Shown one piece after another: positions 1-64,000 of a DNA stretch of 64,000 bases. A model generated the notes under the pieces. The model was not told the DNA's origin and did no database searches. It was given only the letters and a program-made list of their open reading frames with translations. The DNA is taken from NCBI RefSeq assembly GCF_000012845.1, contig NC_009615.1, positions 581,501-645,500 of the forward strand, given 5' to 3'. Source of the DNA: Parabacteroides distasonis ATCC 8503 (GTDB lineage: Bacteria; Bacteroidota; Bacteroidia; Bacteroidales; Tannerellaceae). The position numbers and the translations under genes are program-made. Each line of letters opens with the position of its first letter. Positions within the stretch are counted from its first letter, which is position 1.

Positions 1-1157
1 ACTTGGATTTGGTTATCAAAAGCTCTGAATCGGCTCAAGAATGGAATTATTGGGTAATGGGTAAGACTATGACTGCCTTTATGTATCATATCCTAGTGGA
101 CTCTTATGGCTCTATTCCTTTTACAGAAGCTATTCTTGGGAATGAGAATACTACACCGAAATATGATGACAGTAAGACTGTGGTTTATCCGGGATTATTA
201 GCGATGTTGGACGAGATTATCGCTAAAAAAGCGGAAGCTACCGCAGGTGGTTTGCCTTCGGTTACAAAACAAGACTTGGTGTTCGCTGGTGACGTGAATA
301 AGTGGATTCAATTTGCGAAGAGTTTAAAGCTAAAATTGTTGATGCGTGATTTCGATACGAATAAAGCTGCTATCAAGGCATTGCTCGACGAAGGAGATTT
401 GCTGAGTGTAGACGCTAAGATGGACTGTTTTCAAGATTTGGAAAATAAATCAAATCCATTGTATGAGAATGACCGTCGTAAATTGAATTCAACTGTAAAT
501 ATTCGTGCGTGCGCTACGGTTTGCGATTATTTGAAAAAATATGAGGATCCTCGTTTAAATGATTTTTATTCACCTAATACGGATGGCTCCGGCGAGACAA
601 CAGCTTTGAAGTATGGTGACCGCCCAAACTCGGTAGCGGTAACAACTCGTATGATCTCTGTGGCTAAGCTAGGTCCTACAGATCCTGTTTATTTTATGTC
701 TGCTGCTGAGGTAGCGTTCCTGCAAGCGGAAGCTTACGCTCGTTTGAATGATGTGGCTAAAGCGAAAGTGGCTTATGAGCAAGGTGTGAATTATGCGTTT
801 GAACGTTGGGGGTATTCTGCTGCCGAGTTTATTTCTGAAGGTGCTCCTTATGCATTCGATAGTACGGACCAAAATTCAATGCTTACCTCTATTTTGACCC
901 AGAAGTGGATCGCTTCCACTCGTTGTCAAGCATGGGACGCATGGTTTGATATCAATCGTACCGGTATTCCTGTTTTAGGGACAAAGCATGTGGATGAGGA
1001 AGGATATATTTGGGGGCAGTTGACTCCTTGCATTGGTTCTGCGTTGGCTCCGGGTGAATATCCTCGTCGTTTATTGTATCCGAAGTCATCTTCAGACTAT
1101 AACCCTAATACTCCGGCGGTAGTTCCGTTAGCGGAAAAACAATGGTGGCATAAATAA
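1..1157 (+). CDS. SusD/RagB-like outer-membrane lipoprotein, 5' end outside window
   Basis: This is the C-terminal 384 residues of a SusD-like nutrient-binding lipoprotein. The reading frame is open to the left edge, so the signal peptide and lipobox are missing. The alpha-helical TPR-like core is visible: a helix with VMGKTMTAFMYHILVDSYGSIPFTEAI, the conserved VYFMSAAEVAFLQAEAYARL segment, and a C-terminal EKQWWHK that matches the PVWWAGGTR ends of the two other SusD proteins in the window. SusD proteins sit on the cell surface and cap a SusC TonB-dependent pore. The partner susC should lie just upstream, off the window. A small lipoprotein gene follows within about 45 bp and is probably in the same operon. 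Substrate cannot be told from sequence. Confidence 0.88.
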   Translation, partial: LDLVIKSSESAQEWNYWVMGKTMTAFMYHILVDSYGSIPFTEAILGNENTTPKYDDSKTVVYPGLLAMLDEIIAKKAEATAGGLPSVTKQDLVFAGDVNKWIQFAKSLKLKLLMRDFDTNKAAIKALLDEGDLLSVDAKMDCFQDLENKSNPLYENDRRKLNSTVNIRACATVCDYLKKYEDPRLNDFYSPNTDGSGETTALKYGDRPNSVAVTTRMISVAKLGPTDPVYFMSAAEVAFLQAEAYARLNDVAKAKVAYEQGVNYAFERWGYSAAEFISEGAPYAFDSTDQNSMLTSILTQKWIASTRCQAWDAWFDINRTGIPVLGTKHVDEEGYIWGQLTPCIGSALAPGEYPRRLLYPKSSSDYNPNTPAVVPLAEKQWWHK

Positions 1158-1200
1158 ATGGGTGTTATAAATGTATATTAATCAGAAAAGCTTTTTGAAT

Positions 1201-1701
1201 ATGAAACAGATAAATAAATTACTGGTTATCTTATTGGCGTTGGTCACCTTTTCTTCTTGTGAGACTTATGGTGATTACGAGATAGAATACACGGCTATTT
1301 ACCCTTTATGTGGCGAATGGGTAGTTAATGTTACAGGTGAGGATGGTGGTGTCTTGGCGGAAGGTGTGACCTGCAATACTTACAATACGACTGATGATGC
1401 CACGGATAAGATGTGGATAAAAATGAGTGTTGCCACAAACGACTGGGGAGTACGTGGCAAGATTCATTGCGATGTCACTTCTAAATCTTTTGATGGGGAT
1501 GGTATCGCTAATCTGCTCCATGCGGATGATGGTATAAATTCTACTGTAACCTTCAATATCTCTGGTAAAGTAATTGTGGATGGTTATACTACTCAAGCCA
1601 ATACAAAAGTGGATGCCATTGAATTTACCTTGACTCAAAATGGAAAGTCGATGACGGTTAAGGGATTCCGTAAAACAGGTTGGGAAGGTGAAGATTATTG
1701 A
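1201..1701 (+). CDS. Small lipoprotein, lipid-binding putative hydrolase (PF12888)-like
   Basis: A 166-residue predicted lipoprotein. I place the start at the ATG that gives MKQINKLLVILLALVTFSSC, a clean signal peptide with lipobox Cys20; a further 10 residues upstream (from 1171) are in frame but lie before the signal peptide. After the lipobox comes a compact beta-rich domain beginning LCGEWVVNV. This pattern resembles the lipid-binding putative hydrolase family (PF12888) that often follows SusC/SusD genes in Bacteroidales; the family call is from memory of the motif and is moderately sure. It is probably the last gene of the SusCD operon entering from the left edge, since a terminator follows at 1731. 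Confidence 0.7.
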   Translation: MKQINKLLVILLALVTFSSCETYGDYEIEYTAIYPLCGEWVVNVTGEDGGVLAEGVTCNTYNTTDDATDKMWIKMSVATNDWGVRGKIHCDVTSKSFDGDGIANLLHADDGINSTVTFNISGKVIVDGYTTQANTKVDAIEFTLTQNGKSMTVKGFRKTGWEGEDY

Positions 1702-1730
1702 TATGATTTAATATCTCGAAAAGTAGGAGA

Positions 1731-1761
1731 GGCCTGCCATGTATTTGGTAGGCCCTTTTTA
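1731..1761 (+). terminator. Rho-independent terminator after first SusCD operon
   Basis: Stem GGCCTGCC/GGTAGGCC with one mismatch, followed by a run of five T. It lies 30 bp past the lipoprotein stop and ends the operon that enters from the left. Confidence 0.75.
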
Positions 1762-1889
1762 TTTACTTGGATATATGGTTTTTTATTAGTAGGTAATCCG
1801 TGATAACAAACTTTTAGTTTGTAGATTGTGCTACAAAGAACTTATTATTGTTCCTTCGTGTTTACAATCAGATAATATATAAATGTATC

Positions 1890-3068
1890 ATGGAAAAAGT
1901 AATTTACAACTTAGTGTTTAATCGAAAAAAGCAATTGAATGCGGAAGGAAAAGCTTTGATTCAAGTAGAGGCCTATTTGAATAGGCAAAAGAGGTATTTT
2001 TCAACGAAGGTTTATGTGAAACCTTGTCAATGGGACAACAAGAGACGTTCCATAAAGAATCATCCGAATATGGATGCGTTAAACCTGTATCTTCAGAACT
2101 ATGTTATGGAGTTGGAGAGAGATGAGCTGGAGAAGAGACAAGCGAATAACGGTTTTTCGTTGAAGGATCTGCGTGAGGAGGCTTCTTCGACATCTACGTC
2201 TTCCTCTTTTCTTGTTTTCATGCGTGAGGAGATTTTACATAGTAATTTGAAAGAATCGACATTAAAAAACCATTTGTCCACTTTGCATGTTCTATCCTTA
2301 TATAAAAAGGACGTTCTGTTTAAGGATATTAATTTCAATTTCTTATGCGATTTTGAATATTTCTTATTGAAGCAGGAGTATCATCGAAATACGATCGCTA
2401 AACATATGAAGCATTTGAAACGATATATCAACTTGGCGATTAATAAGGAGTTGTTCGAGTTGCACAAATATCCATTTCGGAAATATAAGATTAAATATCA
2501 AGAGAGTAAGCGTACTCATTTAACGCCTGAGGAGTTAGGTCGTTTGGAAAACTTAAAGCTGGATGGGCAGCGTACATTGCGCCGGTGTCTGGATATGTTT
2601 TTATTTAGTTGCTACACGGGATTACGTTTCTCAGACATAGTAAGTATAACGAAAGAGAACTTTTTGATTATTGATGATAAGGTTTGGCTGGTTTATTCAT
2701 CGGTGAAGACAGATGTGAGTGTCCGTTTGCCGCTATTCCTCTTGTTCGAGGGTAAATCTTTACCTATCTATGAGCGATATAAGAATGCGCCGAGAACCCT
2801 GTTTGGTGTTCCCTTATCCTCTAATTCAAACGTGAATAAGCAATTACGCCGAATCAGCCAATTGGCAAGTATTGATAAGAAGGTATCTTTTCATACGGCT
2901 CGGCATACAAATGCTACCTTATTATTATATAATGGAGCGAATATAACTACGGTACAAAAGTTGTTAGGGCATAAAAGTGTTCGTACTACCGAAATCTATA
3001 GCAATATCATGGATATGACGATTGTCCGCGATCTTGAGAAGATTGAGACACGATTGAAGTTCGGCTAG
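1890..3068 (+). CDS. Tyrosine recombinase, candidate DNA invertase for the adjacent SusCD switch
   Basis: A 392-residue tyrosine site-specific recombinase of the Bacteroidetes type: N-terminal arm-binding beta domain (about 1-75), SAM-like core-binding domain (about 105-200) and catalytic domain (about 210-390). All catalytic residues are visible: Arg246 (TGLRFSD), Lys273, His335 and Arg338 (HTAR), His361 (LGHKS) and nucleophile Tyr370 (TEIYSN). I choose the ATG at 1890 because MEKVIYNLVFNRK is a typical start; the ORF extends 14 codons upstream from an alternative codon at 1848. It is a single gene with no mobilisation, relaxase or phage neighbours. It sits convergent to and 90 bp from susD of the left switch arm. 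In Bacteroides fragilis, lone tyrosine recombinases next to SusC/SusD loci catalyse local promoter or gene inversions, so acting on the 7945/8510 inverted repeats is the best guess. That partnership is inferred. Confidence 0.9.
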   Translation: MEKVIYNLVFNRKKQLNAEGKALIQVEAYLNRQKRYFSTKVYVKPCQWDNKRRSIKNHPNMDALNLYLQNYVMELERDELEKRQANNGFSLKDLREEASSTSTSSSFLVFMREEILHSNLKESTLKNHLSTLHVLSLYKKDVLFKDINFNFLCDFEYFLLKQEYHRNTIAKHMKHLKRYINLAINKELFELHKYPFRKYKIKYQESKRTHLTPEELGRLENLKLDGQRTLRRCLDMFLFSCYTGLRFSDIVSITKENFLIIDDKVWLVYSSVKTDVSVRLPLFLLFEGKSLPIYERYKNAPRTLFGVPLSSNSNVNKQLRRISQLASIDKKVSFHTARHTNATLLLYNGANITTVQKLLGHKSVRTTEIYSNIMDMTIVRDLEKIETRLKFG

Positions 3069-3085
3069 AATGTGGATTTATAAGA

Positions 3086-3124
3086 AAGGAGAAAAATATC
3101 ATTAAGATATTCTTCCCCTTTTTT
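3086..3124. terminator. Terminator between convergent recombinase and susD genes
   Basis: Imperfect hairpin with arms AAGGAGAAAAATATC and GATATTCTTCCCCTT around a 5-nt loop, then a T run. It sits between the convergent stops at 3068 and 3159. Confidence 0.6.
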
Positions 3125-3158
3125 GAATGTTGTCACTCGTTATGCTTTTATATATTGA

Positions 3159-4688
3159 TTAGCGAGTTCCGCCAGCCCACCATACGTTTTCGGTAAACAC
3201 ATACTGACCATCACCATAAGCAGCTTGTATATTAGGATTAGTCGTAGTATCATCATTACCATACGGACATCTTAACGGGAACTTACCCGGATTTTGCAAG
3301 CCATAAATATCCTCACCCAAGCTCTTCAAACGACGTACGTCATTATAGCACTCGGTAGACTCTCCATCTGCGTTCCAGAAAGAAATATATTTCTGAATCA
3401 TCGTCTCTTTCAAAGGATTAGCATCGAATAAGGGAACGACATTCTCATCAAAGTAAGAAGCGGCCTCCTCCGGTGTCACCTCGTTTGTTACATTCAAGAA
3501 ACCTCCCCAATAATCAGAAGCGAGGGCAGACTTGATATTAACCTCCATATTAGCCATACCTGCGACAACAGCCTCTTTCAACACTGCTTTTGCCTCATCC
3601 TTACGATTTAAACGACACAAAGCCTCTGCCTTCAAGAACAATACCTCATGATAACTTAAGATGTGAGTCGGAGCGGTTTGAGCTGCACAGAACATGGAAA
3701 CAGTATATTCTAACTGACTTTGCACTAAATCACCATTATGAGCAAGATTCAATAATGGATCATCCTTAGAAGCAATCATCGTTTGGCTGTTAGCCTCCAC
3801 ATAGCAACGTCTGATACGCGGATCATTACGCTCATTCAATTTATCAAACATACTTCGGCTGGCTACTTCACCTAAACGAGAATAGAATACTCCGAAAAAT
3901 GGGTTGATATTAACACCCACACCATACATAGCATAGCTACATTGCTCGGCTGCCGAGGTGTACGACTTGGAAATATAATCCAACACCTTTTCCATATCGC
4001 CCTTAACATCAGCGCTACGTCCCATCAAGCGCATCGTATAACGAGCCTTCAAGCCATAAGCTGTCTTTAGCCAAGCCGAAGCGTCACCTTTATAAATCAA
4101 ATCTTGATTAGACAGGCTCGTCAGATCTGGTTTCTGAAGATCTTCAATTGCGGCATCCACATAGGCCATGATATCCTTATAAATCTCCTCTTGTTTATCG
4201 ATAGCGGGAGTCATAGATACTGTATAGTCACAAGCCTCTTTCCAAGGTGTATCACCATACATATCTGTCAAGATCGCCAAATTGTAAGCCACGAAAAGTT
4301 CCGCAATGCCTTTTGTTATGAAGTTCTGCTCTTCTTCTGCGACTTTGACAGAGATCAAAGCATCTTTCAGTGTCGAATAGGTTCCCCCCCATGAGTTATT
4401 AAAGGTAGAAGCCGATGTACAAGAAGAACGGGTTTCCGCATAGTAGAATTGATTATGCGAACCTGTCTCATGTTCCACATACATACCACCATATAAATTG
4501 AAATCGCCGCTAACCACGCTAAACGCAGTCGAAGTCATGACATCCGTAAGGATCATCTTTGCGGGAACTGCTGTGGTATGATTATGATCTTTGTTGATCT
4601 CATCCATCTTATCCTCAGAGCAAGAGACCAAGGCTGCGGTGAAAACAACTCCCGTCAATAATTTTTTTGAGATATTTTGAAGTTTCAT
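3159..4688 (-). CDS. SusD/RagB-like nutrient-binding lipoprotein (left switch arm)
   Basis: A 509-residue SusD-like lipoprotein of the SusD_2 (PF12771) kind. The N-terminus MKLQNISKKLLTGVVFTAALVSC carries a signal peptide with lipobox Cys; SEDKMDEINKD follows. Conserved helices include a segment around HEVLFLKAEALCRLNRKDEAK and the end ENVWWAGGTR. It lies 15 bp downstream of its susC on the same strand, so the pair is one transcript. Its paralogue at 11789-13357 shares the whole layout (MTSTAFSVVSGDFN versus ITSTAFSNVSGDFN; WWAGGTR end). The protein should cap the SusC pore at the cell surface. Expression depends on the invertible promoter segment; no good promoter faces this pair in the present orientation. 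Confidence 0.92.
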   Translation of the reverse strand: MKLQNISKKLLTGVVFTAALVSCSEDKMDEINKDHNHTTAVPAKMILTDVMTSTAFSVVSGDFNLYGGMYVEHETGSHNQFYYAETRSSCTSASTFNNSWGGTYSTLKDALISVKVAEEEQNFITKGIAELFVAYNLAILTDMYGDTPWKEACDYTVSMTPAIDKQEEIYKDIMAYVDAAIEDLQKPDLTSLSNQDLIYKGDASAWLKTAYGLKARYTMRLMGRSADVKGDMEKVLDYISKSYTSAAEQCSYAMYGVGVNINPFFGVFYSRLGEVASRSMFDKLNERNDPRIRRCYVEANSQTMIASKDDPLLNLAHNGDLVQSQLEYTVSMFCAAQTAPTHILSYHEVLFLKAEALCRLNRKDEAKAVLKEAVVAGMANMEVNIKSALASDYWGGFLNVTNEVTPEEAASYFDENVVPLFDANPLKETMIQKYISFWNADGESTECYNDVRRLKSLGEDIYGLQNPGKFPLRCPYGNDDTTTNPNIQAAYGDGQYVFTENVWWAGGTR

Positions 4689-4703
4689 CTTTTGTTTCCT
4701 TTA

Positions 4704-7700
4704 TTAGAATTTCACATTTAAACCGAAGCCATAGCTCGAAGCACCCGGCATAGAAAAGCGCTCGAAGCCACCGCCCATATTATTATTACCTTGAGAAGCC
4801 TCAGGATCCAAACCTTTCAACTCAGACCAAAGAATGATATTTCTGGCAAAAACATTTAAGTTCACGTTGATTCCATTCTTATCCCATATCGGATAACTAA
4901 CGGACAACTCACGTAGTTTCAAGAAACCACTGTCATAGATACCAGCTTCGGAAATAAGCGTCATGCGGTCATAATATGATAAAGCGTCTTCGCCTTTGAT
5001 ATCTATGTCATTAGCTACATAGGAACCATCTTCCAACTGCTTTACAGCCGGATGACTAAAACGGAAAGTCTCGGCCGTACGACTTTCAACAGACTCCATA
5101 CTTGTACCATAATAGTTCAACGTGTTCAATGTACCGCTATACATCTGTCCACCACATTTCCAATCGAACGTAGCGCCGATACGGAATTTGTAGATCTCAA
5201 AATTAGTATTGAAACCCAAGAGGAAATCCGGGGAAACCTTACCGATCACACCCTCACTACCGATCTGAGGCAAGCCATCTTCGTCTACGACAATGTCACC
5301 GTTGTCATTACGCAAGAAAGTCGTACCATAGATTACAGGGAATTTATCGCCAATATTCGCACGTACCTGCGGATCAACGAAACCTCCCAAGAAAATACTC
5401 TCTACACCCGGAGCCAGCTCATCCACGTAGTTATCGATCTTAGAGAAGTTAAATGCCATATCCCATTTAAAATTCTTCGTATTGATCGGATTGATTCCCA
5501 ACGTAATCTCATGAGCGTTCGTATGGATAGCGCCACCATTGGTTACTAATTCTGCAGAGCCTGTAGAACCAGCCAAAGGAACCTCAAATATCTGATCTTT
5601 CACATTCTGCCGAGAGAAGGTATAGTTCAATGAGAACAGACCATTCAAGAAGGTCAAATCCACACCTAACTCATAAGACTTCGTGTTCTGAGGTTTCAGA
5701 TTCGGATCATACACACGAGCATATGGAGTGAACGCCGTAATTCCACTCATAGGATATTGTATAGGCGTAGAACCATAAAAACCACCACCGTAAACAGGTG
5801 TAGTATAATAAGAATCATAATAATCTCCAGCCTGTCCTACTTCGGCGTAAGAAGCACGTAATTTACCATAAGTCAAGACATTATTCTTCAATGGTTCTAA
5901 TTCTGTGAAAATCCAGCCCAAGGAAACAGATGGATAAGTGAATGAGCGGTTGTTACGAGGCATATTAGATACGATATCGTTACGAACAGTTGCGTTGAAG
6001 TAAACCATGTTAGCGTAAGACAATGAAATGCTAGCAAAGTTACCAACTGTGCGTTTCCGGCGTAATGACTCGGATGCTACCATAGTTGTAGCATTATCTA
6101 TATGATTCCAACCCGGGAAGTTATAGTTCGCTCCATAAGACTCGTAAAATTTCCGCTGATTCTCTACCAATTCATTACCAACAAGGGCATCGAACAACCA
6201 ATCTTCATTGATATTCCAAGTATATGCAGCGGTCAACAAAGAGTTCAACTCCGTGATTGAATATCCATAGTGATCAATCTCTCCATAACCATTTGCATGT
6301 CCATAACCCCAAGAATCCGTATAATTAGTCGTATAAGAGTCCACACCCAATTGATACTTGACATCCAATTTGTGATTATCGGTATTGAACTTCGTAGAAT
6401 ATTTCAAATAAGTATTTCCAAAGAAACGTTGTGAACGTTCCAAGAACTCGTTGTTATCTACCGCCCAATAAGCTCCGTCAAAACCTGATGTGCTACGGAA
6501 TGTATTTTGTGTATACGGGTCACCCTCAACATGACTTGGGATACCGGCTAAATCGTAGCTAGAAGGAGCTCCGTAAACAGTAGCTAAGATTCCATTATTG
6601 GCACTAGACTGCTTGCTGATCTTCGAATTTACATAGGTACCGGTAAATCCAGTAGACCAGTTCTTGTGTAATTGAGCTTCGGCACTCATTTTTGCGTTGT
6701 ATCGGTCCATGCCTGTATTTGGAATAATACCATCTTGCGTAGTATTACCGATCGAGAAGGAATAGTTACCTTTATCAAAAGCTTGAGCTACATTCACGGA
6801 GTTACTCCATGTCGTACCCACGTTGAAGAAATCCTTGATATTGTCGTAAGCTTGTGGTTGAGCCCAAGGGTCTAATCCCGCAGCGGCCCGCTGAGGTACA
6901 TAATACATACCTTCATGCTTACCATATTGCTTGGTAAACTCATTATCCGTATTTCCTCCATAAGTCGGATCGTTAGGCAATTCGCTGATTAGTGGTCCCC
7001 AAGAAGTTGAAGCATACGGGCTATACTTGCCATTTGTACCCTGCGCATACACTTTTTGGTATTCAGGCATCGTTGAAACCTTATCAAAAGATAAGCTGGT
7101 ATTAAAAGCGACCTGAGGTTTACCTTTACGGGCTCCCTTTCCACTTTTGGTCGTAATGACAATTACTCCATTTGTTGCACGCATACCATACAAGGCAGAT
7201 GCGGCCTGTCCCTTTAATATATTAATGCTTTCAATATCGTTTGGGTCGATATCCACCGCACGAGATGCAAAGTCCGTGCCGGAAACAGAACTACCGGTGT
7301 CCACATCAGCCGTTGAAGCGACAGGCATACCGTCAATCACATACAAAGGAGTATTATCCCCTGTAAAAGATCTGGAACCACGAATCGTGATCTTAGAAGA
7401 GGCACCCGGCATACCGGAAGAAGGAGAGATCTCCACTCCAGAAACCTTACCTTGTAATGCGCCAGACAAACTAGTATTAGCTCCTTTCGTCAACTCATCC
7501 GCTTTCACATCTTGAACCGCATAACCTAAAGCTTTCTTTTCCTTTGAGATACCCATAGCCGTAACCACGACCTCATCCAAGTTCTGGGTATCGGCTAATA
7601 GTTTTACATTTACATTAGAAGTGGCCGCAACTTCTTGAGATTTCATACCGATGTATGAAATAACCAATTGTTTACCATTCGCAGGTACTTCTAGTTCAAA

Positions 7701-7877
7701 GTTTCCATCAAAATCCGTGACTGTTCCCACGGTTGTCCCTTTTACGATAATAGAGGCACCGATCACCGGCTCTCCATCTTCCCCAATTACCTTACCGGTA
7801 ACCTTCGAGGTCTGTGCTGAAACCACACCTGCACTCAATGCAAGAAATAGTAGCACAGAAGTCAACTTTTTCTTCAT
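4704..7877 (-). CDS. SusC/RagA-family TonB-dependent outer-membrane transporter (left switch arm)
   Basis: A 1057-residue SusC-type TonB-dependent transporter. Order: signal peptide (about 1-22, ending VVSAQ), carboxypeptidase-regulatory-like domain (about 25-100, with VIGASIIVKGTTVGTVTDFDG), TonB-box/start of plug at NLDEVVVTAMG, plug domain (GALQGKVSGVEI, PLYVIDGMP, IESINILKGQAASALYGMR), then the 22-strand beta barrel ending in GLNVKF with C-terminal Phe. I take the ATG at 7877; a GTG two codons upstream (7883) is also in frame. The first 100 residues are nearly identical to the divergent SusC at 8569, while the barrels diverge, as expected for paralogues handling different ligands or phage/immune exposure. 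It is followed after 15 bp by its susD. Present orientation of the switch leaves it without a recognisable promoter. Confidence 0.95.
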   Translation of the reverse strand: MKKKLTSVLLFLALSAGVVSAQTSKVTGKVIGEDGEPVIGASIIVKGTTVGTVTDFDGNFELEVPANGKQLVISYIGMKSQEVAATSNVNVKLLADTQNLDEVVVTAMGISKEKKALGYAVQDVKADELTKGANTSLSGALQGKVSGVEISPSSGMPGASSKITIRGSRSFTGDNTPLYVIDGMPVASTADVDTGSSVSGTDFASRAVDIDPNDIESINILKGQAASALYGMRATNGVIVITTKSGKGARKGKPQVAFNTSLSFDKVSTMPEYQKVYAQGTNGKYSPYASTSWGPLISELPNDPTYGGNTDNEFTKQYGKHEGMYYVPQRAAAGLDPWAQPQAYDNIKDFFNVGTTWSNSVNVAQAFDKGNYSFSIGNTTQDGIIPNTGMDRYNAKMSAEAQLHKNWSTGFTGTYVNSKISKQSSANNGILATVYGAPSSYDLAGIPSHVEGDPYTQNTFRSTSGFDGAYWAVDNNEFLERSQRFFGNTYLKYSTKFNTDNHKLDVKYQLGVDSYTTNYTDSWGYGHANGYGEIDHYGYSITELNSLLTAAYTWNINEDWLFDALVGNELVENQRKFYESYGANYNFPGWNHIDNATTMVASESLRRKRTVGNFASISLSYANMVYFNATVRNDIVSNMPRNNRSFTYPSVSLGWIFTELEPLKNNVLTYGKLRASYAEVGQAGDYYDSYYTTPVYGGGFYGSTPIQYPMSGITAFTPYARVYDPNLKPQNTKSYELGVDLTFLNGLFSLNYTFSRQNVKDQIFEVPLAGSTGSAELVTNGGAIHTNAHEITLGINPINTKNFKWDMAFNFSKIDNYVDELAPGVESIFLGGFVDPQVRANIGDKFPVIYGTTFLRNDNGDIVVDEDGLPQIGSEGVIGKVSPDFLLGFNTNFEIYKFRIGATFDWKCGGQMYSGTLNTLNYYGTSMESVESRTAETFRFSHPAVKQLEDGSYVANDIDIKGEDALSYYDRMTLISEAGIYDSGFLKLRELSVSYPIWDKNGINVNLNVFARNIILWSELKGLDPEASQGNNNMGGGFERFSMPGASSYGFGLNVKF

Positions 7878-7944
7878 AAACACACTTATTTATTAACTAT
7901 ATACTTAAAAATGTTTTCTCTGCATTTTAATGGTTGATTAACTA

Positions 7945-7961
7945 AGTTCATACAGAACTAC
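7945..7961 (+). repeat. Left inverted repeat (recombination site) of the SusCD switch
   Basis: AGTTCATACAGAACTAC, a perfect 17-bp inverted match to 8494-8510. Internally it is a small dyad, AGTTC-ATACA-GAACT: two recombinase-binding arms around an asymmetric 5-bp spacer. This is the standard layout of a tyrosine-recombinase core site; spacer asymmetry forces inversion rather than deletion when copies face each other. Confidence 0.9.
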
Positions 7962-8417
7962 CAATTTTCAATATTTTATTTAGTGTAGTCATATGAAAAA
8001 AAATTATCATATAAGTTTAGATCTATTAAAATTCTGTAATAAATATATTGGATTTGAGAGATATTGTTTATCAGCCATATTGGGAGGATAAGAAAAGCCA
8101 GCCGTTTTTCACAAATATCTACATAAAATAAAGTTGTAAATATTTTTAGTGATAAGCTATATGCTATAAAATATCCAGAATAAGTTGATATCAAGTCCAA
8201 TATCATGCCTATAAAGAGTAAGCTCACTATTTGTTACGATAAAATTAAGATAAAAATAATTTTTTTATTTGTCAAAAAGAAACTATCGGCAGCGATAACT
8301 CATTGATTTGTGATACGATCATGTCACCTGAGTCGATTTAGACAGTGGTTATATTGCAAATTGACAGATTTAACAATTAAGAAAACAAAGGAAATATATC
8401 ACAATAATAATAATTTG

Positions 8418-8448
8418 TTGTTTTTTTCAGGTATAATTTATAGTTTTG
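8418..8448 (+). promoter_or_regulatory. Outward-facing promoter inside the invertible segment
   Basis: -7 element TAGTTTTG at 8441-8448 fits TAnnTTTG exactly. A -33 element (GTTG at 8417-8420, consensus TTTG) lies 20 bp upstream; another TTTG at 8414-8417 gives a 23-bp spacer. Predicted start near 8455, so the transcript would cross the right repeat and enter susC at 8569. No equivalent TAnnTTTG faces the left susC. Confidence 0.65.
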
Positions 8449-8493
8449 CAACCGTTTTTCATTTAATAGGTATGTCGTAAAACATAAAATGGA

Positions 8494-8510
8494 GTAGTTC
8501 TGTATGAACT
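8494..8510 (-). repeat. Right inverted repeat (recombination site) of the SusCD switch
   Basis: GTAGTTCTGTATGAACT, the exact reverse complement of 7945-7961. With flanking bases the dyad arms extend to six: TAGTTC-TGTAT-GAACTA (8495-8511). It lies in the predicted 5' leader of the right-hand susC. Confidence 0.9.
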
Positions 8511-8568
8511 ATAGTCCACGAAAGCTTAATTGAATTTCTAGTTTAGTTTAAATAAAAAGAATGTGTCT

Positions 8569-11500
8569 ATGAAGAAAAAGTTGACTTCTGTGCTACTATT
8601 TCTTGCGATGAGCGTAGGAGTAGTTTCGGCACAGACCTCGAAGGTTACCGGTAAGGTAGTCGGAGAAGATGGTGAGCCGGTGATCGGTGCGTCCATTATC
8701 GTAAAAGGAACGACTGTGGGAACAGTTACGGATTTTGACGGTAATTTTACTTTGGATGTTCCTAGTGATGGTAAGCAATTAGTTATTTCATACATCGGTA
8801 TGAAATCCAAGGAGGTAGTTGTGTCTCCCAATGTAAATGTAACATTGATGTCTGATACTCAAAACTTGGATGAGGTCGTGGTTACAGCGATGGGTATCTC
8901 AAAGGAAAAGAAAGCTTTAGGTTATGCCGTGCAAGATGTAAAATCGGATGAGTTAACACAAGGTGCTAACACTAGTTTGTCTGGGGCTTTGCAAGGTAAA
9001 GTATCCGGTATCGATATCGCTTCCTCATCGGGTATGCCAGGCGCATCTTCCAAGATCATGATCCGTGGAGCCCGTTCATTTACAGGGGATAACTCTCCTT
9101 TGTATGTGATCGATGGTATGCCGATCGCTTCTACGGCGGATGTTAATACGGATACTATGAATAATGGTAGTGTTAGTGGAGCTGACTATGCGAACCGTGC
9201 CGTAGACTTAGATCCGAACGATATCGAGAGTATCAACATCTTGAAAGGACAAGCCGCTTCTGCGTTGTATGGTATGCGTGCTTCTAATGGTGTGATCGTT
9301 ATTACTACAAAGAGCGGAAAAGGTGCTCGTAAAGGAAAACCTCAGATCTCATTCAACACGAATCTTGCGTTTGATAAGGTTTCTACATTACCTGAGTTAC
9401 AAACTGAATATGGACAAGGTAATGAAGGTGCTTATAACCCATATTCGGGATTTAGCTGGGGACCGTCTATCTCTGACTTGGCGAATGATCCTGTATATGG
9501 CGGTAATGTACAAAATGAATATACGGAAGGTGGATTGCATAATGGACAATACTATGTGCCTCAGCGTGCTGCGGCAGGATTGGATCCATGGGCTACTCCC
9601 CAAGCTTATAATAATGCGAAAGATTTCTTCCAGACTGGCGTTACTTGGAGTAACTCTGTAAATGTAGCTCAATCTTTCGATAAAGGAAACTATTCATTTT
9701 CTTTGGGTAATACGACTTCTGATGGTATCGTTCGTTCTACGGGAATGGATCGTTATAACGTGAAGCTGTCGGGTGAGGCGCAATTGCATGATAACTGGAC
9801 GACTGGTTTTAACGGAAACTTCGTGACATCAAAGATCAAGAAGCAAGGAACCGCTAATGACGGTGTTACCGCTACGGTTTATACGGCTCCTATCAGTTAT
9901 ACTATGGCGGGCATACCTTCCCATATCGAAGGTGATCCTTATACTCAGAATACGTTCCGTGAGAACTGGATCGATGATGGAAACTGGGCGTGCGACAATA
10001 ATAGCTTTACGGAGAGATCTCAACGTTTCTTCGGGAATGCGTTCTTGAAGTATTCTACTAAATTTGGTACGGACAATCATAAATTGGATGTGAAATACCA
10101 AATTGGTGATGACGCTTATACGACCAATTACTCTGATATTTACGGCTACGGTACAACTGGTTATGCGAATGGTTATGCTAGCGAATACGGTTTTACGGTA
10201 AATGAGATGAACTCATTGTTGACGTTTACGTATAACTGGAATATCAATGAGGACTTCGTATTCGATGCTTTGTTGGGTAATGAGCTTGTAGATAAGCGAA
10301 TCAGTAATACTCAAGCCGTGGGATATAGCTTCAACTTCCCGGGCTGGAACCATTTGAACAACGCTTCTGTATTCAACAGCTCTCATGAGTATAAGAGAAA
10401 ACGTACGGTAGGTAACTTCGCTAGCTTATCTTTGGCTTGGAAGAATATGCTTTATTTGAATGTTACGGGACGTAACGATATCGTGTCTTCTATGCCGAGA
10501 GATAACCGTTCGTTCTTTTATCCTTCCGTATCCCTTGGATGGGTATTCACGGAAGTGGAAGCCTTGAAGAATGATATCTTGACATTTGGTAAGATCCGTG
10601 GCTCTTACGCAGAGGTAGGTATGGCAGGAGAATATGTGCCGTCTTATTATTATACGCCAGGTTATGGTGGTGGTTTCTTCCAGGGAACACCTATTATGTA
10701 TCCGATTAATGGAAATATGGCGTATATTCCTTATTTCGTGGTTTATGATCCGAACTTGAAGCCTCAGAACACGAAGTCTTATGAGCTTGGTGCTGACTTG
10801 ACTTTCTTGAATGGTTTAGTTTCATTGAATTATACGTATTCTCGTCAGAACGTGAAAGACCAAATCTTCGAGGTGCCTTTGGCTGGCTCCACAGGTGCTT
10901 CCAGTATGATGATGAATGGTGGAAAGATGCACTCAAACGTACATGAGATTACATTAGGTATCTCTCCGGTTGATACGAAGAATTTCAAGCTGGACTTCGC
11001 TTTTAACTTCTCAAAGATCGACAATTATGTAGACGAGTTGGCTCCGGGCGTAGAGAGCATTATGTTGGGTGGTTTCGTGACTCCTCAAGTACGTGCAGGT
11101 ATCGGCGATAAATTCCCGGTAATCTATGGTGTTGGTTACAAACGTGATGGCGAAGGACGAATTGTAGTAAACGAAAAAGGTATACCAGAGGCTGGTGAGA
11201 CCCAAGTAATCGGTAAGGTTTCTCCTGATTTCCGTTTGGGTTTCAATACGAATATCGAGTTGTATAAATTCCGTTTGGCTGCTGTATTTGACTGGAAGCA
11301 AGGTGGACAAATGTATAGTGGTACGGCTGGTGAGACGAACTTCTATGGTACAAGTAAGTTATCTGGAGAGGTTCGTAAGAGTGATAAATATCATTTTGAC
11401 TATGCTGCTGTTGAACAGAAGGGCGTAGATGCGGATGGTAAACCTATCTATGTTCCCTATACGGGTGGAGTGAAAGGATCAGATGCAGAGGAGTATTTCA

Positions 11501-11766
11501 AAAGCGTGAGGGGCATTGACGAAGCCTATGTTTATGACAACTCGTTCTTGAAATTGCGTGAACTTTCATTGTCATATCCTGTATATAAGAAAGATAACTT
11601 GAATGTAAACGTGAATGTTTTCGCCCGTAATATCATTGTATGGTCTGAGATAAAAGGCTTCGATCCAGAGGCTACTCAAGGAAATAACAATATGGCTGGC
11701 GCTTTCGAGCGTTTCTCCTTACCGGGTACATCTAGCTACGGTTTTGGTGTCAACGTAAATTTCTAA
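8569..11766 (+). CDS. SusC/RagA-family TonB-dependent outer-membrane transporter (right switch arm, predicted ON)
   Basis: A 1065-residue SusC-type transporter, paralogue of the gene at 4704-7877. Signal peptide ends VVSAQ; carboxypeptidase-regulatory-like domain about 25-100; plug starts NLDEVVVTAMG and includes PLYVIDGMP and IESINILKGQAASALYGMR; the beta barrel ends GFGVNVNF with C-terminal Phe. The ATG at 8569 is homologous to the left copy's start; a GTG two codons upstream is in frame in both. The last third contains insertions relative to the left paralogue (for example around VRKSDKYHFDYAAV and EYFKSVRGIDEAY), the kind of loop change that would alter specificity. It is co-transcribed with susD 22 bp downstream and faces the promoter at 8418-8448. 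Confidence 0.95.
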   Translation: MKKKLTSVLLFLAMSVGVVSAQTSKVTGKVVGEDGEPVIGASIIVKGTTVGTVTDFDGNFTLDVPSDGKQLVISYIGMKSKEVVVSPNVNVTLMSDTQNLDEVVVTAMGISKEKKALGYAVQDVKSDELTQGANTSLSGALQGKVSGIDIASSSGMPGASSKIMIRGARSFTGDNSPLYVIDGMPIASTADVNTDTMNNGSVSGADYANRAVDLDPNDIESINILKGQAASALYGMRASNGVIVITTKSGKGARKGKPQISFNTNLAFDKVSTLPELQTEYGQGNEGAYNPYSGFSWGPSISDLANDPVYGGNVQNEYTEGGLHNGQYYVPQRAAAGLDPWATPQAYNNAKDFFQTGVTWSNSVNVAQSFDKGNYSFSLGNTTSDGIVRSTGMDRYNVKLSGEAQLHDNWTTGFNGNFVTSKIKKQGTANDGVTATVYTAPISYTMAGIPSHIEGDPYTQNTFRENWIDDGNWACDNNSFTERSQRFFGNAFLKYSTKFGTDNHKLDVKYQIGDDAYTTNYSDIYGYGTTGYANGYASEYGFTVNEMNSLLTFTYNWNINEDFVFDALLGNELVDKRISNTQAVGYSFNFPGWNHLNNASVFNSSHEYKRKRTVGNFASLSLAWKNMLYLNVTGRNDIVSSMPRDNRSFFYPSVSLGWVFTEVEALKNDILTFGKIRGSYAEVGMAGEYVPSYYYTPGYGGGFFQGTPIMYPINGNMAYIPYFVVYDPNLKPQNTKSYELGADLTFLNGLVSLNYTYSRQNVKDQIFEVPLAGSTGASSMMMNGGKMHSNVHEITLGISPVDTKNFKLDFAFNFSKIDNYVDELAPGVESIMLGGFVTPQVRAGIGDKFPVIYGVGYKRDGEGRIVVNEKGIPEAGETQVIGKVSPDFRLGFNTNIELYKFRLAAVFDWKQGGQMYSGTAGETNFYGTSKLSGEVRKSDKYHFDYAAVEQKGVDADGKPIYVPYTGGVKGSDAEEYFKSVRGIDEAYVYDNSFLKLRELSLSYPVYKKDNLNVNVNVFARNIIVWSEIKGFDPEATQGNNNMAGAFERFSLPGTSSYGFGVNVNF

Positions 11767-11788
11767 TTTATAAAGAAGACAGATATAT

Positions 11789-13357
11789 ATGAATACAATA
11801 ATAAAATCATTTAAAGGGTTGGCTGTTATGTCGGCCGTATCCTTGGCATTGGCTGGATGTTCCGAGGATGTAATGGATCGGATTAACCAAGATACGAGCC
11901 ATACAAATAGCGTGGATGGCAAATTTATCTTGGCCGACTTGATTACTTCTACTGCATTTTCCAACGTTAGCGGAGACTTCAATACCTATTCATCTTCCTA
12001 CGTGGAATATGAAGTGGGTATCGAAAACCAGTTATATAACGCGGAAATTCGTTTGAATGAGCCTTCTGCCTCTTCTACGTTTGAGAATACGTGGGGAAAT
12101 GTTTATACAAGCTTGAAGAACGCTCGTGTTATTATCGGTCAATGTCAAGAAGGTAAGCGTGATGAGGGAAATTTAGTGACGAGAGGTATCGCTGAGGTCA
12201 TGGAAGCTTACAATGGCGCTCTATTGGCGGATATATTTGGAGATACACCTTATAGTGAAGCTTCTTTATTGGATGAGAATGGCTCACCGGTGAATATGAA
12301 TCCTAAAATAGATAAGCAAGAGGAGATTTATGTCTCTATAATGGCCTCCTTGGACAAGGCGATCGAGGATTTGAATCAGTCTGATCGTTCACCGGTTGGT
12401 ACGTATGATTATTTGTATAATGGAGATGCCGAGAAATGGATTAAATTCGCTTATGGTTTGAAGGCTCGTTATACGATGCGTCTGATCAATCGTTCCACGG
12501 ATAAGCAAGCTGACTTGAATAAGGTTTTGGACTATGTATCAAAATCTTTTACTTCTGCGGATGACGAGGCTGCATACGCTGTCTATGATGCGAATAATAT
12601 CAACCCATTCTTTGGTTACTTCGATTCTCGCGCTGGTTTTGCCAATAGCCAGAGCTTGACGGACAAGTTGATTGAGCGTAAAGATCCTCGATTGGAAAGA
12701 GTGATGCTTTCTCCTACTACGGCTGACAAGAAACGCGTACAGGTTACAGGCTCTGCTGATAAGAACTTAGTTCCGGCCCCGAATGGTACTCCTGAGCAGA
12801 ATATGCAGAAATATGGTGTTTCCGCCTTTGTATATTCAAACACGGCTCCTACGATGTTGATGAGTTATCATGAGTTGAAATTCTTGCAAGCTGAGGCGTT
12901 ATGTCGCTTAAACCGTACGTCTGACGCCGAGAAAGCGTTGAAAGAGGCGGTAGCTGCCGGAATCGCAAATGCTGAGAGAAGTGTCTCTTCTGCTATCACT
13001 TATATGGGTAGCAAAATGGTCGTGAATTCAGAAAAAATGACAGAGGAGACGGCCAATACATATTTCGATAACCAAGTTAAACCGTTGTTTGCTGTAAATC
13101 CTTTGAAAGAGACCATGATCCAGAAATATCTGGCTTTGTGGGGGGCATCGGGAGAGGCTACCGAGACTTTTAATGATATCCGTAGAATGAAAGGATTAGG
13201 AGAGAATTTCGTGACATTGGCGAATACGAAAAAATTCCCTCTTCGTATGCCTTATGGTAATAGTGACGTGGTATCAAATCCGGAAGTAAAAGCCGCTTAT
13301 GGCGACGGTCAATACGTATATTCAGAGCCTGTATGGTGGGCTGGCGGAACTCGCTAA
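11789..13357 (+). CDS. SusD/RagB-like nutrient-binding lipoprotein (right switch arm)
   Basis: A 522-residue SusD_2-type lipoprotein. Signal peptide and lipobox are seen in AVSLALAGCSEDVMDRIN, with the lipidated Cys at residue 23. TPR-like helices follow, including MLMSYHELKFLQAEALCRLNR, and the end EPVWWAGGTR is shared with the left paralogue. It starts 22 bp after its susC and is closed by a terminator at 13384, so susC-susD form a two-gene unit. Surface-exposed lipid-anchored lid of the SusC pore by family knowledge; ligand unknown. Confidence 0.92.
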   Translation: MNTIIKSFKGLAVMSAVSLALAGCSEDVMDRINQDTSHTNSVDGKFILADLITSTAFSNVSGDFNTYSSSYVEYEVGIENQLYNAEIRLNEPSASSTFENTWGNVYTSLKNARVIIGQCQEGKRDEGNLVTRGIAEVMEAYNGALLADIFGDTPYSEASLLDENGSPVNMNPKIDKQEEIYVSIMASLDKAIEDLNQSDRSPVGTYDYLYNGDAEKWIKFAYGLKARYTMRLINRSTDKQADLNKVLDYVSKSFTSADDEAAYAVYDANNINPFFGYFDSRAGFANSQSLTDKLIERKDPRLERVMLSPTTADKKRVQVTGSADKNLVPAPNGTPEQNMQKYGVSAFVYSNTAPTMLMSYHELKFLQAEALCRLNRTSDAEKALKEAVAAGIANAERSVSSAITYMGSKMVVNSEKMTEETANTYFDNQVKPLFAVNPLKETMIQKYLALWGASGEATETFNDIRRMKGLGENFVTLANTKKFPLRMPYGNSDVVSNPEVKAAYGDGQYVYSEPVWWAGGTR

Positions 13358-13383
13358 TCTAACATATATAATATAAGGTATAG

Positions 13384-13419
13384 GGTGCCTCTCCGATTAT
13401 GGAGGGGCATCTTTTTTTG
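13384..13419 (+). terminator. Terminator of the right SusCD operon
   Basis: Stem GGTGCCTCTCC / GGAGGGGCATC (one G-T pair) with a short AT loop, followed by seven T. It lies 26 bp after the susD stop. Confidence 0.85.
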
Positions 13420-13802
13420 TTATATATCTTACATGTTTTGATTGCTTCCCTTATCCCATTTCCTTGGAAGGCTTATTGGTTTTATATGGAAATATAGATC
13501 ATCTAACAATTGGTGCATGATCATCTAACAGTCGTTGCATGATCATGCACCAACTGTTGGACGATCATGCACCAGTTGATAGATATTTAATGCTTCAAGA
13601 AAGAAGGTATAATGTGTTAAGAAGATATCGCTAAAAGTACGGGATAAAAAGGATAGGGAACTAAGGGAATGTTAAATTTTTATTGTCATAATGTTAGTAT
13701 ATTATATGGGTGAAAGTGTGTTTGTGATGATTACTCTTTCATTATGTCACTATTTCCTGTTGTTTAACATTCTTTTTATACGATAAATTTCTTGACTTAT
13801 CC
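13420..13802. other. Intergenic stretch with repeat array and nested inverted repeats, no gene seen
   Basis: Between the susD terminator and the rarA promoter I find no supportable ORF. The stretch holds the 22-bp tandem array at 13497-13584 and nested inverted repeats: GAATGTTAAA (13667-13676) with TTTAACATTC (13763-13772), and CATAATG (13687-13693) with CATTATG (13740-13746). A structured RNA is possible but no promoter for it was found. Confidence 0.5.
13497..13584. repeat. Array A: four 22-bp tandem units, two direct then two inverted
   Basis: Four units start at 13497, 13519, 13541 and 13563, exactly 22 bp apart, each opening with GATCAT. Units 1-2 read CTAACA...TGCAT; units 3-4 read GCACCA... 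and match the reverse complement of units 1-2 (unit 3 against inverted unit 1 differs at about three positions). Each unit is itself an imperfect dyad around CAAC/GTTG. Similar arrays with unrelated sequence occur at 30162, 51616, 56057 and 57882. Confidence 0.85.
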
Positions 13803-13833
13803 TTTGAAAAGTAAATAAAATGTCCGACTTTTG
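13803..13833 (+). promoter_or_regulatory. rarA promoter, predicted to give a leaderless or near-leaderless mRNA
   Basis: TTTG at 13803-13806, 19-bp spacer, then GACTTTTG at 13826-13833 (consensus TAnnTTTG, one mismatch). Transcription would begin about 5-7 bp later, which is at the ATG 13839 itself. Confidence 0.5.
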
Positions 13834-13838
13834 CTTCC

Positions 13839-15110
13839 ATGATGAGTCAACCATTAGCAGAGAGATTACGTCCGAAGACGTTGGATGATTATATCGGACA
13901 GAAGCACCTGGTAGGCCAGGGAGCCGTGTTGAGGAAGATGATTGATGCGGGACGGGTTCCCTCTTTTATATTGTGGGGGCCGCCGGGAGTAGGGAAGACT
14001 ACCTTAGCGCAAATCATAGCGAATAAGTTGGATGCGCCTTTTTATACGTTAAGCGCGATCAGTTCGGGAGTGAAGGACGTGCGGGAGGTGATAGAGAAGG
14101 CCAAGAGCAACCGCTTCTTCAATACGGTATCGCCGATATTGTTTATTGATGAGATACACCGGTTCAGTAAGTCGCAGCAAGACTCATTGCTGAACGCCGT
14201 GGAGACGGGCGTGGTGACGCTGATTGGGGCAACCACGGAGAATCCCTCGTTCGAGGTAATCCGTCCTTTGTTATCCCGTTGTCAGGTGTACGTGTTGAAA
14301 TCGCTGGACAAGAATGACTTGCTTACGCTATTGTATAAGGCGATCGCCGAGGATGTCGTTCTGAAGGATAAAAACATAAGGCTGACGGAAACGGATGCCA
14401 TGTTACGTTACTCGGGAGGAGACGCCCGGAAGTTGCTGAATATTCTGGAACTGGTGGTGTCTGCCGAGGAGAGTGACGATATTGAGATTCTGGATGAGAA
14501 GGTAGTGGAGAGGTTGCAGGAGAACCCTGCGGCGTATGATAAGGGAGGGGAGATGCATTACGATATAATCTCCGCTTTTATCAAGTCGATCCGGGGTAGC
14601 GATCCCGATGGCGCCATTTACTGGCTCGCCCGTATGGTGGCCGGGGGAGAAGACCCTGAGTTTATCGCACGGCGGTTGGTGATCTCCGCTTCTGAGGATA
14701 TCGGATTGGCGAATCCGAATGCGCTTTTGCTGGCGAACGCATGTTTCGATGCCTTGAAGAAGATCGGCTGGCCGGAGGGCCGGATCATCCTGGCCGAGAC
14801 GACCGTTTATCTGGCTTGCAGCCCGAAAAGTAATTCGGCCTATATGGCGATCAACGACGCTTTGGCACTTGTTAACCGGACTGGGAATTTACCCGTACCG
14901 CTTCATCTACGCAACGCGCCTACCAAATTAATGGCTGAACTGGAGTATGGCAAGGAATATAAATATGCGCACGACTACGAAAATCATTTTGTAAAGCAGG
15001 AGTATCTTCCGAAGGATATTTTGGGCGAACGTTTGTGGAAAGGACAGGAAAATCCGGCCGAGCACAAACTAATTGAGCAAATGAGGCGCCTTTGGGGAGA
15101 TCGTTTTTAA
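13839..15110 (+). CDS. rarA: Replication-associated recombination protein A, AAA+ ATPase
   Basis: A 423-residue RarA/MgsA (WHIP/Mgs1 family) protein that acts at stalled replication forks with SSB. Walker A GPPGVGKT at 47-54 and Walker B ILFIDEIHRF are intact; AAA+ lid and the C-terminal MgsA tetramerisation region (ISAFIKSIRGSDPDGAIYWLARM onward) are present. Full family length. Two ATG codons in a row open the gene; MSQPLAERLRPKTLDDYIGQ is the usual N-terminus, so either ATG fits. Single gene, flanked by a repeat-rich gap upstream and serC downstream. Confidence 0.96.
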   Translation: MMSQPLAERLRPKTLDDYIGQKHLVGQGAVLRKMIDAGRVPSFILWGPPGVGKTTLAQIIANKLDAPFYTLSAISSGVKDVREVIEKAKSNRFFNTVSPILFIDEIHRFSKSQQDSLLNAVETGVVTLIGATTENPSFEVIRPLLSRCQVYVLKSLDKNDLLTLLYKAIAEDVVLKDKNIRLTETDAMLRYSGGDARKLLNILELVVSAEESDDIEILDEKVVERLQENPAAYDKGGEMHYDIISAFIKSIRGSDPDGAIYWLARMVAGGEDPEFIARRLVISASEDIGLANPNALLLANACFDALKKIGWPEGRIILAETTVYLACSPKSNSAYMAINDALALVNRTGNLPVPLHLRNAPTKLMAELEYGKEYKYAHDYENHFVKQEYLPKDILGERLWKGQENPAEHKLIEQMRRLWGDRF

Positions 15111-15163
15111 TTGACATATTCTGATTGTAAATTAAAAAATGCTCGAAAAGTGTCGGCAAATGA

Positions 15164-15208
15164 GAAAAAATAGTTACATTAGCCGCCTGTTTTTGAAAAA
15201 ATAGTTAC
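15164..15208 (+). repeat. Two 14-bp direct repeats upstream of serC
   Basis: GAAAAAATAGTTAC occurs at 15164-15177 and again at 15195-15208, 31 bp apart, in the 132-bp gap before serC. A duplicated regulatory site is possible; I see no clear -33/-7 pair. Confidence 0.55.
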
Positions 15209-15242
15209 TTTATTTATAATAACATTCTAAAAAGACATTGGT

Positions 15243-16310
15243 ATGAAGAAGCACAATTTTTATGCAGGTCCTTCTATCTTGAGCGAGTATACAATTAAGA
15301 ATACAGCCGCTGCGGTAGAAAATTTTGCGGGTATGGGGTTATCACTTCTTGAGATCTCTCATAGAAGTAAGGAGTTTGTAGCCGTAAACGACGAGGCACG
15401 TGCGTTGATCAAGGAATTACTGGATGTTCCGGCAGGCTATGAGGTTGTATTCATGGGCGGTGGCGCCAGCATGCAGTTCTGTATGGTTCCTTACAATCTG
15501 TTGAATAAGAAAGCCTCTTATTTGGATACCGGCACATGGGCTTCGAACGCTATCAAGGAAGCTAAGTTGTTTGGGGAGGTAGATGTTGTCGCTTCTTCCA
15601 AAGACAAGAACTATACTTACATCCCGAAGGGTTATGCGATCGCTGATGACTCGGATTATTTCCATTTTACTTCTAATAATACGATTTACGGAACAGAGAT
15701 GCGTAAGGATCCGGATGTGAAGCAACGTTTGGTTTGCGATATGTCTTCCGATATTTTCTCTCGTCCGATCGATATTTCCAAATATGATATTATCTATGCG
15801 GGTGCTCAAAAGAACTTGGCTCCTGCCGGCGTGACTTTGGCTATCGTTCGTGTGGACGCTTTAGGACATGTAGACCGTCCGATCCCGACCATGTTGAACT
15901 ACGCTACCCATATTAAAAAGGATTCTATGTTCAATACACCTCCTGTATTGCCTATTTACGCGGCTTTACAGACCTTGAAATGGTATAAGGAACAAGGTGG
16001 TATCGCCGCTATGGAGAAGAAGGATCTTGAGAACGCGGCGATCTTATACGATGAGATCGATCGCAATAAGTTGTTCCGTGGTACGGTAGCGGAGGAAGAT
16101 CGTTCGATCATGAATGTTTGTTTCGTGATGAATGATGAGTATAAGGAGTTGGAGGACGAGTTCAGTAAATATGCTACTGCCGCTGGTATGGTAGGTATCA
16201 AGGGACACCGTTCTGTAGGTGGTTTCCGTGCCTCTCTTTATAACGCGATGCCGAAGAGCAGCGTGGAGGCTTTGGTAGCTTGCATGAAAGAGTTCGAGAA
16301 ACAACATTAA
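15243..16310 (+). CDS. serC: Phosphoserine aminotransferase
   Basis: A 355-residue class-V PLP aminotransferase that converts 3-phosphohydroxypyruvate and glutamate to phosphoserine (serine synthesis; in many bacteria also pyridoxine synthesis). The N-terminus [25 protein letters not shown] and the lysine region [17 protein letters not shown] with the PLP-binding Lys are diagnostic. Full length. It is followed 17 bp later by serA, so the first two serine-pathway enzymes form an operon. Confidence 0.97.
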
Positions 16311-16312
16311 TT

Positions 16313-16320
16313 AAGGAGGA
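16313..16320 (+). promoter_or_regulatory. Strong Shine-Dalgarno site before serA
   Basis: AAGGAGGA lies 7 bp before the ATG at 16328. A full Shine-Dalgarno is unusual in Bacteroidetes and settles the serA start over an upstream in-frame codon at 16280 that would overlap serC. Confidence 0.8.
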
Positions 16321-16327
16321 TTCAGAC

Positions 16328-17251
16328 ATGGCAAAGATATTAGTTGCTACAGAGAAACCTTTCGCCGCTGTCGCTGTGAAAGGCATCCGGGAGGTAGTGG
16401 AAGGCGCTGGCATGGAACTGGCTCTTTTGGAGAAATATACAGAGAAGGCGCAATTGCTGGATGCGGTTAAGGATGCCGATGCCGTGATTATCCGTAGCGA
16501 TAAGGTGGACGCTGAGGTATTGGATGCCGCTAAGAACCTGAAGATCGTGGTTCGTGCCGGTGCGGGGTATGATAACGTGGACTTGGATGCGGCTACTGCC
16601 CATAAGGTATGCGTGATGAATACGCCGGGACAAAACTCTAACGCTGTCGCCGAATTGGTATTCGGTATGTTGGTGTACGGGGTTCGTAATTTCTATAACG
16701 GAACTTCCGGAACAGAGTTGAAAGGAAAGAAATTGGGTATCTTGGCTTATGGAAACGTGGGCCGTAACGTGGCTCGTATCGCTAAAGGCTTCGGTATGGA
16801 GGTTTACGCTTATGACGCGTTCTGTCCGGCTTCCGTGATTGAGGCCGATGGTGTGAAGGCTGTAGCTTCTACGGCGGACTTGTTCAAGGCTTGCCAGATC
16901 GTTTCCTTGCATATCCCGGCTACGGCCGAGACGAAGGGTTCTATCAATTTCGAGTTGATGAATTCCATGCCGAAGGGGGCTATCGTAGTGAATACGGCTC
17001 GTAAGGAGGTGATGGATGAGGCTGGCCTCGCTAAGATGTTGGAAGAGCGTCCGGATTTCAAGTACTTGACAGATATTATGCCCGCTATCCATGCGGAATT
17101 GGCCGAAAAATATGCCGGTCGTTATTTCAGCACCCCGAAAAAGATGGGTGCCCAGACCGCCGAGGCTAATATCAACGCTGGTATCGCCGCCGCCAAGCAG
17201 ATCGTTGATTTCTTGGTGAATGGCAATGAAAAGTATCGGGTTAATAAATGA
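16328..17251 (+). CDS. serA: D-3-phosphoglycerate dehydrogenase, short form
   Basis: A 307-residue D-2-hydroxyacid dehydrogenase that oxidises 3-phosphoglycerate to 3-phosphohydroxypyruvate, feeding the SerC reaction encoded just upstream. Substrate-binding half contains VRAGAGYDNVDLDAA; the NAD Rossmann motif is seen as GILAYGNVGRNVA (GxxxxGxxG). The protein ends soon after the second catalytic half and has no ACT or ASB regulatory domain, so serine feedback through ACT is not expected. Start set by a strong Shine-Dalgarno. Confidence 0.93.
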   Translation: MAKILVATEKPFAAVAVKGIREVVEGAGMELALLEKYTEKAQLLDAVKDADAVIIRSDKVDAEVLDAAKNLKIVVRAGAGYDNVDLDAATAHKVCVMNTPGQNSNAVAELVFGMLVYGVRNFYNGTSGTELKGKKLGILAYGNVGRNVARIAKGFGMEVYAYDAFCPASVIEADGVKAVASTADLFKACQIVSLHIPATAETKGSINFELMNSMPKGAIVVNTARKEVMDEAGLAKMLEERPDFKYLTDIMPAIHAELAEKYAGRYFSTPKKMGAQTAEANINAGIAAAKQIVDFLVNGNEKYRVNK

Positions 17252-17263
17252 GAATATCCGGTT

Positions 17264-17290
17264 GTAGAGACGGGTACGCCCCGTCTCTAC
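17264..17290. repeat. REP-like palindrome copy 1
   Basis: GTAGAGACGGG and its inverse CCCGTCTCTAC around a 5-nt centre. The same palindrome recurs at 63212-63243. It lies just after serA and may also act as a terminator or attenuator before the DUF1015 gene. Confidence 0.85.
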
Positions 17291-17322
17291 ATTGATACAT
17301 AAACCAATTAGATTTAATTACC

Positions 17323-18570
17323 ATGGCAAAAATAAAACCTTTCAAGGGAGTTCGTCCACCAAAAGAATTTATAGAGGAGGTGGCTTCCCGCCCCTATGAC
17401 GTATTGAACTCGCAAGAAGCTCGTGCGGAAGCGGAAGGAAACGAGAAATCCCTTTACCATATCATTAAACCGGAAATCGATTTCCCAGAAGGGACGGATG
17501 AGCATGATCCGGCTGTTTACCTGAAGGCCGCCGCCAATTTCAATAATTTTCAGGAAAAAGGTTGGTTGGTTCAGGATCAGAAAGAATGCTATTATGTTTA
17601 TGCCCAAACCATGAATGGCAAGACTCAATATGGGTTGGTAGTCGGGGCTTATGTTCCCGATTATATGAATGGCACGATCAAGAAACATGAGCTGACCCGC
17701 CGTGACAAGGAGGAGGATCGCATGAAGCACGTACGTGTCAACAACGCTAATATCGAGCCGGTATTCTTCGCTTATCCCGACAACTCAGAGTTAGACGCTA
17801 TCGTAATGAAATATACGGCTCGTGAGCCTGAATATAATTTCGTGGCGAAATTAGACGGTTTCGGCCATACGTTCTGGATTATCGATGAGGATAAGGACAT
17901 CGCCCGCATCACGGAGTTATTCGGGGAAATGCCTGCGTTGTATATTGCCGACGGACATCATCGTTCCGCCGCCGCTGCTTTGGTAGGAGCGGAGAAGGCC
18001 AAGCAAAACCCGGATCATAAGGGAGACGAGGAGTATAACTATTTCATGGCTGTTTGCTTCCCGGCCAACCAATTGACCATTATCGATTACAACCGTGTGG
18101 TAAAAGACTTGAACGGCTTGACCGAGGAACAATTCGTTGAGAGATTAACGAAAAACTTCGTGGTAGAGGAGAAGGGCTCTGCTATTTACAAACCGGGTGC
18201 CTTGCACAATTTCTCCCTGTATTTAGGAGGGAAATGGTATTCTTTGACCGCTAAGCCCGGTACGTACGATGACAATGACCCGATAGGCGTATTGGATGTC
18301 ACGATCTCTTCGAACTTGATTCTGGATGAGATTTTAGGCATTAAGGATTTACGTTCGGACAAGCGAATCGATTTCGTGGGAGGTATCCGTGGCCTGGGTG
18401 AATTGAAACGCCGTGTGGATAGCGGTGAGATGAAGGTTGCCTTGGCTTTGTATCCCGTTACGATGAAGCAATTGATGGATATCGCCGATACGGGTAATAT
18501 TATGCCGCCGAAGACGACGTGGTTCGAACCGAAGCTTCGCTCCGGTTTGGTGATCCATAAATTGGATTAA
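17323..18570 (+). CDS. DUF1015 family protein
   Basis: A 415-residue DUF1015 protein of unknown biochemical role. The family signatures are visible: AKIKPFKGVRPP at the start, RPYDVLNSQEARAEAEGN, and the histidine-rich ADGHHRSAAA motif near residue 208. It follows serC-serA in the same direction with a 71-bp gap containing the REP-like palindrome, and in Bacteroidales it commonly sits beside serA, suggesting a link to serine metabolism (inference from neighbourhood only). Full length, nothing unusual in codon use. Confidence 0.9.
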   Translation: MAKIKPFKGVRPPKEFIEEVASRPYDVLNSQEARAEAEGNEKSLYHIIKPEIDFPEGTDEHDPAVYLKAAANFNNFQEKGWLVQDQKECYYVYAQTMNGKTQYGLVVGAYVPDYMNGTIKKHELTRRDKEEDRMKHVRVNNANIEPVFFAYPDNSELDAIVMKYTAREPEYNFVAKLDGFGHTFWIIDEDKDIARITELFGEMPALYIADGHHRSAAAALVGAEKAKQNPDHKGDEEYNYFMAVCFPANQLTIIDYNRVVKDLNGLTEEQFVERLTKNFVVEEKGSAIYKPGALHNFSLYLGGKWYSLTAKPGTYDDNDPIGVLDVTISSNLILDEILGIKDLRSDKRIDFVGGIRGLGELKRRVDSGEMKVALALYPVTMKQLMDIADTGNIMPPKTTWFEPKLRSGLVIHKLD

Positions 18571-18601
18571 GTCTTATATACATAAATATAGCTTTGGATT
18601 G

Positions 18602-18633
18602 GGGTATAATCGTTGAAGATTATACCCTTTTTT
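18602..18633 (+). terminator. Terminator after the serC-serA-DUF1015 unit
   Basis: Perfect 10-bp stem GGGTATAATC/GATTATACCC with a 6-nt loop and six T. Confidence 0.92.
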
Positions 18634-18692
18634 ATCCTTGTAACCTAGATATACGGAATAAATTGTATCTTTAGGACTTAAATAGTATCGCA

Positions 18693-19324
18693 ATGGGTAA
18701 AATAAAAAATATAGTATTCGATCTGGGGGCGTTATCATAGATTTGGACCGGGATGAACCTGTTCGTCGTTTAATAGAGATTGGGGTCAAAGATGCCGATG
18801 GATTGATAGATCCTTACGAACAAAAAGGGGTTTTTCAAGATCTGGAGACCGGAAAGATCGGAGTAGAGGAGTTTTGTCGCTATTTACGGAAGCATACGGG
18901 TAAAGACCTTTCTTATGAGGATATTTGTTGGGCTTGGCTTGGCTTCATTGGTGGCGTTCCCCAATATAAATTGGACTACATATTAAAACTCCGTGAGAAA
19001 TATCAAGTCTATTTATTGAGCAATACAAATCCGATCATACAGCTTGAATGGGCACAGACAAAAGAGTTTACGCCGGCGGGCCGTCCATTAAATGATTATT
19101 TCGATAAATTGTATCTCTCTTATGAAATCGGTGTCACGAAGCCAGATCGTGAAATTTTTGATCGCATGGTCTTGGATTCAGGAATCAGACCAGAGGAAAC
19201 ATTATTTGTAGATGATGGTAAGAATAATATCGTAGTGGGGCAGGAACTGGGGTTCCATACCTATCAGCCTTTGAATGGAGAGGATTGGAGAGGGAGGCTC
19301 GATGAAATACTCTCAAAATCATAG
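18693..19324 (+). pseudogene. HAD-family phosphatase broken by a 1-base deletion in a G run
   Basis: A YihX-like HAD hydrolase split by a frameshift. From ATG 18693 the frame reads MGKIKNIVFDLG then hits TAG at 18738. Adding one G to the G5 run at 18725-18729 restores FDLGGVIIDLDRDEPV, which runs straight into the long downstream frame (18743-19324). That part keeps HAD motif II (YLLSNTNP), the motif III Lys (GVTKPDREIF) and motif IV (TLFVDDGKNN). The shift removes the nucleophile Asp in motif I, so the downstream frame alone should be inactive. Options are a true pseudogene, a homopolymer phase-variation tract, or an assembly error. No clear upstream promoter; a histidine kinase follows. Confidence 0.82.
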
Positions 19325-19362
19325 GATCTCTATTCCTCTTAATTAAATCTATATCATTGAAA

Positions 19363-21744
19363 ATGACAAATACTACTTTAAATTTGGAAGAACTACTCTG
19401 TGGTGTAAACGAGCTAGTCGATACGCTTTGGATCGTCACATTAGGTAATGAAAAGGTTGAGATAGTCAAAGATTCGATGACTCCCGAAAGGGAAGGAGAA
19501 TGTTTGGATTATACAGAACTTTGCCAGACTTACATTCAAGAATATGTATATCCTGCGGATTTAGGGAAATGGGAGGAGATCTTATCCTTGAATTCATTGC
19601 GGCAAATGGCGGCTAGCGGCGTAGCAAATAAGAAGTTCGACATGCGTTTCTGTAATGATTTGTTGGGTTTTGAGTGGCATGAGGCTTTTATTCGTATCTT
19701 GAAAGATAAGAGTGGAATTCCGGATCGTGTCATTCTTTTCAGCCGCTATGTGAATCATTGTCGCAAGGCACAGATCGTAGAGGCTGCCGTTCAGACTGAG
19801 TATGATTATGTCGTTTATATAGAGGCAAATACGAATAGCTATGTCATGTATACTTCCAATCGTGAAAGTGGGATGCCGGTCCCCCCGATAGCGAGTAATG
19901 ACTATGAAAAAGAGGTAGCCGAGTTCCACCACAAATATGTGCCGGAGGATCAGCGAGATGAGTTAACCCGAAATCTTTCCCTAGATCATGTCTTATCTAT
20001 CTTACAAAATTCCCGTGAGTATGTCTTGTTCTGTCAGGTGATGGAGAATGGCGTTTTTAGGGATAAGAAGTTGCGTTTTAGCTTTTTCGATAAGGAGAGG
20101 AATATACTTCTTTTGACCCGGACCGATATTATGGAGGTTCGTGAGGAAGAGCGGCAAAGGCAATTACTTCAAGATGCCCTACAAGTGGCTAAATCGGCAA
20201 ATCAGGCTAAATCGGATTTCTTATCCCGTATGAGCCATGATATACGTACTCCGATGAATGCCATTATCGGTATGACCACTATCGCCAGTATGCATATCGA
20301 CGATCGGGAGCGTATAGTGGATTGCTTGAAGAAGATTATGGTTTCTTCCAAATTGTTATTGAACTTGATCAATGAGGTCTTGGATATGTCTAAGGTAGAG
20401 AGCGGACATATTTTGCTGACAGACGAGGAGTTCGATATGGGCGAGTTATTGCAAAGCGTAATTACTATGGTTCAGACTTCGGTCAGTCAGAAGTTTCAGG
20501 ATTTCCGGGTTCACTTGTTTCAAATCAAACATGAAAAGCTGATTGGCGATGTGCAACGGATTCAGCAAGTATTGTTGAATTTGCTGTCAAACGCCATAAA
20601 GTATACGCCGGACTATGGGAAAATAACACTTGAGATACGGGAAAAGCCAATTAAAAATGGTAATTATGGTTTATTTGAGGTTACGGTTATAGACAATGGT
20701 ATCGGGATAAAGCCGGATTTCTTACACAAGGTTTTCGAACCATTTGAACGTGCGGAAGACGCAACCTTGCGGAATATACAAGGAACCGGCTTAGGCATGG
20801 CGATAAGCCGTAATATCGCTCATATGATGAATGGTGAGATTCTGGTGGAGAGTGAATATGGCAAAGGTTCCGTTTTTACATTTACGATGCAGTTGAAATT
20901 GCAGGATCAAGGGTGTTTTGAGGATGATCATTTAAGGGATTTACCGGTTCTCGTGGTAGACGATGATATCGTGTGTTGCGAGAACGCATGTATGAGGATT
21001 AACGAGATCGGTATGAAAGGTGAATATGCCATTTCTGGTGAGGAGGCTATCGGGAAAGTAGAGAGGGCACATCATCTTAATGATGACTATTTTGCCGTTA
21101 TCCTTGATCTGAAAATGCCGGGAATGGATGGAATCGAGACCGCTACCCGTATCCGAAAAGTCGTTGGCCGGGATATTCCGATCATTATTCTTTCCGCTTA
21201 TGATTGTCCGCATTTTGAGGAGATAGCCCAACGAGCCGGTGTCGATGGATTCATAAGTAAGCCGTTGATGAAATCCAAGTTATTTTATTTGATGAAAAGT
21301 TTCGCTATCAAGCAAGAGGAAAAAGAGGAAGAGACGGAGAAGCCTCAATATCCTTTCGGTAACTTTGAGGGTAAGCGGATCTTGCTGGTGGAAGATAATA
21401 GCTTGAATAGGGAAATAGCGACTGTGTTACTAGAAGAGACCGGTGCGGTGGTAGAGGAGGCGGAAAATGGCCTTGTCGCGGTGAATATGGTAAAAAACTC
21501 TAGTCCGGGATATTATGACTTGGTATTTATGGATATCCAGATGCCGGTCATGAACGGGTACGACTCTACTCGCCATATTCGGGCATTAGAACGTCCGGAT
21601 ATCAAGTCCATGCCGATAATAGCCATGTCTGCGAACGCATTTGCGGAAGACATCAAGTTGTGTAAAGAATCCGGAATGAATGAGCATATCGCTAAGCCGA
21701 TCGATTTCGGGAAAGTTCTTGAGATCTTAGAGAAATACTTGTAG
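19363..21744 (+). CDS. Hybrid sensor histidine kinase with two receiver domains
   Basis: A 793-residue signalling protein. No transmembrane segment is evident, so it is probably cytoplasmic. Order: two PAS-like sensor regions (about 15-130 and 140-260), a short coiled linker, HisKA with phospho-acceptor His292 in SRMSHDIRTPMNA, HATPase_c (LLSNAIKYTPD; DNGIGIKP; GTGLGMAI), receiver 1 (VLVVDDDIV; Asp in LDLKMPGMDG), receiver 2 (ILLVEDNSLN; Asp in MDIQMPVMNG; Lys in IAKPIDFG). No DNA-binding domain, so output must go through another protein or a phosphotransfer partner not seen here. Start: ATG 19363; an in-frame TTG at 19357 is less likely. Monocistronic, closed by a terminator shared with galE. 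Confidence 0.93.
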   Translation: MTNTTLNLEELLCGVNELVDTLWIVTLGNEKVEIVKDSMTPEREGECLDYTELCQTYIQEYVYPADLGKWEEILSLNSLRQMAASGVANKKFDMRFCNDLLGFEWHEAFIRILKDKSGIPDRVILFSRYVNHCRKAQIVEAAVQTEYDYVVYIEANTNSYVMYTSNRESGMPVPPIASNDYEKEVAEFHHKYVPEDQRDELTRNLSLDHVLSILQNSREYVLFCQVMENGVFRDKKLRFSFFDKERNILLLTRTDIMEVREEERQRQLLQDALQVAKSANQAKSDFLSRMSHDIRTPMNAIIGMTTIASMHIDDRERIVDCLKKIMVSSKLLLNLINEVLDMSKVESGHILLTDEEFDMGELLQSVITMVQTSVSQKFQDFRVHLFQIKHEKLIGDVQRIQQVLLNLLSNAIKYTPDYGKITLEIREKPIKNGNYGLFEVTVIDNGIGIKPDFLHKVFEPFERAEDATLRNIQGTGLGMAISRNIAHMMNGEILVESEYGKGSVFTFTMQLKLQDQGCFEDDHLRDLPVLVVDDDIVCCENACMRINEIGMKGEYAISGEEAIGKVERAHHLNDDYFAVILDLKMPGMDGIETATRIRKVVGRDIPIIILSAYDCPHFEEIAQRAGVDGFISKPLMKSKLFYLMKSFAIKQEEKEEETEKPQYPFGNFEGKRILLVEDNSLNREIATVLLEETGAVVEEAENGLVAVNMVKNSSPGYYDLVFMDIQMPVMNGYDSTRHIRALERPDIKSMPIIAMSANAFAEDIKLCKESGMNEHIAKPIDFGKVLEILEKYL

Positions 21745-21756
21745 ATATAAGGATAT

Positions 21757-21805
21757 AAAAAAGGCCATATCTTAGCTAAGCGCTATCAGATACGGCCTCT
21801 TTTTT
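21757..21805. terminator. Bidirectional terminator between the hybrid kinase and galE
   Basis: Stem AGGCCATATCT/AGATACGGCCT with one mismatch, preceded by an A run and followed by six T, so it can end both the plus-strand kinase gene and the minus-strand rnf-galE operon. Confidence 0.85.
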
Positions 21806-21812
21806 GTGTTAT

Positions 21813-22853
21813 TTACTGGATGCCACGTTCTCTCAAACGTTTCTGCCAGTTCCATGCGGATTGCAGGGTGTCGGCTAAAGTCTCCTTGGCGGTCCAGCCT
21901 AATACCTTATTCGCGTGCTCCGGATTGGCCCATACCTTCTCGATATCACCTTCACGACGGCCCACGATCTTGTGCGGAACCTTAACGCCTGTTGTCTGCT
22001 CGAAGGTATTGATCAGTTCAAGGACAGAAACACCATTGCCGGTACCTAGGTTGAATATCTCGATATGCTCATCAGACTTATTCTCAAGCATACGGTCCAT
22101 AGCGATTACATGCGCTTTCGCCAAGTCTACGACATTGATATAGTCACGGATGCAAGAGCCGTCTGCCGTATCATAATCATCGCCGAATACGCTTAATTCC
22201 TTGCGGATACCCATAGCCGTCTGTGTCAAGTACGGGATCAAGTTCTGGGGAACACCATTTGGCAACTCGCCGATCTCTGCGCTTGGGTGAGCGCCTATCG
22301 GGTTGAAGTAGCGCAAGATGATACTCTTGAAAGGCGCTCCCGCATGGATCGTATCCCGGATAATCTCCTCGTTGATCTGCTTCGTGTTTCCATAAGGAGA
22401 CATAGCGGGTTTGATCGGGGCATTCTCGGTTACCGGCAAGTTCTCCGGATCCGGTTGTCCGTATACCGTACAAGAGGAAGAGAATACGATACCTTCGATA
22501 TTGAATTCAGGCATCATCTCCAACAAGTTCACCAAAGTGACAATATTATTGCGATAATACTTCAAAGGCTGCTGTACGGATTCTCCTACCGCCTTGCTAG
22601 CGGCGAACAAGATAATGCCTTTGATGCCCGGATGAGCTTCCAATGCCTTGCGAGTACCTTCCTTATCCTTTAGATCCAATTGGATAAACTCCGGACGGAT
22701 GCCCGTGATTTTCTCGATACCATCGAGCACCTCGATATTCGAGTTTGACAAATCGTCGATAATGACTACCTCATATCCGGCGTTCTGCAATTCTACTGTG
22801 GTGTGTGAGCCGATATAACCGGTTCCGCCCGCTACTAAAATCTTCTTTTTCAT
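21813..22853 (-). CDS. galE: UDP-glucose 4-epimerase
   Basis: A 346-residue extended short-chain dehydrogenase interconverting UDP-glucose and UDP-galactose for surface polysaccharide and Leloir metabolism. NAD-binding GGTGYIGS near the start, the catalytic SSSCTVYG Ser/Thr region and the YGNTK (YxxxK) motif are intact. The MKKKILVAGG start at 22853 fits the family; an ATG four codons upstream at 22865 is also possible. It is the last gene of the rnf operon strand, a short gap after rnfA, and is probably co-transcribed though functionally unrelated. Confidence 0.95.
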   Translation of the reverse strand: MKKKILVAGGTGYIGSHTTVELQNAGYEVVIIDDLSNSNIEVLDGIEKITGIRPEFIQLDLKDKEGTRKALEAHPGIKGIILFAASKAVGESVQQPLKYYRNNIVTLVNLLEMMPEFNIEGIVFSSSCTVYGQPDPENLPVTENAPIKPAMSPYGNTKQINEEIIRDTIHAGAPFKSIILRYFNPIGAHPSAEIGELPNGVPQNLIPYLTQTAMGIRKELSVFGDDYDTADGSCIRDYINVVDLAKAHVIAMDRMLENKSDEHIEIFNLGTGNGVSVLELINTFEQTTGVKVPHKIVGRREGDIEKVWANPEHANKVLGWTAKETLADTLQSAWNWQKRLRERGIQ

Positions 22854-22878
22854 TCTAGTGTTCATTTAGATAAGTTTG

Positions 22879-23451
22879 TTATACGATACCCGAGAATCCC
22901 ATAAAAGCCATAGCTAGCAAACCGGCCGTTATCAAGGCGATAGGAGTGCCTTTCATGCCTTCCGGAACATGCGTCATGGCTAGTTGCTCCCGAATACCCG
23001 CGAAGATAATCAAAGCTAGCGCAAATCCAATAGCGGTCGAGATAGCATATACCACAGATTCTAATAAATTATACTCTTTTTGGATTACAAGGATCGCCAC
23101 ACCCAAGATACAGCAGTTCGTGGTGATCAACGGAAGGAATACGCCCAACGCCTGGTAAAGGGCGGGAGAGACCTTCTTCAATATGATTTCCACCATCTGA
23201 ACCAAGGCGGCGATGATCAAGATGAAACTGATCGTCTGCATGAACCCTAATCCGAAAGCGTCCAATATGTATTTTTGCACGAGGAATGTAACAATCGTGG
23301 CGATCGTAAGCACGAACGTAACGGCGGCTCCCATGCCTGCGGCAGTCTCCACTTTCTTAGATACCCCCAAGAACGGACAAATTCCCAAGAACTGTGCCAG
23401 TACAACGTTATTAACGAATACGGCGGCGATAAATATCAATATATATTCCAT
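22879..23451 (-). CDS. rnfA: Rnf complex subunit RnfA
   Basis: A 190-residue membrane subunit (about six helices) of the Rnf Na+/H+-pumping ferredoxin:NAD+ oxidoreductase, homologous to NqrE. The conserved NNVVLAQFLGICPFLG near the start and a mirrored TTNCCILGVAIL half are typical; RnfA and RnfE are inverted-topology homologues that hold an Fe-S centre between them. It lies 12 bp after rnfE and is the terminal rnf gene. Confidence 0.96.
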   Translation of the reverse strand: MEYILIFIAAVFVNNVVLAQFLGICPFLGVSKKVETAAGMGAAVTFVLTIATIVTFLVQKYILDAFGLGFMQTISFILIIAALVQMVEIILKKVSPALYQALGVFLPLITTNCCILGVAILVIQKEYNLLESVVYAISTAIGFALALIIFAGIREQLAMTHVPEGMKGTPIALITAGLLAMAFMGFSGIV

Positions 23452-23463
23452 ATGATCCGTTTA

Positions 23464-24048
23464 TTATGCTTTACGCAGTTTGTTTACTATTGCTACCAGA
23501 TAACCCAAGGCGATAAACGCTCCCGGAGCCAATACGAAGATCAGCGAACCATATTCCTCGGGCATCAAGGTTACGTTGAATAACTTACCGGTTCCCAAGA
23601 ACTCACGGCAAGCGCCCAGCAGCGTAAGAGCCATCGTAAAGCCCAGTCCGATACCGATTCCGTCGAAAGCGGATGGGACTACGCCGTTCTTCGCAGCGAA
23701 AGCCTCGGCACGTCCTAGTACGATACAGTTTACCACGATCAACGGGATAAATAATCCCAAGCTAGCGTATAAAGCCGGGACGAACGCTTCCATGCACATC
23801 TGCACTACGGTCACGAACGTCGCGATCACAACGATATATCCCGGGATACGCACCAAGTCGGGGATTACGTTTTTCAAGGCGGAAATCACGATATTCGAGC
23901 AAATCAATACGAACATCGTAGCCAATCCCATACTCATGCCGTTGATGGCCGAAGAGGTCGTTCCCAAGGTAGGACACATACCTAACAGTAATACAAATGT
24001 CGGGTTCTCCGTGATGATACCATTCATCAATATTTTTAGATTACTCAT
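23464..24048 (-). CDS. rnfE: Rnf complex subunit RnfE
   Basis: A 194-residue integral membrane subunit (NqrD homologue). NPTFVLLLGMCPTLGTTSSA and the second half IVVNCIVLGRAEAFA are family signatures, with a Cys in each half that can ligate the membrane Fe-S cluster shared with RnfA. It lies 17 bp downstream of rnfG and 12 bp upstream of rnfA. Confidence 0.96.
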   Translation of the reverse strand: MSNLKILMNGIITENPTFVLLLGMCPTLGTTSSAINGMSMGLATMFVLICSNIVISALKNVIPDLVRIPGYIVVIATFVTVVQMCMEAFVPALYASLGLFIPLIVVNCIVLGRAEAFAAKNGVVPSAFDGIGIGLGFTMALTLLGACREFLGTGKLFNVTLMPEEYGSLIFVLAPGAFIALGYLVAIVNKLRKA

Positions 24049-24065
24049 TGTTCTGTCCTCCCTTT

Positions 24066-24680
24066 TTATTTGTTATCAGTTGAAGTGGCACCCGTTAGTC
24101 CGTCTACGCCAGCGAATGCGCTATACGCACGGTTCACGGCATCGAGGAACGCACGGCTGGAGATTGTCGCTGCCGTGATAGCGTCCACATCGCCACCATC
24201 TTTTGTTACTTTTAAGCCTCCGTCCGGAATCGTACGTCCCAAGACACTTTGCTTGTTCTTGTCCGCACGGAACCATTCTTGCATCTTGGCTCCCAAGCCC
24301 GGAGTCTCGGCGTGTTGCAATACGGAATAGTTCAAGATCTTGCCATCCATATCGAAACCTACGATAACCCGTATCTCACCGCTAAAGCCTTTTTTCGTAT
24401 TACTCTCTACAGCTCCGCCAACGACTTGTCCGCCTTTCTTGGCAGGATAAATCTTGAGGGAATCACCATCGGAGGAGACGGCCATATAGACGTCCTCAGT
24501 CGGTTTGTTGTCGAACTCGGGAGCAACGGCTTTAATCGCTTCCTCCAAGGCGGTCGCTTTGGCTACCGCTATAGGGCCGGCGGTAAACTGGTTCACTCCG
24601 GCTAGGATCGCCCCTGCTACCAAGCAAATGCCTGTTAGTGAAAGGAGCATATTGGGTAATGTTGATTTTAATTTTGCCAT
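24066..24680 (-). CDS. rnfG: Rnf complex subunit RnfG, covalent FMN carrier, with a second flavinylation-like motif
   Basis: A 204-residue single-span protein whose periplasmic FMN_bind domain carries covalently bound FMN in the Rnf electron path. One N-terminal helix (about 10-30) is followed by the domain; the flavinylated Thr should be Thr172 in DAITAATISS. The last 14 residues hold another good match, DGLTGATST, with candidate Thr199. Usual RnfG proteins have one site, so the tail motif is odd. It overlaps no neighbour and is 2 bp from rnfD. Confidence 0.95.
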   Translation of the reverse strand: MAKLKSTLPNMLLSLTGICLVAGAILAGVNQFTAGPIAVAKATALEEAIKAVAPEFDNKPTEDVYMAVSSDGDSLKIYPAKKGGQVVGGAVESNTKKGFSGEIRVIVGFDMDGKILNYSVLQHAETPGLGAKMQEWFRADKNKQSVLGRTIPDGGLKVTKDGGDVDAITAATISSRAFLDAVNRAYSAFAGVDGLTGATSTDNK

Positions 24681-24682
24681 GC

Positions 24683-25651
24683 TTACTTTCCTCCGAAATG
24701 TTTAGGTTTGATATAGCTGTTGATTAGCGGAGTAAATGCGTTCATGATCAGGATAGCGAACGACATACCTTCCGGGTAAGACCCGAACAAACGGATCACC
24801 GTGGTAAGGATTCCGATTCCCACGCCGTAGACAAGCATTCCGTTCTTGCTCATCGGCGAGGTTACGTAGTCGGTCGCCATAAAGATGGAGCCTAATAACA
24901 AACCACCGGATAATAAATGAACGAACGGGCTGGCGTATTGTACCGGATTCACCAAGTGCATGATGCCCGTGAATACGAATACGGTAGCCAAGATGGATAC
25001 CGGGATCTGCCAAGTGATGATCTTTTTCCATAGCATGAATAAAAGACCGAGGATCAAGGCCACGGCGCTCACTTCACCGAGACTACCTCCCATAGCCCCT
25101 ACAAGCATATTCCCGTAAGACGGAAGCTCGGTCACGCCCTCGTTCATCAACGACAGTACCGTCGCACCGGTCTGGGCGTCCGTATAAGTCATCGGGAAAA
25201 CGTTCAAGGCATCTACCACCGGCCAAGTCGTCATCTGCGCCGGGAAGGAGATCAATAAGAATACACGTCCGACCAACGCCGGATTGAAAATATTATTACC
25301 TAATCCACCGAAAGACATCTTGCCGATGCCGATCGCCGCCAACGCTCCGATGATAATGATCCAGACCGGAAGGTTGGAAGGTAGGTTGAAGGCCAGCAAT
25401 ACGCCCGTCAGGATAGCGGAGCCATCGCAAAGGGTCGGTTCCTTTTTCATCAGGAATCGCTGGATCAAATACTCGAATATCATACAGGCCAGAACCGATA
25501 CGACCGTAACGATCAACGCTCCCAGACCGAAGAAATAAAGGGATACCAAGAAAGCCGGGATAAGGGCAATCAGTACACCATACATATTTTTGCTTATGCT
25601 GTCGCCTCCATGGATGTGGGGCGAGGGCGATACGTATAAATTATTTTCCAT
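24683..25651 (-). CDS. rnfD: Rnf complex subunit RnfD, membrane FMN subunit
   Basis: A 322-residue polytopic membrane protein (NqrB homologue) that carries covalent FMN and is part of the ion path. The flavinylation motif is DAQTGATVLS with Thr164. Other conserved segments: FNLPSNLPVW, GGLGNNIFNPALVGRVFLL and FMATDYVTSPM. It is 12 bp downstream of rnfC. Confidence 0.96.
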   Translation of the reverse strand: MENNLYVSPSPHIHGGDSISKNMYGVLIALIPAFLVSLYFFGLGALIVTVVSVLACMIFEYLIQRFLMKKEPTLCDGSAILTGVLLAFNLPSNLPVWIIIIGALAAIGIGKMSFGGLGNNIFNPALVGRVFLLISFPAQMTTWPVVDALNVFPMTYTDAQTGATVLSLMNEGVTELPSYGNMLVGAMGGSLGEVSAVALILGLLFMLWKKIITWQIPVSILATVFVFTGIMHLVNPVQYASPFVHLLSGGLLLGSIFMATDYVTSPMSKNGMLVYGVGIGILTTVIRLFGSYPEGMSFAILIMNAFTPLINSYIKPKHFGGK

Positions 25652-25663
25652 GTTGCTCTTGTT

Positions 25664-26995
25664 TTATGACTTTCTAGACCGGATAATACCCATAACTTTT
25701 CCTTTACCCAACCGGATCTGATCCAGCAACGGACGGTTGGCCGGACAGGTATAACTACACGACCCGCACTCGATACAGTCGGTGATATAGTTCTTCTCCG
25801 CCAATTCCCAATTCTGGAATTCCGTGGCGTTCATCAATAGGGTAGGGTTCAATCCCATCGGGCAGACACCTACGCATTTGGCGCAACGGATGCAATCCCG
25901 GATCGGCTTGCGGACAGATTCCTCCGTTGTCAGTAATAAAACACCGGAGCTTCCTTTGCAAACCGGCACCTCGGCGCTGATCAACGCTTTACCCATCATC
26001 GGTCCGCCACCGATAATCTTACCCGTATTCTCGGGCAGGCCACCTGCGGCCTCGATCAAGCAACTGATCGGTGTTCCCATACGAACCAAGAAATTGGAAG
26101 GATTAGCTACCGCCTTACCCGTGATCGTCACCACACGCTCGAACAACGGTTTATTCTTTTGTACCGCCTCGTAAACGGCATAAGCAGTTCCTACGTTCTG
26201 TACCACGGCACCCGCCGAGATAGGAAGCGCACCACTTTTTACCTGACGGCGAATAACGGCGTCGATCAATTGTTTCTCGCCTCCTTGCGGATATTGTACC
26301 TTAAGCGGCATGATCTCTATACCTTTATAATTTACCGCCAACTTTTGCAGATGGGCGATAGCGTCCGGCTTGTTATTCTCGATACCGATCACGGCCTTGT
26401 TCACGTTGACCGCTTTCATTAGGATCGTGACACCGACTAGGATTTGCTCGCCTTTCTCCAGCATCAACGAATGGTCGGAAGTAAGATAAGGCTCACACTC
26501 CACGGCGTTGATGATTACGATCTCTGCCTTGTTTCCGGGAGGCGGCATCAATTTCACCTGCGTAGGGAAAGTCGCTCCACCCAGACCGACGATACCGGAA
26601 GCGGCGATCTTATCCACGATTTCCTTGGAAGACAGCGTGCACTCCTTCACTAAGGTCTCGCTGCGGTCGATCGTCTCTTCCCATTCATCACCTTCCACAT
26701 CTATATAGATAGCGGGACGTTTGTATCCGCTAGCGTCGAGAGCGTTATCTATCTTGTTCACTTTGCCGGATACGGAAGAGTGGATGTTCGCTGATACGAA
26801 ACCACCCGCCTTGGCTAGCAATGTACCCACCTTTACCAGATCCCCTTTCTTCACCACGGCCTGCGCTGGGGCACCGATATGCTGGCTGAGGGGGATAATC
26901 ACCTGTTTAGGCGTAGCGAGAGCCGTAATTTTCTTACCGGCAGACAGTTTATTCTCGGGGGGATGTATACCTCCGATTCGAAATGTCCTTAGCAT
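25664..26995 (-). CDS. rnfC: Rnf complex subunit RnfC, NADH/FMN and Fe-S subunit
   Basis: A 443-residue peripheral subunit, homologous to NqrF/Nuo51-type flavoproteins, where NAD+ is reduced. N-terminal barrel-sandwich segment, flavin/NAD-binding SLBB-type core with GIVGLGGATFPTQVKL, and two C-terminal [4Fe-4S] motifs CIRCAKCVGVCP and CIECGSCSYTCP are all present. Length is compact, without the long Ala/Lys-rich C-terminal extension found in gammaproteobacterial RnfC. Confidence 0.96.
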   Translation of the reverse strand: MLRTFRIGGIHPPENKLSAGKKITALATPKQVIIPLSQHIGAPAQAVVKKGDLVKVGTLLAKAGGFVSANIHSSVSGKVNKIDNALDASGYKRPAIYIDVEGDEWEETIDRSETLVKECTLSSKEIVDKIAASGIVGLGGATFPTQVKLMPPPGNKAEIVIINAVECEPYLTSDHSLMLEKGEQILVGVTILMKAVNVNKAVIGIENNKPDAIAHLQKLAVNYKGIEIMPLKVQYPQGGEKQLIDAVIRRQVKSGALPISAGAVVQNVGTAYAVYEAVQKNKPLFERVVTITGKAVANPSNFLVRMGTPISCLIEAAGGLPENTGKIIGGGPMMGKALISAEVPVCKGSSGVLLLTTEESVRKPIRDCIRCAKCVGVCPMGLNPTLLMNATEFQNWELAEKNYITDCIECGSCSYTCPANRPLLDQIRLGKGKVMGIIRSRKS

Positions 26996-27006
26996 ACTAT
27001 TAGATT

Positions 27007-27939
27007 TTAATTTAGATTTGTTTTTTCTTCACTTGTAGCTTTCGGTGTGGCTTCCGGTTTCACGGTAGCCTCTGCCTTTGGCGCCGGTTTCACGGTCTCC
27101 GCTTTCGGAGCGGGAGCGGCTTCCTTGCGAGGAGGGAAATTCAGCTCATGAATAGCTCCTGTCGGACATACAGCCACGCATTTGCGGCATAAACGACACT
27201 TCGTATAATCGATATAAGCTACGTTATTTGTTACGGTGATTGCCTCGAACGGACATTCCTTGGCACATTTGCCACAGCCGATACAAGCGTTGGCACAAGC
27301 CTTGCGAGCGGCGGCTCCCTTGTCCTTATTTACGCAAGACACGTAAATCCGGCGTGATTTAGGTCCTTTCTTTCTTAGCTCGATGATATTCTTCGGGCAA
27401 GCCTTCACACAAGCACCACAGGAAGTACATTTTTCCTCGTCTACCTCGGCGATTCCCGTAGCCGGGTTGATGTGGATGGCGTCGAAAGCGCAGGCGTTCA
27501 CGCAGTCGCCATAACCTAGGCAACCGAAAGAACAATTCGTCTCGCCTCCGTAAAGGGTAGAGGCGATGGCGCAACTTTTCGTTCCATCATAAGAGTTTGT
27601 ACGTGGGCGGGCCTGACAAGTTCCGTTGCAACGGACAACGGCTACCATGGGTTCGGCTGTACCCGCCTCTTTACCCAGTATTGTAGCGACCTTGGCCATG
27701 ACCGGGCCACCACCAACGGGGCAGAGCAATCCGTCTAATGAGTCAGCTTTTACGCAAGCGCCTGCGAATCCGGCGCAACCCGGATAACCGCAACCTCCAC
27801 AGTTCGCCCCGGGAAGGACTTCCTGTACTTGTGCGATGCGAGGATCTTCGTAGACTTCAAATTTCTTGGAAGCAGCGTAGAGGAAAACCGCTCCGACCGC
27901 CCCGATTGCTCCTAATGAAATAACGGCAATTAAAATCAT
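27007..27939 (-). CDS. rnfB: Rnf complex subunit RnfB, ferredoxin-type electron entry
   Basis: A 310-residue Fe-S protein taking electrons from ferredoxin. One N-terminal membrane helix (about 1-23) is followed by the DUF/Fe-S motif CGGCGYPGC (47-55) and several ferredoxin CxxCxxCxxxCP motifs (CTSCGACVKACP, CIGCGKCAKECP, CRLCRKCVAVCP). The last about 45 residues form a low-complexity Ala/Pro/Lys/Glu tail, likely disordered. First rnf gene after rseC (9 bp gap). Confidence 0.96.
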   Translation of the reverse strand: MILIAVISLGAIGAVGAVFLYAASKKFEVYEDPRIAQVQEVLPGANCGGCGYPGCAGFAGACVKADSLDGLLCPVGGGPVMAKVATILGKEAGTAEPMVAVVRCNGTCQARPRTNSYDGTKSCAIASTLYGGETNCSFGCLGYGDCVNACAFDAIHINPATGIAEVDEEKCTSCGACVKACPKNIIELRKKGPKSRRIYVSCVNKDKGAAARKACANACIGCGKCAKECPFEAITVTNNVAYIDYTKCRLCRKCVAVCPTGAIHELNFPPRKEAAPAPKAETVKPAPKAEATVKPEATPKATSEEKTNLN

Positions 27940-27948
27940 GATATATTA

Positions 27949-28365
27949 TCAATTAAGTTTTTTCAAAGTAAATATAAATCGTCTTTTTAGTTTGTCACGC
28001 ATTAAGTATAGTATACAGTAATAAGGCAGTAAAAGCGATAAACCGGTTAACCCGCTCGTGGTCTCGTCCCATTGTAGATTCGTCCCGATTACGATGGCCC
28101 CCACGACTATCACCAAAGGAATGACAAATGCTAGCAATACGGCCTGAAGTCCCATGGAATTTTGTCCGCATATTATCACTACCTCGTTTACGTGAAACCG
28201 TCCCGACCGATCGGGTACCTCAATGATCTTATCCTTTTTCTCGGATGCCGAGCACATAGACTGTGCGTGGCATCCCGAGCATGCGGATTGTTGGGTAATG
28301 CGGACGAAGACGGTGTCGCCATCGATCTTCTCTACAAATCCTGTATGATTTATACTTTCGCTCAT
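27949..28365 (-). CDS. rseC: RseC/SoxR-reducing system family membrane protein
   Basis: A 138-residue RseC (PF04246) protein. An N-terminal cytoplasmic part carries Cys29, Cys32 and Cys38 (ACSGCHAQSMC), then two membrane helices around 75-95 and 105-125. In other bacteria RseC genes pair with rnf/rsx genes and take part in SoxR reduction; in Bacteroidales it leads the rnf operon and is likely needed for Rnf assembly or redox upkeep (inference). It is the first gene of the seven-gene unit; a CAAAAGTA (minus-strand TACTTTTG) at 28396-28403 is a possible -7 element for the operon, without a clear -33. Confidence 0.88.
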   Translation of the reverse strand: MSESINHTGFVEKIDGDTVFVRITQQSACSGCHAQSMCSASEKKDKIIEVPDRSGRFHVNEVVIICGQNSMGLQAVLLAFVIPLVIVVGAIVIGTNLQWDETTSGLTGLSLLLPYYCILYLMRDKLKRRFIFTLKKLN

Positions 28366-28466
28366 ATTTGTAATCTCGACATTGCAAAATCAAGGCAAAA
28401 GTAAGTATAATTTAGAAACTATGTCACGATTAACAAAGTTTATTATTCGAAATCTTAAATCCTAGC

Positions 28467-30011
28467 TTACCATTTGTAATTAAAACCGAAACTTAACAAC
28501 TCATTAAGCTGGAAATAACTCTTGTTATCCTCTGTTTTTTCCACTCCATCGTCGTATCTAAGGTGAAAATAGATACGTGTGGAGAAAAAGCGGCTGATGG
28601 CCAGAACCAAGGTATTCTCGAACTCCCCGATGGTATGATCGCCGTAAGTGGTAAAGAAATAAAGACGGGATTGCCAGCTTACGTTACGGTTGAAATCGAA
28701 GGCGAGGTCTGCGCGGATCGTGGAACCTATTTGGCTTAGCTTGTTATTGAACTCACCGGTTTCCTCGTTTTTCTTGAAACCGTGACGGCTATAATCGATC
28801 TCTTGTGTCGTATACATATATGTATAGGAGATCGGCGCCAAGTTGGTGCTGAATTTAATCTTCTTATGCTTGTCGGTAAATTGTTTTTCCAGCTCGTATT
28901 TCATACCGAGACCGAAGTTGATAGAGAACGGGGCTAGGAATGCGGCCTGTTTGATGCGCTCGTTCTCTTGGTAGTTGGTGAAGAACTGGGTCTTGAACTC
29001 AGCGTCGAACGTATAGTACCATTTGTTGAACGCTTGGTAGCCGACGTTGCTGTGTATACGGAATACGTCGTCACCGATCTTATAGTTCCTTAAGGTATCC
29101 TTCGGTGCCGTATATACGCTGGCTTTGAATTCCAGTTCGTTCGTTACTTGTACCTTATCTTTCTTATAGTCGTATTTTAAATTGTTCTTGGTGAACAGGT
29201 TCAAGTTGCTACTTCCACCTTTATACCAGTTCTCCGAAACGTAGTTCTGGGAGAATTGGATGGCGCTCTCGAAGGCCGATATCCAGTATCTCCGCTCCGG
29301 GATAAAGCGGGCGGGAGCGTCTACGTCCTCAAAATTGGCATCAGCCTCCACCTTGATCGGCAAGTCCTCATAAATATTCTTCTTGATGAATTTAGGTTTG
29401 ATTACCTCATTGGGCAGATCCCTCTCGGAGTAGCGGAAATAAGTCGGGTAATTGTTCTGTACATATTTGTAAGCCATCTCCTCGAATTGTTTGTTTCGTT
29501 CCAGATCTTTGAAAATGGAATCTGCCCGGTATAGGTTATCATAGGGAGTCCTCTCCTTCAACGAATCGAAGTTGTAGAATATCAAGTTCTCGGGTAAATA
29601 ATCTCCCCGGAAAACGATCGGCATGAACAAAGGGTTTACGATCACGGTATCCCGGAAGGTCATCGTATTATCGAAAATCGTGGAGGCGTCTCGTACCAGA
29701 CGGGCCCAATACATCGCCTCGTCCGAGATTTCCAGCTCGTCTTTCTTCAAGAAACGCAGTAAATTCGTGCTTGGGGCCAAGGGCTCCGAGTAAGTCTTGT
29801 TTTGCTTCTCGAATTGCTTACGAATGTCTACGATGTTGTCTAATTCCTCTTCGCTAAGATTGATCGCGGGAATCGTATCATCCGATACGACTTGCTGTGC
29901 GGGACGTTGAACTATCGTTCCGGTAACTAGCTGGTTCTCTTGACTGTATGCCGAGCCTCCAATTAGTGAAAGTAATAATAGCGCATACACACCATGCCTC
30001 TTCATCATCAT
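28467..30011 (-). CDS. DUF3078 outer-membrane protein, predicted beta barrel
   Basis: A 514-residue exported protein. A signal peptide (cleavage near AYSQ) is followed by an acidic alpha region (about 45-230) and a beta-strand-rich half from about 240 containing SENWYKGGSSNLNLFTKNNL, typical of DUF3078. The C-terminus ends GFNYKW with a terminal aromatic residue, the usual last barrel strand. Role unknown; family members are outer-membrane proteins of Bacteroidetes. Three Met codons open the frame (30011, 30008, 30005). A minus-strand TAATTTTG (30054-30047) is a candidate -7 element. Divergent from pyrG across a 417-bp gap. Confidence 0.8.
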   Translation of the reverse strand: MMMKRHGVYALLLLSLIGGSAYSQENQLVTGTIVQRPAQQVVSDDTIPAINLSEEELDNIVDIRKQFEKQNKTYSEPLAPSTNLLRFLKKDELEISDEAMYWARLVRDASTIFDNTMTFRDTVIVNPLFMPIVFRGDYLPENLIFYNFDSLKERTPYDNLYRADSIFKDLERNKQFEEMAYKYVQNNYPTYFRYSERDLPNEVIKPKFIKKNIYEDLPIKVEADANFEDVDAPARFIPERRYWISAFESAIQFSQNYVSENWYKGGSSNLNLFTKNNLKYDYKKDKVQVTNELEFKASVYTAPKDTLRNYKIGDDVFRIHSNVGYQAFNKWYYTFDAEFKTQFFTNYQENERIKQAAFLAPFSINFGLGMKYELEKQFTDKHKKIKFSTNLAPISYTYMYTTQEIDYSRHGFKKNEETGEFNNKLSQIGSTIRADLAFDFNRNVSWQSRLYFFTTYGDHTIGEFENTLVLAISRFFSTRIYFHLRYDDGVEKTEDNKSYFQLNELLSFGFNYKW

Positions 30012-30161
30012 AATACCTTATTTACATCTATTAGTTGTAGTGGTCGCAAAATTAGCTAAAAAGAATGATATATAACATACGATTTGATATTTATCTGGGC
30101 AAAAGTTACGATCACTGAGGCAAAGCAGGTGTGTCTAACGAGGCTTATACGGACTTGCCTC

Positions 30162-30249
30162 AGTACTCCGCTGGAAGTACTGGAATACTTCGCTCAAAGT
30201 ACTTCAGTACTTCCTGCGTAGTACCGAAGTAATTCCATGAGAAGTACTG
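30162..30249. repeat. Array B: four 22-bp tandem units built on AGTAC dyads
   Basis: Units start at 30162, 30184, 30206 and 30228, exactly 22 bp apart. Each begins AGTACT or close to it and has a second AGTAC near position 15, making every unit an imperfect dyad. Unit 3 resembles the reverse complement of unit 1. Same architecture as the other arrays in this window but unrelated sequence. Confidence 0.85.
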
Positions 30250-30258
30250 TCTTTAGTG

Positions 30259-30302
30259 CCGGGCTTCGGGTCGGGAATCGGAAGAGTCCTGCCGAAGCCC
30301 GG
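30259..30302. repeat. Long hairpin next to array B
   Basis: Perfect 11-bp arms CCGGGCTTCGG (30259-30269) and CCGAAGCCCGG (30292-30302) around a 22-nt loop, with no T run. It begins 9 bp after array B in the divergent gap between the DUF3078 gene and pyrG. GC-rich compared with its surroundings. Confidence 0.85.
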
Positions 30303-30343
30303 GTCAGTTCTGGAGATATTCAGCGAGAAATAAAAACATTAAA

Positions 30344-30376
30344 TTTGGCATGTCTCGATGAAAATCGCTAACTTTG
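30344..30376 (+). promoter_or_regulatory. pyrG promoter
   Basis: TTTG at 30344-30347, 21-bp spacer, TAACTTTG at 30369-30376: a full match to the Bacteroidetes housekeeping promoter. Predicted start near 30383, giving a leader of about 45 nt. Confidence 0.75.
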
Positions 30377-30416
30377 CGGTTTCGAAATGCAGGTGTGCAA
30401 TTAAAAAGATAACTAA

Positions 30417-32036
<1,620 letters not shown>

Positions 32037-32046
32037 TTGGTGATAA

Positions 32047-33948
32047 ATGGATAAAAACACATTAATAGGTTTTCTGCTGATCGGTGTCGTATTATTCGCG
32101 TTTAGCTGGTTCAACCGGCCAACGCCTGAGCAGTTGGAGGCACAGCGCCGTTACCAAGATTCAATCGCGAAGATTGAGTATGCTCAGCAACTGGAGTTGC
32201 AGAAACAAGAGAACAAGAGTGCTTTAGTGGAGGATTCGTTGGAGAACCTGCCGGACTCGGTACGGGCGCAACGTTTGCAGCAGAGCTTCGGCGTATTCGG
32301 CGACGCTATGGTGGGCACGGAAGATTACACGACCCTGCAAAATGACGTGGTCGAGCTGCGTATCAGCAATAAGGGCGGACGTATTTGTTACGCACGCTTG
32401 AAGGAGTATGATACGTATAATGACGAGCCTCTCGTTTTGTTCGACGAGAAAGAGTCTAATTTTAATTTCACGTTGGTCACGGCAACGAACCGTGTCGTGA
32501 ATACGAGCGATTTGTATTTTACCCCGGTTAAAGGTAATGACCCGAATTCCGTGATCATGCGTTTGAACACCGGCGAGGGTAGTCATCTGGATTTTACCTA
32601 TACCTTGAAACCGGATGATTATATGGTGCAATACCAGATTCTGGGTACGGGATTGAACGGTGTCTTGGCACCGAGCACGAATGCCTTGGATTTATTGTGG
32701 GAGCAGGATATCCGCCAACAGGAAAAAGGACGTAAGTTTGAGGATCGCTACGTGACCTTGAACTACAAGTTCATGGCGGACGACGTGGAACACCTGAGCG
32801 AGTCGAAGAGTGACAGCAAGCAGATCCCGAACCGCTTGAAATGGATCGGTTATAAGGATATGTTCTTCTCTACCGTATTGATCTCGCAAGAGGGCTTTGA
32901 GGCTACTACCTTAGACTCGAAAGCGATTCCGGAGGGGGATGTGTTGAAACAATTCAAGACGACCGCTTCCGTACCTTTCGACTTGCAAGGTAAGGAGGCC
33001 ACGAACCTGTCCTTTTATTTCGGACCGAATAAGTTCGCCTTGTTGAAGTCCTTCGATAAGGGAGTCTCTGCCGAGCAGCAACTGGATCTGGAGAAGTTGG
33101 TTCCGCTAGGCTGGGGTATCTTCCGCTGGGTGAACCAATATTTCGTGATCCCCTTGTTCGACTTCTTGGGTAAGTTTATCCATAATTATGGTATCTTGAT
33201 TCTTTTGATGACTATCATCGTGAAGATCATCCTTTTCCCGTTGACGTATAAGTCTTATATGTCGTCCGCCAAGATGCGTGTATTGCGTCCGCAAGTGGAG
33301 GAGATCAACGCTAAGTATCCCGGACAGGATAAGGCTATGGAACGGCAGAAAGCGACGATGGAGCTATATAGCCGTGCGGGGGCGAGCCCAATGAGTGGTT
33401 GCTTGCCGATGTTGTTGCAGATGCCGATCTTAATCGCTTTATTCATGTTCTTCCCGTCGGCGATCGAGTTACGTCACCAGAGTTTCCTTTGGGCGCACGA
33501 CTTGTCTACTTACGACGCTATCTTTAGTTGGAATAAATATATTCCGATCATCACTCCGTATTTCGGAAATCACATCAGTTTGTTCTGTTTGTTGATGACG
33601 ATCACGAATATTTTTTATACCAAGTATAATATGGAGATGACGAATACCGGGCAGCAACAGATGCCGGGCATGAAGGCCATGATGTACATGATGCCGTTGA
33701 TGTTCTTGGTGTTCTTCAACCAGTATGCTTCCGGTTTGACGTATTACTATTTCATCTCTACGTTGATCACAATCGTGCAGACATTGATCTTCCGCTATAC
33801 GATCAATGAGGATAAATTGTTAGCTAAGTTGGAGGCAAACAAACGGAAACCGATGAAGAAATCCGGTTTCATGAAACGTCTGGAAGAGGCTCAACGAGCA
33901 CAGCAGGAGACGTTGCGTAAACAACAAGAGGCTAAGAAAAAACGATAG
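32047..33948 (+). CDS. yidC: Membrane protein insertase YidC
   Basis: A 633-residue YidC/Oxa1 insertase of the long Gram-negative kind. N-terminal helix (about 7-22), large periplasmic beta domain (about 60-340), then the conserved five-helix insertase core (about 360-590) with AKMRVLRPQVEEINAKY, SPMSGCLPMLLQMPI and FNQYASGLTYYYF. The C-terminal 40 residues are strongly basic and Gln-rich, as in family members that bind ribosomes. Downstream partner of pyrG. Confidence 0.97.
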   Translation: MDKNTLIGFLLIGVVLFAFSWFNRPTPEQLEAQRRYQDSIAKIEYAQQLELQKQENKSALVEDSLENLPDSVRAQRLQQSFGVFGDAMVGTEDYTTLQNDVVELRISNKGGRICYARLKEYDTYNDEPLVLFDEKESNFNFTLVTATNRVVNTSDLYFTPVKGNDPNSVIMRLNTGEGSHLDFTYTLKPDDYMVQYQILGTGLNGVLAPSTNALDLLWEQDIRQQEKGRKFEDRYVTLNYKFMADDVEHLSESKSDSKQIPNRLKWIGYKDMFFSTVLISQEGFEATTLDSKAIPEGDVLKQFKTTASVPFDLQGKEATNLSFYFGPNKFALLKSFDKGVSAEQQLDLEKLVPLGWGIFRWVNQYFVIPLFDFLGKFIHNYGILILLMTIIVKIILFPLTYKSYMSSAKMRVLRPQVEEINAKYPGQDKAMERQKATMELYSRAGASPMSGCLPMLLQMPILIALFMFFPSAIELRHQSFLWAHDLSTYDAIFSWNKYIPIITPYFGNHISLFCLLMTITNIFYTKYNMEMTNTGQQQMPGMKAMMYMMPLMFLVFFNQYASGLTYYYFISTLITIVQTLIFRYTINEDKLLAKLEANKRKPMKKSGFMKRLEEAQRAQQETLRKQQEAKKKR

Positions 33949-33977
33949 GATAATAGTAATTGTTGTCCTTGAAAAAG

Positions 33978-34017
33978 GTCCCTTTATCTGCTTATTGGTA
34001 GATAAAGGGACTTTTTT
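33978..34017 (+). terminator. Terminator after pyrG-yidC
   Basis: Perfect 12-bp stem GTCCCTTTATCT/AGATAAAGGGAC with a 10-nt loop and six T. Confidence 0.93.
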
Positions 34018-34196
34018 GTATATCTTGGCTCGTCTACTTGAAAAACAAGACGTCTTGATCATGATTCTATTTGTTTATTTGTATTTATTCAAAACTTTTT
34101 GTTTGTTTGCATTGTTTTGTATTCAAAAGATTGATGAGGAAATTGATTTTTTCTATATTGAGGAAATAGGGAGGTTATAAATAAGAGATTTTGTCA

Positions 34197-35921
34197 ATGA
34201 CAAAAAATGAACGATCGCTTCAATGGGTAATAGCGGGAATATTCTTCGTAGTATGCTTTGCTTTCTTTCAATGGATTTACCCAAACCATTTGTTCTTCAA
34301 AGAGCAGATGAGGATTTTTTTGTATACCACCGATTATTTTATTTCGTTCTGGGATGAGCCGGCTTGGTTGAGCTGTTATGTGGGGAATTTCTTGATACAG
34401 TTCTTCCATTTGACTGTGATAGGCCCGTTAATCGTGACGTGCGTGTTGTTGCTCTTATGGTACTACTCTATGCGGGTTTTACGCAAGTTCGGGAATGGTA
34501 ATATGGTCTCCATATATGCGTTGTTTCCGGTAGCGTTAGAGTGGGGATTGATTTGCCGGTTGTCGTATAGTATAGCGTCTACGCTTACGTTGATTTTCGT
34601 GCTATGGCTCTTCTTGGGATACATCCGGATTAAGAATAAGAGAACGTCCGTTTGGGTGGCTTTTATACTTCTTCCCATAATTTATAGCATGGTCGGTAGC
34701 CGGCTGTTTGTCTTCTCCTTGATGGTGATATTCTATGAGGGAGCCAAGAATAGGAAACGGTGGTGGTTCTGGCTTTCTCTTTTGTTATCGAGTTATTTAT
34801 ATCCGTTGTTCATGCGTCATTTTTATGGATTGAGCATTGAGGAGGCCTATAAATATTCCCATGTGGATGGCTTGAGCGTATATTTCCCCGCTTTAGCGTT
34901 GATTCTAGAGATATTCGCTTTGGAGATTAAAGGTATACGTAGGATACGTCTGAACCGGCATAGCTTGCTTATAACCTTTTTAGTCGTATTTGGATTCTTT
35001 TCATTTGTTATAGCGGGTACGAACCGGAAGCGGGAAAAGGTTCTGGCAGTAGACCAAGCGATCTATAGGGGTGATTGGGAGCGAGTCTTGGATTTGTCTG
35101 CCGGATTTGATTCTCCCGATATCTTGGTAAGTTATTATAGGAATATCGCTTTCTCCAAGAAGAACGAGTTGCCCCAGAATTTGATGGATCATTATCAACG
35201 AGGGGCGGACGCCTTGTTCTTGCCGATCGATTTGAGGTCTTCTATACTTCCCGTGTTTTTCAGTAATGAGGTGTATTATCAATTGGGAGATATGGATATG
35301 GCCCGTCACCGGGCGATCGAAGGAATCTTGTTCAGCCCTAAACAAAGAAGCGTACGGCAGATCAAGCGGCTGGTGGAGATTGATATGCGGCGAGGGGATA
35401 TTGAGGAGGCTAGAAAATACCTGAACCTATTGGACGCGACGTTATTTTATCACTCATGGGCAAGGTCGAAGGAGGAACAGTTGAAGGGTGAGGAGACCTT
35501 GTCGATGGAGAAACGTTTGCCGAGGAAAAGTGATTGGGAGCGAGAGCACGACATACTAATGTCCATATCCGATTATCCGGGCGTACTGTCAAGTTTGGTG
35601 GCGGAATATCCGGAAAATAAACAGGCATTGGATTATTTGTTGTGCTATTATTTACTGAACGAGAATTTGAATAGTTTTAAGAATACGTTCGATACTTATT
35701 ATAAAGGAAAATTTGAGGTTGTACCCCGTTTGTACGAGGAGGCTTTGGTACAAGTCTTATCTAAAAGCTCGGACGAGGAGGTGGCCGGTTATCAGATACC
35801 TCAAGATGTTATCGAGAATTACCAAGATTACATCCATTGTAAATCGGGTAGAAAAGCAAAGGAGGAATTACGAGAACGTTATTCCTCCACCTATTGGTAC
35901 TACTCTGACTATATTCATTGA
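34197..35921 (+). CDS. DUF6057-like membrane protein with helical repeat tail
   Basis: A 574-residue protein of unknown function. The first about 285 residues hold eight or more membrane helices (for example WVIAGIFFVVCFAFFQWI and LIVTCVLLLLWYYSM). The remaining half is soluble and helical with TPR-like character (EEARKYLNLLDATLFYHSW; DYLLCYYLLNENL). The family label DUF6057 is my recollection of the Bacteroidetes family with this layout and is only moderately sure. The start is ATG 34197; a TTG two codons upstream opens the frame. Alone between the yidC terminator and the convergent kdsB, with a 16-bp gap to kdsB's stop and no obvious terminator. Confidence 0.65.
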   Translation: MTKNERSLQWVIAGIFFVVCFAFFQWIYPNHLFFKEQMRIFLYTTDYFISFWDEPAWLSCYVGNFLIQFFHLTVIGPLIVTCVLLLLWYYSMRVLRKFGNGNMVSIYALFPVALEWGLICRLSYSIASTLTLIFVLWLFLGYIRIKNKRTSVWVAFILLPIIYSMVGSRLFVFSLMVIFYEGAKNRKRWWFWLSLLLSSYLYPLFMRHFYGLSIEEAYKYSHVDGLSVYFPALALILEIFALEIKGIRRIRLNRHSLLITFLVVFGFFSFVIAGTNRKREKVLAVDQAIYRGDWERVLDLSAGFDSPDILVSYYRNIAFSKKNELPQNLMDHYQRGADALFLPIDLRSSILPVFFSNEVYYQLGDMDMARHRAIEGILFSPKQRSVRQIKRLVEIDMRRGDIEEARKYLNLLDATLFYHSWARSKEEQLKGEETLSMEKRLPRKSDWEREHDILMSISDYPGVLSSLVAEYPENKQALDYLLCYYLLNENLNSFKNTFDTYYKGKFEVVPRLYEEALVQVLSKSSDEEVAGYQIPQDVIENYQDYIHCKSGRKAKEELRERYSSTYWYYSDYIH

Positions 35922-35937
35922 ATAATAGTGTAAGTGA

Positions 35938-36693
35938 TCAGCGGTTCGCAAGGAAGGCTAAGGCTTTCTCCATGTCCTCCGGTGTATCTATACCGATCGT
36001 TTCTTGCTCTGTGATGCCGACCTTGATTTTATATCCGTTTTCCAACCAGCGTAATTGCTCAAGGCTTTCCGCCAGTTCTAAAGCGGATTGAGGTAATTGG
36101 GTGATTTCTTTCAGCACTTGCGCACGATAGGCATATAACCCGATATGTTTGTAAAAGGTATGACTCGGCAACCATTCCGTATATTTCTTGCCCCGGATAT
36201 AAGGAATAATAGATCGACTGAAATACATAGCCTCGTTGTTTTTGTTGAGTACGACTTTCGGGGAATTGGGATTGAATAGGGAACTCTCGAAATCATCGTC
36301 CGAACGGAAAGGCTTTACCAATGTCGCTATTTGCGTGTTTGCGTCGGCGAAGCAGGTTTTGATCGTCTGGATTTGCTCGGGATGGATAAAAGGCTCGTCA
36401 CCTTGGATATTGACAATCACATCATACCCTTCGCCTATTTTCTGATAAGCCTCGTAGCAACGATCCGTACCGCTACGATGTTGATCGGAGGTCATGACGA
36501 CTTGGCCGCCGAAGGCTTTAACCGCATTCTCTATCCGGATATCGTCGGTAGCTACGCAAACGGAGTCTAAGACATCCTTTACTTGCTCATATACACGTTG
36601 TATCATGGGCTTTCCGTTCATATCCGCTAATGGCTTCCCCGGAAAACGGGTAGAGGCGTATCTCGCCGGAATAATTCCTATAAACTTCATCAT
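35938..36693 (-). CDS. kdsB: 3-deoxy-manno-octulosonate cytidylyltransferase
   Basis: A 251-residue CMP-Kdo synthetase that activates Kdo for lipid A core assembly. Signature IPARYASTRFPGKPLADMNGKP at the start, NIQGDEPFI in the middle and the GIDTPEDMEKA end are all present. Two Met codons open the gene (36693 and 36690). It lies 14 bp downstream of the antiporter gene on the same strand. Confidence 0.97.
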   Translation of the reverse strand: MMKFIGIIPARYASTRFPGKPLADMNGKPMIQRVYEQVKDVLDSVCVATDDIRIENAVKAFGGQVVMTSDQHRSGTDRCYEAYQKIGEGYDVIVNIQGDEPFIHPEQIQTIKTCFADANTQIATLVKPFRSDDDFESSLFNPNSPKVVLNKNNEAMYFSRSIIPYIRGKKYTEWLPSHTFYKHIGLYAYRAQVLKEITQLPQSALELAESLEQLRWLENGYKIKVGITEQETIGIDTPEDMEKALAFLANR

Positions 36694-36707
36694 TCTATAT
36701 CATTTTG

Positions 36708-38978
36708 TTAACTGGTTACTACTTTTCCTTCGCTTAACTGGATCAACTTATCCCGTTCGCCTACGATCCATACGATATCTCCTTCCTCGAAAACCGTACT
36801 AGGAGGCGGATTCTTGATCGAGCTACTTCCACGTTCGATACCGATTACCAAGCAAGCGGCTTTATCACGGATACCGGACTCTATGATGGAGCGGCCGATC
36901 AATCGGGAACCTTCCGAGATAATGATTTGCTCCATATTCATCTCTTCCTTTCTTGTGTTCGATTGCTCGGCGTATGATTTCTTGTAGCGTTCCTCCAGAT
37001 ATTTCCTAAAGTGCTCCAGATCATCATCTGCGCCAACTACTACCAGTTTATCGAACGGGTAGAGCCGCTCGTCTCCTCCCGGTATGTTGATTCGCTTCTC
37101 TCCCCGGATAATCGTTACGATATTTACGTTGCACTTTTGCCTGAAGTTTAATTCTTTCAGGCTTTTTCCCATACTGGGGGAATTCTGCTTCACCTCGAAA
37201 TCTGCTAAATGGAGATCTCGTTCTAATAAGTGGTTCGCGAAACGCTGGTTAATCGGGGCTTTTCGCTCTTGCTCCATTTCTCTCGCTACAAGGTTACTGA
37301 AAAAATGCCGTTCCATCAAGATCGACTGCCTCTTTAGCCGTTTGGAGAATATCATTAATACGATAACAGCGGAGGCGACCGCCAGCATAATTCCTAGCGC
37401 AGCATTCAATAACCGTGCGACAGGAAGCATGACGAGACCGATACAGAGCAGGATTCTGAGGATCACGAGTGATACTAGGGGACCCCGGTTATATTTATTA
37501 TCGTTCCATAATTGCTGGAACTCCACGGAATGATTCTTTTTCATCATGATCGCCCGCAACATCGGGGAGATCAGAGCTAGGATTAAGATCAAGGAGATTA
37601 GACTTCCTTGGATGCCGGGCAAATGTTTACAGATGAACGGAGTCACGATTTGTAGCCATAAAAAGATAAGTACTAGGCAGACGGCGGTATAAGTACCGAC
37701 GATGCGGACCAAGGCTTTTAGTAACTTATTCCATGCGCTTTTTTGACGGATCGTATTGGAACCGGATGAATATCGCTCCAAGAACTGTTTCCAATTCTCC
37801 GGTATGATCCGCTCCGCCCATTTGTAGGTAGGTTCCGCTAGCCGGATCATATAAGGTGTGAAGAATGTCGTGATCACGGATACGGCGACAACGATCGGAT
37901 ACAGATATTGATCCGTCACGTTTAATGATAGTCCCAAACCTGCGATGATGAAGGCGAATTCTCCGATCTGCGCTAACGAGAAACCAGACTGGATGGCTAT
38001 TTTTATCGGTTGTCCGGACAGTAATACTCCGAAACTGGCGAAACAAATCTGTCCGGCCATGACTACGAGCGTGATAATGAAAATCGGGATTTTGTACTCC
38101 CAGAGCATCTGAGGATCGATTAACATGCCTACAGACACGAAGAAAATCGCTCCAAATAAGTCTTTTACGGGTTTTACCAAATGCTCGATCCGTTCAGCGT
38201 CAATGGTCTCGGCCAAAATAGAACCCATGACAAAAGCTCCGAGAGCCGATGAGAATCCGGCTTTTGTGGCGATCATAACCATACCAAGGCATAGCCCGAT
38301 GCTCACGATCAACAGAGTCTCCTCATTTAGGAAGCTTTTTGCCTTTTTCAGAAAAGAGGGGATCAAATAGATCCCGACAACGAAACAGAATAAAAGGAAA
38401 ATGCCTAATTTGACCACGCTATCCAGCATCTCCATGCCTTCCACGTGTTTACTTACCGCTACGGTAGAAAGTAATACCATTAATAATACGGCGAATAGAT
38501 CCTCCACCACCAAGATACCGAATACGACACCGGCGAATCGTTGGTTACGCAATCCCATGTCGTCGAATGCCTTGAAGATAATCGTCGTGGAAGACATCGA
38601 TAACATACCTCCGAGGAAAAGACTGTTCATATGTCCCCAACCCAGTGATAAGCCCGTGATATATCCCGCTGTCATCATACCTATAACAACGGTTATGGCT
38701 CCAATGACGGCGGTTCCTCCCACCTTCATCAACTTCTTGAAACTGAAATCGAGCCCCAAAGCGAATAACAGGAAGATAACGCCTATATCAGCCCAGATAC
38801 GGATACTTTCCACATCTGTAACTGTCGGTATTTGCTCGATGGAAGGTCCGGCGAGTATTCCGGCTACGATATACCCCAATACGACCGGTTGCTTTAACTT
38901 TTTGAATAACAGGGTAACCAACCCGGCGGATATGAGTATGACCGCAAGATCTGATATTAGCGCAGGTATCTGAGACAT
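36708..38978 (-). CDS. Kef-type cation:proton antiporter with two RCK_C (TrkA-C) domains
   Basis: A 756-residue monovalent cation:H+ antiporter of the CPA2 family. The first about 390 residues form the Na/H-exchanger core (DIGVIFLLFALGLDFSF; FSLAQIGEFAFIIAGLGLS). A further block of about four helices (about 425-545) is unusual compared with plain KefB. The cytosolic tail has two RCK_C regulatory domains, the first containing KELNFRQKCNVNIVTIIRG and the second IIESGIRDKAACLVIGIERG. Probably controls K+ or Na+ and pH. Likely co-transcribed with kdsB. A minus-strand TAACTTTG (39008-39001) is a candidate -7 element. Confidence 0.9.
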   Translation of the reverse strand: MSQIPALISDLAVILISAGLVTLLFKKLKQPVVLGYIVAGILAGPSIEQIPTVTDVESIRIWADIGVIFLLFALGLDFSFKKLMKVGGTAVIGAITVVIGMMTAGYITGLSLGWGHMNSLFLGGMLSMSSTTIIFKAFDDMGLRNQRFAGVVFGILVVEDLFAVLLMVLLSTVAVSKHVEGMEMLDSVVKLGIFLLFCFVVGIYLIPSFLKKAKSFLNEETLLIVSIGLCLGMVMIATKAGFSSALGAFVMGSILAETIDAERIEHLVKPVKDLFGAIFFVSVGMLIDPQMLWEYKIPIFIITLVVMAGQICFASFGVLLSGQPIKIAIQSGFSLAQIGEFAFIIAGLGLSLNVTDQYLYPIVVAVSVITTFFTPYMIRLAEPTYKWAERIIPENWKQFLERYSSGSNTIRQKSAWNKLLKALVRIVGTYTAVCLVLIFLWLQIVTPFICKHLPGIQGSLISLILILALISPMLRAIMMKKNHSVEFQQLWNDNKYNRGPLVSLVILRILLCIGLVMLPVARLLNAALGIMLAVASAVIVLMIFSKRLKRQSILMERHFFSNLVAREMEQERKAPINQRFANHLLERDLHLADFEVKQNSPSMGKSLKELNFRQKCNVNIVTIIRGEKRINIPGGDERLYPFDKLVVVGADDDLEHFRKYLEERYKKSYAEQSNTRKEEMNMEQIIISEGSRLIGRSIIESGIRDKAACLVIGIERGSSSIKNPPPSTVFEEGDIVWIVGERDKLIQLSEGKVVTS

Positions 38979-38996
38979 CGTTTATTGTTTTTTCGA

Positions 38997-39027
38997 TTGC
39001 CAAAGTTAGGTATTTATTTTAATTTTG
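38997..39027 (+). promoter_or_regulatory. Promoter of the AlbA_2 gene, overlapping the divergent antiporter promoter region
   Basis: TTG at 38997-38999, 20-bp spacer, TAATTTTG at 39020-39027. The antiporter's candidate -7 box (minus-strand TAACTTTG, 39008-39001) lies in the spacer, so the two divergent promoters overlap. Confidence 0.6.
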
Positions 39028-39048
39028 TGTCTCAAAACAGAAGCCAAA

Positions 39049-39684
39049 ATGAAGAAGAAACATCCGATTGAAGCGCTTATAGAGCAAGGGGAACATCAAC
39101 AACTTGATTTCAAGTTTGAGGTGAGCGACAGCAAGAAGATTGCCCGGACATTGAGTGCGTTCGCGAATACAGATGGCGGGCGGCTGCTGATTGGAGTGAA
39201 GGATAACGGCGCTATTTCCGGTGTGAGAAGTGAGGAGGAATATTATATGATCGAGGCTGCTTCTAAAATGTATACGCATCCCGAGGTGCCGTTTACAGCT
39301 AAGCGCTGGGATGTCAACGGGAAGACCGTATTGGAGGTCTATATCGCCCCAAGCGATGAGAAACCGCATACGGCACCGGATAAAGACGATAAATACAAGG
39401 CCTATATCCGGGTTGCAGACGAGAATATATTAGCGAACGAAGTCCTCATGCAAGCATGGAAGAAGCAGAAAACCAAAGAAGGTACATTGCTGAAAATAAG
39501 TAAGCCCGTCGAGATCCTGTTTTCTTGGCTCGACGAGCATCCTTATATCAGCATAAAGCAATTTTGCCGTATCGCCCATATCAATTATTATGCGGCCCGT
39601 AACATCCTAAGTGATTTGATGGCTATGGGAGCGATGGAATATGTCGTGATCGATAAATGTATTGCCTATAAACGGATCGCATAG
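39049..39684 (+). CDS. AlbA_2 (Schlafen-type) ATP/nucleic-acid-binding domain protein
   Basis: A 211-residue protein. Residues about 15-130 form an AlbA_2 domain (PF04326): EHQQLDFKFEVSDSKKIARTLSAFANTDGGRLLIGV with the DGG-hhIGV motif. The C-terminal about 60 residues look like a winged helix (SIKQFCRIAHINYYAARNILSDL). Proteins of this kind are often called transcriptional regulators, but direct function is unknown. ATG 39049 chosen because MKKKHPIEALIEQ begins right before the domain; an in-frame TTG at 39025 overlaps the promoter. Convergent with the NfeD gene after only 6 bp. Confidence 0.85.
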   Translation: MKKKHPIEALIEQGEHQQLDFKFEVSDSKKIARTLSAFANTDGGRLLIGVKDNGAISGVRSEEEYYMIEAASKMYTHPEVPFTAKRWDVNGKTVLEVYIAPSDEKPHTAPDKDDKYKAYIRVADENILANEVLMQAWKKQKTKEGTLLKISKPVEILFSWLDEHPYISIKQFCRIAHINYYAARNILSDLMAMGAMEYVVIDKCIAYKRIA

Positions 39685-39690
39685 ACTCGT

Positions 39691-41070
39691 TTATAGGTTG
39701 ATTACATAGACTTGCGCGCTCTCGAATCTGACGACTTTGATAGGAGTCCCTTTCTCGATGAAGCCAGACTCCGATACGCCGTCATACAACTCTCCCTCGA
39801 TAGATACTTTACCCGAAGGACGTAAAACGGTAGCGGCCGTGCCCTCTTTTCCGATCAGTTGTGTCAAATTGGGGCTGGATACCGCTTTTTCCAAATCAGC
39901 GTTTAATGCCATTTTCTTTAGCGGTCCTTTATGTCCTATTTTGTTGGATAACCATATCACTAACGTGAATCCGATACCCAGACCTAATAGAACCGTTAAG
40001 GCGGCTCTGCCCGTATCCATTCCAGATACGTTTTGAAAATCAAAAACAGTATTGTTCAGTAAGCTCATCGTAAGTCCGCCGACCACGAGAATAATTCCAC
40101 TTATCCCCGCTATGCCAAAGCCCGGGATCACGAATATCTCCAACATTATTAATATAACGCCGAGAATGAATAACAGGATTTCCCAGTTTTCAGCCAACCC
40201 GTCCATATAGAGAGGAGCGAAGTAAAGGATAGCCGCTATTATCGCGGCGGCGGATGGAAAACCAAGCCCCGGGGTTTGCATCTCGAAGTAAATACCACCG
40301 ATGATAATAATGATTAATAAGCTCTGTATTACCGGACTCATAAAGAAACCTTTTACATTATCGAACCATGAGGGTTCATAACTTTTAATCTCATAGTCCT
40401 TACATCCGATATATTCTGTGATTACTTGATCCGGACTCTCGGCGATGCCATCGCAATAACCCCATTTGAGTGCTTCTTGAGAGGTAAGTGTCAATACCTT
40501 ACCGCTATCGATGAGGTTGGGGACGATCACTCTGTCATCGACCATCGCTTCGGCGATTAAAGGATCTCTTTTCCATTTATAGATCGTGTCGCCGTTTTGT
40601 ATAAGCGTATCTTTCCCTTGTGCCTCAGCCGTCGAACGGATCATGGAACGCATATAAGATTGATATTTATCAGGTAGAGCCGCACCCGTTTGATTGACAA
40701 CCGTTGCCGCACCTATATTCGCCCCTTTCCGCATATAGATTTTCTTGCATGCTATGGAAATTAAAGCACCTGCTGAAGCTGCGTTATTATCGATAAATAC
40801 ATATACTGGTATGGGACTATATAAAATAGCCGTTCGCATAGAATCGGCAGATTCCAGTAATCCGCCGTATGTGTTCATATGCAATAAGATGGCATCGGCG
40901 TTCAATTGCTTGGCCTCTGATAATCCGTTATGGAGATAAATCCACGTGGTGTTATCGATCTCTTTTTTTATATCAATCGTATATATTAAGGACTTCTCTT
41001 TAGCCTCTGATTGAAGAGAGATTGCAAGTATTAATACTATAGCTGTTAATATTGTTAATAAACGTTTCAT
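39691..41070 (-). CDS. NfeD-family membrane-bound ClpP-like serine protease
   Basis: A 459-residue NfeD1b-type protein: signal peptide (about 1-23), ClpP-class serine protease domain (about 28-215), membrane helices (about 235-370) and a C-terminal OB-fold NfeD domain (about 395-459, with GKEGTAATVLRPSGKVSIEGELYDG). Catalytic Ser99 in NNAASAGALIS and candidate general base Lys135 in LPDKYQSY match the Ser-Lys dyad of archaeal 1510-N proteases. Normally works with stomatin/flotillin partners; none is adjacent here. Divergent from the ECF sigma gene. Confidence 0.92.
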   Translation of the reverse strand: MKRLLTILTAIVLILAISLQSEAKEKSLIYTIDIKKEIDNTTWIYLHNGLSEAKQLNADAILLHMNTYGGLLESADSMRTAILYSPIPVYVFIDNNAASAGALISIACKKIYMRKGANIGAATVVNQTGAALPDKYQSYMRSMIRSTAEAQGKDTLIQNGDTIYKWKRDPLIAEAMVDDRVIVPNLIDSGKVLTLTSQEALKWGYCDGIAESPDQVITEYIGCKDYEIKSYEPSWFDNVKGFFMSPVIQSLLIIIIIGGIYFEMQTPGLGFPSAAAIIAAILYFAPLYMDGLAENWEILLFILGVILIMLEIFVIPGFGIAGISGIILVVGGLTMSLLNNTVFDFQNVSGMDTGRAALTVLLGLGIGFTLVIWLSNKIGHKGPLKKMALNADLEKAVSSPNLTQLIGKEGTAATVLRPSGKVSIEGELYDGVSESGFIEKGTPIKVVRFESAQVYVINL

Positions 41071-41110
41071 CTTGTTTGTATTATATTCGTTTTTAATATT
41101 TGGTTGAAAA

Positions 41111-41191
41111 TTGTAACTGGCTTGTTGTAAATGTTGATTTTTGTAACTTGTGCAACTTGTAAATAATACTCATTTTCAGTAAGATTTACAA
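41111..41191. repeat. Cluster of TTGTAA boxes between nfeD-like gene and ECF sigma gene
   Basis: TTGTAA occurs at 41111, 41125, 41141 and 41157 (steps 14, 16, 16) and inverted as TTACAA at 41186. The gap is very AT-rich, so chance is possible, but regular spacing suggests a multi-site binding region. Confidence 0.4.
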
Positions 41192-41261
41192 CAAAAATAT
41201 TAAGTTACGATTTTTAATATTAATATTTATCAAAGAACTGTATATCTCCATTTTTAATTTA

Positions 41262-41269
41262 TATATTTG
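41262..41269 (+). promoter_or_regulatory. -7 element of the ECF sigma gene promoter
   Basis: TATATTTG fits TAnnTTTG. No good TTTG lies 19-21 bp upstream, so the promoter may be activator-dependent. Predicted leader about 60 nt. Confidence 0.45.
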
Positions 41270-41335
41270 TTGCATCCTTCAATGTTTGAGGGATAATACT
41301 TATACAGTATTAAACTTTATTTAACTAGTAAAAAT

Positions 41336-41845
41336 ATGAATGCGTTGCAATTTCAGAAAAAATTATTGAGCATGCAAGAAAACATGATGAATTTTGCGCT
41401 TATGCTTACAGCGAATAGGGATGATGCCCAAGATCTGATGCAGGACACAACGCTGAAGGTTTTAGACAATCAAGAAAAATTTGTAGACAATATCAATTTT
41501 AAGGGCTGGGTCTTGACTGTGATGCGTAACATTTTCATTAACAATTATCACAAGATCGTTCGCACGCAAACTGTCGTAGATCAAGGTGTCGACTTATATA
41601 ACTTGGATGTCGTGAACGATTCAGGTTTTGACTCTCCGGATGGCGCTTATCAAATTCAAGAGATCACGAAAGCGATCAACGGTTTGAACAATGAGTTGAA
41701 GGTTCCATTCTCTATGTTTTTGAGCGGCTATAAGTACAATGAGATCGCTGATAAACTGGATGTTCCTCTGGGGACGGTTAAGAGCCGTATTTTTTTCGCT
41801 CGACAAGAATTACAAAAAGTTTTAAAAGATTTTCGTCAAGGATAA
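41336..41845 (+). CDS. ECF-type RNA polymerase sigma factor
   Basis: A 169-residue ECF sigma factor. Region 2 (about 15-85) has DAQDLMQDTTLKVL and FKGWVLTVMRNIFINNY; region 4 (about 110-165) has the helix-turn-helix YNEIADKLDVPLGTVKSRIFFAR. No anti-sigma gene is next to it, unlike the SusCD-associated ECF/anti-sigma pairs of this phylum, so it is probably a stand-alone stress or housekeeping ECF. Monocistronic with its own terminator. Confidence 0.94.
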   Translation: MNALQFQKKLLSMQENMMNFALMLTANRDDAQDLMQDTTLKVLDNQEKFVDNINFKGWVLTVMRNIFINNYHKIVRTQTVVDQGVDLYNLDVVNDSGFDSPDGAYQIQEITKAINGLNNELKVPFSMFLSGYKYNEIADKLDVPLGTVKSRIFFARQELQKVLKDFRQG

Positions 41846-41864
41846 AATTTACTTTATATAAAAG

Positions 41865-41895
41865 AAGCCGTCTTTAACAAAAGACGGCTTTCTTT
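41865..41895. terminator. Bidirectional terminator between ECF sigma and acyl-CoA synthetase genes
   Basis: Perfect stem AAGCCGTCTT/AAGACGGCTT, 6-nt loop, followed by TTTCTTTTT and preceded by an A-rich run on the other strand. It ends at the stop of the convergent acyl-CoA synthetase gene. Confidence 0.9.
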
Positions 41896-43554
41896 TTATT
41901 CGGCCGGTTGGTATAAATATCTCTTGATGCTTCTTTTGGGTGTTTTCTCGAATTCTTCTTGATACAGCTTGAAACAGGTGATTTTACTGTAATTCGGCAT
42001 CTCCTCGTTTACTTGGTCAATGTTGGTCTGCATCAACTTCTCGATTTCGGAATGTTGTATACCTGCCTTATCTACTTGCTCCCAATCGGGATAGATGAGG
42101 GCGACTAGTTTACCTCCTTGGGAGATGATGAGCGATTCCGCTACATATAGCATATTATTCAAGCGATCCTCGATCTCTTCCGGATAGATATTTTGTCCGC
42201 TGGGGCCTAGAATCATGGTTTTACTACGGCCGCGGATATATAAAAATCCATCTTTATCGAGGGTTCCCAGATCGCCGGTACGCATCCATCCGTCAGGCAT
42301 CATAACGGCTTTCGTAGCCTCCGGATTCTTGTAATAACCGAGCATCACGTTCATACCCTTCACCAATATTTCTCCCACCTTGTTTTCCGGGTCCTCTGAA
42401 TCGATGCGGACTTCCATACGGTCGACGATACGTCCTACGGAACCGGGCTTAAACTCATCCCATTGCGCATAGGAGACTAGCGGGCCACATTCGGTCATCC
42501 CGTAGCCTACGGTATAGCGGAAATGGATGGAATGAAGGAACGTTTCCACTTCTTTATTGATAGCGGCTCCTCCGATAACGATCTCCCCGAAGTTTCCTCC
42601 GAAAGACGCCGTTAACTTGGCGGAAATGGTATCCAGCACTTTCTGGTCTATATAGGGGACTTTCAAGAGCAATTTAATCAAAGGCTTCTCCAGTTCGGGG
42701 AATACCTTGTTTTTGATGATTTTCTCGATAATCAGAGGTACGGCTAGGATCAGCGCCGGCTTGATCGTCGTGAAAGCTTCCGCTATGATTTTCGGGCTGG
42801 GGGTACGTGTGAGGAAGTGTACATGGCAGCCTTTATTCACGGAATTCAATACCTCGAATGCCAATCCGTACATATGGGCCATCGGAAGCATACATACGAT
42901 ATTATCACCCGGATGGATGAACGGTAAATTGTCGTAAGCGAATTGCGTATTACTCCATAAGCTCCGATAGGGGATCATAACCCCTTTCGAGAAACTGGTG
43001 GTTCCGGAAGTATAATTAAGTACCGCTAATTCTTCCGGCTTTTCCACGTGATACCGAACATCGTTCGACGTGAATGAACGAGGGTACTTTTTACCGAAAT
43101 ATTCATTAATCCGATCTCTTACTACCCGGACTTCTTTGCTTTTACTGTGAATGATCGAGAAGTTATCCAGCATCATGAACAGTTTCACGTCAGGCATCAT
43201 GCGTTCATTCATATTCTCCCAGTTGCTGGAAGCGGCAAGGACTGCCTTTGCCTCGGAATGATTTACGATATGATGTATATTATCCGGTTTGAATTCATGT
43301 AGGATAGGCACGGCTACGGCTCCATAAGCCAAGATCCCGAAGAAACAGATCGCCCAGTTGGAGGAGTTCCGTCCAACTAAAGCCACCTTATCCCCCTTTT
43401 TAATGCCGGCATGCTCTAGGATAATATGAAATTTCTCGATTCGACGAGCTACATCTTTATAATGGAAGGTATGTCCATTATAATCGGAGAACGCCGGGAG
43501 ATCCCAATGCTCCTTGATGCTATTCTCTATGAGTCCTAAAAAACGATTCTCCAT
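41896..43554 (-). CDS. AMP-binding acyl-CoA (long-chain fatty acid) synthetase
   Basis: A 552-residue adenylate-forming enzyme that should activate a fatty acid to acyl-AMP and acyl-CoA. P-loop NYTSGTTSFSKGVM, A5 motif YGMTECGP, A7 motif DGWMRTGDLG and hinge region FLYIRGRSKTMILGPSGQNIYPEEIE are all intact; the C-terminal Lys in TPKRSIKRYLY is also present. Acyl chain length cannot be told. Divergent from mtgA; a minus-strand TATCTTTG at 43614-43607 is a candidate -7 element. Confidence 0.92.
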   Translation of the reverse strand: MENRFLGLIENSIKEHWDLPAFSDYNGHTFHYKDVARRIEKFHIILEHAGIKKGDKVALVGRNSSNWAICFFGILAYGAVAVPILHEFKPDNIHHIVNHSEAKAVLAASSNWENMNERMMPDVKLFMMLDNFSIIHSKSKEVRVVRDRINEYFGKKYPRSFTSNDVRYHVEKPEELAVLNYTSGTTSFSKGVMIPYRSLWSNTQFAYDNLPFIHPGDNIVCMLPMAHMYGLAFEVLNSVNKGCHVHFLTRTPSPKIIAEAFTTIKPALILAVPLIIEKIIKNKVFPELEKPLIKLLLKVPYIDQKVLDTISAKLTASFGGNFGEIVIGGAAINKEVETFLHSIHFRYTVGYGMTECGPLVSYAQWDEFKPGSVGRIVDRMEVRIDSEDPENKVGEILVKGMNVMLGYYKNPEATKAVMMPDGWMRTGDLGTLDKDGFLYIRGRSKTMILGPSGQNIYPEEIEDRLNNMLYVAESLIISQGGKLVALIYPDWEQVDKAGIQHSEIEKLMQTNIDQVNEEMPNYSKITCFKLYQEEFEKTPKRSIKRYLYQPAE

Positions 43555-43637
43555 ACTAATTTATTTATCAAATAACCATATGACAGGGTGGAAAGTTGTC
43601 AAAAGCCAAAGATAGTGCCTTTTCTGTAAATTATGAG

Positions 43638-43675
43638 TTTCAGTCTGCCGGAAACTGAAATATTCTTTACCTTTG
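43638..43675 (+). promoter_or_regulatory. mtgA promoter region with inverted repeat
   Basis: -7 element TACCTTTG at 43668-43675, 20 bp before the ATG at 43695, without a clear -33. Just upstream is a perfect 7-bp inverted repeat TTTCAGT (43638-43644)/ACTGAAA (43654-43660), a possible regulator site at the -33 position. Confidence 0.45.
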
Positions 43676-43694
43676 CCTCTCCAAATAGAAGAAT

Positions 43695-44495
43695 ATGGTA
43701 GCACCTCTGGTAAAACGGATATGGATCTGGTGCAGGAATCTGTTGATCTTCCTGTTTGTATCCAGTATATTGGCGGTAATGGTATATAAATTTGTACCCG
43801 TATATTATACGCCATTGATGTTTATTCGTATGTATGAGCAGCATCAGGATGGGAAGAAAATGAAACTCGATCATACGTGGGTTCCTATATCCAAGATCGC
43901 CCAGCCTTTGGTTCAAGCGGTCATAGCGTCGGAGGATAACCTGTTCATGGAGCATAATGGCTTTGATGTGGAACAAATCCAGAAGGCACGGGCCGAGGCC
44001 GAGAAAGGTAAAAGGGTAAGAGGTGCCAGCACGATTTCCCAGCAGACCGCTAAGAATGTATTTCTTTGGCCGGGGAAAAGTTATTTACGGAAAGGTATCG
44101 AGGTCTATTTTACCTTCTTGATCGAATGGATATGGGGAAAGGAACGTATTATGGAAGTCTATCTGAACTCGATAGAGATGGGGGAGGGCATCTATGGTGC
44201 GGAGGCGGTAGCGGAGGCTCATTTCGGTAAGCATGCCTACCAATTGACCAAAAGCGAGGCAGCCCTAATAGCGGCCACACTTCCAAATCCCCGGAAGTTT
44301 AATTCTGCTAAACCGTCACCTTATATGCTGAAACGACAAGCGAAAATAATTTCCTTAATGGGAAAACTGATAAAAGTAGAAATGGGATATGGTGCCGGGC
44401 AAGTTGATCCCGGTACCGGAAAGGTTAAAAAAAGAAAGAAATGGAGAGCTTCCGTTATCATGACTTGGGACGAATCGCTTATGCCGATGCGTTAG
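43695..44495 (+). CDS. mtgA: Monofunctional biosynthetic peptidoglycan glycosyltransferase
   Basis: A 266-residue GT51 enzyme that polymerises lipid II into glycan strands without a transpeptidase domain. One N-terminal membrane helix (about 10-35), then the GT51 domain with catalytic Glu80 in [16 protein letters not shown], the [16 protein letters not shown] motif and [23 protein letters not shown]. The last about 25 residues are very basic. Its end overlaps lipB by 55 bp. Confidence 0.96.
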
Positions 44496-45106
44496 AATAT
44501 CAGACAGCTGCTTTCGAGGTCTTATTGGATGCGAAGGCAACGGGAAAGAAAGAGGATAATCAATTATTCTTTTGTGAGCATTTACCGGTCTTGACGATCG
44601 GTAAAAGTGGCAAGGACTCTAATTTGCTTATCCCCGAGGAAACTTTACGGGAACGAGGGGTCTCGTTTTACCATATAAACAGAGGGGGGGATATAACGTA
44701 TCACGGGCCGGGACAGATTACCGGTTATCCGGTATTTGATCTGGAATATTGGAATCTGGGATTGAAACAATACATCCATATGCTGGAAGAGACGATCATC
44801 CGTTTCCTATCGCTTTACGACTTGAAAGGGGAACGTTTGGAAGGGGCGACGGGTGTATGGCTAGACCCTGAAGTACCGGGGCGTGCCCGTAAGATCTGTG
44901 CGATTGGCGTGAAAAGCAGCCGGTTCGTTACGATGCATGGCTTTGCTTTGAATATAAATACGGATCTGAGTTACTTTTCATTGATCAACCCTTGTGGTTT
45001 TACGGATAAAGGCGTTACCTCCTTGGCTATGGAGTTGGGGGTACCCCAAGACTTTGAGTTGGCAAAAAGTCAATTGAGATCGATTTTCATGGAAATCTTC
45101 GCTTGA
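44441..45106 (+). CDS. lipB: Octanoyltransferase (lipoate biosynthesis)
   Basis: A 221-residue LipB that moves octanoyl from acyl-carrier protein to lipoyl domains. Signature [21 protein letters not shown], Lys in [19 protein letters not shown] and catalytic Cys in [12 protein letters not shown] are intact. The ATG at 44441 lies inside mtgA; the 55-bp overlap removes room for a separate promoter, so lipB is translated from the mtgA message. The dus gene begins 1 bp after its stop. Confidence 0.95.
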
Positions 45107-45107
45107 T

Positions 45108-46040
45108 ATGGCAGTCATTCATTTCGCTCCTTTGCAAGGATATACGGATTCGGTTTATAGAGAGGCGCATACCCGAGTATTCGGGGGCGTAGATACCTAT
45201 TATACTCCTTTCGTAAGGATAGAGAAAGGTGGTTTCCGGAATAAGGACTTGAAGGATATCGCTTGCGATAGAAATAGGCAGGTACATGTCGTACCGCAAT
45301 TGATCGCTTCCACACCAGACGAGTTTCGGCCGATCGTGCGTTTATTCCAAGAGAATGGATACAAGGAAGCGGATATTAATTTAGGATGCCCTTTCCCTAT
45401 GCAGGTCCGTGCGCATAGAGGCTCGGGACTTTTGCGGTACAAGGAAGAGGCCGAGTCTTTATTACGTACGATTGAGGAGTTCCCGGATATTTCTTTTTCT
45501 ATGAAAATGCGTTTGGGGTGGGAGTGTACCGACGAGTCATTCGTGCTTCTTTCCTTATTAAATAAGTTACCTTTGAAGCATATAACCTTGCATCCCCGGT
45601 TAGGGATACAGCAATATAAAGGAGCTATCGATTGGGATGGATTCTCTCGTTTTTATGATGAATGTGAACTTCCCTTATATTATAATGGAGATTTAGTGGG
45701 GCTGGAAGATATCCGAGGAATAAAGGAGCGTTTTCCGGGGCTTGCCGGGATCATGCTGGGACGAGGGTTATTGGCCTCTCCTTGGCTGGCCACTGAGTTT
45801 GTGTCCGGACAGGTCTTGACCGTGAATGAGAGGCGGGATAAACTAGTCATGTTCCATGAGTCGTTGATGGATGAATATGCTGCCCGGTTGGAAGGTGGCG
45901 AGCATCAGGTATTATCTAAAATGAAGACAATCTGGGATTATCTTTTGCCGGAGGCCGATAAAAGGCTTCGCAAGAAAGTATTGAAAAGTACTTCCCTTAC
46001 TTCTTATCAGTCGGCAGTGAAAGATTTGTTGAGTCTTTGA
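45108..46040 (+). CDS. tRNA-dihydrouridine synthase
   Basis: A 310-residue flavin-dependent Dus enzyme that reduces uridine to dihydrouridine in tRNA. FMN TIM-barrel start FAPLQGYTDSVYREAH, catalytic Cys in INLGCPFPMQ, HPRLGIQQYKGAIDW and the MLGRGLLASPWL phosphate-binding end are visible. Compact and without an added RNA-binding domain beyond the usual helical tail; subfamily (DusB or DusC type) not assigned. Last gene of mtgA-lipB-dus; its 3' end overlaps the convergent tamB-like gene by 44 bp. Confidence 0.92.
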   Translation: MAVIHFAPLQGYTDSVYREAHTRVFGGVDTYYTPFVRIEKGGFRNKDLKDIACDRNRQVHVVPQLIASTPDEFRPIVRLFQENGYKEADINLGCPFPMQVRAHRGSGLLRYKEEAESLLRTIEEFPDISFSMKMRLGWECTDESFVLLSLLNKLPLKHITLHPRLGIQQYKGAIDWDGFSRFYDECELPLYYNGDLVGLEDIRGIKERFPGLAGIMLGRGLLASPWLATEFVSGQVLTVNERRDKLVMFHESLMDEYAARLEGGEHQVLSKMKTIWDYLLPEADKRLRKKVLKSTSLTSYQSAVKDLLSL

Positions 46041-49000
46041 CTACGGGAGGGACATTCGTAGAGTCTTTGGGGATCAAGGGTAAAAGAGGCCTCTTTCTTC
46101 TCCTGAAAATCTCAGAGAAGTTCGTGAAGTCTTTCCGGTACATGATACCTACACCTTGTATGGTTAATGCTTGCTTCAGGCCGAAATACATATCTCTGGC
46201 ATGGTTATAAGCCTTTAGCCGGATCTCACCGGAGGGGGTCAACTTATATTCTAGGTCGAACTCTCCGATAAAAGTGTTATTTTTGCCTGTAGTGACCGTA
46301 TTTCTCATACCGAAATTACCATTGATCAATAAGCGGTTGTTTAGCAACTGGCTGGATAATATCATCTCATATTCCGTGTCTTCCTTGAAACCGTCCTGTC
46401 CCGCTCGTATGTTTGTCCCTATTTGTACTTTATCCGTGAAACTACCTAATAGATTGGATAATTGCGCTGAGATAGCGGATGAAGCCACGGCGTTTAACTC
46501 GCTAGACTTATAACTCGTTTGGGCATATTCTGGTGTGTAGAATTTATTTAACACCAGCAAATAAACAATTTGCCGAGTCATCATATCCTCTGTGTCTATA
46601 AACGCTTTGACTTGACGCTCTAATTCCTCGTTAGAGTTCGGAAATTCTAAGTCGAAGGAAATAGACGGGCTGCGCAATGCGCCTTTAAGGTTTAAGACGC
46701 AATTGACGGGTATGTTTGTTCGAGAACTTTCTTGTAAGAGACTCTGATCCAAGTCTCCGATATTTGCGGTCAGATTGTAGATCGCATTGATATCCATATG
46801 GGCATTAAAGGGATCGCCACGGAAATTGATCGTGCTACCGTCTCTGATCTTAAAGTCTTTATGGATGATTTGCTGTAAGCTGAAATTATAGTTTCCTTGT
46901 ACGATATTCACGTCGCCATACATACGAAGATCACTTCTTGTTCCATATTGTATTTGTAAACTTCCACTGGCGTTTCCTTTGATACGGTCTCCCGCTATCG
47001 GGTCCATGATTAGCTCTATATCGGCATCGGGTGTGATATCAAGGAGGAAGTTCATTCGTAGCTCGGCTCCCTCGTCTGTCTCGTGTACGATATTCAATGG
47101 GTGTGTGGACGTGGAATCTACGTTAGCGGCCAACTTGCTTTTATCGACGAACGTGATAAAATCATAGTCCGTAGCCGAGTTCTTATTCATGAAGTCCAGA
47201 TAAATAGCGGTCTTAGGTTCGCTTTTCATATTAATATCAAAGTCGATCAACTTACCGTTACCCTTGATCTGCGCCGTTCCACTGGCGAATACAGTTCCGT
47301 AAATCAGCGGATTCTTTTTCTGGTTGGCGTTATACATCAACATATTATTGCCTTGCACGTTTACGAGGAAGCTATAATCCCGGAAATGCAAATGGTTGAA
47401 CTTGAGGCTGACTTTCCCTAGGTTGCCGAATTGATCCTTGACCGTGATATTCCGTAAATTGACGGATGTAGAGTCAAGGTGGACGGAATCGGAGAAGGTA
47501 TAATACGTATCCAAGAAATCAACGCCTACCCCTCCATCCATGACATAGGCATCTCCCTCGACATTCAGCTCCTTAAAGGGGCCGTGCAAATGTATACTTC
47601 CGAATCCCCGGCCTTGCAAGTTCTTTACGACCGTATCGACAAAGGGCTGCAAGAAAGCTAGATTGATATCATTGGCATCGAAATACAAGGATAGCCCCGC
47701 ATTGGGTCCGACCGGGAATACATAGCCGTTTACATCCGTCCAAGTGCTGTCGTTCTTGTAGATGCTTCCCAGCATAAGGATACCTTTCTGTGCGTTGTCC
47801 CATTCGCTGAAGAGATTGAGGCGACCCAAGGGGGTTTGGTTGAATGAGAAATTCTTTACTTCCAGATCCGTGTTTAGCATACGGCTATTGAATAAATCAT
47901 TCACGTAGAACTTACCGGTAGCCTCACCTCCGAATTGCAAGACTGGGATATTCAATACGTCGAAGACATAACTCAGCTCTATTTGCTTCAAGTCTACCAA
48001 TAAAGTATCTGCCGGATCTTTTGAGATCGTCCCTTCCATAGATAAATACTGGGTCTCATGATCTACCCGGAAATGCTCAATACCGATCTTGCCCTCACGA
48101 ATCGTTATATTCGCCGGATTGATGGTCCAGAGCGTGTCTTTAATAATGAGGGGGCTTTTATTCAACGTGACTTCCGTACGTAACTTGGCCGGCCCTTTCT
48201 CGCTTTCCTCTTCGACAAAAAGGGTAGAGGCGGAGATGTCGGCCTTAAATAACCGCTCTTTATTATTCGCCCAGCCAATCAGGGTGTTCACCAGATTATC
48301 TTTAGCGTCTGCTTTGATATCAAGGTAGTTACGCAGTCCCTTGTCGTTATAATTAATCGTTTTTAATTGGAGGTTTACCTTATCGTTCGGATTGTCGCAG
48401 ACCAAGTAGCCGGATTCGAACATGGATTTCCCGAGATTGAACTTCGGAAGCCACGCCTCGATACGGAACTTATTATAAATATTATTATAATGTCCCGTGA
48501 TCCGTCCGGGTTGCACCATCGTGAACGGTAGTTTTAATGTCGTAGAAAGCGCTTCCGTATTCTCGATCGTTAATAGGAGGGCGAAGTTATTCTCTTTCAC
48601 GATTTGTTTTTTCTGGGTCGTGTTGATCAAGGCTGGCACATATCCCTTGAACGTATTCATAAGGCTGGGGATTAGCGTGTTGAATGAGTAAGACCCGGTG
48701 ACCTCTCCATTCAAGATATCGGACGTTATGGTTAATTGCCGGTCGAGACTATGCCCCGAGGCAACTACTTCGAATTTCTTAAGGAAGAAGCTGCTGGGAG
48801 TGGTCTCGAAAGAAAGACTGTCCAACGTGATGCTACCTTCCAGATTATCGATATTATCTCCGGTGAAATCCGCGTTTAAAGCCAAGGAGATATTCGGCGC
48901 CTCATATTTGTCTGTCAGGTTCAATCGGTCCGGCCGGAAATGATCGAGGCGGGCGGTGAAATTAAACAAGGAGTTTTGCCCTTGGTGCTGGAAGATGCCT

Positions 49001-50535
49001 TGGGCGTGTAACTCGCCATTGGGATCGTTTACATGGATAGTCCCATCGAAACTACTCTTCCTGAAATTACCGGAAAGATTTATATCCTTGTATTTATAAG
49101 CTTTATAATCGAACTCCTTGACTTGTGCTTGGATATTTCCGGAGAAATTTCCGCCAACAGGTCTACGGGTATCGATATTGATGTCGAAGCGAGCCTCCCC
49201 GAAAGGATTATTCTCACCAAATAACTCATGGAGCCGCAAGTTGCTGGAGGCGATGCGTCCCCGTAGGTAAGCGGCTATATTCTTATCCTTGTTGCTACCG
49301 AATATCAAGTCTGTCTGTATGGAGCCGATGGAAGACGATAATTTTCCGAAAGCGACTAGGTTATCAAAAAAGCCTGATATCTCGCCCGTGAAATTGATCG
49401 TCCCCAATTTGACGACCGGGGCCGGGAGACTCTTCGGACGCTCATTGAAGTTATTGGCCAGACTGGAGATGCCGTCTGTCGTGATATACATCTTATTCAC
49501 CTTCCCTAAAAGATACGTTTCCTCAGGATAGGTGATGTTTTTCAGTTCCATCTGGCCGATAAACAGCATCTTATCGCTATACTTCAAGGTGAGGCGCTTC
49601 AAGTTAAAATTATTGATGTAGCCGTTTGCCTCGGCCGATAACTCAATCGTGTCGGCGAAGTTCTTGAACGCCGGGACGAAAGGGGATAAGTCTTTCAGGC
49701 AGATTTGCGAAGGTGTTATATTCAAATCGATCGGAGCGTTGTTCAAGAGAGCGGGAAGGCTATCGATCTCGCTTAAATCGATCCGGGCACGCCCGATCTT
49801 CAAGTTTGTCTGCGGCAAGCGTACCTCGAAGTCCTGCACGAAAGCGCTATCCCGGTTCCCGACCACGTTCAGCGATAACTTATTCAAGGAGAAACCGGAT
49901 GCCTCATCGAAACTCATCTTCTTGATATGGGCGTTCACGCTGTCCTTGTTAAAAGCCTTGAGGGATATCTTGGCACTCAGGTTCTTGATATCGATATGCT
50001 TGGCGTTGAACTTTCCCGGGGTCTCTTTCTCGCTATCCACGTTATAGCTGAAATTACCTCTTCGGATCATGATGGAGTTGAAACGGAGATCGATATTCTT
50101 CTCTTTCTTTATCGAATCCTTGCTGGCGAAAGCGTCGATGACGAATTGCAGGTTCAAGGGGCTTTCGGGCGTATGTTTTCGTAGGTTGAAGGAGAAACCG
50201 AACAAACGTACCGTCGTGAAGACGAACTTCCCTTCCAGTAACGGCATGATCTCGAATCCCGCCGCCACATGGTTCGCCTCGAACATGACTTTCCCGTCTT
50301 GGTCTTCCAGATAAAGCCCTTCCAGTACTAGGCGATTGAACCATTCGATATCCACGTTACCGATCTTTACGGGCACACCGAGGTGGCCGGATAACTGGGT
50401 CGTGGCTACTTCTGATACTTTGTTTTGAATATAAGGAATTCTCAGTAAGATGCCCGGCAACGCATAGAATATCCAGAATAATGTAAGCAGGGTAATGATT
50501 ATGTATTTAAGTCCTCTGATATCTTTTCTATTTAT
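45997..50535 (-). CDS. tamB: TamB-like translocation/assembly module protein (DUF490), probable ATA start
   Basis: A very large (about 1512-residue) TamB homologue: N-terminal signal anchor, long periplasmic beta-taco repeats bridging inner and outer membranes, and the C-terminal TamB domain (DUF490, about the last 400 residues, e.g. YGDVNIVQGNYNFSLQQI, VQIGTNIRAGQDGFKEDTEYEMILSSQL). It works in outer-membrane lipid transport and protein insertion. ATG, GTG or TTG before the membrane helix are absent: the first such codon is TTG at 50460, which would cut off the helix YIIITLLTLFWIFYALPG. The frame is open up to ATA at 50535, preceded by TAA, and reading ATA as Met gives MNRKDIRGLK, a natural N-terminus. 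I therefore extend the gene to 50535. Confidence 0.85.
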   Translation of the reverse strand: MNRKDIRGLKYIIITLLTLFWIFYALPGILLRIPYIQNKVSEVATTQLSGHLGVPVKIGNVDIEWFNRLVLEGLYLEDQDGKVMFEANHVAAGFEIMPLLEGKFVFTTVRLFGFSFNLRKHTPESPLNLQFVIDAFASKDSIKKEKNIDLRFNSIMIRRGNFSYNVDSEKETPGKFNAKHIDIKNLSAKISLKAFNKDSVNAHIKKMSFDEASGFSLNKLSLNVVGNRDSAFVQDFEVRLPQTNLKIGRARIDLSEIDSLPALLNNAPIDLNITPSQICLKDLSPFVPAFKNFADTIELSAEANGYINNFNLKRLTLKYSDKMLFIGQMELKNITYPEETYLLGKVNKMYITTDGISSLANNFNERPKSLPAPVVKLGTINFTGEISGFFDNLVAFGKLSSSIGSIQTDLIFGSNKDKNIAAYLRGRIASSNLRLHELFGENNPFGEARFDINIDTRRPVGGNFSGNIQAQVKEFDYKAYKYKDINLSGNFRKSSFDGTIHVNDPNGELHAQGIFQHQGQNSLFNFTARLDHFRPDRLNLTDKYEAPNISLALNADFTGDNIDNLEGSITLDSLSFETTPSSFFLKKFEVVASGHSLDRQLTITSDILNGEVTGSYSFNTLIPSLMNTFKGYVPALINTTQKKQIVKENNFALLLTIENTEALSTTLKLPFTMVQPGRITGHYNNIYNKFRIEAWLPKFNLGKSMFESGYLVCDNPNDKVNLQLKTINYNDKGLRNYLDIKADAKDNLVNTLIGWANNKERLFKADISASTLFVEEESEKGPAKLRTEVTLNKSPLIIKDTLWTINPANITIREGKIGIEHFRVDHETQYLSMEGTISKDPADTLLVDLKQIELSYVFDVLNIPVLQFGGEATGKFYVNDLFNSRMLNTDLEVKNFSFNQTPLGRLNLFSEWDNAQKGILMLGSIYKNDSTWTDVNGYVFPVGPNAGLSLYFDANDINLAFLQPFVDTVVKNLQGRGFGSIHLHGPFKELNVEGDAYVMDGGVGVDFLDTYYTFSDSVHLDSTSVNLRNITVKDQFGNLGKVSLKFNHLHFRDYSFLVNVQGNNMLMYNANQKKNPLIYGTVFASGTAQIKGNGKLIDFDINMKSEPKTAIYLDFMNKNSATDYDFITFVDKSKLAANVDSTSTHPLNIVHETDEGAELRMNFLLDITPDADIELIMDPIAGDRIKGNASGSLQIQYGTRSDLRMYGDVNIVQGNYNFSLQQIIHKDFKIRDGSTINFRGDPFNAHMDINAIYNLTANIGDLDQSLLQESSRTNIPVNCVLNLKGALRSPSISFDLEFPNSNEELERQVKAFIDTEDMMTRQIVYLLVLNKFYTPEYAQTSYKSSELNAVASSAISAQLSNLLGSFTDKVQIGTNIRAGQDGFKEDTEYEMILSSQLLNNRLLINGNFGMRNTVTTGKNNTFIGEFDLEYKLTPSGEIRLKAYNHARDMYFGLKQALTIQGVGIMYRKDFTNFSEIFRRRKRPLLPLIPKDSTNVPPVVKDSTNLSLPTDKK

Positions 50536-50541
50536 TTAGCG

Positions 50542-50549
50542 CAAATCTA
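50542..50549 (-). promoter_or_regulatory. -7 element in front of the tamB-like gene
   Basis: Minus-strand TAGATTTG fits TAnnTTTG. Transcription would start about 5-7 bp on, at 50535-50537, directly at the proposed ATA codon. No convincing -33 TTTG. Confidence 0.45.
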
Positions 50550-50599
50550 CAACAATATCGCGATAGATTTCGTTAATTCGCGGAAAAAAGAATGAAGAT

Positions 50600-51619
50600 A
50601 TGAGTATAACGATATTAGGAATCGAGTCTTCTTGCGATGACACTTCCTCTTCGGTGATCCGTGACGGCGTGATGCTGTCCAACGTAATAGCCAGTCAAGC
50701 CGTTCATGAGGCCTATGGCGGGGTTGTCCCCGAGTTGGCTTCCCGTGCCCATCAGCAGAATATTATTCCGGTAGTAGCCGAGGCCATCAAGCGTGCCGGC
50801 ATTGATAAGTCCGAGTTGAGTGCCGTGGCGTTTACTCGTGGACCGGGTTTGATGGGTTCTTTATTGGTCGGGACCTCGTTCACCAAGGGTTTGGCCGCTT
50901 CCTTGGATATCCCGATGATCGAGGTCAATCACTTACAGGCTCACGTGTTGGCTCATTTTATCAAGGAGACTCCGGACGATGACCATGCTCCCTCGTTTCC
51001 TTTCCTTTGCTTGTTGGTTTCGGGCGGTAACTCGCAAATCATAAAGGTGAACGCTTATAATGATATGGAGGTGATCGGCCAGACGATCGACGACGCCGCA
51101 GGAGAGGCTTTCGACAAATGCGCTAAGGTGATGGGACTGGGTTATCCTGGTGGCCCAGTCGTGAATCGTTTGGCGAACGAGGGTAATCCGAATGCCTTTA
51201 CGTTCAGCAAGCCGCATATCCCCGGATATGATTATAGCTTCAGTGGCCTGAAGACCTCCTTTTTATATACCTTGCGTGATCATTTGAAAGATGATCCGGA
51301 TTTTATTGAGAAGAACAAGCGAGACCTATGCGCTTCCTTGCAAGCTACGGTAATCGATATCTTGATGAGTAAATTGCGTAAGGCTGCGAAGGATTTGCAT
51401 ATAAAGGAAGTAGCTGTCGCCGGAGGTGTATCGGCCAATTCCGGTTTGCGTGAGGCATTCTTGGATCACGCAAAACGTTATGGCTGGAAAGTGCATATCC
51501 CGAAGTTCTCGTTCACCACGGATAACGCCGCTATGGTAGCTATCACGGGATATTATAAGTATATGGATAAGGAGTTCTGTCCGATGGATGCCGCTCCTTT
51601 TTCTAGGGTTGTCTTATAG
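50600..51619 (+). CDS. tsaD: tRNA N6-adenosine threonylcarbamoyltransferase
   Basis: A 339-residue Kae1/TsaD/YgjD protein that transfers threonylcarbamoyl to A37 of ANN-reading tRNAs. N-terminal ILGIESSCDDTS, metal-binding His111 and His115 (NHLQAH), ATP-site LVSGGNSQI and C-terminal VAGGVSANSGLR are intact. Its stop lies inside the first unit of repeat array C. Divergent from the tamB-like gene. Confidence 0.98.
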   Translation: MSITILGIESSCDDTSSSVIRDGVMLSNVIASQAVHEAYGGVVPELASRAHQQNIIPVVAEAIKRAGIDKSELSAVAFTRGPGLMGSLLVGTSFTKGLAASLDIPMIEVNHLQAHVLAHFIKETPDDDHAPSFPFLCLLVSGGNSQIIKVNAYNDMEVIGQTIDDAAGEAFDKCAKVMGLGYPGGPVVNRLANEGNPNAFTFSKPHIPGYDYSFSGLKTSFLYTLRDHLKDDPDFIEKNKRDLCASLQATVIDILMSKLRKAAKDLHIKEVAVAGGVSANSGLREAFLDHAKRYGWKVHIPKFSFTTDNAAMVAITGYYKYMDKEFCPMDAAPFSRVVL

Positions 51620-51725
51620 GAAAAGATAGTTTTGCTATAGAGAAACAAAAGTTTCTTCTAGGGAAAACAAAAGTTTCTTCCTAATGAAACTATTGTTTTC
51701 CCATAATGAAACTCCTAGTATCATT
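51616..51725. repeat. Array C: five 22-bp tandem units built on GAAAC/GTTTC dyads
   Basis: Units start at 51616, 51638, 51660, 51682 and 51704, each 22 bp. Units 2 and 3 are almost equal (GAAACAAAAGTTTCTTC versus AAAACAAAAGTTTCTTC); unit 4 is the inverse of unit 3 with about one core mismatch; unit 5 is decayed. Each unit is a dyad GAAAC-N4-GTTTC. The array starts on the tsaD stop codon and ends 6 bp before pncC. Confidence 0.87.
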
Positions 51726-51731
51726 ATAACA

Positions 51732-52220
51732 ATGGAAGTAGATGATTTACCAATAGAGTTAGAGGTAGCGGACGCACTCAAATCAGGACACCTGATGATG
51801 GGTACGGCAGAGAGTTGTACAGGCGGAAAGATTGCCAGCATGATAACCTCCATGGCGGGCAGCTCGGAATACTTCACCGGGGGCGTGGTAGCCTATTGCA
51901 ACGAGGTGAAGCATCATGTGCTCGGTGTCTCCGAGGCGGACTTGAACACTTTCGGGGCCGTAAGCCAGCCGGTCGTGGAGCAGATGGCCCGTGGGACTAT
52001 GCGGGTATTGGGATGTGATTGTGCCGTCGCTACCTCCGGGATCGCCGGGCCGGGAGGCGGGACTCCCTCGAAACCGGTGGGAACGGTATGGATTGCCGCC
52101 GCTTATAAGGAGAGGATTCTCTCCGAGTGCTATCATTTCGGGGAGAATCCTCGTATGGAGAACATTCGCTTGTCGGCAGAGGCGGCGTTGCGTATGTTGC
52201 TCGGATTGATTCGTGAGTAA
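51732..52220 (+). CDS. pncC: Nicotinamide-nucleotide amidohydrolase, CinA C-terminal domain protein
   Basis: A 162-residue stand-alone CinA_C (PncC) enzyme that deamidates NMN to NaMN in pyridine-nucleotide recycling. Motif TAESCTGGKIASMIT with the catalytic Ser, the STEYFTGG-like SSEYFTGGVVAYCNEVK, and TSGIAGPGGGTPSKPVGTVW are diagnostic. I use the ATG at 51732 (MEVDDLPIEL). An in-frame ATG at 51684 would translate part of repeat array C and is rejected. Follows tsaD on the same strand. Confidence 0.93.
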   Translation: MEVDDLPIELEVADALKSGHLMMGTAESCTGGKIASMITSMAGSSEYFTGGVVAYCNEVKHHVLGVSEADLNTFGAVSQPVVEQMARGTMRVLGCDCAVATSGIAGPGGGTPSKPVGTVWIAAAYKERILSECYHFGENPRMENIRLSAEAALRMLLGLIRE

Positions 52221-52232
52221 AGGGACTATCGC

Positions 52233-53972
52233 TTAATGGGCGATCTCGTCCACGATTCGTTTATAGCCTTCCTCGTTCGGGTGTAATCCGTCTGAGAATA
52301 AGGATTCGTTTATCTTGCCGTCTTCCTGAAGCAACTTCGTACCCGGGTTCTTGAACGTGTACCATCCGGTCTCGGCTATTTGACGGATGCGGAGATTGAG
52401 ATTCCTTACCCGTTCTTCTTGGTTACGGCGGGGCAAGATGCCGATTACCTTGATCTTGGCCTCCGGCTGCCGTTGCCTGATGGCGGAAAGCAAGAAACGA
52501 ATGCCTTCCACGATCTCGTTGTCATTGTTGATTCCGATGTTATTCGTGCCGATCATCAATACTACTTCCTCAGCCTTGTATCCATCCAATTCACCATGAT
52601 AGACTCTCCAAAGTACGTTCTCGATACGGTCGAAACCATATCCGAGATTGTGGAATCCAGCCGGACGCATGATTTTCTCCCATGTTTCCATACCTCGCAC
52701 GGACGGTCCTTTGGGCTCTCCTCCCCAGAAATGCGTGATGGAATTACCTAGGATCACCCGTCGAGGCGGGTTGCTTTGATTCAGCGAGAGAATATCCCGG
52801 TGACGTTTTTGCCATTCGTAATTATTGGGTTCCCGGCGCTGGGTGACAGGCATTGTGGTAGAGAGGTCTCCTTTGGGGATGCGTAATATCTCCCGTACTT
52901 TCCGCTCTACGGCGTTCGCTTGTGTTTCCATGCCCCAGTCGGAAGGATGGACGTAATCTACCCAAGCATCCGGGTGCAGTCCCAGCTCTTCTCGTGTAAG
53001 GTAGTAGATATCTTTTATCCCTTGTGCCTGCAATTCCTCGAATGCTTTTTTAGCTCCTTCGTTCATGCGCACATAATCTTGTAGCTTCGTATCGTCGGCG
53101 AGTGCGTTGCTATATCCGGCATGCTCCACCAATAAGATCGGAGAGGAGTGGGTGGCACGTATTTGCTTGACTGCGTCCGATACGAGTTGCGTGATCTCAT
53201 CTTTGCTCTTTGGCGTGAGGTTGGGCAGGCAGTCAAGGATATAAAGGCGTGCGTCTATCTCACAAATAAAATCCAATACCTCTTTCTCTAAACGTCCGTT
53301 ACCGGAGAAGCCTAGGTTGATAAGCGGATATCCCAGTGAACGCTGCAAGATCGTGCCCCAAGTCATGCCCGGACGGGAGGCGCATGCGCCTTGGGCGATC
53401 GAGGTTCCGTATAAAAGAATCGGTTTCTCGGGCGATACGGGGATAAACGTAAGCTCATCGTTTTCGGGCACGCCGATTTCCAACCACTTTATCGTATTAT
53501 AAGGAGGCAGGTAGAGGCGGAACTCATAGCCCCTGTCATGATACAGATCTTTGCCTATGTTCGTATAATGATATTGAAGCGTATCTCCGGAAGGATAACC
53601 GCCGAAATAAAATCTCCATTGGCCATCGCTATCGATACTATATAGATCTACACCGGATACGCCTGTCGTGGGCATATGTGGCATATTCAGCGGTCCGCTT
53701 ACTTGATAGCGTACTTTTAGTTCAGGGGCGTTGCTGAAAAAATGAATCGCCAACCCGGCGGAGTTGCGGGATAAATCCCAGACGGGTTTACGTACCTTGC
53801 CTTCGGCTCTTTGGGGAAGCCGAACGTAACGGTCTCCGATCTCTTCGGTCCATCCTTGGTTTTGTATGACAGGGAATCCACATTCGAGCGGGTTGAGCCA
53901 TTTCCATTGTGCGTGGGCGGAGAGAACCGTGAAACATAGGAGCGTTAAGAGGATTTTGTGAAGTCTCATCAT
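52233..53972 (-). CDS. Exported double SGNH/GDSL hydrolase (GxDLY + GDSL_3 + GDSL_2)
   Basis: A 579-residue secreted esterase-like protein. Signal peptide ends LSAHAQ; next a beta domain with GVDLYSID (GxDLY family, about 30-175); then an SGNH hydrolase (about 178-350) with nucleophile Ser in LYGTSIAQGACASRPG and a His in DYVHPSDWG; then a second SGNH domain (about 385-579) with Ser in VILGNSITHFWGG, Asn in MIGTNNIG and the DGLHPNEEG Asp-His pair. Carbohydrate O-deacetylation is likely by family. Divergent from the GH97 gene, so the two may attack the same glycan. Confidence 0.88.
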   Translation of the reverse strand: MMRLHKILLTLLCFTVLSAHAQWKWLNPLECGFPVIQNQGWTEEIGDRYVRLPQRAEGKVRKPVWDLSRNSAGLAIHFFSNAPELKVRYQVSGPLNMPHMPTTGVSGVDLYSIDSDGQWRFYFGGYPSGDTLQYHYTNIGKDLYHDRGYEFRLYLPPYNTIKWLEIGVPENDELTFIPVSPEKPILLYGTSIAQGACASRPGMTWGTILQRSLGYPLINLGFSGNGRLEKEVLDFICEIDARLYILDCLPNLTPKSKDEITQLVSDAVKQIRATHSSPILLVEHAGYSNALADDTKLQDYVRMNEGAKKAFEELQAQGIKDIYYLTREELGLHPDAWVDYVHPSDWGMETQANAVERKVREILRIPKGDLSTTMPVTQRREPNNYEWQKRHRDILSLNQSNPPRRVILGNSITHFWGGEPKGPSVRGMETWEKIMRPAGFHNLGYGFDRIENVLWRVYHGELDGYKAEEVVLMIGTNNIGINNDNEIVEGIRFLLSAIRQRQPEAKIKVIGILPRRNQEERVRNLNLRIRQIAETGWYTFKNPGTKLLQEDGKINESLFSDGLHPNEEGYKRIVDEIAH

Positions 53973-54005
53973 TTCGGTATTATTTGTTTTTTGTTATGAA
54001 TATGA

Positions 54006-54038
54006 CAAAGATAATATATATTTGTATTCATAAACAAA
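54006..54038 (-). promoter_or_regulatory. Promoter of the SGNH hydrolase gene
   Basis: On the minus strand TTTG (54038-54035), 21-bp spacer, TATCTTTG (54013-54006). The plus-strand GH97 -7 box lies within the spacer. Confidence 0.6.
54017..54024 (+). promoter_or_regulatory. -7 element of the GH97 gene
   Basis: TATATTTG fits TAnnTTTG. A TTTG at 53990-53993 is 23 bp upstream, slightly long. The box overlaps the divergent SGNH promoter, so the two genes cannot be freely transcribed at once without competition. Confidence 0.5.
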
Positions 54039-54054
54039 CTTAAATCAATAAACC

Positions 54055-56049
54055 ATGAGTAAAAACATTCTATTTGCTTTTCTCTTTTTAATGGGCGCTA
54101 TCCCGTCGATCGCCCAGAAGAATTATCAAGTCCAGTCTCCGAACCGGGATATAAAGGTGGAGGTTACGGTAGCCGATAAAGTCACTTTCGCTATCGTACA
54201 GGATCATTCGGAGGTGATGAATTCTGCCGTATCTATGACTTTACAAGGAGGTGAGGTACTTGGCGCTAACCCGAAAGTCTTGAAAGTGACGAAGACCTCG
54301 GTAGACAAGGAAATACCCTCTCCGTTCTATAAGAAGGACGTAGTAAAGGATATCTATAATGAGATGCAAATCTCGTTCCGGGGAGATTACGGATTGGTGT
54401 TCAGGGTTTATAACGATGGAGTCGCTTACCGTTTCACGACGAAAAGAAAGGAACCGATCGTTATCGCCGACGAGGAGGCCGTCTATAACTTCCCCTCGGA
54501 TTATAAGACATTCACCGCTTACGTGAATAGTACGAAGCCGACGTTCGAGGAGCAATTCTTCAACTCCTTCGAGCAGCCCTACGTAAACGAGACGATCTCT
54601 AGCCTAAATGATAAACGCCTGAAGATCCTGCCTCTTTTGGTGGATCTGGGAGACGGTCGCAAGGTCTGTATCACGGAAGCCGATCTAGAGGATTTCCCCG
54701 GGATGTTCTTGAATAACGAGACGGGAAAACCTTCCTTGAAAGCGGTTCATGCGCCTTATCCGAAAGTGAAGGAGCAAGGTGGCCATAATCAGTTACAGAT
54801 GTTGGTGAAAGAGCGTGAGAACTATATCGCCAAAACATCCGGAACCCGTTCTTTCCCTTGGCGTGCGTTTATAATCTCCCGGAATGATAAGGAGTTGGCC
54901 GATTGCGATATGGTCTACCGTCTGGCTTCTCCCTCCCGGGTAAACGATATCTCTTGGATCAAGCCGGGTAAGGTGGCTTGGGATTGGTGGAACGACTGGA
55001 ATCTATACGGTGTGGATTTCCGTGCCGGAATCAATAATCCCACCTATAAATATTATATCGACTTCGCCGCCGAGCATGGCATCGAGTACGTAATCTTGGA
55101 TGAGGGCTGGGCCGTGAACCTGCAAGCGGACATGATGCAAGTAATACCGGAGATCGATCTTCAAGAATTGGTGGATTACGGTAAGTCCAAGAATGTCGGA
55201 ATTATCCTTTGGGCGGGTTATTGGGCTTTCGCCCGTGATATGGAGAATGTCGTGAAGCATTATTCGGATATGGGCGTGAAAGGCTTCAAGGTGGATTTCT
55301 TGGATCGTGACGATCAGGAAATGGTGAACTTTGTTTATAAAGCCTCCGAGGTATGCGCTAAATATAAGATGCTAGTGGATTTCCATGGCGTATTCAAGCC
55401 GACAGGTCTTCAACGGACCTATCCGAACGTGTTGAACTATGAGGGTGTGAATGGTTTGGAGCAAATGAAGTGGTCTTCCGAGAAGGAGTTCGATATGGTG
55501 ACGTATGATGTCACGATCCCATTTATCCGTATGATCGCCGGCCCGATGGATTATACGCAAGGTGCTATGCGTAACGCCGCCAGAGGTAATCATCGGTCGG
55601 TAAACTCGGAGCCGATGAGCCAAGGAACCCGTTGCCGCCAGTTGGCTACTTACGTGATCTTCGAGTCTCCTTTCAATATGCTGTGCGATGCCCCGTCTAA
55701 TTATAGGAGGGAAAAGGAATGTACGGAGTTTATCTCTAACATTCCGACCATCTGGGATGAGACGGTCTCATTGGCTGGAAAGGTCTCCGAGTATGTAGCG
55801 ATCGCCCGCCGTCATGGTAATGATTGGTATATCGGGGCGTTGACCAACTGGACGCCGAGGGAGCTGGATTTAGACCTGTCTTTCTTGGGCGAAGGTGATT
55901 ATACTTTGGAATTATTCAAGGATGGCATAAATGCCGATCGTGCCGCCCGTGATTATAAGAAAGAGGTAATCCCAGTCCCAACAGATCGCAAATTAAAGAT
56001 CCATATGGCTCCCGGTGGAGGCTATGCGGCTCGTATCCAGAAACGATAA
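54055..56049 (+). CDS. Glycoside hydrolase family 97, predicted retaining (alpha-galactosidase-like)
   Basis: A 664-residue exported GH97 enzyme: signal peptide (to about residue 20, AIPSIAQ), N-terminal beta-sandwich (about 25-290), catalytic (beta/alpha)8 barrel (about 295-565, with WDWWNDWNLYGVDF, GIEYVILDEGW) and C-terminal beta domain. GH97 has inverting alpha-glucosidases (SusB type) and retaining alpha-galactosidases. The segment FKVDFLDRDDQ places an Asp at 414, the position of the nucleophile in the retaining group, so I predict a retaining alpha-galactosidase-like activity. Probably periplasmic. Divergent from the SGNH esterase. Confidence 0.9.
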   Translation: MSKNILFAFLFLMGAIPSIAQKNYQVQSPNRDIKVEVTVADKVTFAIVQDHSEVMNSAVSMTLQGGEVLGANPKVLKVTKTSVDKEIPSPFYKKDVVKDIYNEMQISFRGDYGLVFRVYNDGVAYRFTTKRKEPIVIADEEAVYNFPSDYKTFTAYVNSTKPTFEEQFFNSFEQPYVNETISSLNDKRLKILPLLVDLGDGRKVCITEADLEDFPGMFLNNETGKPSLKAVHAPYPKVKEQGGHNQLQMLVKERENYIAKTSGTRSFPWRAFIISRNDKELADCDMVYRLASPSRVNDISWIKPGKVAWDWWNDWNLYGVDFRAGINNPTYKYYIDFAAEHGIEYVILDEGWAVNLQADMMQVIPEIDLQELVDYGKSKNVGIILWAGYWAFARDMENVVKHYSDMGVKGFKVDFLDRDDQEMVNFVYKASEVCAKYKMLVDFHGVFKPTGLQRTYPNVLNYEGVNGLEQMKWSSEKEFDMVTYDVTIPFIRMIAGPMDYTQGAMRNAARGNHRSVNSEPMSQGTRCRQLATYVIFESPFNMLCDAPSNYRREKECTEFISNIPTIWDETVSLAGKVSEYVAIARRHGNDWYIGALTNWTPRELDLDLSFLGEGDYTLELFKDGINADRAARDYKKEVIPVPTDRKLKIHMAPGGGYAARIQKR

Positions 56050-56056
56050 TTCTTTT

Positions 56057-56124
56057 TTCGTCTAAAGCGATCCTGCCTTTCGTCGAATAAACGCTTGCGT
56101 TCATAGGCGCAGGCGTTAGATTCG
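56057..56124. repeat. Array E: degenerate 22-bp units between GH97 and lytS-type genes
   Basis: TTCGTC opens units at 56057 and 56079, 22 bp apart. The following stretch to 56124 resembles the reverse complement of unit 2 (CGAAT, AACGC and TGCG blocks in the same order) with a 1-base offset. Weaker than the other arrays but with the same direct-then-inverted layout. A possible promoter overlaps it (TTG 56095-56097, 19 bp, TAGATTCG 56117-56124). Confidence 0.55.
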
Positions 56125-56148
56125 TTTACTTTTATAAAAAACGGTATT

Positions 56149-57171
56149 ATGAAACTCACGAGGCAAGATTATATATTGGCGGGAGGACAGGCTTTATTGT
56201 GGATCACTTTATGGCTGATTCCTCCTGCGATCGATTTTTTCATACGCTTTAATCCGAGCTCGGCTTTCGAGGTGTGGAAGATTAATACGGGGTTCATTAC
56301 TCCGTTGGCTATTGTTTTCACCGCTAATTTCTATGTATTGGTTCCCTATTTGCTTTATCGGGATCGGAAGATGCTCTTTGGTTTGATGAATTTGCTATTG
56401 ATCACGGGGGCTAACCTATGGATATTTTCTCCTAAGGCGGATTTCCCGGACGAATGGCGTTCGGGAATGTATATGGTCGCTTTCGGAGCGTTCTTCTTAC
56501 ATTTGCTAGTGATTGGATGTGCCGTGGGGTTCCGTTATATCGTACGCTGGGGCGATATGCAGATGCGTTTGAAAGAGGAGCGGCAGAAAAACGCCGAGGC
56601 GGAATTGGCTTGGCTGAAGAACCAGTTGAATCCGCATTTTCTCTTTAATACCTTGAATAATATATCCAGCTTGGTCCAGATAGACCAAGATACGGCGCAA
56701 GAACGTATCGGGCAATTGAGCGATTTGCTGCGGTATACGCTCTATGAGTCGAACCATGAGCTGGTACCGGTGGAAGGCGAGATCGAGTTCATGAATAATT
56801 ACATCGAGCTGATGAGATTGCGCTGCAATGAGTTGGCTACCGTGGAAGTGGATTTGCAAGTTCCGCCTAAACCGATGAGGATCGTGCCGCTTTTGTTCAT
56901 CTCTTTAATAGAGAACGCATTCAAGCATGGCGTGAATAGCCGTAAGTCGTCGTTCGTACGTATTCGTTTCAAGGCGGAAGGAGATGACCTTGTTTTTACC
57001 TGCGAGAATAGCGACCATCCGAAACCGGATGTGAACCGTAGCGGATCGGGGATCGGGTTGGAAAACCTGAGGCGTAGGCTGGATCTGGCTTATCCCGGTC
57101 GTTACCGATATGATCAGGAGCTCCGGGAAAATAGTTACTTTGTTCAAATAACACTTCGAGACTGCTTATGA
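56149..57171 (+). CDS. LytS/YehU-type sensor histidine kinase
   Basis: A 340-residue membrane kinase. About four membrane helices (about 12-35, 45-70, 78-95, 108-130), a short coiled linker, then His_kinase (PF06580) with phospho-acceptor His163 in NQLNPHFLFNTLN, and HATPase_c with SLIENAFKHG and a GSGIGLENLRRRL lid. No separate sensor domain, so the signal is read in or at the membrane. Overlaps the response regulator gene by 4 bp (ATGA), indicating translational coupling. Confidence 0.94.
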   Translation: MKLTRQDYILAGGQALLWITLWLIPPAIDFFIRFNPSSAFEVWKINTGFITPLAIVFTANFYVLVPYLLYRDRKMLFGLMNLLLITGANLWIFSPKADFPDEWRSGMYMVAFGAFFLHLLVIGCAVGFRYIVRWGDMQMRLKEERQKNAEAELAWLKNQLNPHFLFNTLNNISSLVQIDQDTAQERIGQLSDLLRYTLYESNHELVPVEGEIEFMNNYIELMRLRCNELATVEVDLQVPPKPMRIVPLLFISLIENAFKHGVNSRKSSFVRIRFKAEGDDLVFTCENSDHPKPDVNRSGSGIGLENLRRRLDLAYPGRYRYDQELRENSYFVQITLRDCL

Positions 57172-57878
57172 AAACACTGACTTGCATGATCGTAGACGAT
57201 GAGCCCTTGGCGGTGAAGATGCTGGAGGACTTCGTAAGCCGTACGCCTTATCTGAGGCTGGCGGCTTCCTTCAATGATCCGGTACTGGCACTCTCCACGT
57301 TGCGTGAGTCTTCGGTGGACGTGCTTTTCTTGGATATTCAGATGCCGGATCTGGACGGGCTGAACCTCTCCCGCATGGTGCCCCCCGGTACGAGGGTGAT
57401 CTTCACGACCGCCTTTAAGGAGTATGCCTTTGATAGCTATGAGGTGAATGCCCTCGATTTCCTGCTGAAGCCCATCCGATACCATAAGTTTCTCGGAGCT
57501 GCGGAGAAGGCCCGCCAATGGTTTGAGATGAGTAGCGTGAAGGAGGAGAGAGGCAGCCTTTTCGTGCGGGTGGATAGCCAGTTGCGGCAGGTGGAAATCT
57601 CCCGGATATTATACGTGACGGGTTTGAAGGATTACGTGATGATCTATCTGGAAGGGGAGGCCCGTCCGCTTATCACCCACGTGACGATGAAGGCCATGGA
57701 AGAGATGCTGTCTACCGGTCGCTTTATGCGGGTACATCGTTCTTATATCGTGGCGTTGGATAAGATCCGTTCCGTTGATCGGAATAATTGCGTTTATATC
57801 GGAAAGGAGATCATCCACGTGACGGATGCCTACAAAGAGGCGTTCAACGCTTATCTGAAAGCTGCTCAACCTTCTTGA
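57168..57878 (+). CDS. LytTR-family response regulator
   Basis: A 236-residue regulator. Receiver domain (about 1-120) with acidic pair Asp10-Asp11, phospho-acceptor Asp56 in FLDIQMPDLDG and Lys in DFLLKPI; LytTR DNA-binding domain (about 135-230) with RFMRVHRSYIVALDKI. Pair of the kinase encoded immediately upstream. Targets unknown; the GH97 gene upstream and the NlpC/P60 gene downstream are candidates by location only. Confidence 0.95.
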   Translation: MKTLTCMIVDDEPLAVKMLEDFVSRTPYLRLAASFNDPVLALSTLRESSVDVLFLDIQMPDLDGLNLSRMVPPGTRVIFTTAFKEYAFDSYEVNALDFLLKPIRYHKFLGAAEKARQWFEMSSVKEERGSLFVRVDSQLRQVEISRILYVTGLKDYVMIYLEGEARPLITHVTMKAMEEMLSTGRFMRVHRSYIVALDKIRSVDRNNCVYIGKEIIHVTDAYKEAFNAYLKAAQPS

Positions 57879-57881
57879 ACT

Positions 57882-57973
57882 TGGATGCCCATTCAAAGCT
57901 CCTTACGATGGGCATTCTAACGACCTTACAATGCCCATTGTAGGAACCTTATAATGGGCATTCTAAACTTTAT
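57882..57973. repeat. Array D: four 23-bp tandem units with alternating ATGCCCAT/ATGGGCAT
   Basis: Units start at 57882, 57905, 57928 and 57951, exactly 23 bp apart. Cores alternate ATGCCCATT, ATGGGCATT, ATGCCCATT, ATGGGCATT, that is, orientation flips every unit; spacers share CCTTA. Begins 4 bp after the response regulator stop, before the NlpC/P60 gene. Confidence 0.9.
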
Positions 57974-58007
57974 GTGTATATTCGTGCCTTAATTAAGAGA
58001 AAACGAT

Positions 58008-58547
58008 ATGAAGAATAGCATTCCTTTAGGGTTTATCCGGATCTTTATCCTGCTTATATGTCTGACCTCGTGCGGTAGCAAAAAACAACAAAAAGTAGCT
58101 TTGCCCGCCGATTTCAAGGGACCGAAGGAGTTGGCTCGCTTATATGGGGTACGTATCACACCGGAAGATAATATATTCTTGTACAACGAGGGGGCCCGTT
58201 GGTTGGGTGTACGTCATAAATTGGGAGGGAGCACGAAGCGGGGCGTGGATTGCTCCGGTTTCGTATCGATCGTTTATCGGGAGGTATACGGAAAACAGCT
58301 GGCTCGTTCCTCGGCGGATATGCTGAAGTATAATTGCAAGAAAGTGAGTCGTGCCAAATTGCAGGAAGGAGATCTGGTATTTTTTAAGACGGGTCGTGGC
58401 GGGAAACGTGGCGTTCCGAATCACGTGGGGATTTACTTGAAAAATGGGCGCTTCATCCATACCAGTACTTCCAGTGGCGTGATGGTAAGTAGCCTTAGCG
58501 AACCTTATTATACAAGAACTTGGTTAACGGGTGGTAGGGTAAAATAA
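58008..58547 (+). CDS. NlpC/P60 (C40) peptidoglycan peptidase lipoprotein
   Basis: A 179-residue lipoprotein. Signal peptide with lipobox LTSC (Cys22), then the NlpC/P60 domain (about 60-175) with catalytic Cys82 in GVDCSGFVS, His139 in PNHVGIYL and His151 in RFIHTSTS. Expected to cut D-Glu/meso-DAP-type bonds in stem peptides. Full-length for a minimal C40 enzyme, no SH3 domain. Follows array D on the same strand as the LytTR pair. Confidence 0.92.
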   Translation: MKNSIPLGFIRIFILLICLTSCGSKKQQKVALPADFKGPKELARLYGVRITPEDNIFLYNEGARWLGVRHKLGGSTKRGVDCSGFVSIVYREVYGKQLARSSADMLKYNCKKVSRAKLQEGDLVFFKTGRGGKRGVPNHVGIYLKNGRFIHTSTSSGVMVSSLSEPYYTRTWLTGGRVK

Positions 58548-58594
58548 AATTACTAAATTCGCGTCTTAGAAAAACTATTAAACATAAATAGAAT

Positions 58595-59869
58595 ATGTTG
58601 ACAATCAAATTAATCACTGAAAACACGGATGCCGTAATCCGTGGACTGGAAAAGAAACATTTTAAGGGTGCGAAAGAAAGCATCGATAAAGTGTTGGAAT
58701 TGAATGATAAAAGACGTATCGCACAAAATCAATTAGATAAGAACCTAGCGGAGGTAAACGCAACCTCGAAGTCGATCGGACAATTAATGAAAGAGGGCAA
58801 GAAGGAAGAGGCGGAGGCCGCTAAGAAACATGTTTCCGAGATCAAGGAGGTGAGCAAGGCTTTGCAGGTTGAGATGGATCAGGCTGCCGAGGAGCTGCAG
58901 AACTTACTTTATACGATCCCGAACGTACCTTATGATGAGGTACCCGAGGGTATCTCTGCGGAGGACAATGTGGTAGAGAAAATGGGAGGTATGGAAACGG
59001 AACTTCCGAAGAACGCTCTTCCGCACTGGGAATTGGCGAAGAAATATGATTTGATTGATTTCGATCTGGGTGTTAAGATCACGGGAGCAGGTTTCCCGGT
59101 CTATAAAGGACAGGGCGCTCGTTTGCAACGTGCGTTGATCAACTTCTTCTTGGATGAGGCCCGTGACGCCGGTTACTTGGAGATCATGCCGCCTACGGTG
59201 GTGAACTCGGCTTCCGGTTATGGTACGGGACAGCTTCCAGATAAGGAGGGACAGATGTATCATTGCGAGGTAGACGACCTCTATTTGATCCCGACAGCGG
59301 AGGTGCCCGTGACAAATATTTACCGGGATGTCATTCTGGATGAGAAGCAGTTACCGATCAAGAATTGCGCTTATACACAATGCTTCCGTCGTGAGGCCGG
59401 ATCTTATGGCAAGGATGTACGTGGTTTGAATCGTTTGCACGAATTTTCTAAGGTGGAGTTGGTTCGGATCGATAAACCGGAGCACTCTAAGCAATCTCAC
59501 CAAGAGATGTTGAATCATGTGGAGGGATTACTTCAGAAGTTGGAGTTGCCGTATCGCATCCTTCGTCTTTGTGGGGGTGATATGAGTTTCACGGCTGCCC
59601 TTTGCTTTGACTTCGAGGTGTATTCCGAGGCACAACAACGCTGGTTGGAAGTTAGCTCCGTGTCCAACTTCGATACGTATCAAGCCAACCGCTTGAAATG
59701 CCGCTATCGTGACGAGAATAAGAAAACGCAACTTTGCCATACCTTGAATGGTAGTGCCTTGGCTTTACCTCGCATCGTAGCCGCCTTATTGGAAAACAAC
59801 CAAACCCCCGAGGGCATCCGCATCCCGAAAGCGTTGATCCCTTACACTGGGTTTGATATGATTAAATAA
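58595..59869 (+). CDS. serS: Seryl-tRNA synthetase
   Basis: A 424-residue class II synthetase. N-terminal tRNA-binding coiled coil (about 30-100), then the catalytic core with motif 2 CFRREAGSYGKDVRGLNRLHEFSKVELV and motif 3 LNGSALALPRIVAALLEN. Full family length. Confidence 0.98.
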   Translation: MLTIKLITENTDAVIRGLEKKHFKGAKESIDKVLELNDKRRIAQNQLDKNLAEVNATSKSIGQLMKEGKKEEAEAAKKHVSEIKEVSKALQVEMDQAAEELQNLLYTIPNVPYDEVPEGISAEDNVVEKMGGMETELPKNALPHWELAKKYDLIDFDLGVKITGAGFPVYKGQGARLQRALINFFLDEARDAGYLEIMPPTVVNSASGYGTGQLPDKEGQMYHCEVDDLYLIPTAEVPVTNIYRDVILDEKQLPIKNCAYTQCFRREAGSYGKDVRGLNRLHEFSKVELVRIDKPEHSKQSHQEMLNHVEGLLQKLELPYRILRLCGGDMSFTAALCFDFEVYSEAQQRWLEVSSVSNFDTYQANRLKCRYRDENKKTQLCHTLNGSALALPRIVAALLENNQTPEGIRIPKALIPYTGFDMIK

Positions 59870-59884
59870 GCATCAAATCATTTG

Positions 59885-60142
59885 ATGAACACATCGGTAA
59901 ACGTATTAATGATTAATGCGCAGGGTATTATGCTTTCGGTGTTAGGACGGGATTATTTTCTGTCCTATAATCGTGTTCCATGGTTGAAAGAAGCACGTAT
60001 TAGTAATGTGTTAAATGTTCGGATGGCTGGGCGTAATGCGATAGAATGGCCGGAGTTAGATGTTGATTTGGAGATCGAAAGTTTGAAACATCCAGAACGT
60101 TATCCTCTTATTATGAAACGTTCAACATTGGACTTCGTATAA
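59885..60142 (+). CDS. DUF2442 family protein, orphan
   Basis: An 85-residue DUF2442 protein: IEWPELDVDLEIESL is the typical W-P-x-LD-V-D-L core. Family members usually sit beside a DUF4160 gene as a suspected antitoxin-toxin pair; no DUF4160 gene is next to this one. It begins 15 bp after serS and could be read from the serS transcript, closed by the terminator at 60155. Confidence 0.78.
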   Translation: MNTSVNVLMINAQGIMLSVLGRDYFLSYNRVPWLKEARISNVLNVRMAGRNAIEWPELDVDLEIESLKHPERYPLIMKRSTLDFV

Positions 60143-60154
60143 TCTCTTTTTTAT

Positions 60155-60204
60155 AAAATATCCCAGCATTGTCCTTATTGTGGATATGCTGGGATATTTT
60201 TTTT
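60155..60204 (+). terminator. Strong terminator after serS-DUF2442
   Basis: Perfect 15-bp stem AAAATATCCCAGCAT/ATGCTGGGATATTTT with a 16-nt loop and a T run. It precedes the convergent oxidoreductase stop at 60212 and can serve both strands. Confidence 0.93.
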
Positions 60205-60211
60205 GAATGAA

Positions 60212-62680
60212 TTAGATGAATAAGTTTACGTTTGCGTCTTCCGCACGTTCCAGATAGGTGGCTACGCCTCCTAGGACAACGTTATCCATCAGTTCTTCTT
60301 TTTTGACGCCCATTACGTCCATGCTCATCGTGCAGGCGATCATCTCGATACCATTCTCTACGGCTTGTGCCATAAGGCTTTCCAAGCTGTCGATCCGTTT
60401 CTTCTTCATGATAAGGCGCATCATCCAACTGCCGGCTCCACCCATATTCATTTTAGATAGTTTCAGCTTTTCGCTATTTGCCGGAAGCATCCAGCCAAAC
60501 ATCTTGCCGAAGATATCTTTAGATACGGCAGGTTTTTCCCGTTTCTTAATCACGTTAAGTCCCCAGAAAGTAAAGAACATAGTCACCTTCTTTCCGGTGG
60601 AGGCAGCCCCGTTCGCTATGACGAATGAGGCCAACGCCTTATCGAGGTCATCGCTGAAAACGATCAATGTCTTGTTGTCGGCACTATTACCACCTGTCGC
60701 TATTTTGCATTCAGCTTTTTTTTTTCGTACCGTGGCGGCGATCGTGCCTCCCTTATTTTCCAGAGAGACTAACTCTGCCCCGGTTATCTTGCACCATGAA
60801 GAGACATCTTTTCCGAAAGCCTGATCTGTTGCGGTGATTTCCAATGACTCATTTTCCCGCAAGTTCTCATAGTTCTTTTTCAACTGCATGATCGGTCCCG
60901 GACACATTAATCCGCAAGCGTCTACCTTAATCGCCGTAGCTGCCGGAGTCGATTTGCAAGAGCTACTTTTACCAGATGCCTTATCAGAAACAGCTTCGGA
61001 CGAACAAGGTGCGCAGGCCGGCTCATTCTTGATCTTTGCTGTCGCTACACTCCAAGTCTTGTAACCACCGGATAGGTTCCGGACATTCGTGAAGCCATTT
61101 TGAGTCAGGATGCGATAAGCCAAATAGCCCCTTAATCCAACGGCGCAAGTCACTACGATCGGTTTATCCTTGGGCAGTTCCGCCAAATGTTCTCTTAACT
61201 CATCAACCGGGATATTGATGAAGCCGGGGATTGTCCCTAAGCTGTACTCGTCACGGGTACGGACATCGATACGTACGGTATCTGGCGATAAGTTCTGGAT
61301 TTCTCTCCACTGGATCGCTTTCGCTTTTCCCGTAAGCAGGTTCTCCGCTACGAAACCGGCCATATTTACAGGATCTTTAGCGGCTGAATAAGGAGGAGCA
61401 TACGCATGTTCTAACTCAGTCAGGTCATAGACCGTACCTTTCCGCTGGATCACTTGCGCTAACATCTCGATCCGTTTGTCTACGCCTCCGAAACCTACGA
61501 CTTGCGCCCCTAACAGTCGTCCGTCTTCCGGTGCGAACAATATCTTGATCGATAAAGGCACGGCTCCCGGGTAATATCCCGCATGCGAGGCTCCATGCGT
61601 ATAGGAGGATTGATAAGCGATTCCTTCCCGTTTCAACAGCTTAGCGTTAGCTCCCGCCGTGGCGACCGTCAAGTCGAATACCTTGGCGATAGAGGTTCCC
61701 ATCGTCCCGTCATAAGTTTCCTTATTGCCGGATACGATATTATCGGCTACGATACGTCCTTGCTTATTCGCCGGACCCGCCAATGGGATCAAGGCTGGTT
61801 TGCCTGTCACGAGGTGGCGTACTTCCACGGCATCTCCCAACGCATAAATATCCGGGTTCGAGGTCTGCATATATTCATTGACAGCGATACCGCCGAGTGC
61901 TCCGATCGTAAGTCCCGCTTCTTTGGCCAATCGGGTTTCCGGACGGACACCGATACTCAATAAAACCATATCCGCCGGGATCTGCTTCCCACTTTTCAAA
62001 TGAACGGTCACGCCTCCGGAAGTCTCCTCGAAACGAGATACGCCATCTTCCAGCATCAAGCCTACCTGCTTGCCGATCAATTGCTGATGTACGATAGCGG
62101 CCATGGAATAGTCGAGGGGTGCCATCACTTGGTTAGCCATTTCCACGACAGTGACGTGGATACCCAGCTCATGCAAATTCTCCGCCATCTCCAAGCCGAT
62201 GAAACCACCCCCTACAACAACGGCGGTACGGGGCTTTTCTGTGTTCACGTAATTCTTGATCGTGTCCGTATCCGGCACGTTACGTAACGTGAATATCTTT
62301 TTACTCTCGATTCCTTCGATGCGTGGACGCAAAGGCTCCGCACCGGGAGAGAGCACTAGTTTATCGTAAGTCTCCGTGTAGGTTTCTCCTGTGCCGAGTT
62401 TCTTTACCTCCACTTGCTTGGATTCGGGAAGGATTCGGGTCACTTCCTGCTCCGTACGTATATCGATGCGGAATCGATCCGTGAAGCCTTTCACGGTTTG
62501 TACGAATAATTTATTCCGGTCGTTGATCGTGTCTCCTATATAATAAGGTAATCCACAGTTTGCGTAAGAAACATATTTTCCACGTTCGAAAAGGATGATT
62601 TCCGCTTTCTCGTCCATTCTACGCAGCCGGGCTGCTACGGTAGCTCCACCGGCTACACCTCCAATAATCAAATACTTCAT
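60212..62680 (-). CDS. CoA-disulfide reductase-type oxidoreductase fused to rhodanese, TusA and DsrE domains
   Basis: An 822-residue four-part sulfur-transfer protein. (1) FAD/NAD(P)H disulfide reductase (1-445): GGVAGGATVAARLRR, active Cys42 in YANCGLPYYIG, second Rossmann VVVGGGFIGLEMAE, dimerisation domain to about 445. (2) Rhodanese (about 455-545) with Cys510 in CAVGLRG. (3) Linker rich in Cys/Ser/Lys (550-580), then TusA (582-650) with Cys587 and Cys591 (CGLMCPGP). (4) DsrE/F/H-like domain (about 667-822). The parts suggest reduction of CoA per/disulfides or polysulfide and hand-over of sulfur along Cys510, Cys591 and the DsrE part. The coding strand has an A10 run (60716-60725) between TusA and DsrE. 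Follows marR. Confidence 0.93.
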   Translation of the reverse strand: MKYLIIGGVAGGATVAARLRRMDEKAEIILFERGKYVSYANCGLPYYIGDTINDRNKLFVQTVKGFTDRFRIDIRTEQEVTRILPESKQVEVKKLGTGETYTETYDKLVLSPGAEPLRPRIEGIESKKIFTLRNVPDTDTIKNYVNTEKPRTAVVVGGGFIGLEMAENLHELGIHVTVVEMANQVMAPLDYSMAAIVHQQLIGKQVGLMLEDGVSRFEETSGGVTVHLKSGKQIPADMVLLSIGVRPETRLAKEAGLTIGALGGIAVNEYMQTSNPDIYALGDAVEVRHLVTGKPALIPLAGPANKQGRIVADNIVSGNKETYDGTMGTSIAKVFDLTVATAGANAKLLKREGIAYQSSYTHGASHAGYYPGAVPLSIKILFAPEDGRLLGAQVVGFGGVDKRIEMLAQVIQRKGTVYDLTELEHAYAPPYSAAKDPVNMAGFVAENLLTGKAKAIQWREIQNLSPDTVRIDVRTRDEYSLGTIPGFINIPVDELREHLAELPKDKPIVVTCAVGLRGYLAYRILTQNGFTNVRNLSGGYKTWSVATAKIKNEPACAPCSSEAVSDKASGKSSSCKSTPAATAIKVDACGLMCPGPIMQLKKNYENLRENESLEITATDQAFGKDVSSWCKITGAELVSLENKGGTIAATVRKKKAECKIATGGNSADNKTLIVFSDDLDKALASFVIANGAASTGKKVTMFFTFWGLNVIKKREKPAVSKDIFGKMFGWMLPANSEKLKLSKMNMGGAGSWMMRLIMKKKRIDSLESLMAQAVENGIEMIACTMSMDVMGVKKEELMDNVVLGGVATYLERAEDANVNLFI

Positions 62681-62734
62681 ATCTATTTTTATTTAATTTG
62701 TATTATACATATTTGTTAGTAGACAATAATTAGT

Positions 62735-62757
62735 TAAAAAAAGGGATTCATCCCTTT
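62735..62757 (-). terminator. Terminator overlapping the marR stop codon
   Basis: On the minus strand AAAGGGAT-GA-ATCCCTTT followed by a T run; the 8-bp stem includes the TGA stop of marR. It suggests marR can end on its own, with the oxidoreductase having its own start or read-through. Confidence 0.7.
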
Positions 62758-63113
62758 TGTATGTATTCTTTGAGTTGATTGAACAGGCTGTCCATGTTTA
62801 GCTCGGCCTGCATCATCTGTTGTATTTTCTCTTTCCCTTTTGGGGTGAGCGAGAAAAACATTTGCCGCTTATCCTCTTTATTGATGTTCCTGCGGATAAA
62901 CCCCTTGTTCTCGACAGAGGTGATCACCTTTGAGACCCGGGAGTTTGAAAGACCGATATAATCGCAAATCATTCCCGCCGACTTTGCCTCATTATCCTTT
63001 AAGCAACAAAGCAACATGGCCTCGTTGATGGTGATAGCATGTACTTCCGAGAAATTTTTCTCGAACTGGTACAGTATCTTATAGATATCCTTTATGGCGC
63101 AAATTGGTTCCAT
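62748..63113 (-). CDS. MarR-family transcriptional regulator
   Basis: A 121-residue winged-helix MarR protein. Recognition region SAGMICDYIGLSNSRVSKVITSVENKGFIRR and wing INKEDKRQMFFSLTPKGKEKI are clear. Two adjacent Cys residues (LLCCLKD) could sense thiol or sulfur stress. It sits directly upstream of the sulfur-transfer fusion gene on the same strand and most likely controls it and itself; see the operator-like repeats at 63155-63183. Confidence 0.93.
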   Translation of the reverse strand: MEPICAIKDIYKILYQFEKNFSEVHAITINEAMLLCCLKDNEAKSAGMICDYIGLSNSRVSKVITSVENKGFIRRNINKEDKRQMFFSLTPKGKEKIQQMMQAELNMDSLFNQLKEYIQKG

Positions 63114-63139
63114 ATTTCTTTATAACTTGTTTGATGATG

Positions 63140-63183
63140 CAAAGATATAACTATTTTCTAATAAAAATACTTTCTAGTAGAAA
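63140..63183 (-). promoter_or_regulatory. marR promoter with two operator-like palindromes
   Basis: Minus-strand -7 box TATCTTTG (63147-63140). Just upstream are TTTCTAATAAAAA (63155-63167) and the perfect palindrome TTTCTAGTAGAAA (63171-63183), 16 bp apart, covering the -33 region. A related TTAGTAGA sequence lies at 62715-62722 before the oxidoreductase gene. Binding by the MarR protein is inferred. Confidence 0.5.
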
Positions 63184-63211
63184 ATAATTAAGACTATTGT
63201 ATATTATCCTA

Positions 63212-63243
63212 TAGTAGAGACGGGGCACGCCCCGTCTCTACTA
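63212..63243. repeat. REP-like palindrome copy 2
   Basis: Near-perfect palindrome, 15-bp arms around a 2-nt centre, core GTAGAGACGGGGC/GCCCCGTCTCTAC. Same element as at 17264-17290. It lies 13 bp past the stop of the dihydroorotate dehydrogenase-like gene and may act as its terminator. Confidence 0.87.
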
Positions 63244-63256
63244 CTAGGTATTTCTT

Positions 63257-64000
63257 TTAATCTCTGTTGGAGAAATATTTCATGAATTGTGAACGCTCAT
63301 ACATCGCCGGGTTCGGGATATTGGCGTAATTCAATTTGCCTTGGAATTGGGAAAGGGATTGGTAATGTGCCTGATGCATCCACTCTTCCACGCAAGTCAA
63401 TACTTGGGAGATGATTTCCGCTCCATGTGTATAGACAGCGCTACACATCTGTACGGCGGAAGCGCCGGCCAATAGACATTTAACGACATCTTCCCAATCA
63501 TGCACACCGGTAGAGGAAGCGATACTGATTCCCGGGATCTTTCCGGATACGATAGCCGTCCAGCGAATCGTGTCACTCAAATCGGAATGATTGCTAAATA
63601 CATTACCCGAAACGATCTGCATATTATTGATGTCGATATCCGGCTGGTAGAAACGGTTGAATAGCACGACACCATCAGCACCGTTTACTTTCAACAAATT
63701 AACCAGTGAAGGAATATTGCTGTAATTCTTTCCGATCTTCATGATAACCGGAATCGATACGGTCTCTTTTACCTTGCGGATGATACTGACATACGTATCC
63801 CGGATACTCTCGAAATCTTCGGTCAGCTCGGTTTCCATGAAGAACACGTTCAATTCCAAAGCGTCCGCTCCCGCTAACTCAATTTGGCGGGCAAAGTCGA
63901 TCCAAGCGTCCGCCTTATAGCAATTGATGCTGGCGATAATGGGGATCGTACATAATTCCTTGCTCTTCTTGATCAGTTCCAGATAATCATTTACTTGATT
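63257..64000 (-). CDS. Dihydroorotate dehydrogenase-like flavoprotein, 5' end outside window
   Basis: The C-terminal 247 residues of a flavin TIM-barrel protein; the frame stays open to the right edge (first full codon at 64000). Visible motifs: TIPIIASINCYKADAWIDFA, AGADALELNVFF, IPVIMKIGKNYSN, NGADGVVLFNRF and the phosphate-binding LLAGASAVQMCSAVY. This resembles the dihydroorotate dehydrogenase-like/NAD-dependent dihydropyrimidine dehydrogenase proteins of Bacteroidales rather than classical PyrD; true substrate uncertain. Confidence 0.85.
   Translation of the reverse strand, partial: NQVNDYLELIKKSKELCTIPIIASINCYKADAWIDFARQIELAGADALELNVFFMETELTEDFESIRDTYVSIIRKVKETVSIPVIMKIGKNYSNIPSLVNLLKVNGADGVVLFNRFYQPDIDINNMQIVSGNVFSNHSDLSDTIRWTAIVSGKIPGISIASSTGVHDWEDVVKCLLAGASAVQMCSAVYTHGAEIISQVLTCVEEWMHQAHYQSLSQFQGKLNYANIPNPAMYERSQFMKYFSNRD

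Follow-up and report, generated by a model that had tools for sequence, protein, structure and literature searches.

The 566-bp segment at positions 7945-8510 of the window, the 64,000 nucleotides from 581501 to 645500 of the single 4,811,379-bp contig of Parabacteroides distasonis ATCC 8503, is in our judgment, which we hold with high confidence, a two-sided invertible promoter. A tyrosine recombinase, in all likelihood the product of the gene at 1890-3068, would flip it so as to select mainly one of two flanking SusCD pairs. We take the invertible promoter to be real and very likely two-sided, and, judging from sequence comparison, the segment is most likely a genetic either/or switch deciding which surface transporter the cell makes. 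Invertible promoters and SusC shufflons are known kinds of element; the two-sided form for SusCD operons appears to be new.

The segment is bounded by inverted repeats of 17 nt (7945-7961 and 8494-8510) that are 100% complementary, lie 532 nt apart and span 566 bp overall. The predicted left recombination site (plus strand) reads AGTTC-ATACA-GAACT-AC (AGTTCATACAGAACTAC), and the predicted right site (minus strand) is its perfect inverse, GT-AGTTC-TGTAT-GAACT on the plus strand. Each site is a dyad whose arms, AGTTC/GAACT, are 5 bp long (6 bp at the right copy) and enclose an asymmetric 5-bp spacer, ATACA. The first-pass annotation had described just such perfect 17-bp repeats between two divergent, paralogous SusCD operons, with dyad arms of 5-6 bp around an asymmetric 5-bp spacer, and both descriptions are correct, the second being read directly from the letters. 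When the 694 bp separating the start codons were shuffled 60 times with dinucleotides preserved, no inverted repeat exceeded 15 bp and 0/60 reached 17 bp, and the 15-mer AGTTCATACAGAACT has exactly two copies in the 4.81-Mb genome, both at this segment. The motif AGTTCN5GAACT alone is not enriched genome-wide (14 sites vs 23 for a reversed control); it is the matched inverted site pairs, not the motif count, that look non-random, with three inverted pairs of identical spacer in the genome, where an even scatter of the 14 sites would give 0.0004 such pairs within 11 kb, the 11-kb limit having been chosen after the pairs were seen. Both sites lie outside coding DNA, and susC genes start 70 and 58 bp from the repeats, at both ends of the segment rather than at only one, as a one-sided on/off element would have it. 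Open reading frames inside the segment reach at most 83 aa, and a coding function is not favoured. A scan of the left junction against viral contigs gave 0 matches. The segment also contains two collinear weak direct repeats, at 8099-8137 and 8449-8498 (CAGCCGTTTTTCA / ACATAAAATAAAGTTGT), which by their sequence might represent a degenerate duplicate of the promoter end.

The evidence that this segment has turned comes from a second strain. A search of 59 genomes, the source genome included, returned matches in 12, and one of these, P. distasonis NM39_I3, the closest of the named relatives compared, holds the whole segment in the orientation opposite to its flanks. All 566 of 566 bp are identical and inverted, and the flanks are identical up to the repeats, over 372 bp on the left and 348 bp on the right, so that the breakpoints fall at the two predicted sites. 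The natural copy thus bears out the earlier proposal that inversion occurs at exactly these repeats, and since the 566 bp are 100% identical between two P. distasonis genomes, the turn is recent. Both orientations occur in nature, within the species through the inverted NM39_I3 copy and among species through opposite promoter directions. As a separate observation on that strain, its right susC, the one predicted to be OFF there, carries a one-base deletion (locus L017, about 12920), and the right susC has 22 substitutions vs 8 in the left. Given this deletion, NM39_I3 may no longer have a working choice.

On either side of the segment stand genes with Pfam Plug/barrel and SusD-like_2 matches. 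The left SusC, a TonB-dependent receptor (4704-7874, minus strand; Pfam Plug and barrel), is 71% identical to the right SusC (8569-11766, plus strand; Pfam Plug/barrel), whose open reading frame may start at a GTG at 8563; the accompanying SusD proteins (left, 3159-4688, minus strand; right, 11789-13357, plus strand; both PF12771) are 52% identical. Both susC genes are full length and free of in-gene sites. Among solved structures, 5fq6, the BT_2264 SusC-type protein, scores best as a relative of the left SusC.

The promoter, recognized by its sequence, lies at 8414-8448 on the plus strand, with TTTGTTG at 8414-8420, a 20-bp spacer and the -7 box TAGTTTTG at 8441-8448. It is the only exact TAnnTTTG on either strand of 7861-8600, and because it points right, the right pair is predicted to be ON and the left pair OFF in the window. 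As cited in a passage of PMC4747536, changing TAnnTTTG abolishes Bacteroides promoter activity. A scan with the sigma-70 consensus, which is uninformative for this phylum, found 8 promoter-like sites against a shuffle mean of 4.9 (sd 2.3) and was replaced by the TAnnTTTG scans. The same layout, TTTGTTG-N20-TA[CG]TTTTGCA, is common to P. chinchillae, P. bouchesdurhonensis and strain ZJ-118, and the promoter region together with the right-hand site is the best-conserved portion of the segment among relatives. Between the susC starts there is one exact -7 box each in the window, in NM39_I3 and in the first segment of P. bouchesdurhonensis; in P. chinchillae each strand of the segment has one, and a -33 partner accompanies only one of the two. 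A weak leftward promoter-like site on the minus strand at 8364 has one mismatch and is not conserved in the alignment of relatives. The predicted single outward promoter and the two-sided layout, both proposed in the annotation, draw support from their being kept in two other species, where the promoter faces right in one and left in the other; the weak leftward site at 8364 and the second P. chinchillae -7 box count against the reading.

How might such an element work? The tyrosine recombinase would recombine the two AGTTC-N5-GAACT sites and turn the segment round. In the orientation of the window, the promoter near the right end of the segment would drive the right SusCD pair and leave the left pair without a promoter; after inversion the same promoter would drive the left pair through a leader of nearly equal length, the distance from -7 box to ATG being about 121 nt for the right pair as it now stands vs about 132 nt for the left pair once inverted. 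Since one promoter would serve either side according to orientation, cells should mainly make one or the other paralogous transporter. Strict either/or expression, as the annotation had envisaged it, is what we infer from this arrangement.

The arrangement recurs in the genus. The recombinase was searched for in 38 Parabacteroides genomes, 26 of which, the source included, gave a match, and neighbourhoods were compared for 22 of the 25 other genomes, some of them on short contigs, with the weaker or partial matches in G011, G019 and G026 left out. Four of the 23 neighbourhoods are two-sided, namely the window, NM39_I3, P. chinchillae and P. bouchesdurhonensis, and in all four the gene order is recombinase, left pair on the minus strand, segment, right pair on the plus strand. 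Promoter direction divides them 2:2, pointing right in the window and P. chinchillae and left in NM39_I3 and P. bouchesdurhonensis. The site spacers are matched within each locus (TGTAT in P. distasonis, TGATA in P. chinchillae and P. bouchesdurhonensis), in a search that did not require the copies to match in their spacers. The genes being served are far less constant: the left SusC of P. chinchillae and of P. bouchesdurhonensis is only about 27-28% identical to that of the window, the left SusD proteins there belong to other Pfam families (PF14322, PF07980), and the right pair of P. bouchesdurhonensis joins a SusC to a PF07980/PF14322 SusD. In P. chinchillae the SusD families at the two ends of the switch are unlike, which means that such a switch can serve dissimilar transporters and not close paralogs alone. 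P. bouchesdurhonensis has three copies of the site (L061, 16001-18000), two of them in direct orientation; by its sequence, the segment seems to have been duplicated in tandem along with a short 5′ piece of susC. In Parabacteroides sp. ZJ-118 (L018, 10500-10820) there is a left pair, a promoter facing it and one site, and the right susC is reduced to a 49-bp match of 86%, which suggests that this strain lost its right pair and retains a remnant of the switch. The metagenome-assembled genome STD2_99, a close relative, has a 94% identical recombinase, but only one SusCD pair stands on this side of it, and a scan of 20 kb gave no such site.

The candidate invertase gene (1890-3068, plus strand; domains Arm-DNA-bind_5, Phage_int_SAM_5 and Phage_integrase) lies 4.9 kb from the segment, and an ortholog adjoins all four two-sided loci. 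The first-pass annotation mentions neither this gene nor the tie between its family and SusC shufflons. Residues R247, K274, H336, R339, H362 and Y371 are invariant in 14 sequences, the window's recombinase and 13 orthologs, and are presumably the catalytic residues of this enzyme. NCBIfam searches with three recombinases gave only Xer-like and integrase-like matches below cut-off. Sites of the AGTTC[TC]G type are found at 14 of 15 loci in other genomes that combine a full-length ortholog with long context (L017, L018, L034-L044, L046 and L047, with one mismatch allowed in L042), STD2_99 being the exception; the short contigs L045 and L048 and the partial-ortholog loci L049-L053 stand outside this count, and three of these partial-ortholog loci, when scanned, had no exact site. 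As background, AGTTCTGN5ACT occurs 0 times in the 48 kb of the window from 16001 on and twice in 57 kb of other loci, both times in L007, which overlaps the P. chinchillae switch. The enzyme encoded at 1890-3068 is the most likely candidate for recombining the segment.

That assignment has a rival of some weight, namely that another tyrosine recombinase of the genome inverts the segment and that the gene at 1890-3068 serves only the adjacent SusC shufflon. We regard this as unlikely, albeit deserving of attention: the genome has 36 matches to PF00589, 34 of them over the cut-off, so that the enzyme stays a candidate; in most relatives in which sites were found, the local sites are of the in-gene shufflon type; and STD2_99 keeps the gene without the site. 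Against it, the two-sided sites and most in-gene sites have AGTTCTG or AGTTCCG and similar arms in common, and NM39_I3 retains the recombinase and the inverted segment at a locus from which the adjacent shufflon's site is absent (at most one mismatch, 16.6 kb compared, with a different susC there). Inversion might instead have needed no site-specific enzyme at short repeats at all, the 5′ ends of the two susC genes being 82% identical and forming 600-nt inverted arms (7292-7891 and 8555-9154) around the segment on which homologous recombination could act. The unique DNA between these arms and the repeats (7892-7944 and 8511-8554) is not inverted in NM39_I3, so recombination between the susC genes is not the cause; with the breakpoints at the 17-bp repeats, this candidate was rejected, and we consider it extremely improbable.

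Two further readings accept the inversion and differ from a two-sided switch in what it does. In one, inversion simply turns one pair on or off and the second pair has a promoter of its own; one-sided invertible promoters are the usual kind, and the genome holds a likely one-sided case at 3.02 Mb, but no exact TAnnTTTG lies outside the repeats before either start codon (7861-8600), and the arrangement of two divergent, complete susC genes recurs in three named species, which makes this reading very unlikely. The other is a fixed rearrangement, in which the segment turned once between strains and flips no longer. The search covered one genome per species, the right susC is broken in NM39_I3 and the right pair is apparently lost in ZJ-118, all of which this reading would accommodate; set against it are the 2:2 split in orientation among the four loci, the complete identity of the 566 bp that marks a recent turn, and repeats and spacers that stay perfectly matched, and we give it little credence.

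If the two-sided promoter is the best reading of the segment, is it the only such device in the genome? Three further matched inverted-repeat pairs occur at SusC loci of ATCC 8503, each different in layout. The 20-bp inverted repeat of pair A (about 577.3 and 578.2 kb) lies inside susC coding sequence, in a locus at genome 574.5-582.7 kb directly left of the window, whose SusD end is window 1-1157; as a candidate switch, it would place either a complete or a 5′-truncated susC behind a shared promoter and signal peptide, and in P. chinchillae the best match (70%, DNA) to the body of pair A's complete gene occupies the truncated place. Pair C (1.902 and 1.913 Mb; L020, 4139-4160 and 14554-14575) is a 22-bp perfect inverted repeat around two convergent SusCD pairs. 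Exact -7 boxes pointing inward occur beyond its right end alone, one close to the site (TACATTTG) and one distant from it (TATGTTTG); the 271 bp beyond the left end contain no such box, and the arrangement is possibly a cassette swap under a fixed promoter. Pair D (3.0205 and 3.0210 Mb; L019, 4968-5476), a 19-bp inverted repeat, encloses a segment that precedes one susC only. Its two exact -7 boxes are both directed away from that gene, neither with a -33 partner by the rule used, and the element is possibly a one-sided on/off switch that is apparently OFF in this assembly. The element has 15 matches in NM39_I3, where its right flank is matched at 99% on one contig; the segment itself has there only partial matches of 69-83% on other contigs (76-83% for the best five) and one 25-bp match. 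A tentative idea, which we think less likely than not, is that several addressable SusCD switches of P. distasonis are operated by a single recombinase, which would recognize common arms close to AGTTC/GAACT, the 5-bp spacer acting as an address label that restricts exchange to matching partners. If true, four layouts would be under its control (two-sided promoter, promoter plus signal peptide, cassette under a fixed promoter, and one-sided on/off), and a single enzyme would give up to 16 combinations of surface transporters.

Relatives of the recombinase (51-75%) adjoin SusC loci with in-gene sites in 26 of 80 named loci, each with a matched inverted pair and at least one site inside susC; a further 3 are two-sided, 1 has a pair without SusC and 50 have no such pair, counts in which many of the pair-less loci are on cut contigs and some loci come from the same genome. 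In Bacteroides, relatives of the recombinase are found at SusC loci organized as shufflons, where sites such as AGTTCTGCAAAGACT fall within susC. At loci such as that of B. fragilis Q1F2, one susC, matched from residue 1 onward, is accompanied by copies homologous only from near residue 55-65, and the relatives of the recombinase there (56%) sit at a shufflon locus, a putative link to the Tsr0667 system. No in-susC site with 5′-truncated silent copies is found at the segment, and, by comparison of these loci, the two-sided switch would be a derived form in which the site came to lie before the start codon.

The either/or idea has precedents. In the sapA element of Campylobacter fetus, surface-protein genes flank both sides of an invertible segment that bears a single promoter; this element is larger, recombines through long homologous gene ends and belongs to an unrelated phylum. 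The Hin flagellar switch of Salmonella also alternates the expression of two surface proteins by inversion, through a serine recombinase and with a co-transcribed repressor, instead of a promoter common to both sides, ensuring exclusivity. Closer to the present case are the SusC/SusD shufflons of B. fragilis (Tsr0667; region EE, ragA/susC genes), in which inversion likewise chooses among SusCD pairs: passages of PMC4747536 describe shufflon-type inversions by Tsr0667 at three SusC/SusD clusters, and PMC5729914 describes inversions that overlap susC start codons and so place alternative genes at a promoter. In those shufflons large gene cassettes change place and the site is in, or at, the 5′ coding part of susC, whereas in our segment the sites are outside coding DNA, the promoter alone moves and both susC genes are complete. 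With the invertons of Bacteroidales (capsule, SusCD loci) the segment shares short inverted repeats, a TAnnTTTG-type promoter, a nearby recombinase and surface products; these invertons are described, in the portions of the literature drawn on here, as on/off, whereas operons flank the segment on both sides. TonB-receptor and SusD genes are over-represented in inverton group 131 according to the main text of PMC11892184, which contains no occurrence of distasonis, Parabacteroides, bidirectional or divergent. Passages of PMC12118408 give a different repeat, GCTACTYRGNRAGTAGC, for the P. distasonis capsule promoters. Among the titles and abstract openings surveyed, none describes a two-sided SusCD promoter. 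The inverton survey PMC10939037 included P. distasonis, and the locus may therefore already be listed as invertible.

What would such a switch mean for the bacterium? DNA inversion would here select between two intact nutrient transporters rather than turn one on or off, and every cell would keep one. Considering that SusC is abundant at the cell surface, this choice could govern the use of diet, sensitivity to phages and recognition by the immune system; we infer reversibility within a culture, exclusivity of expression and a benefit through nutrient uptake or through a change of phage receptor or antigen. More broadly, the comparison of species suggests that the same recombinase family serves as the engine of a coding-sequence shufflon or of a promoter toggle, depending on which side of the start codon its site lies, and the locus offers a sequenced, tractable case of inversion choosing between transporters.
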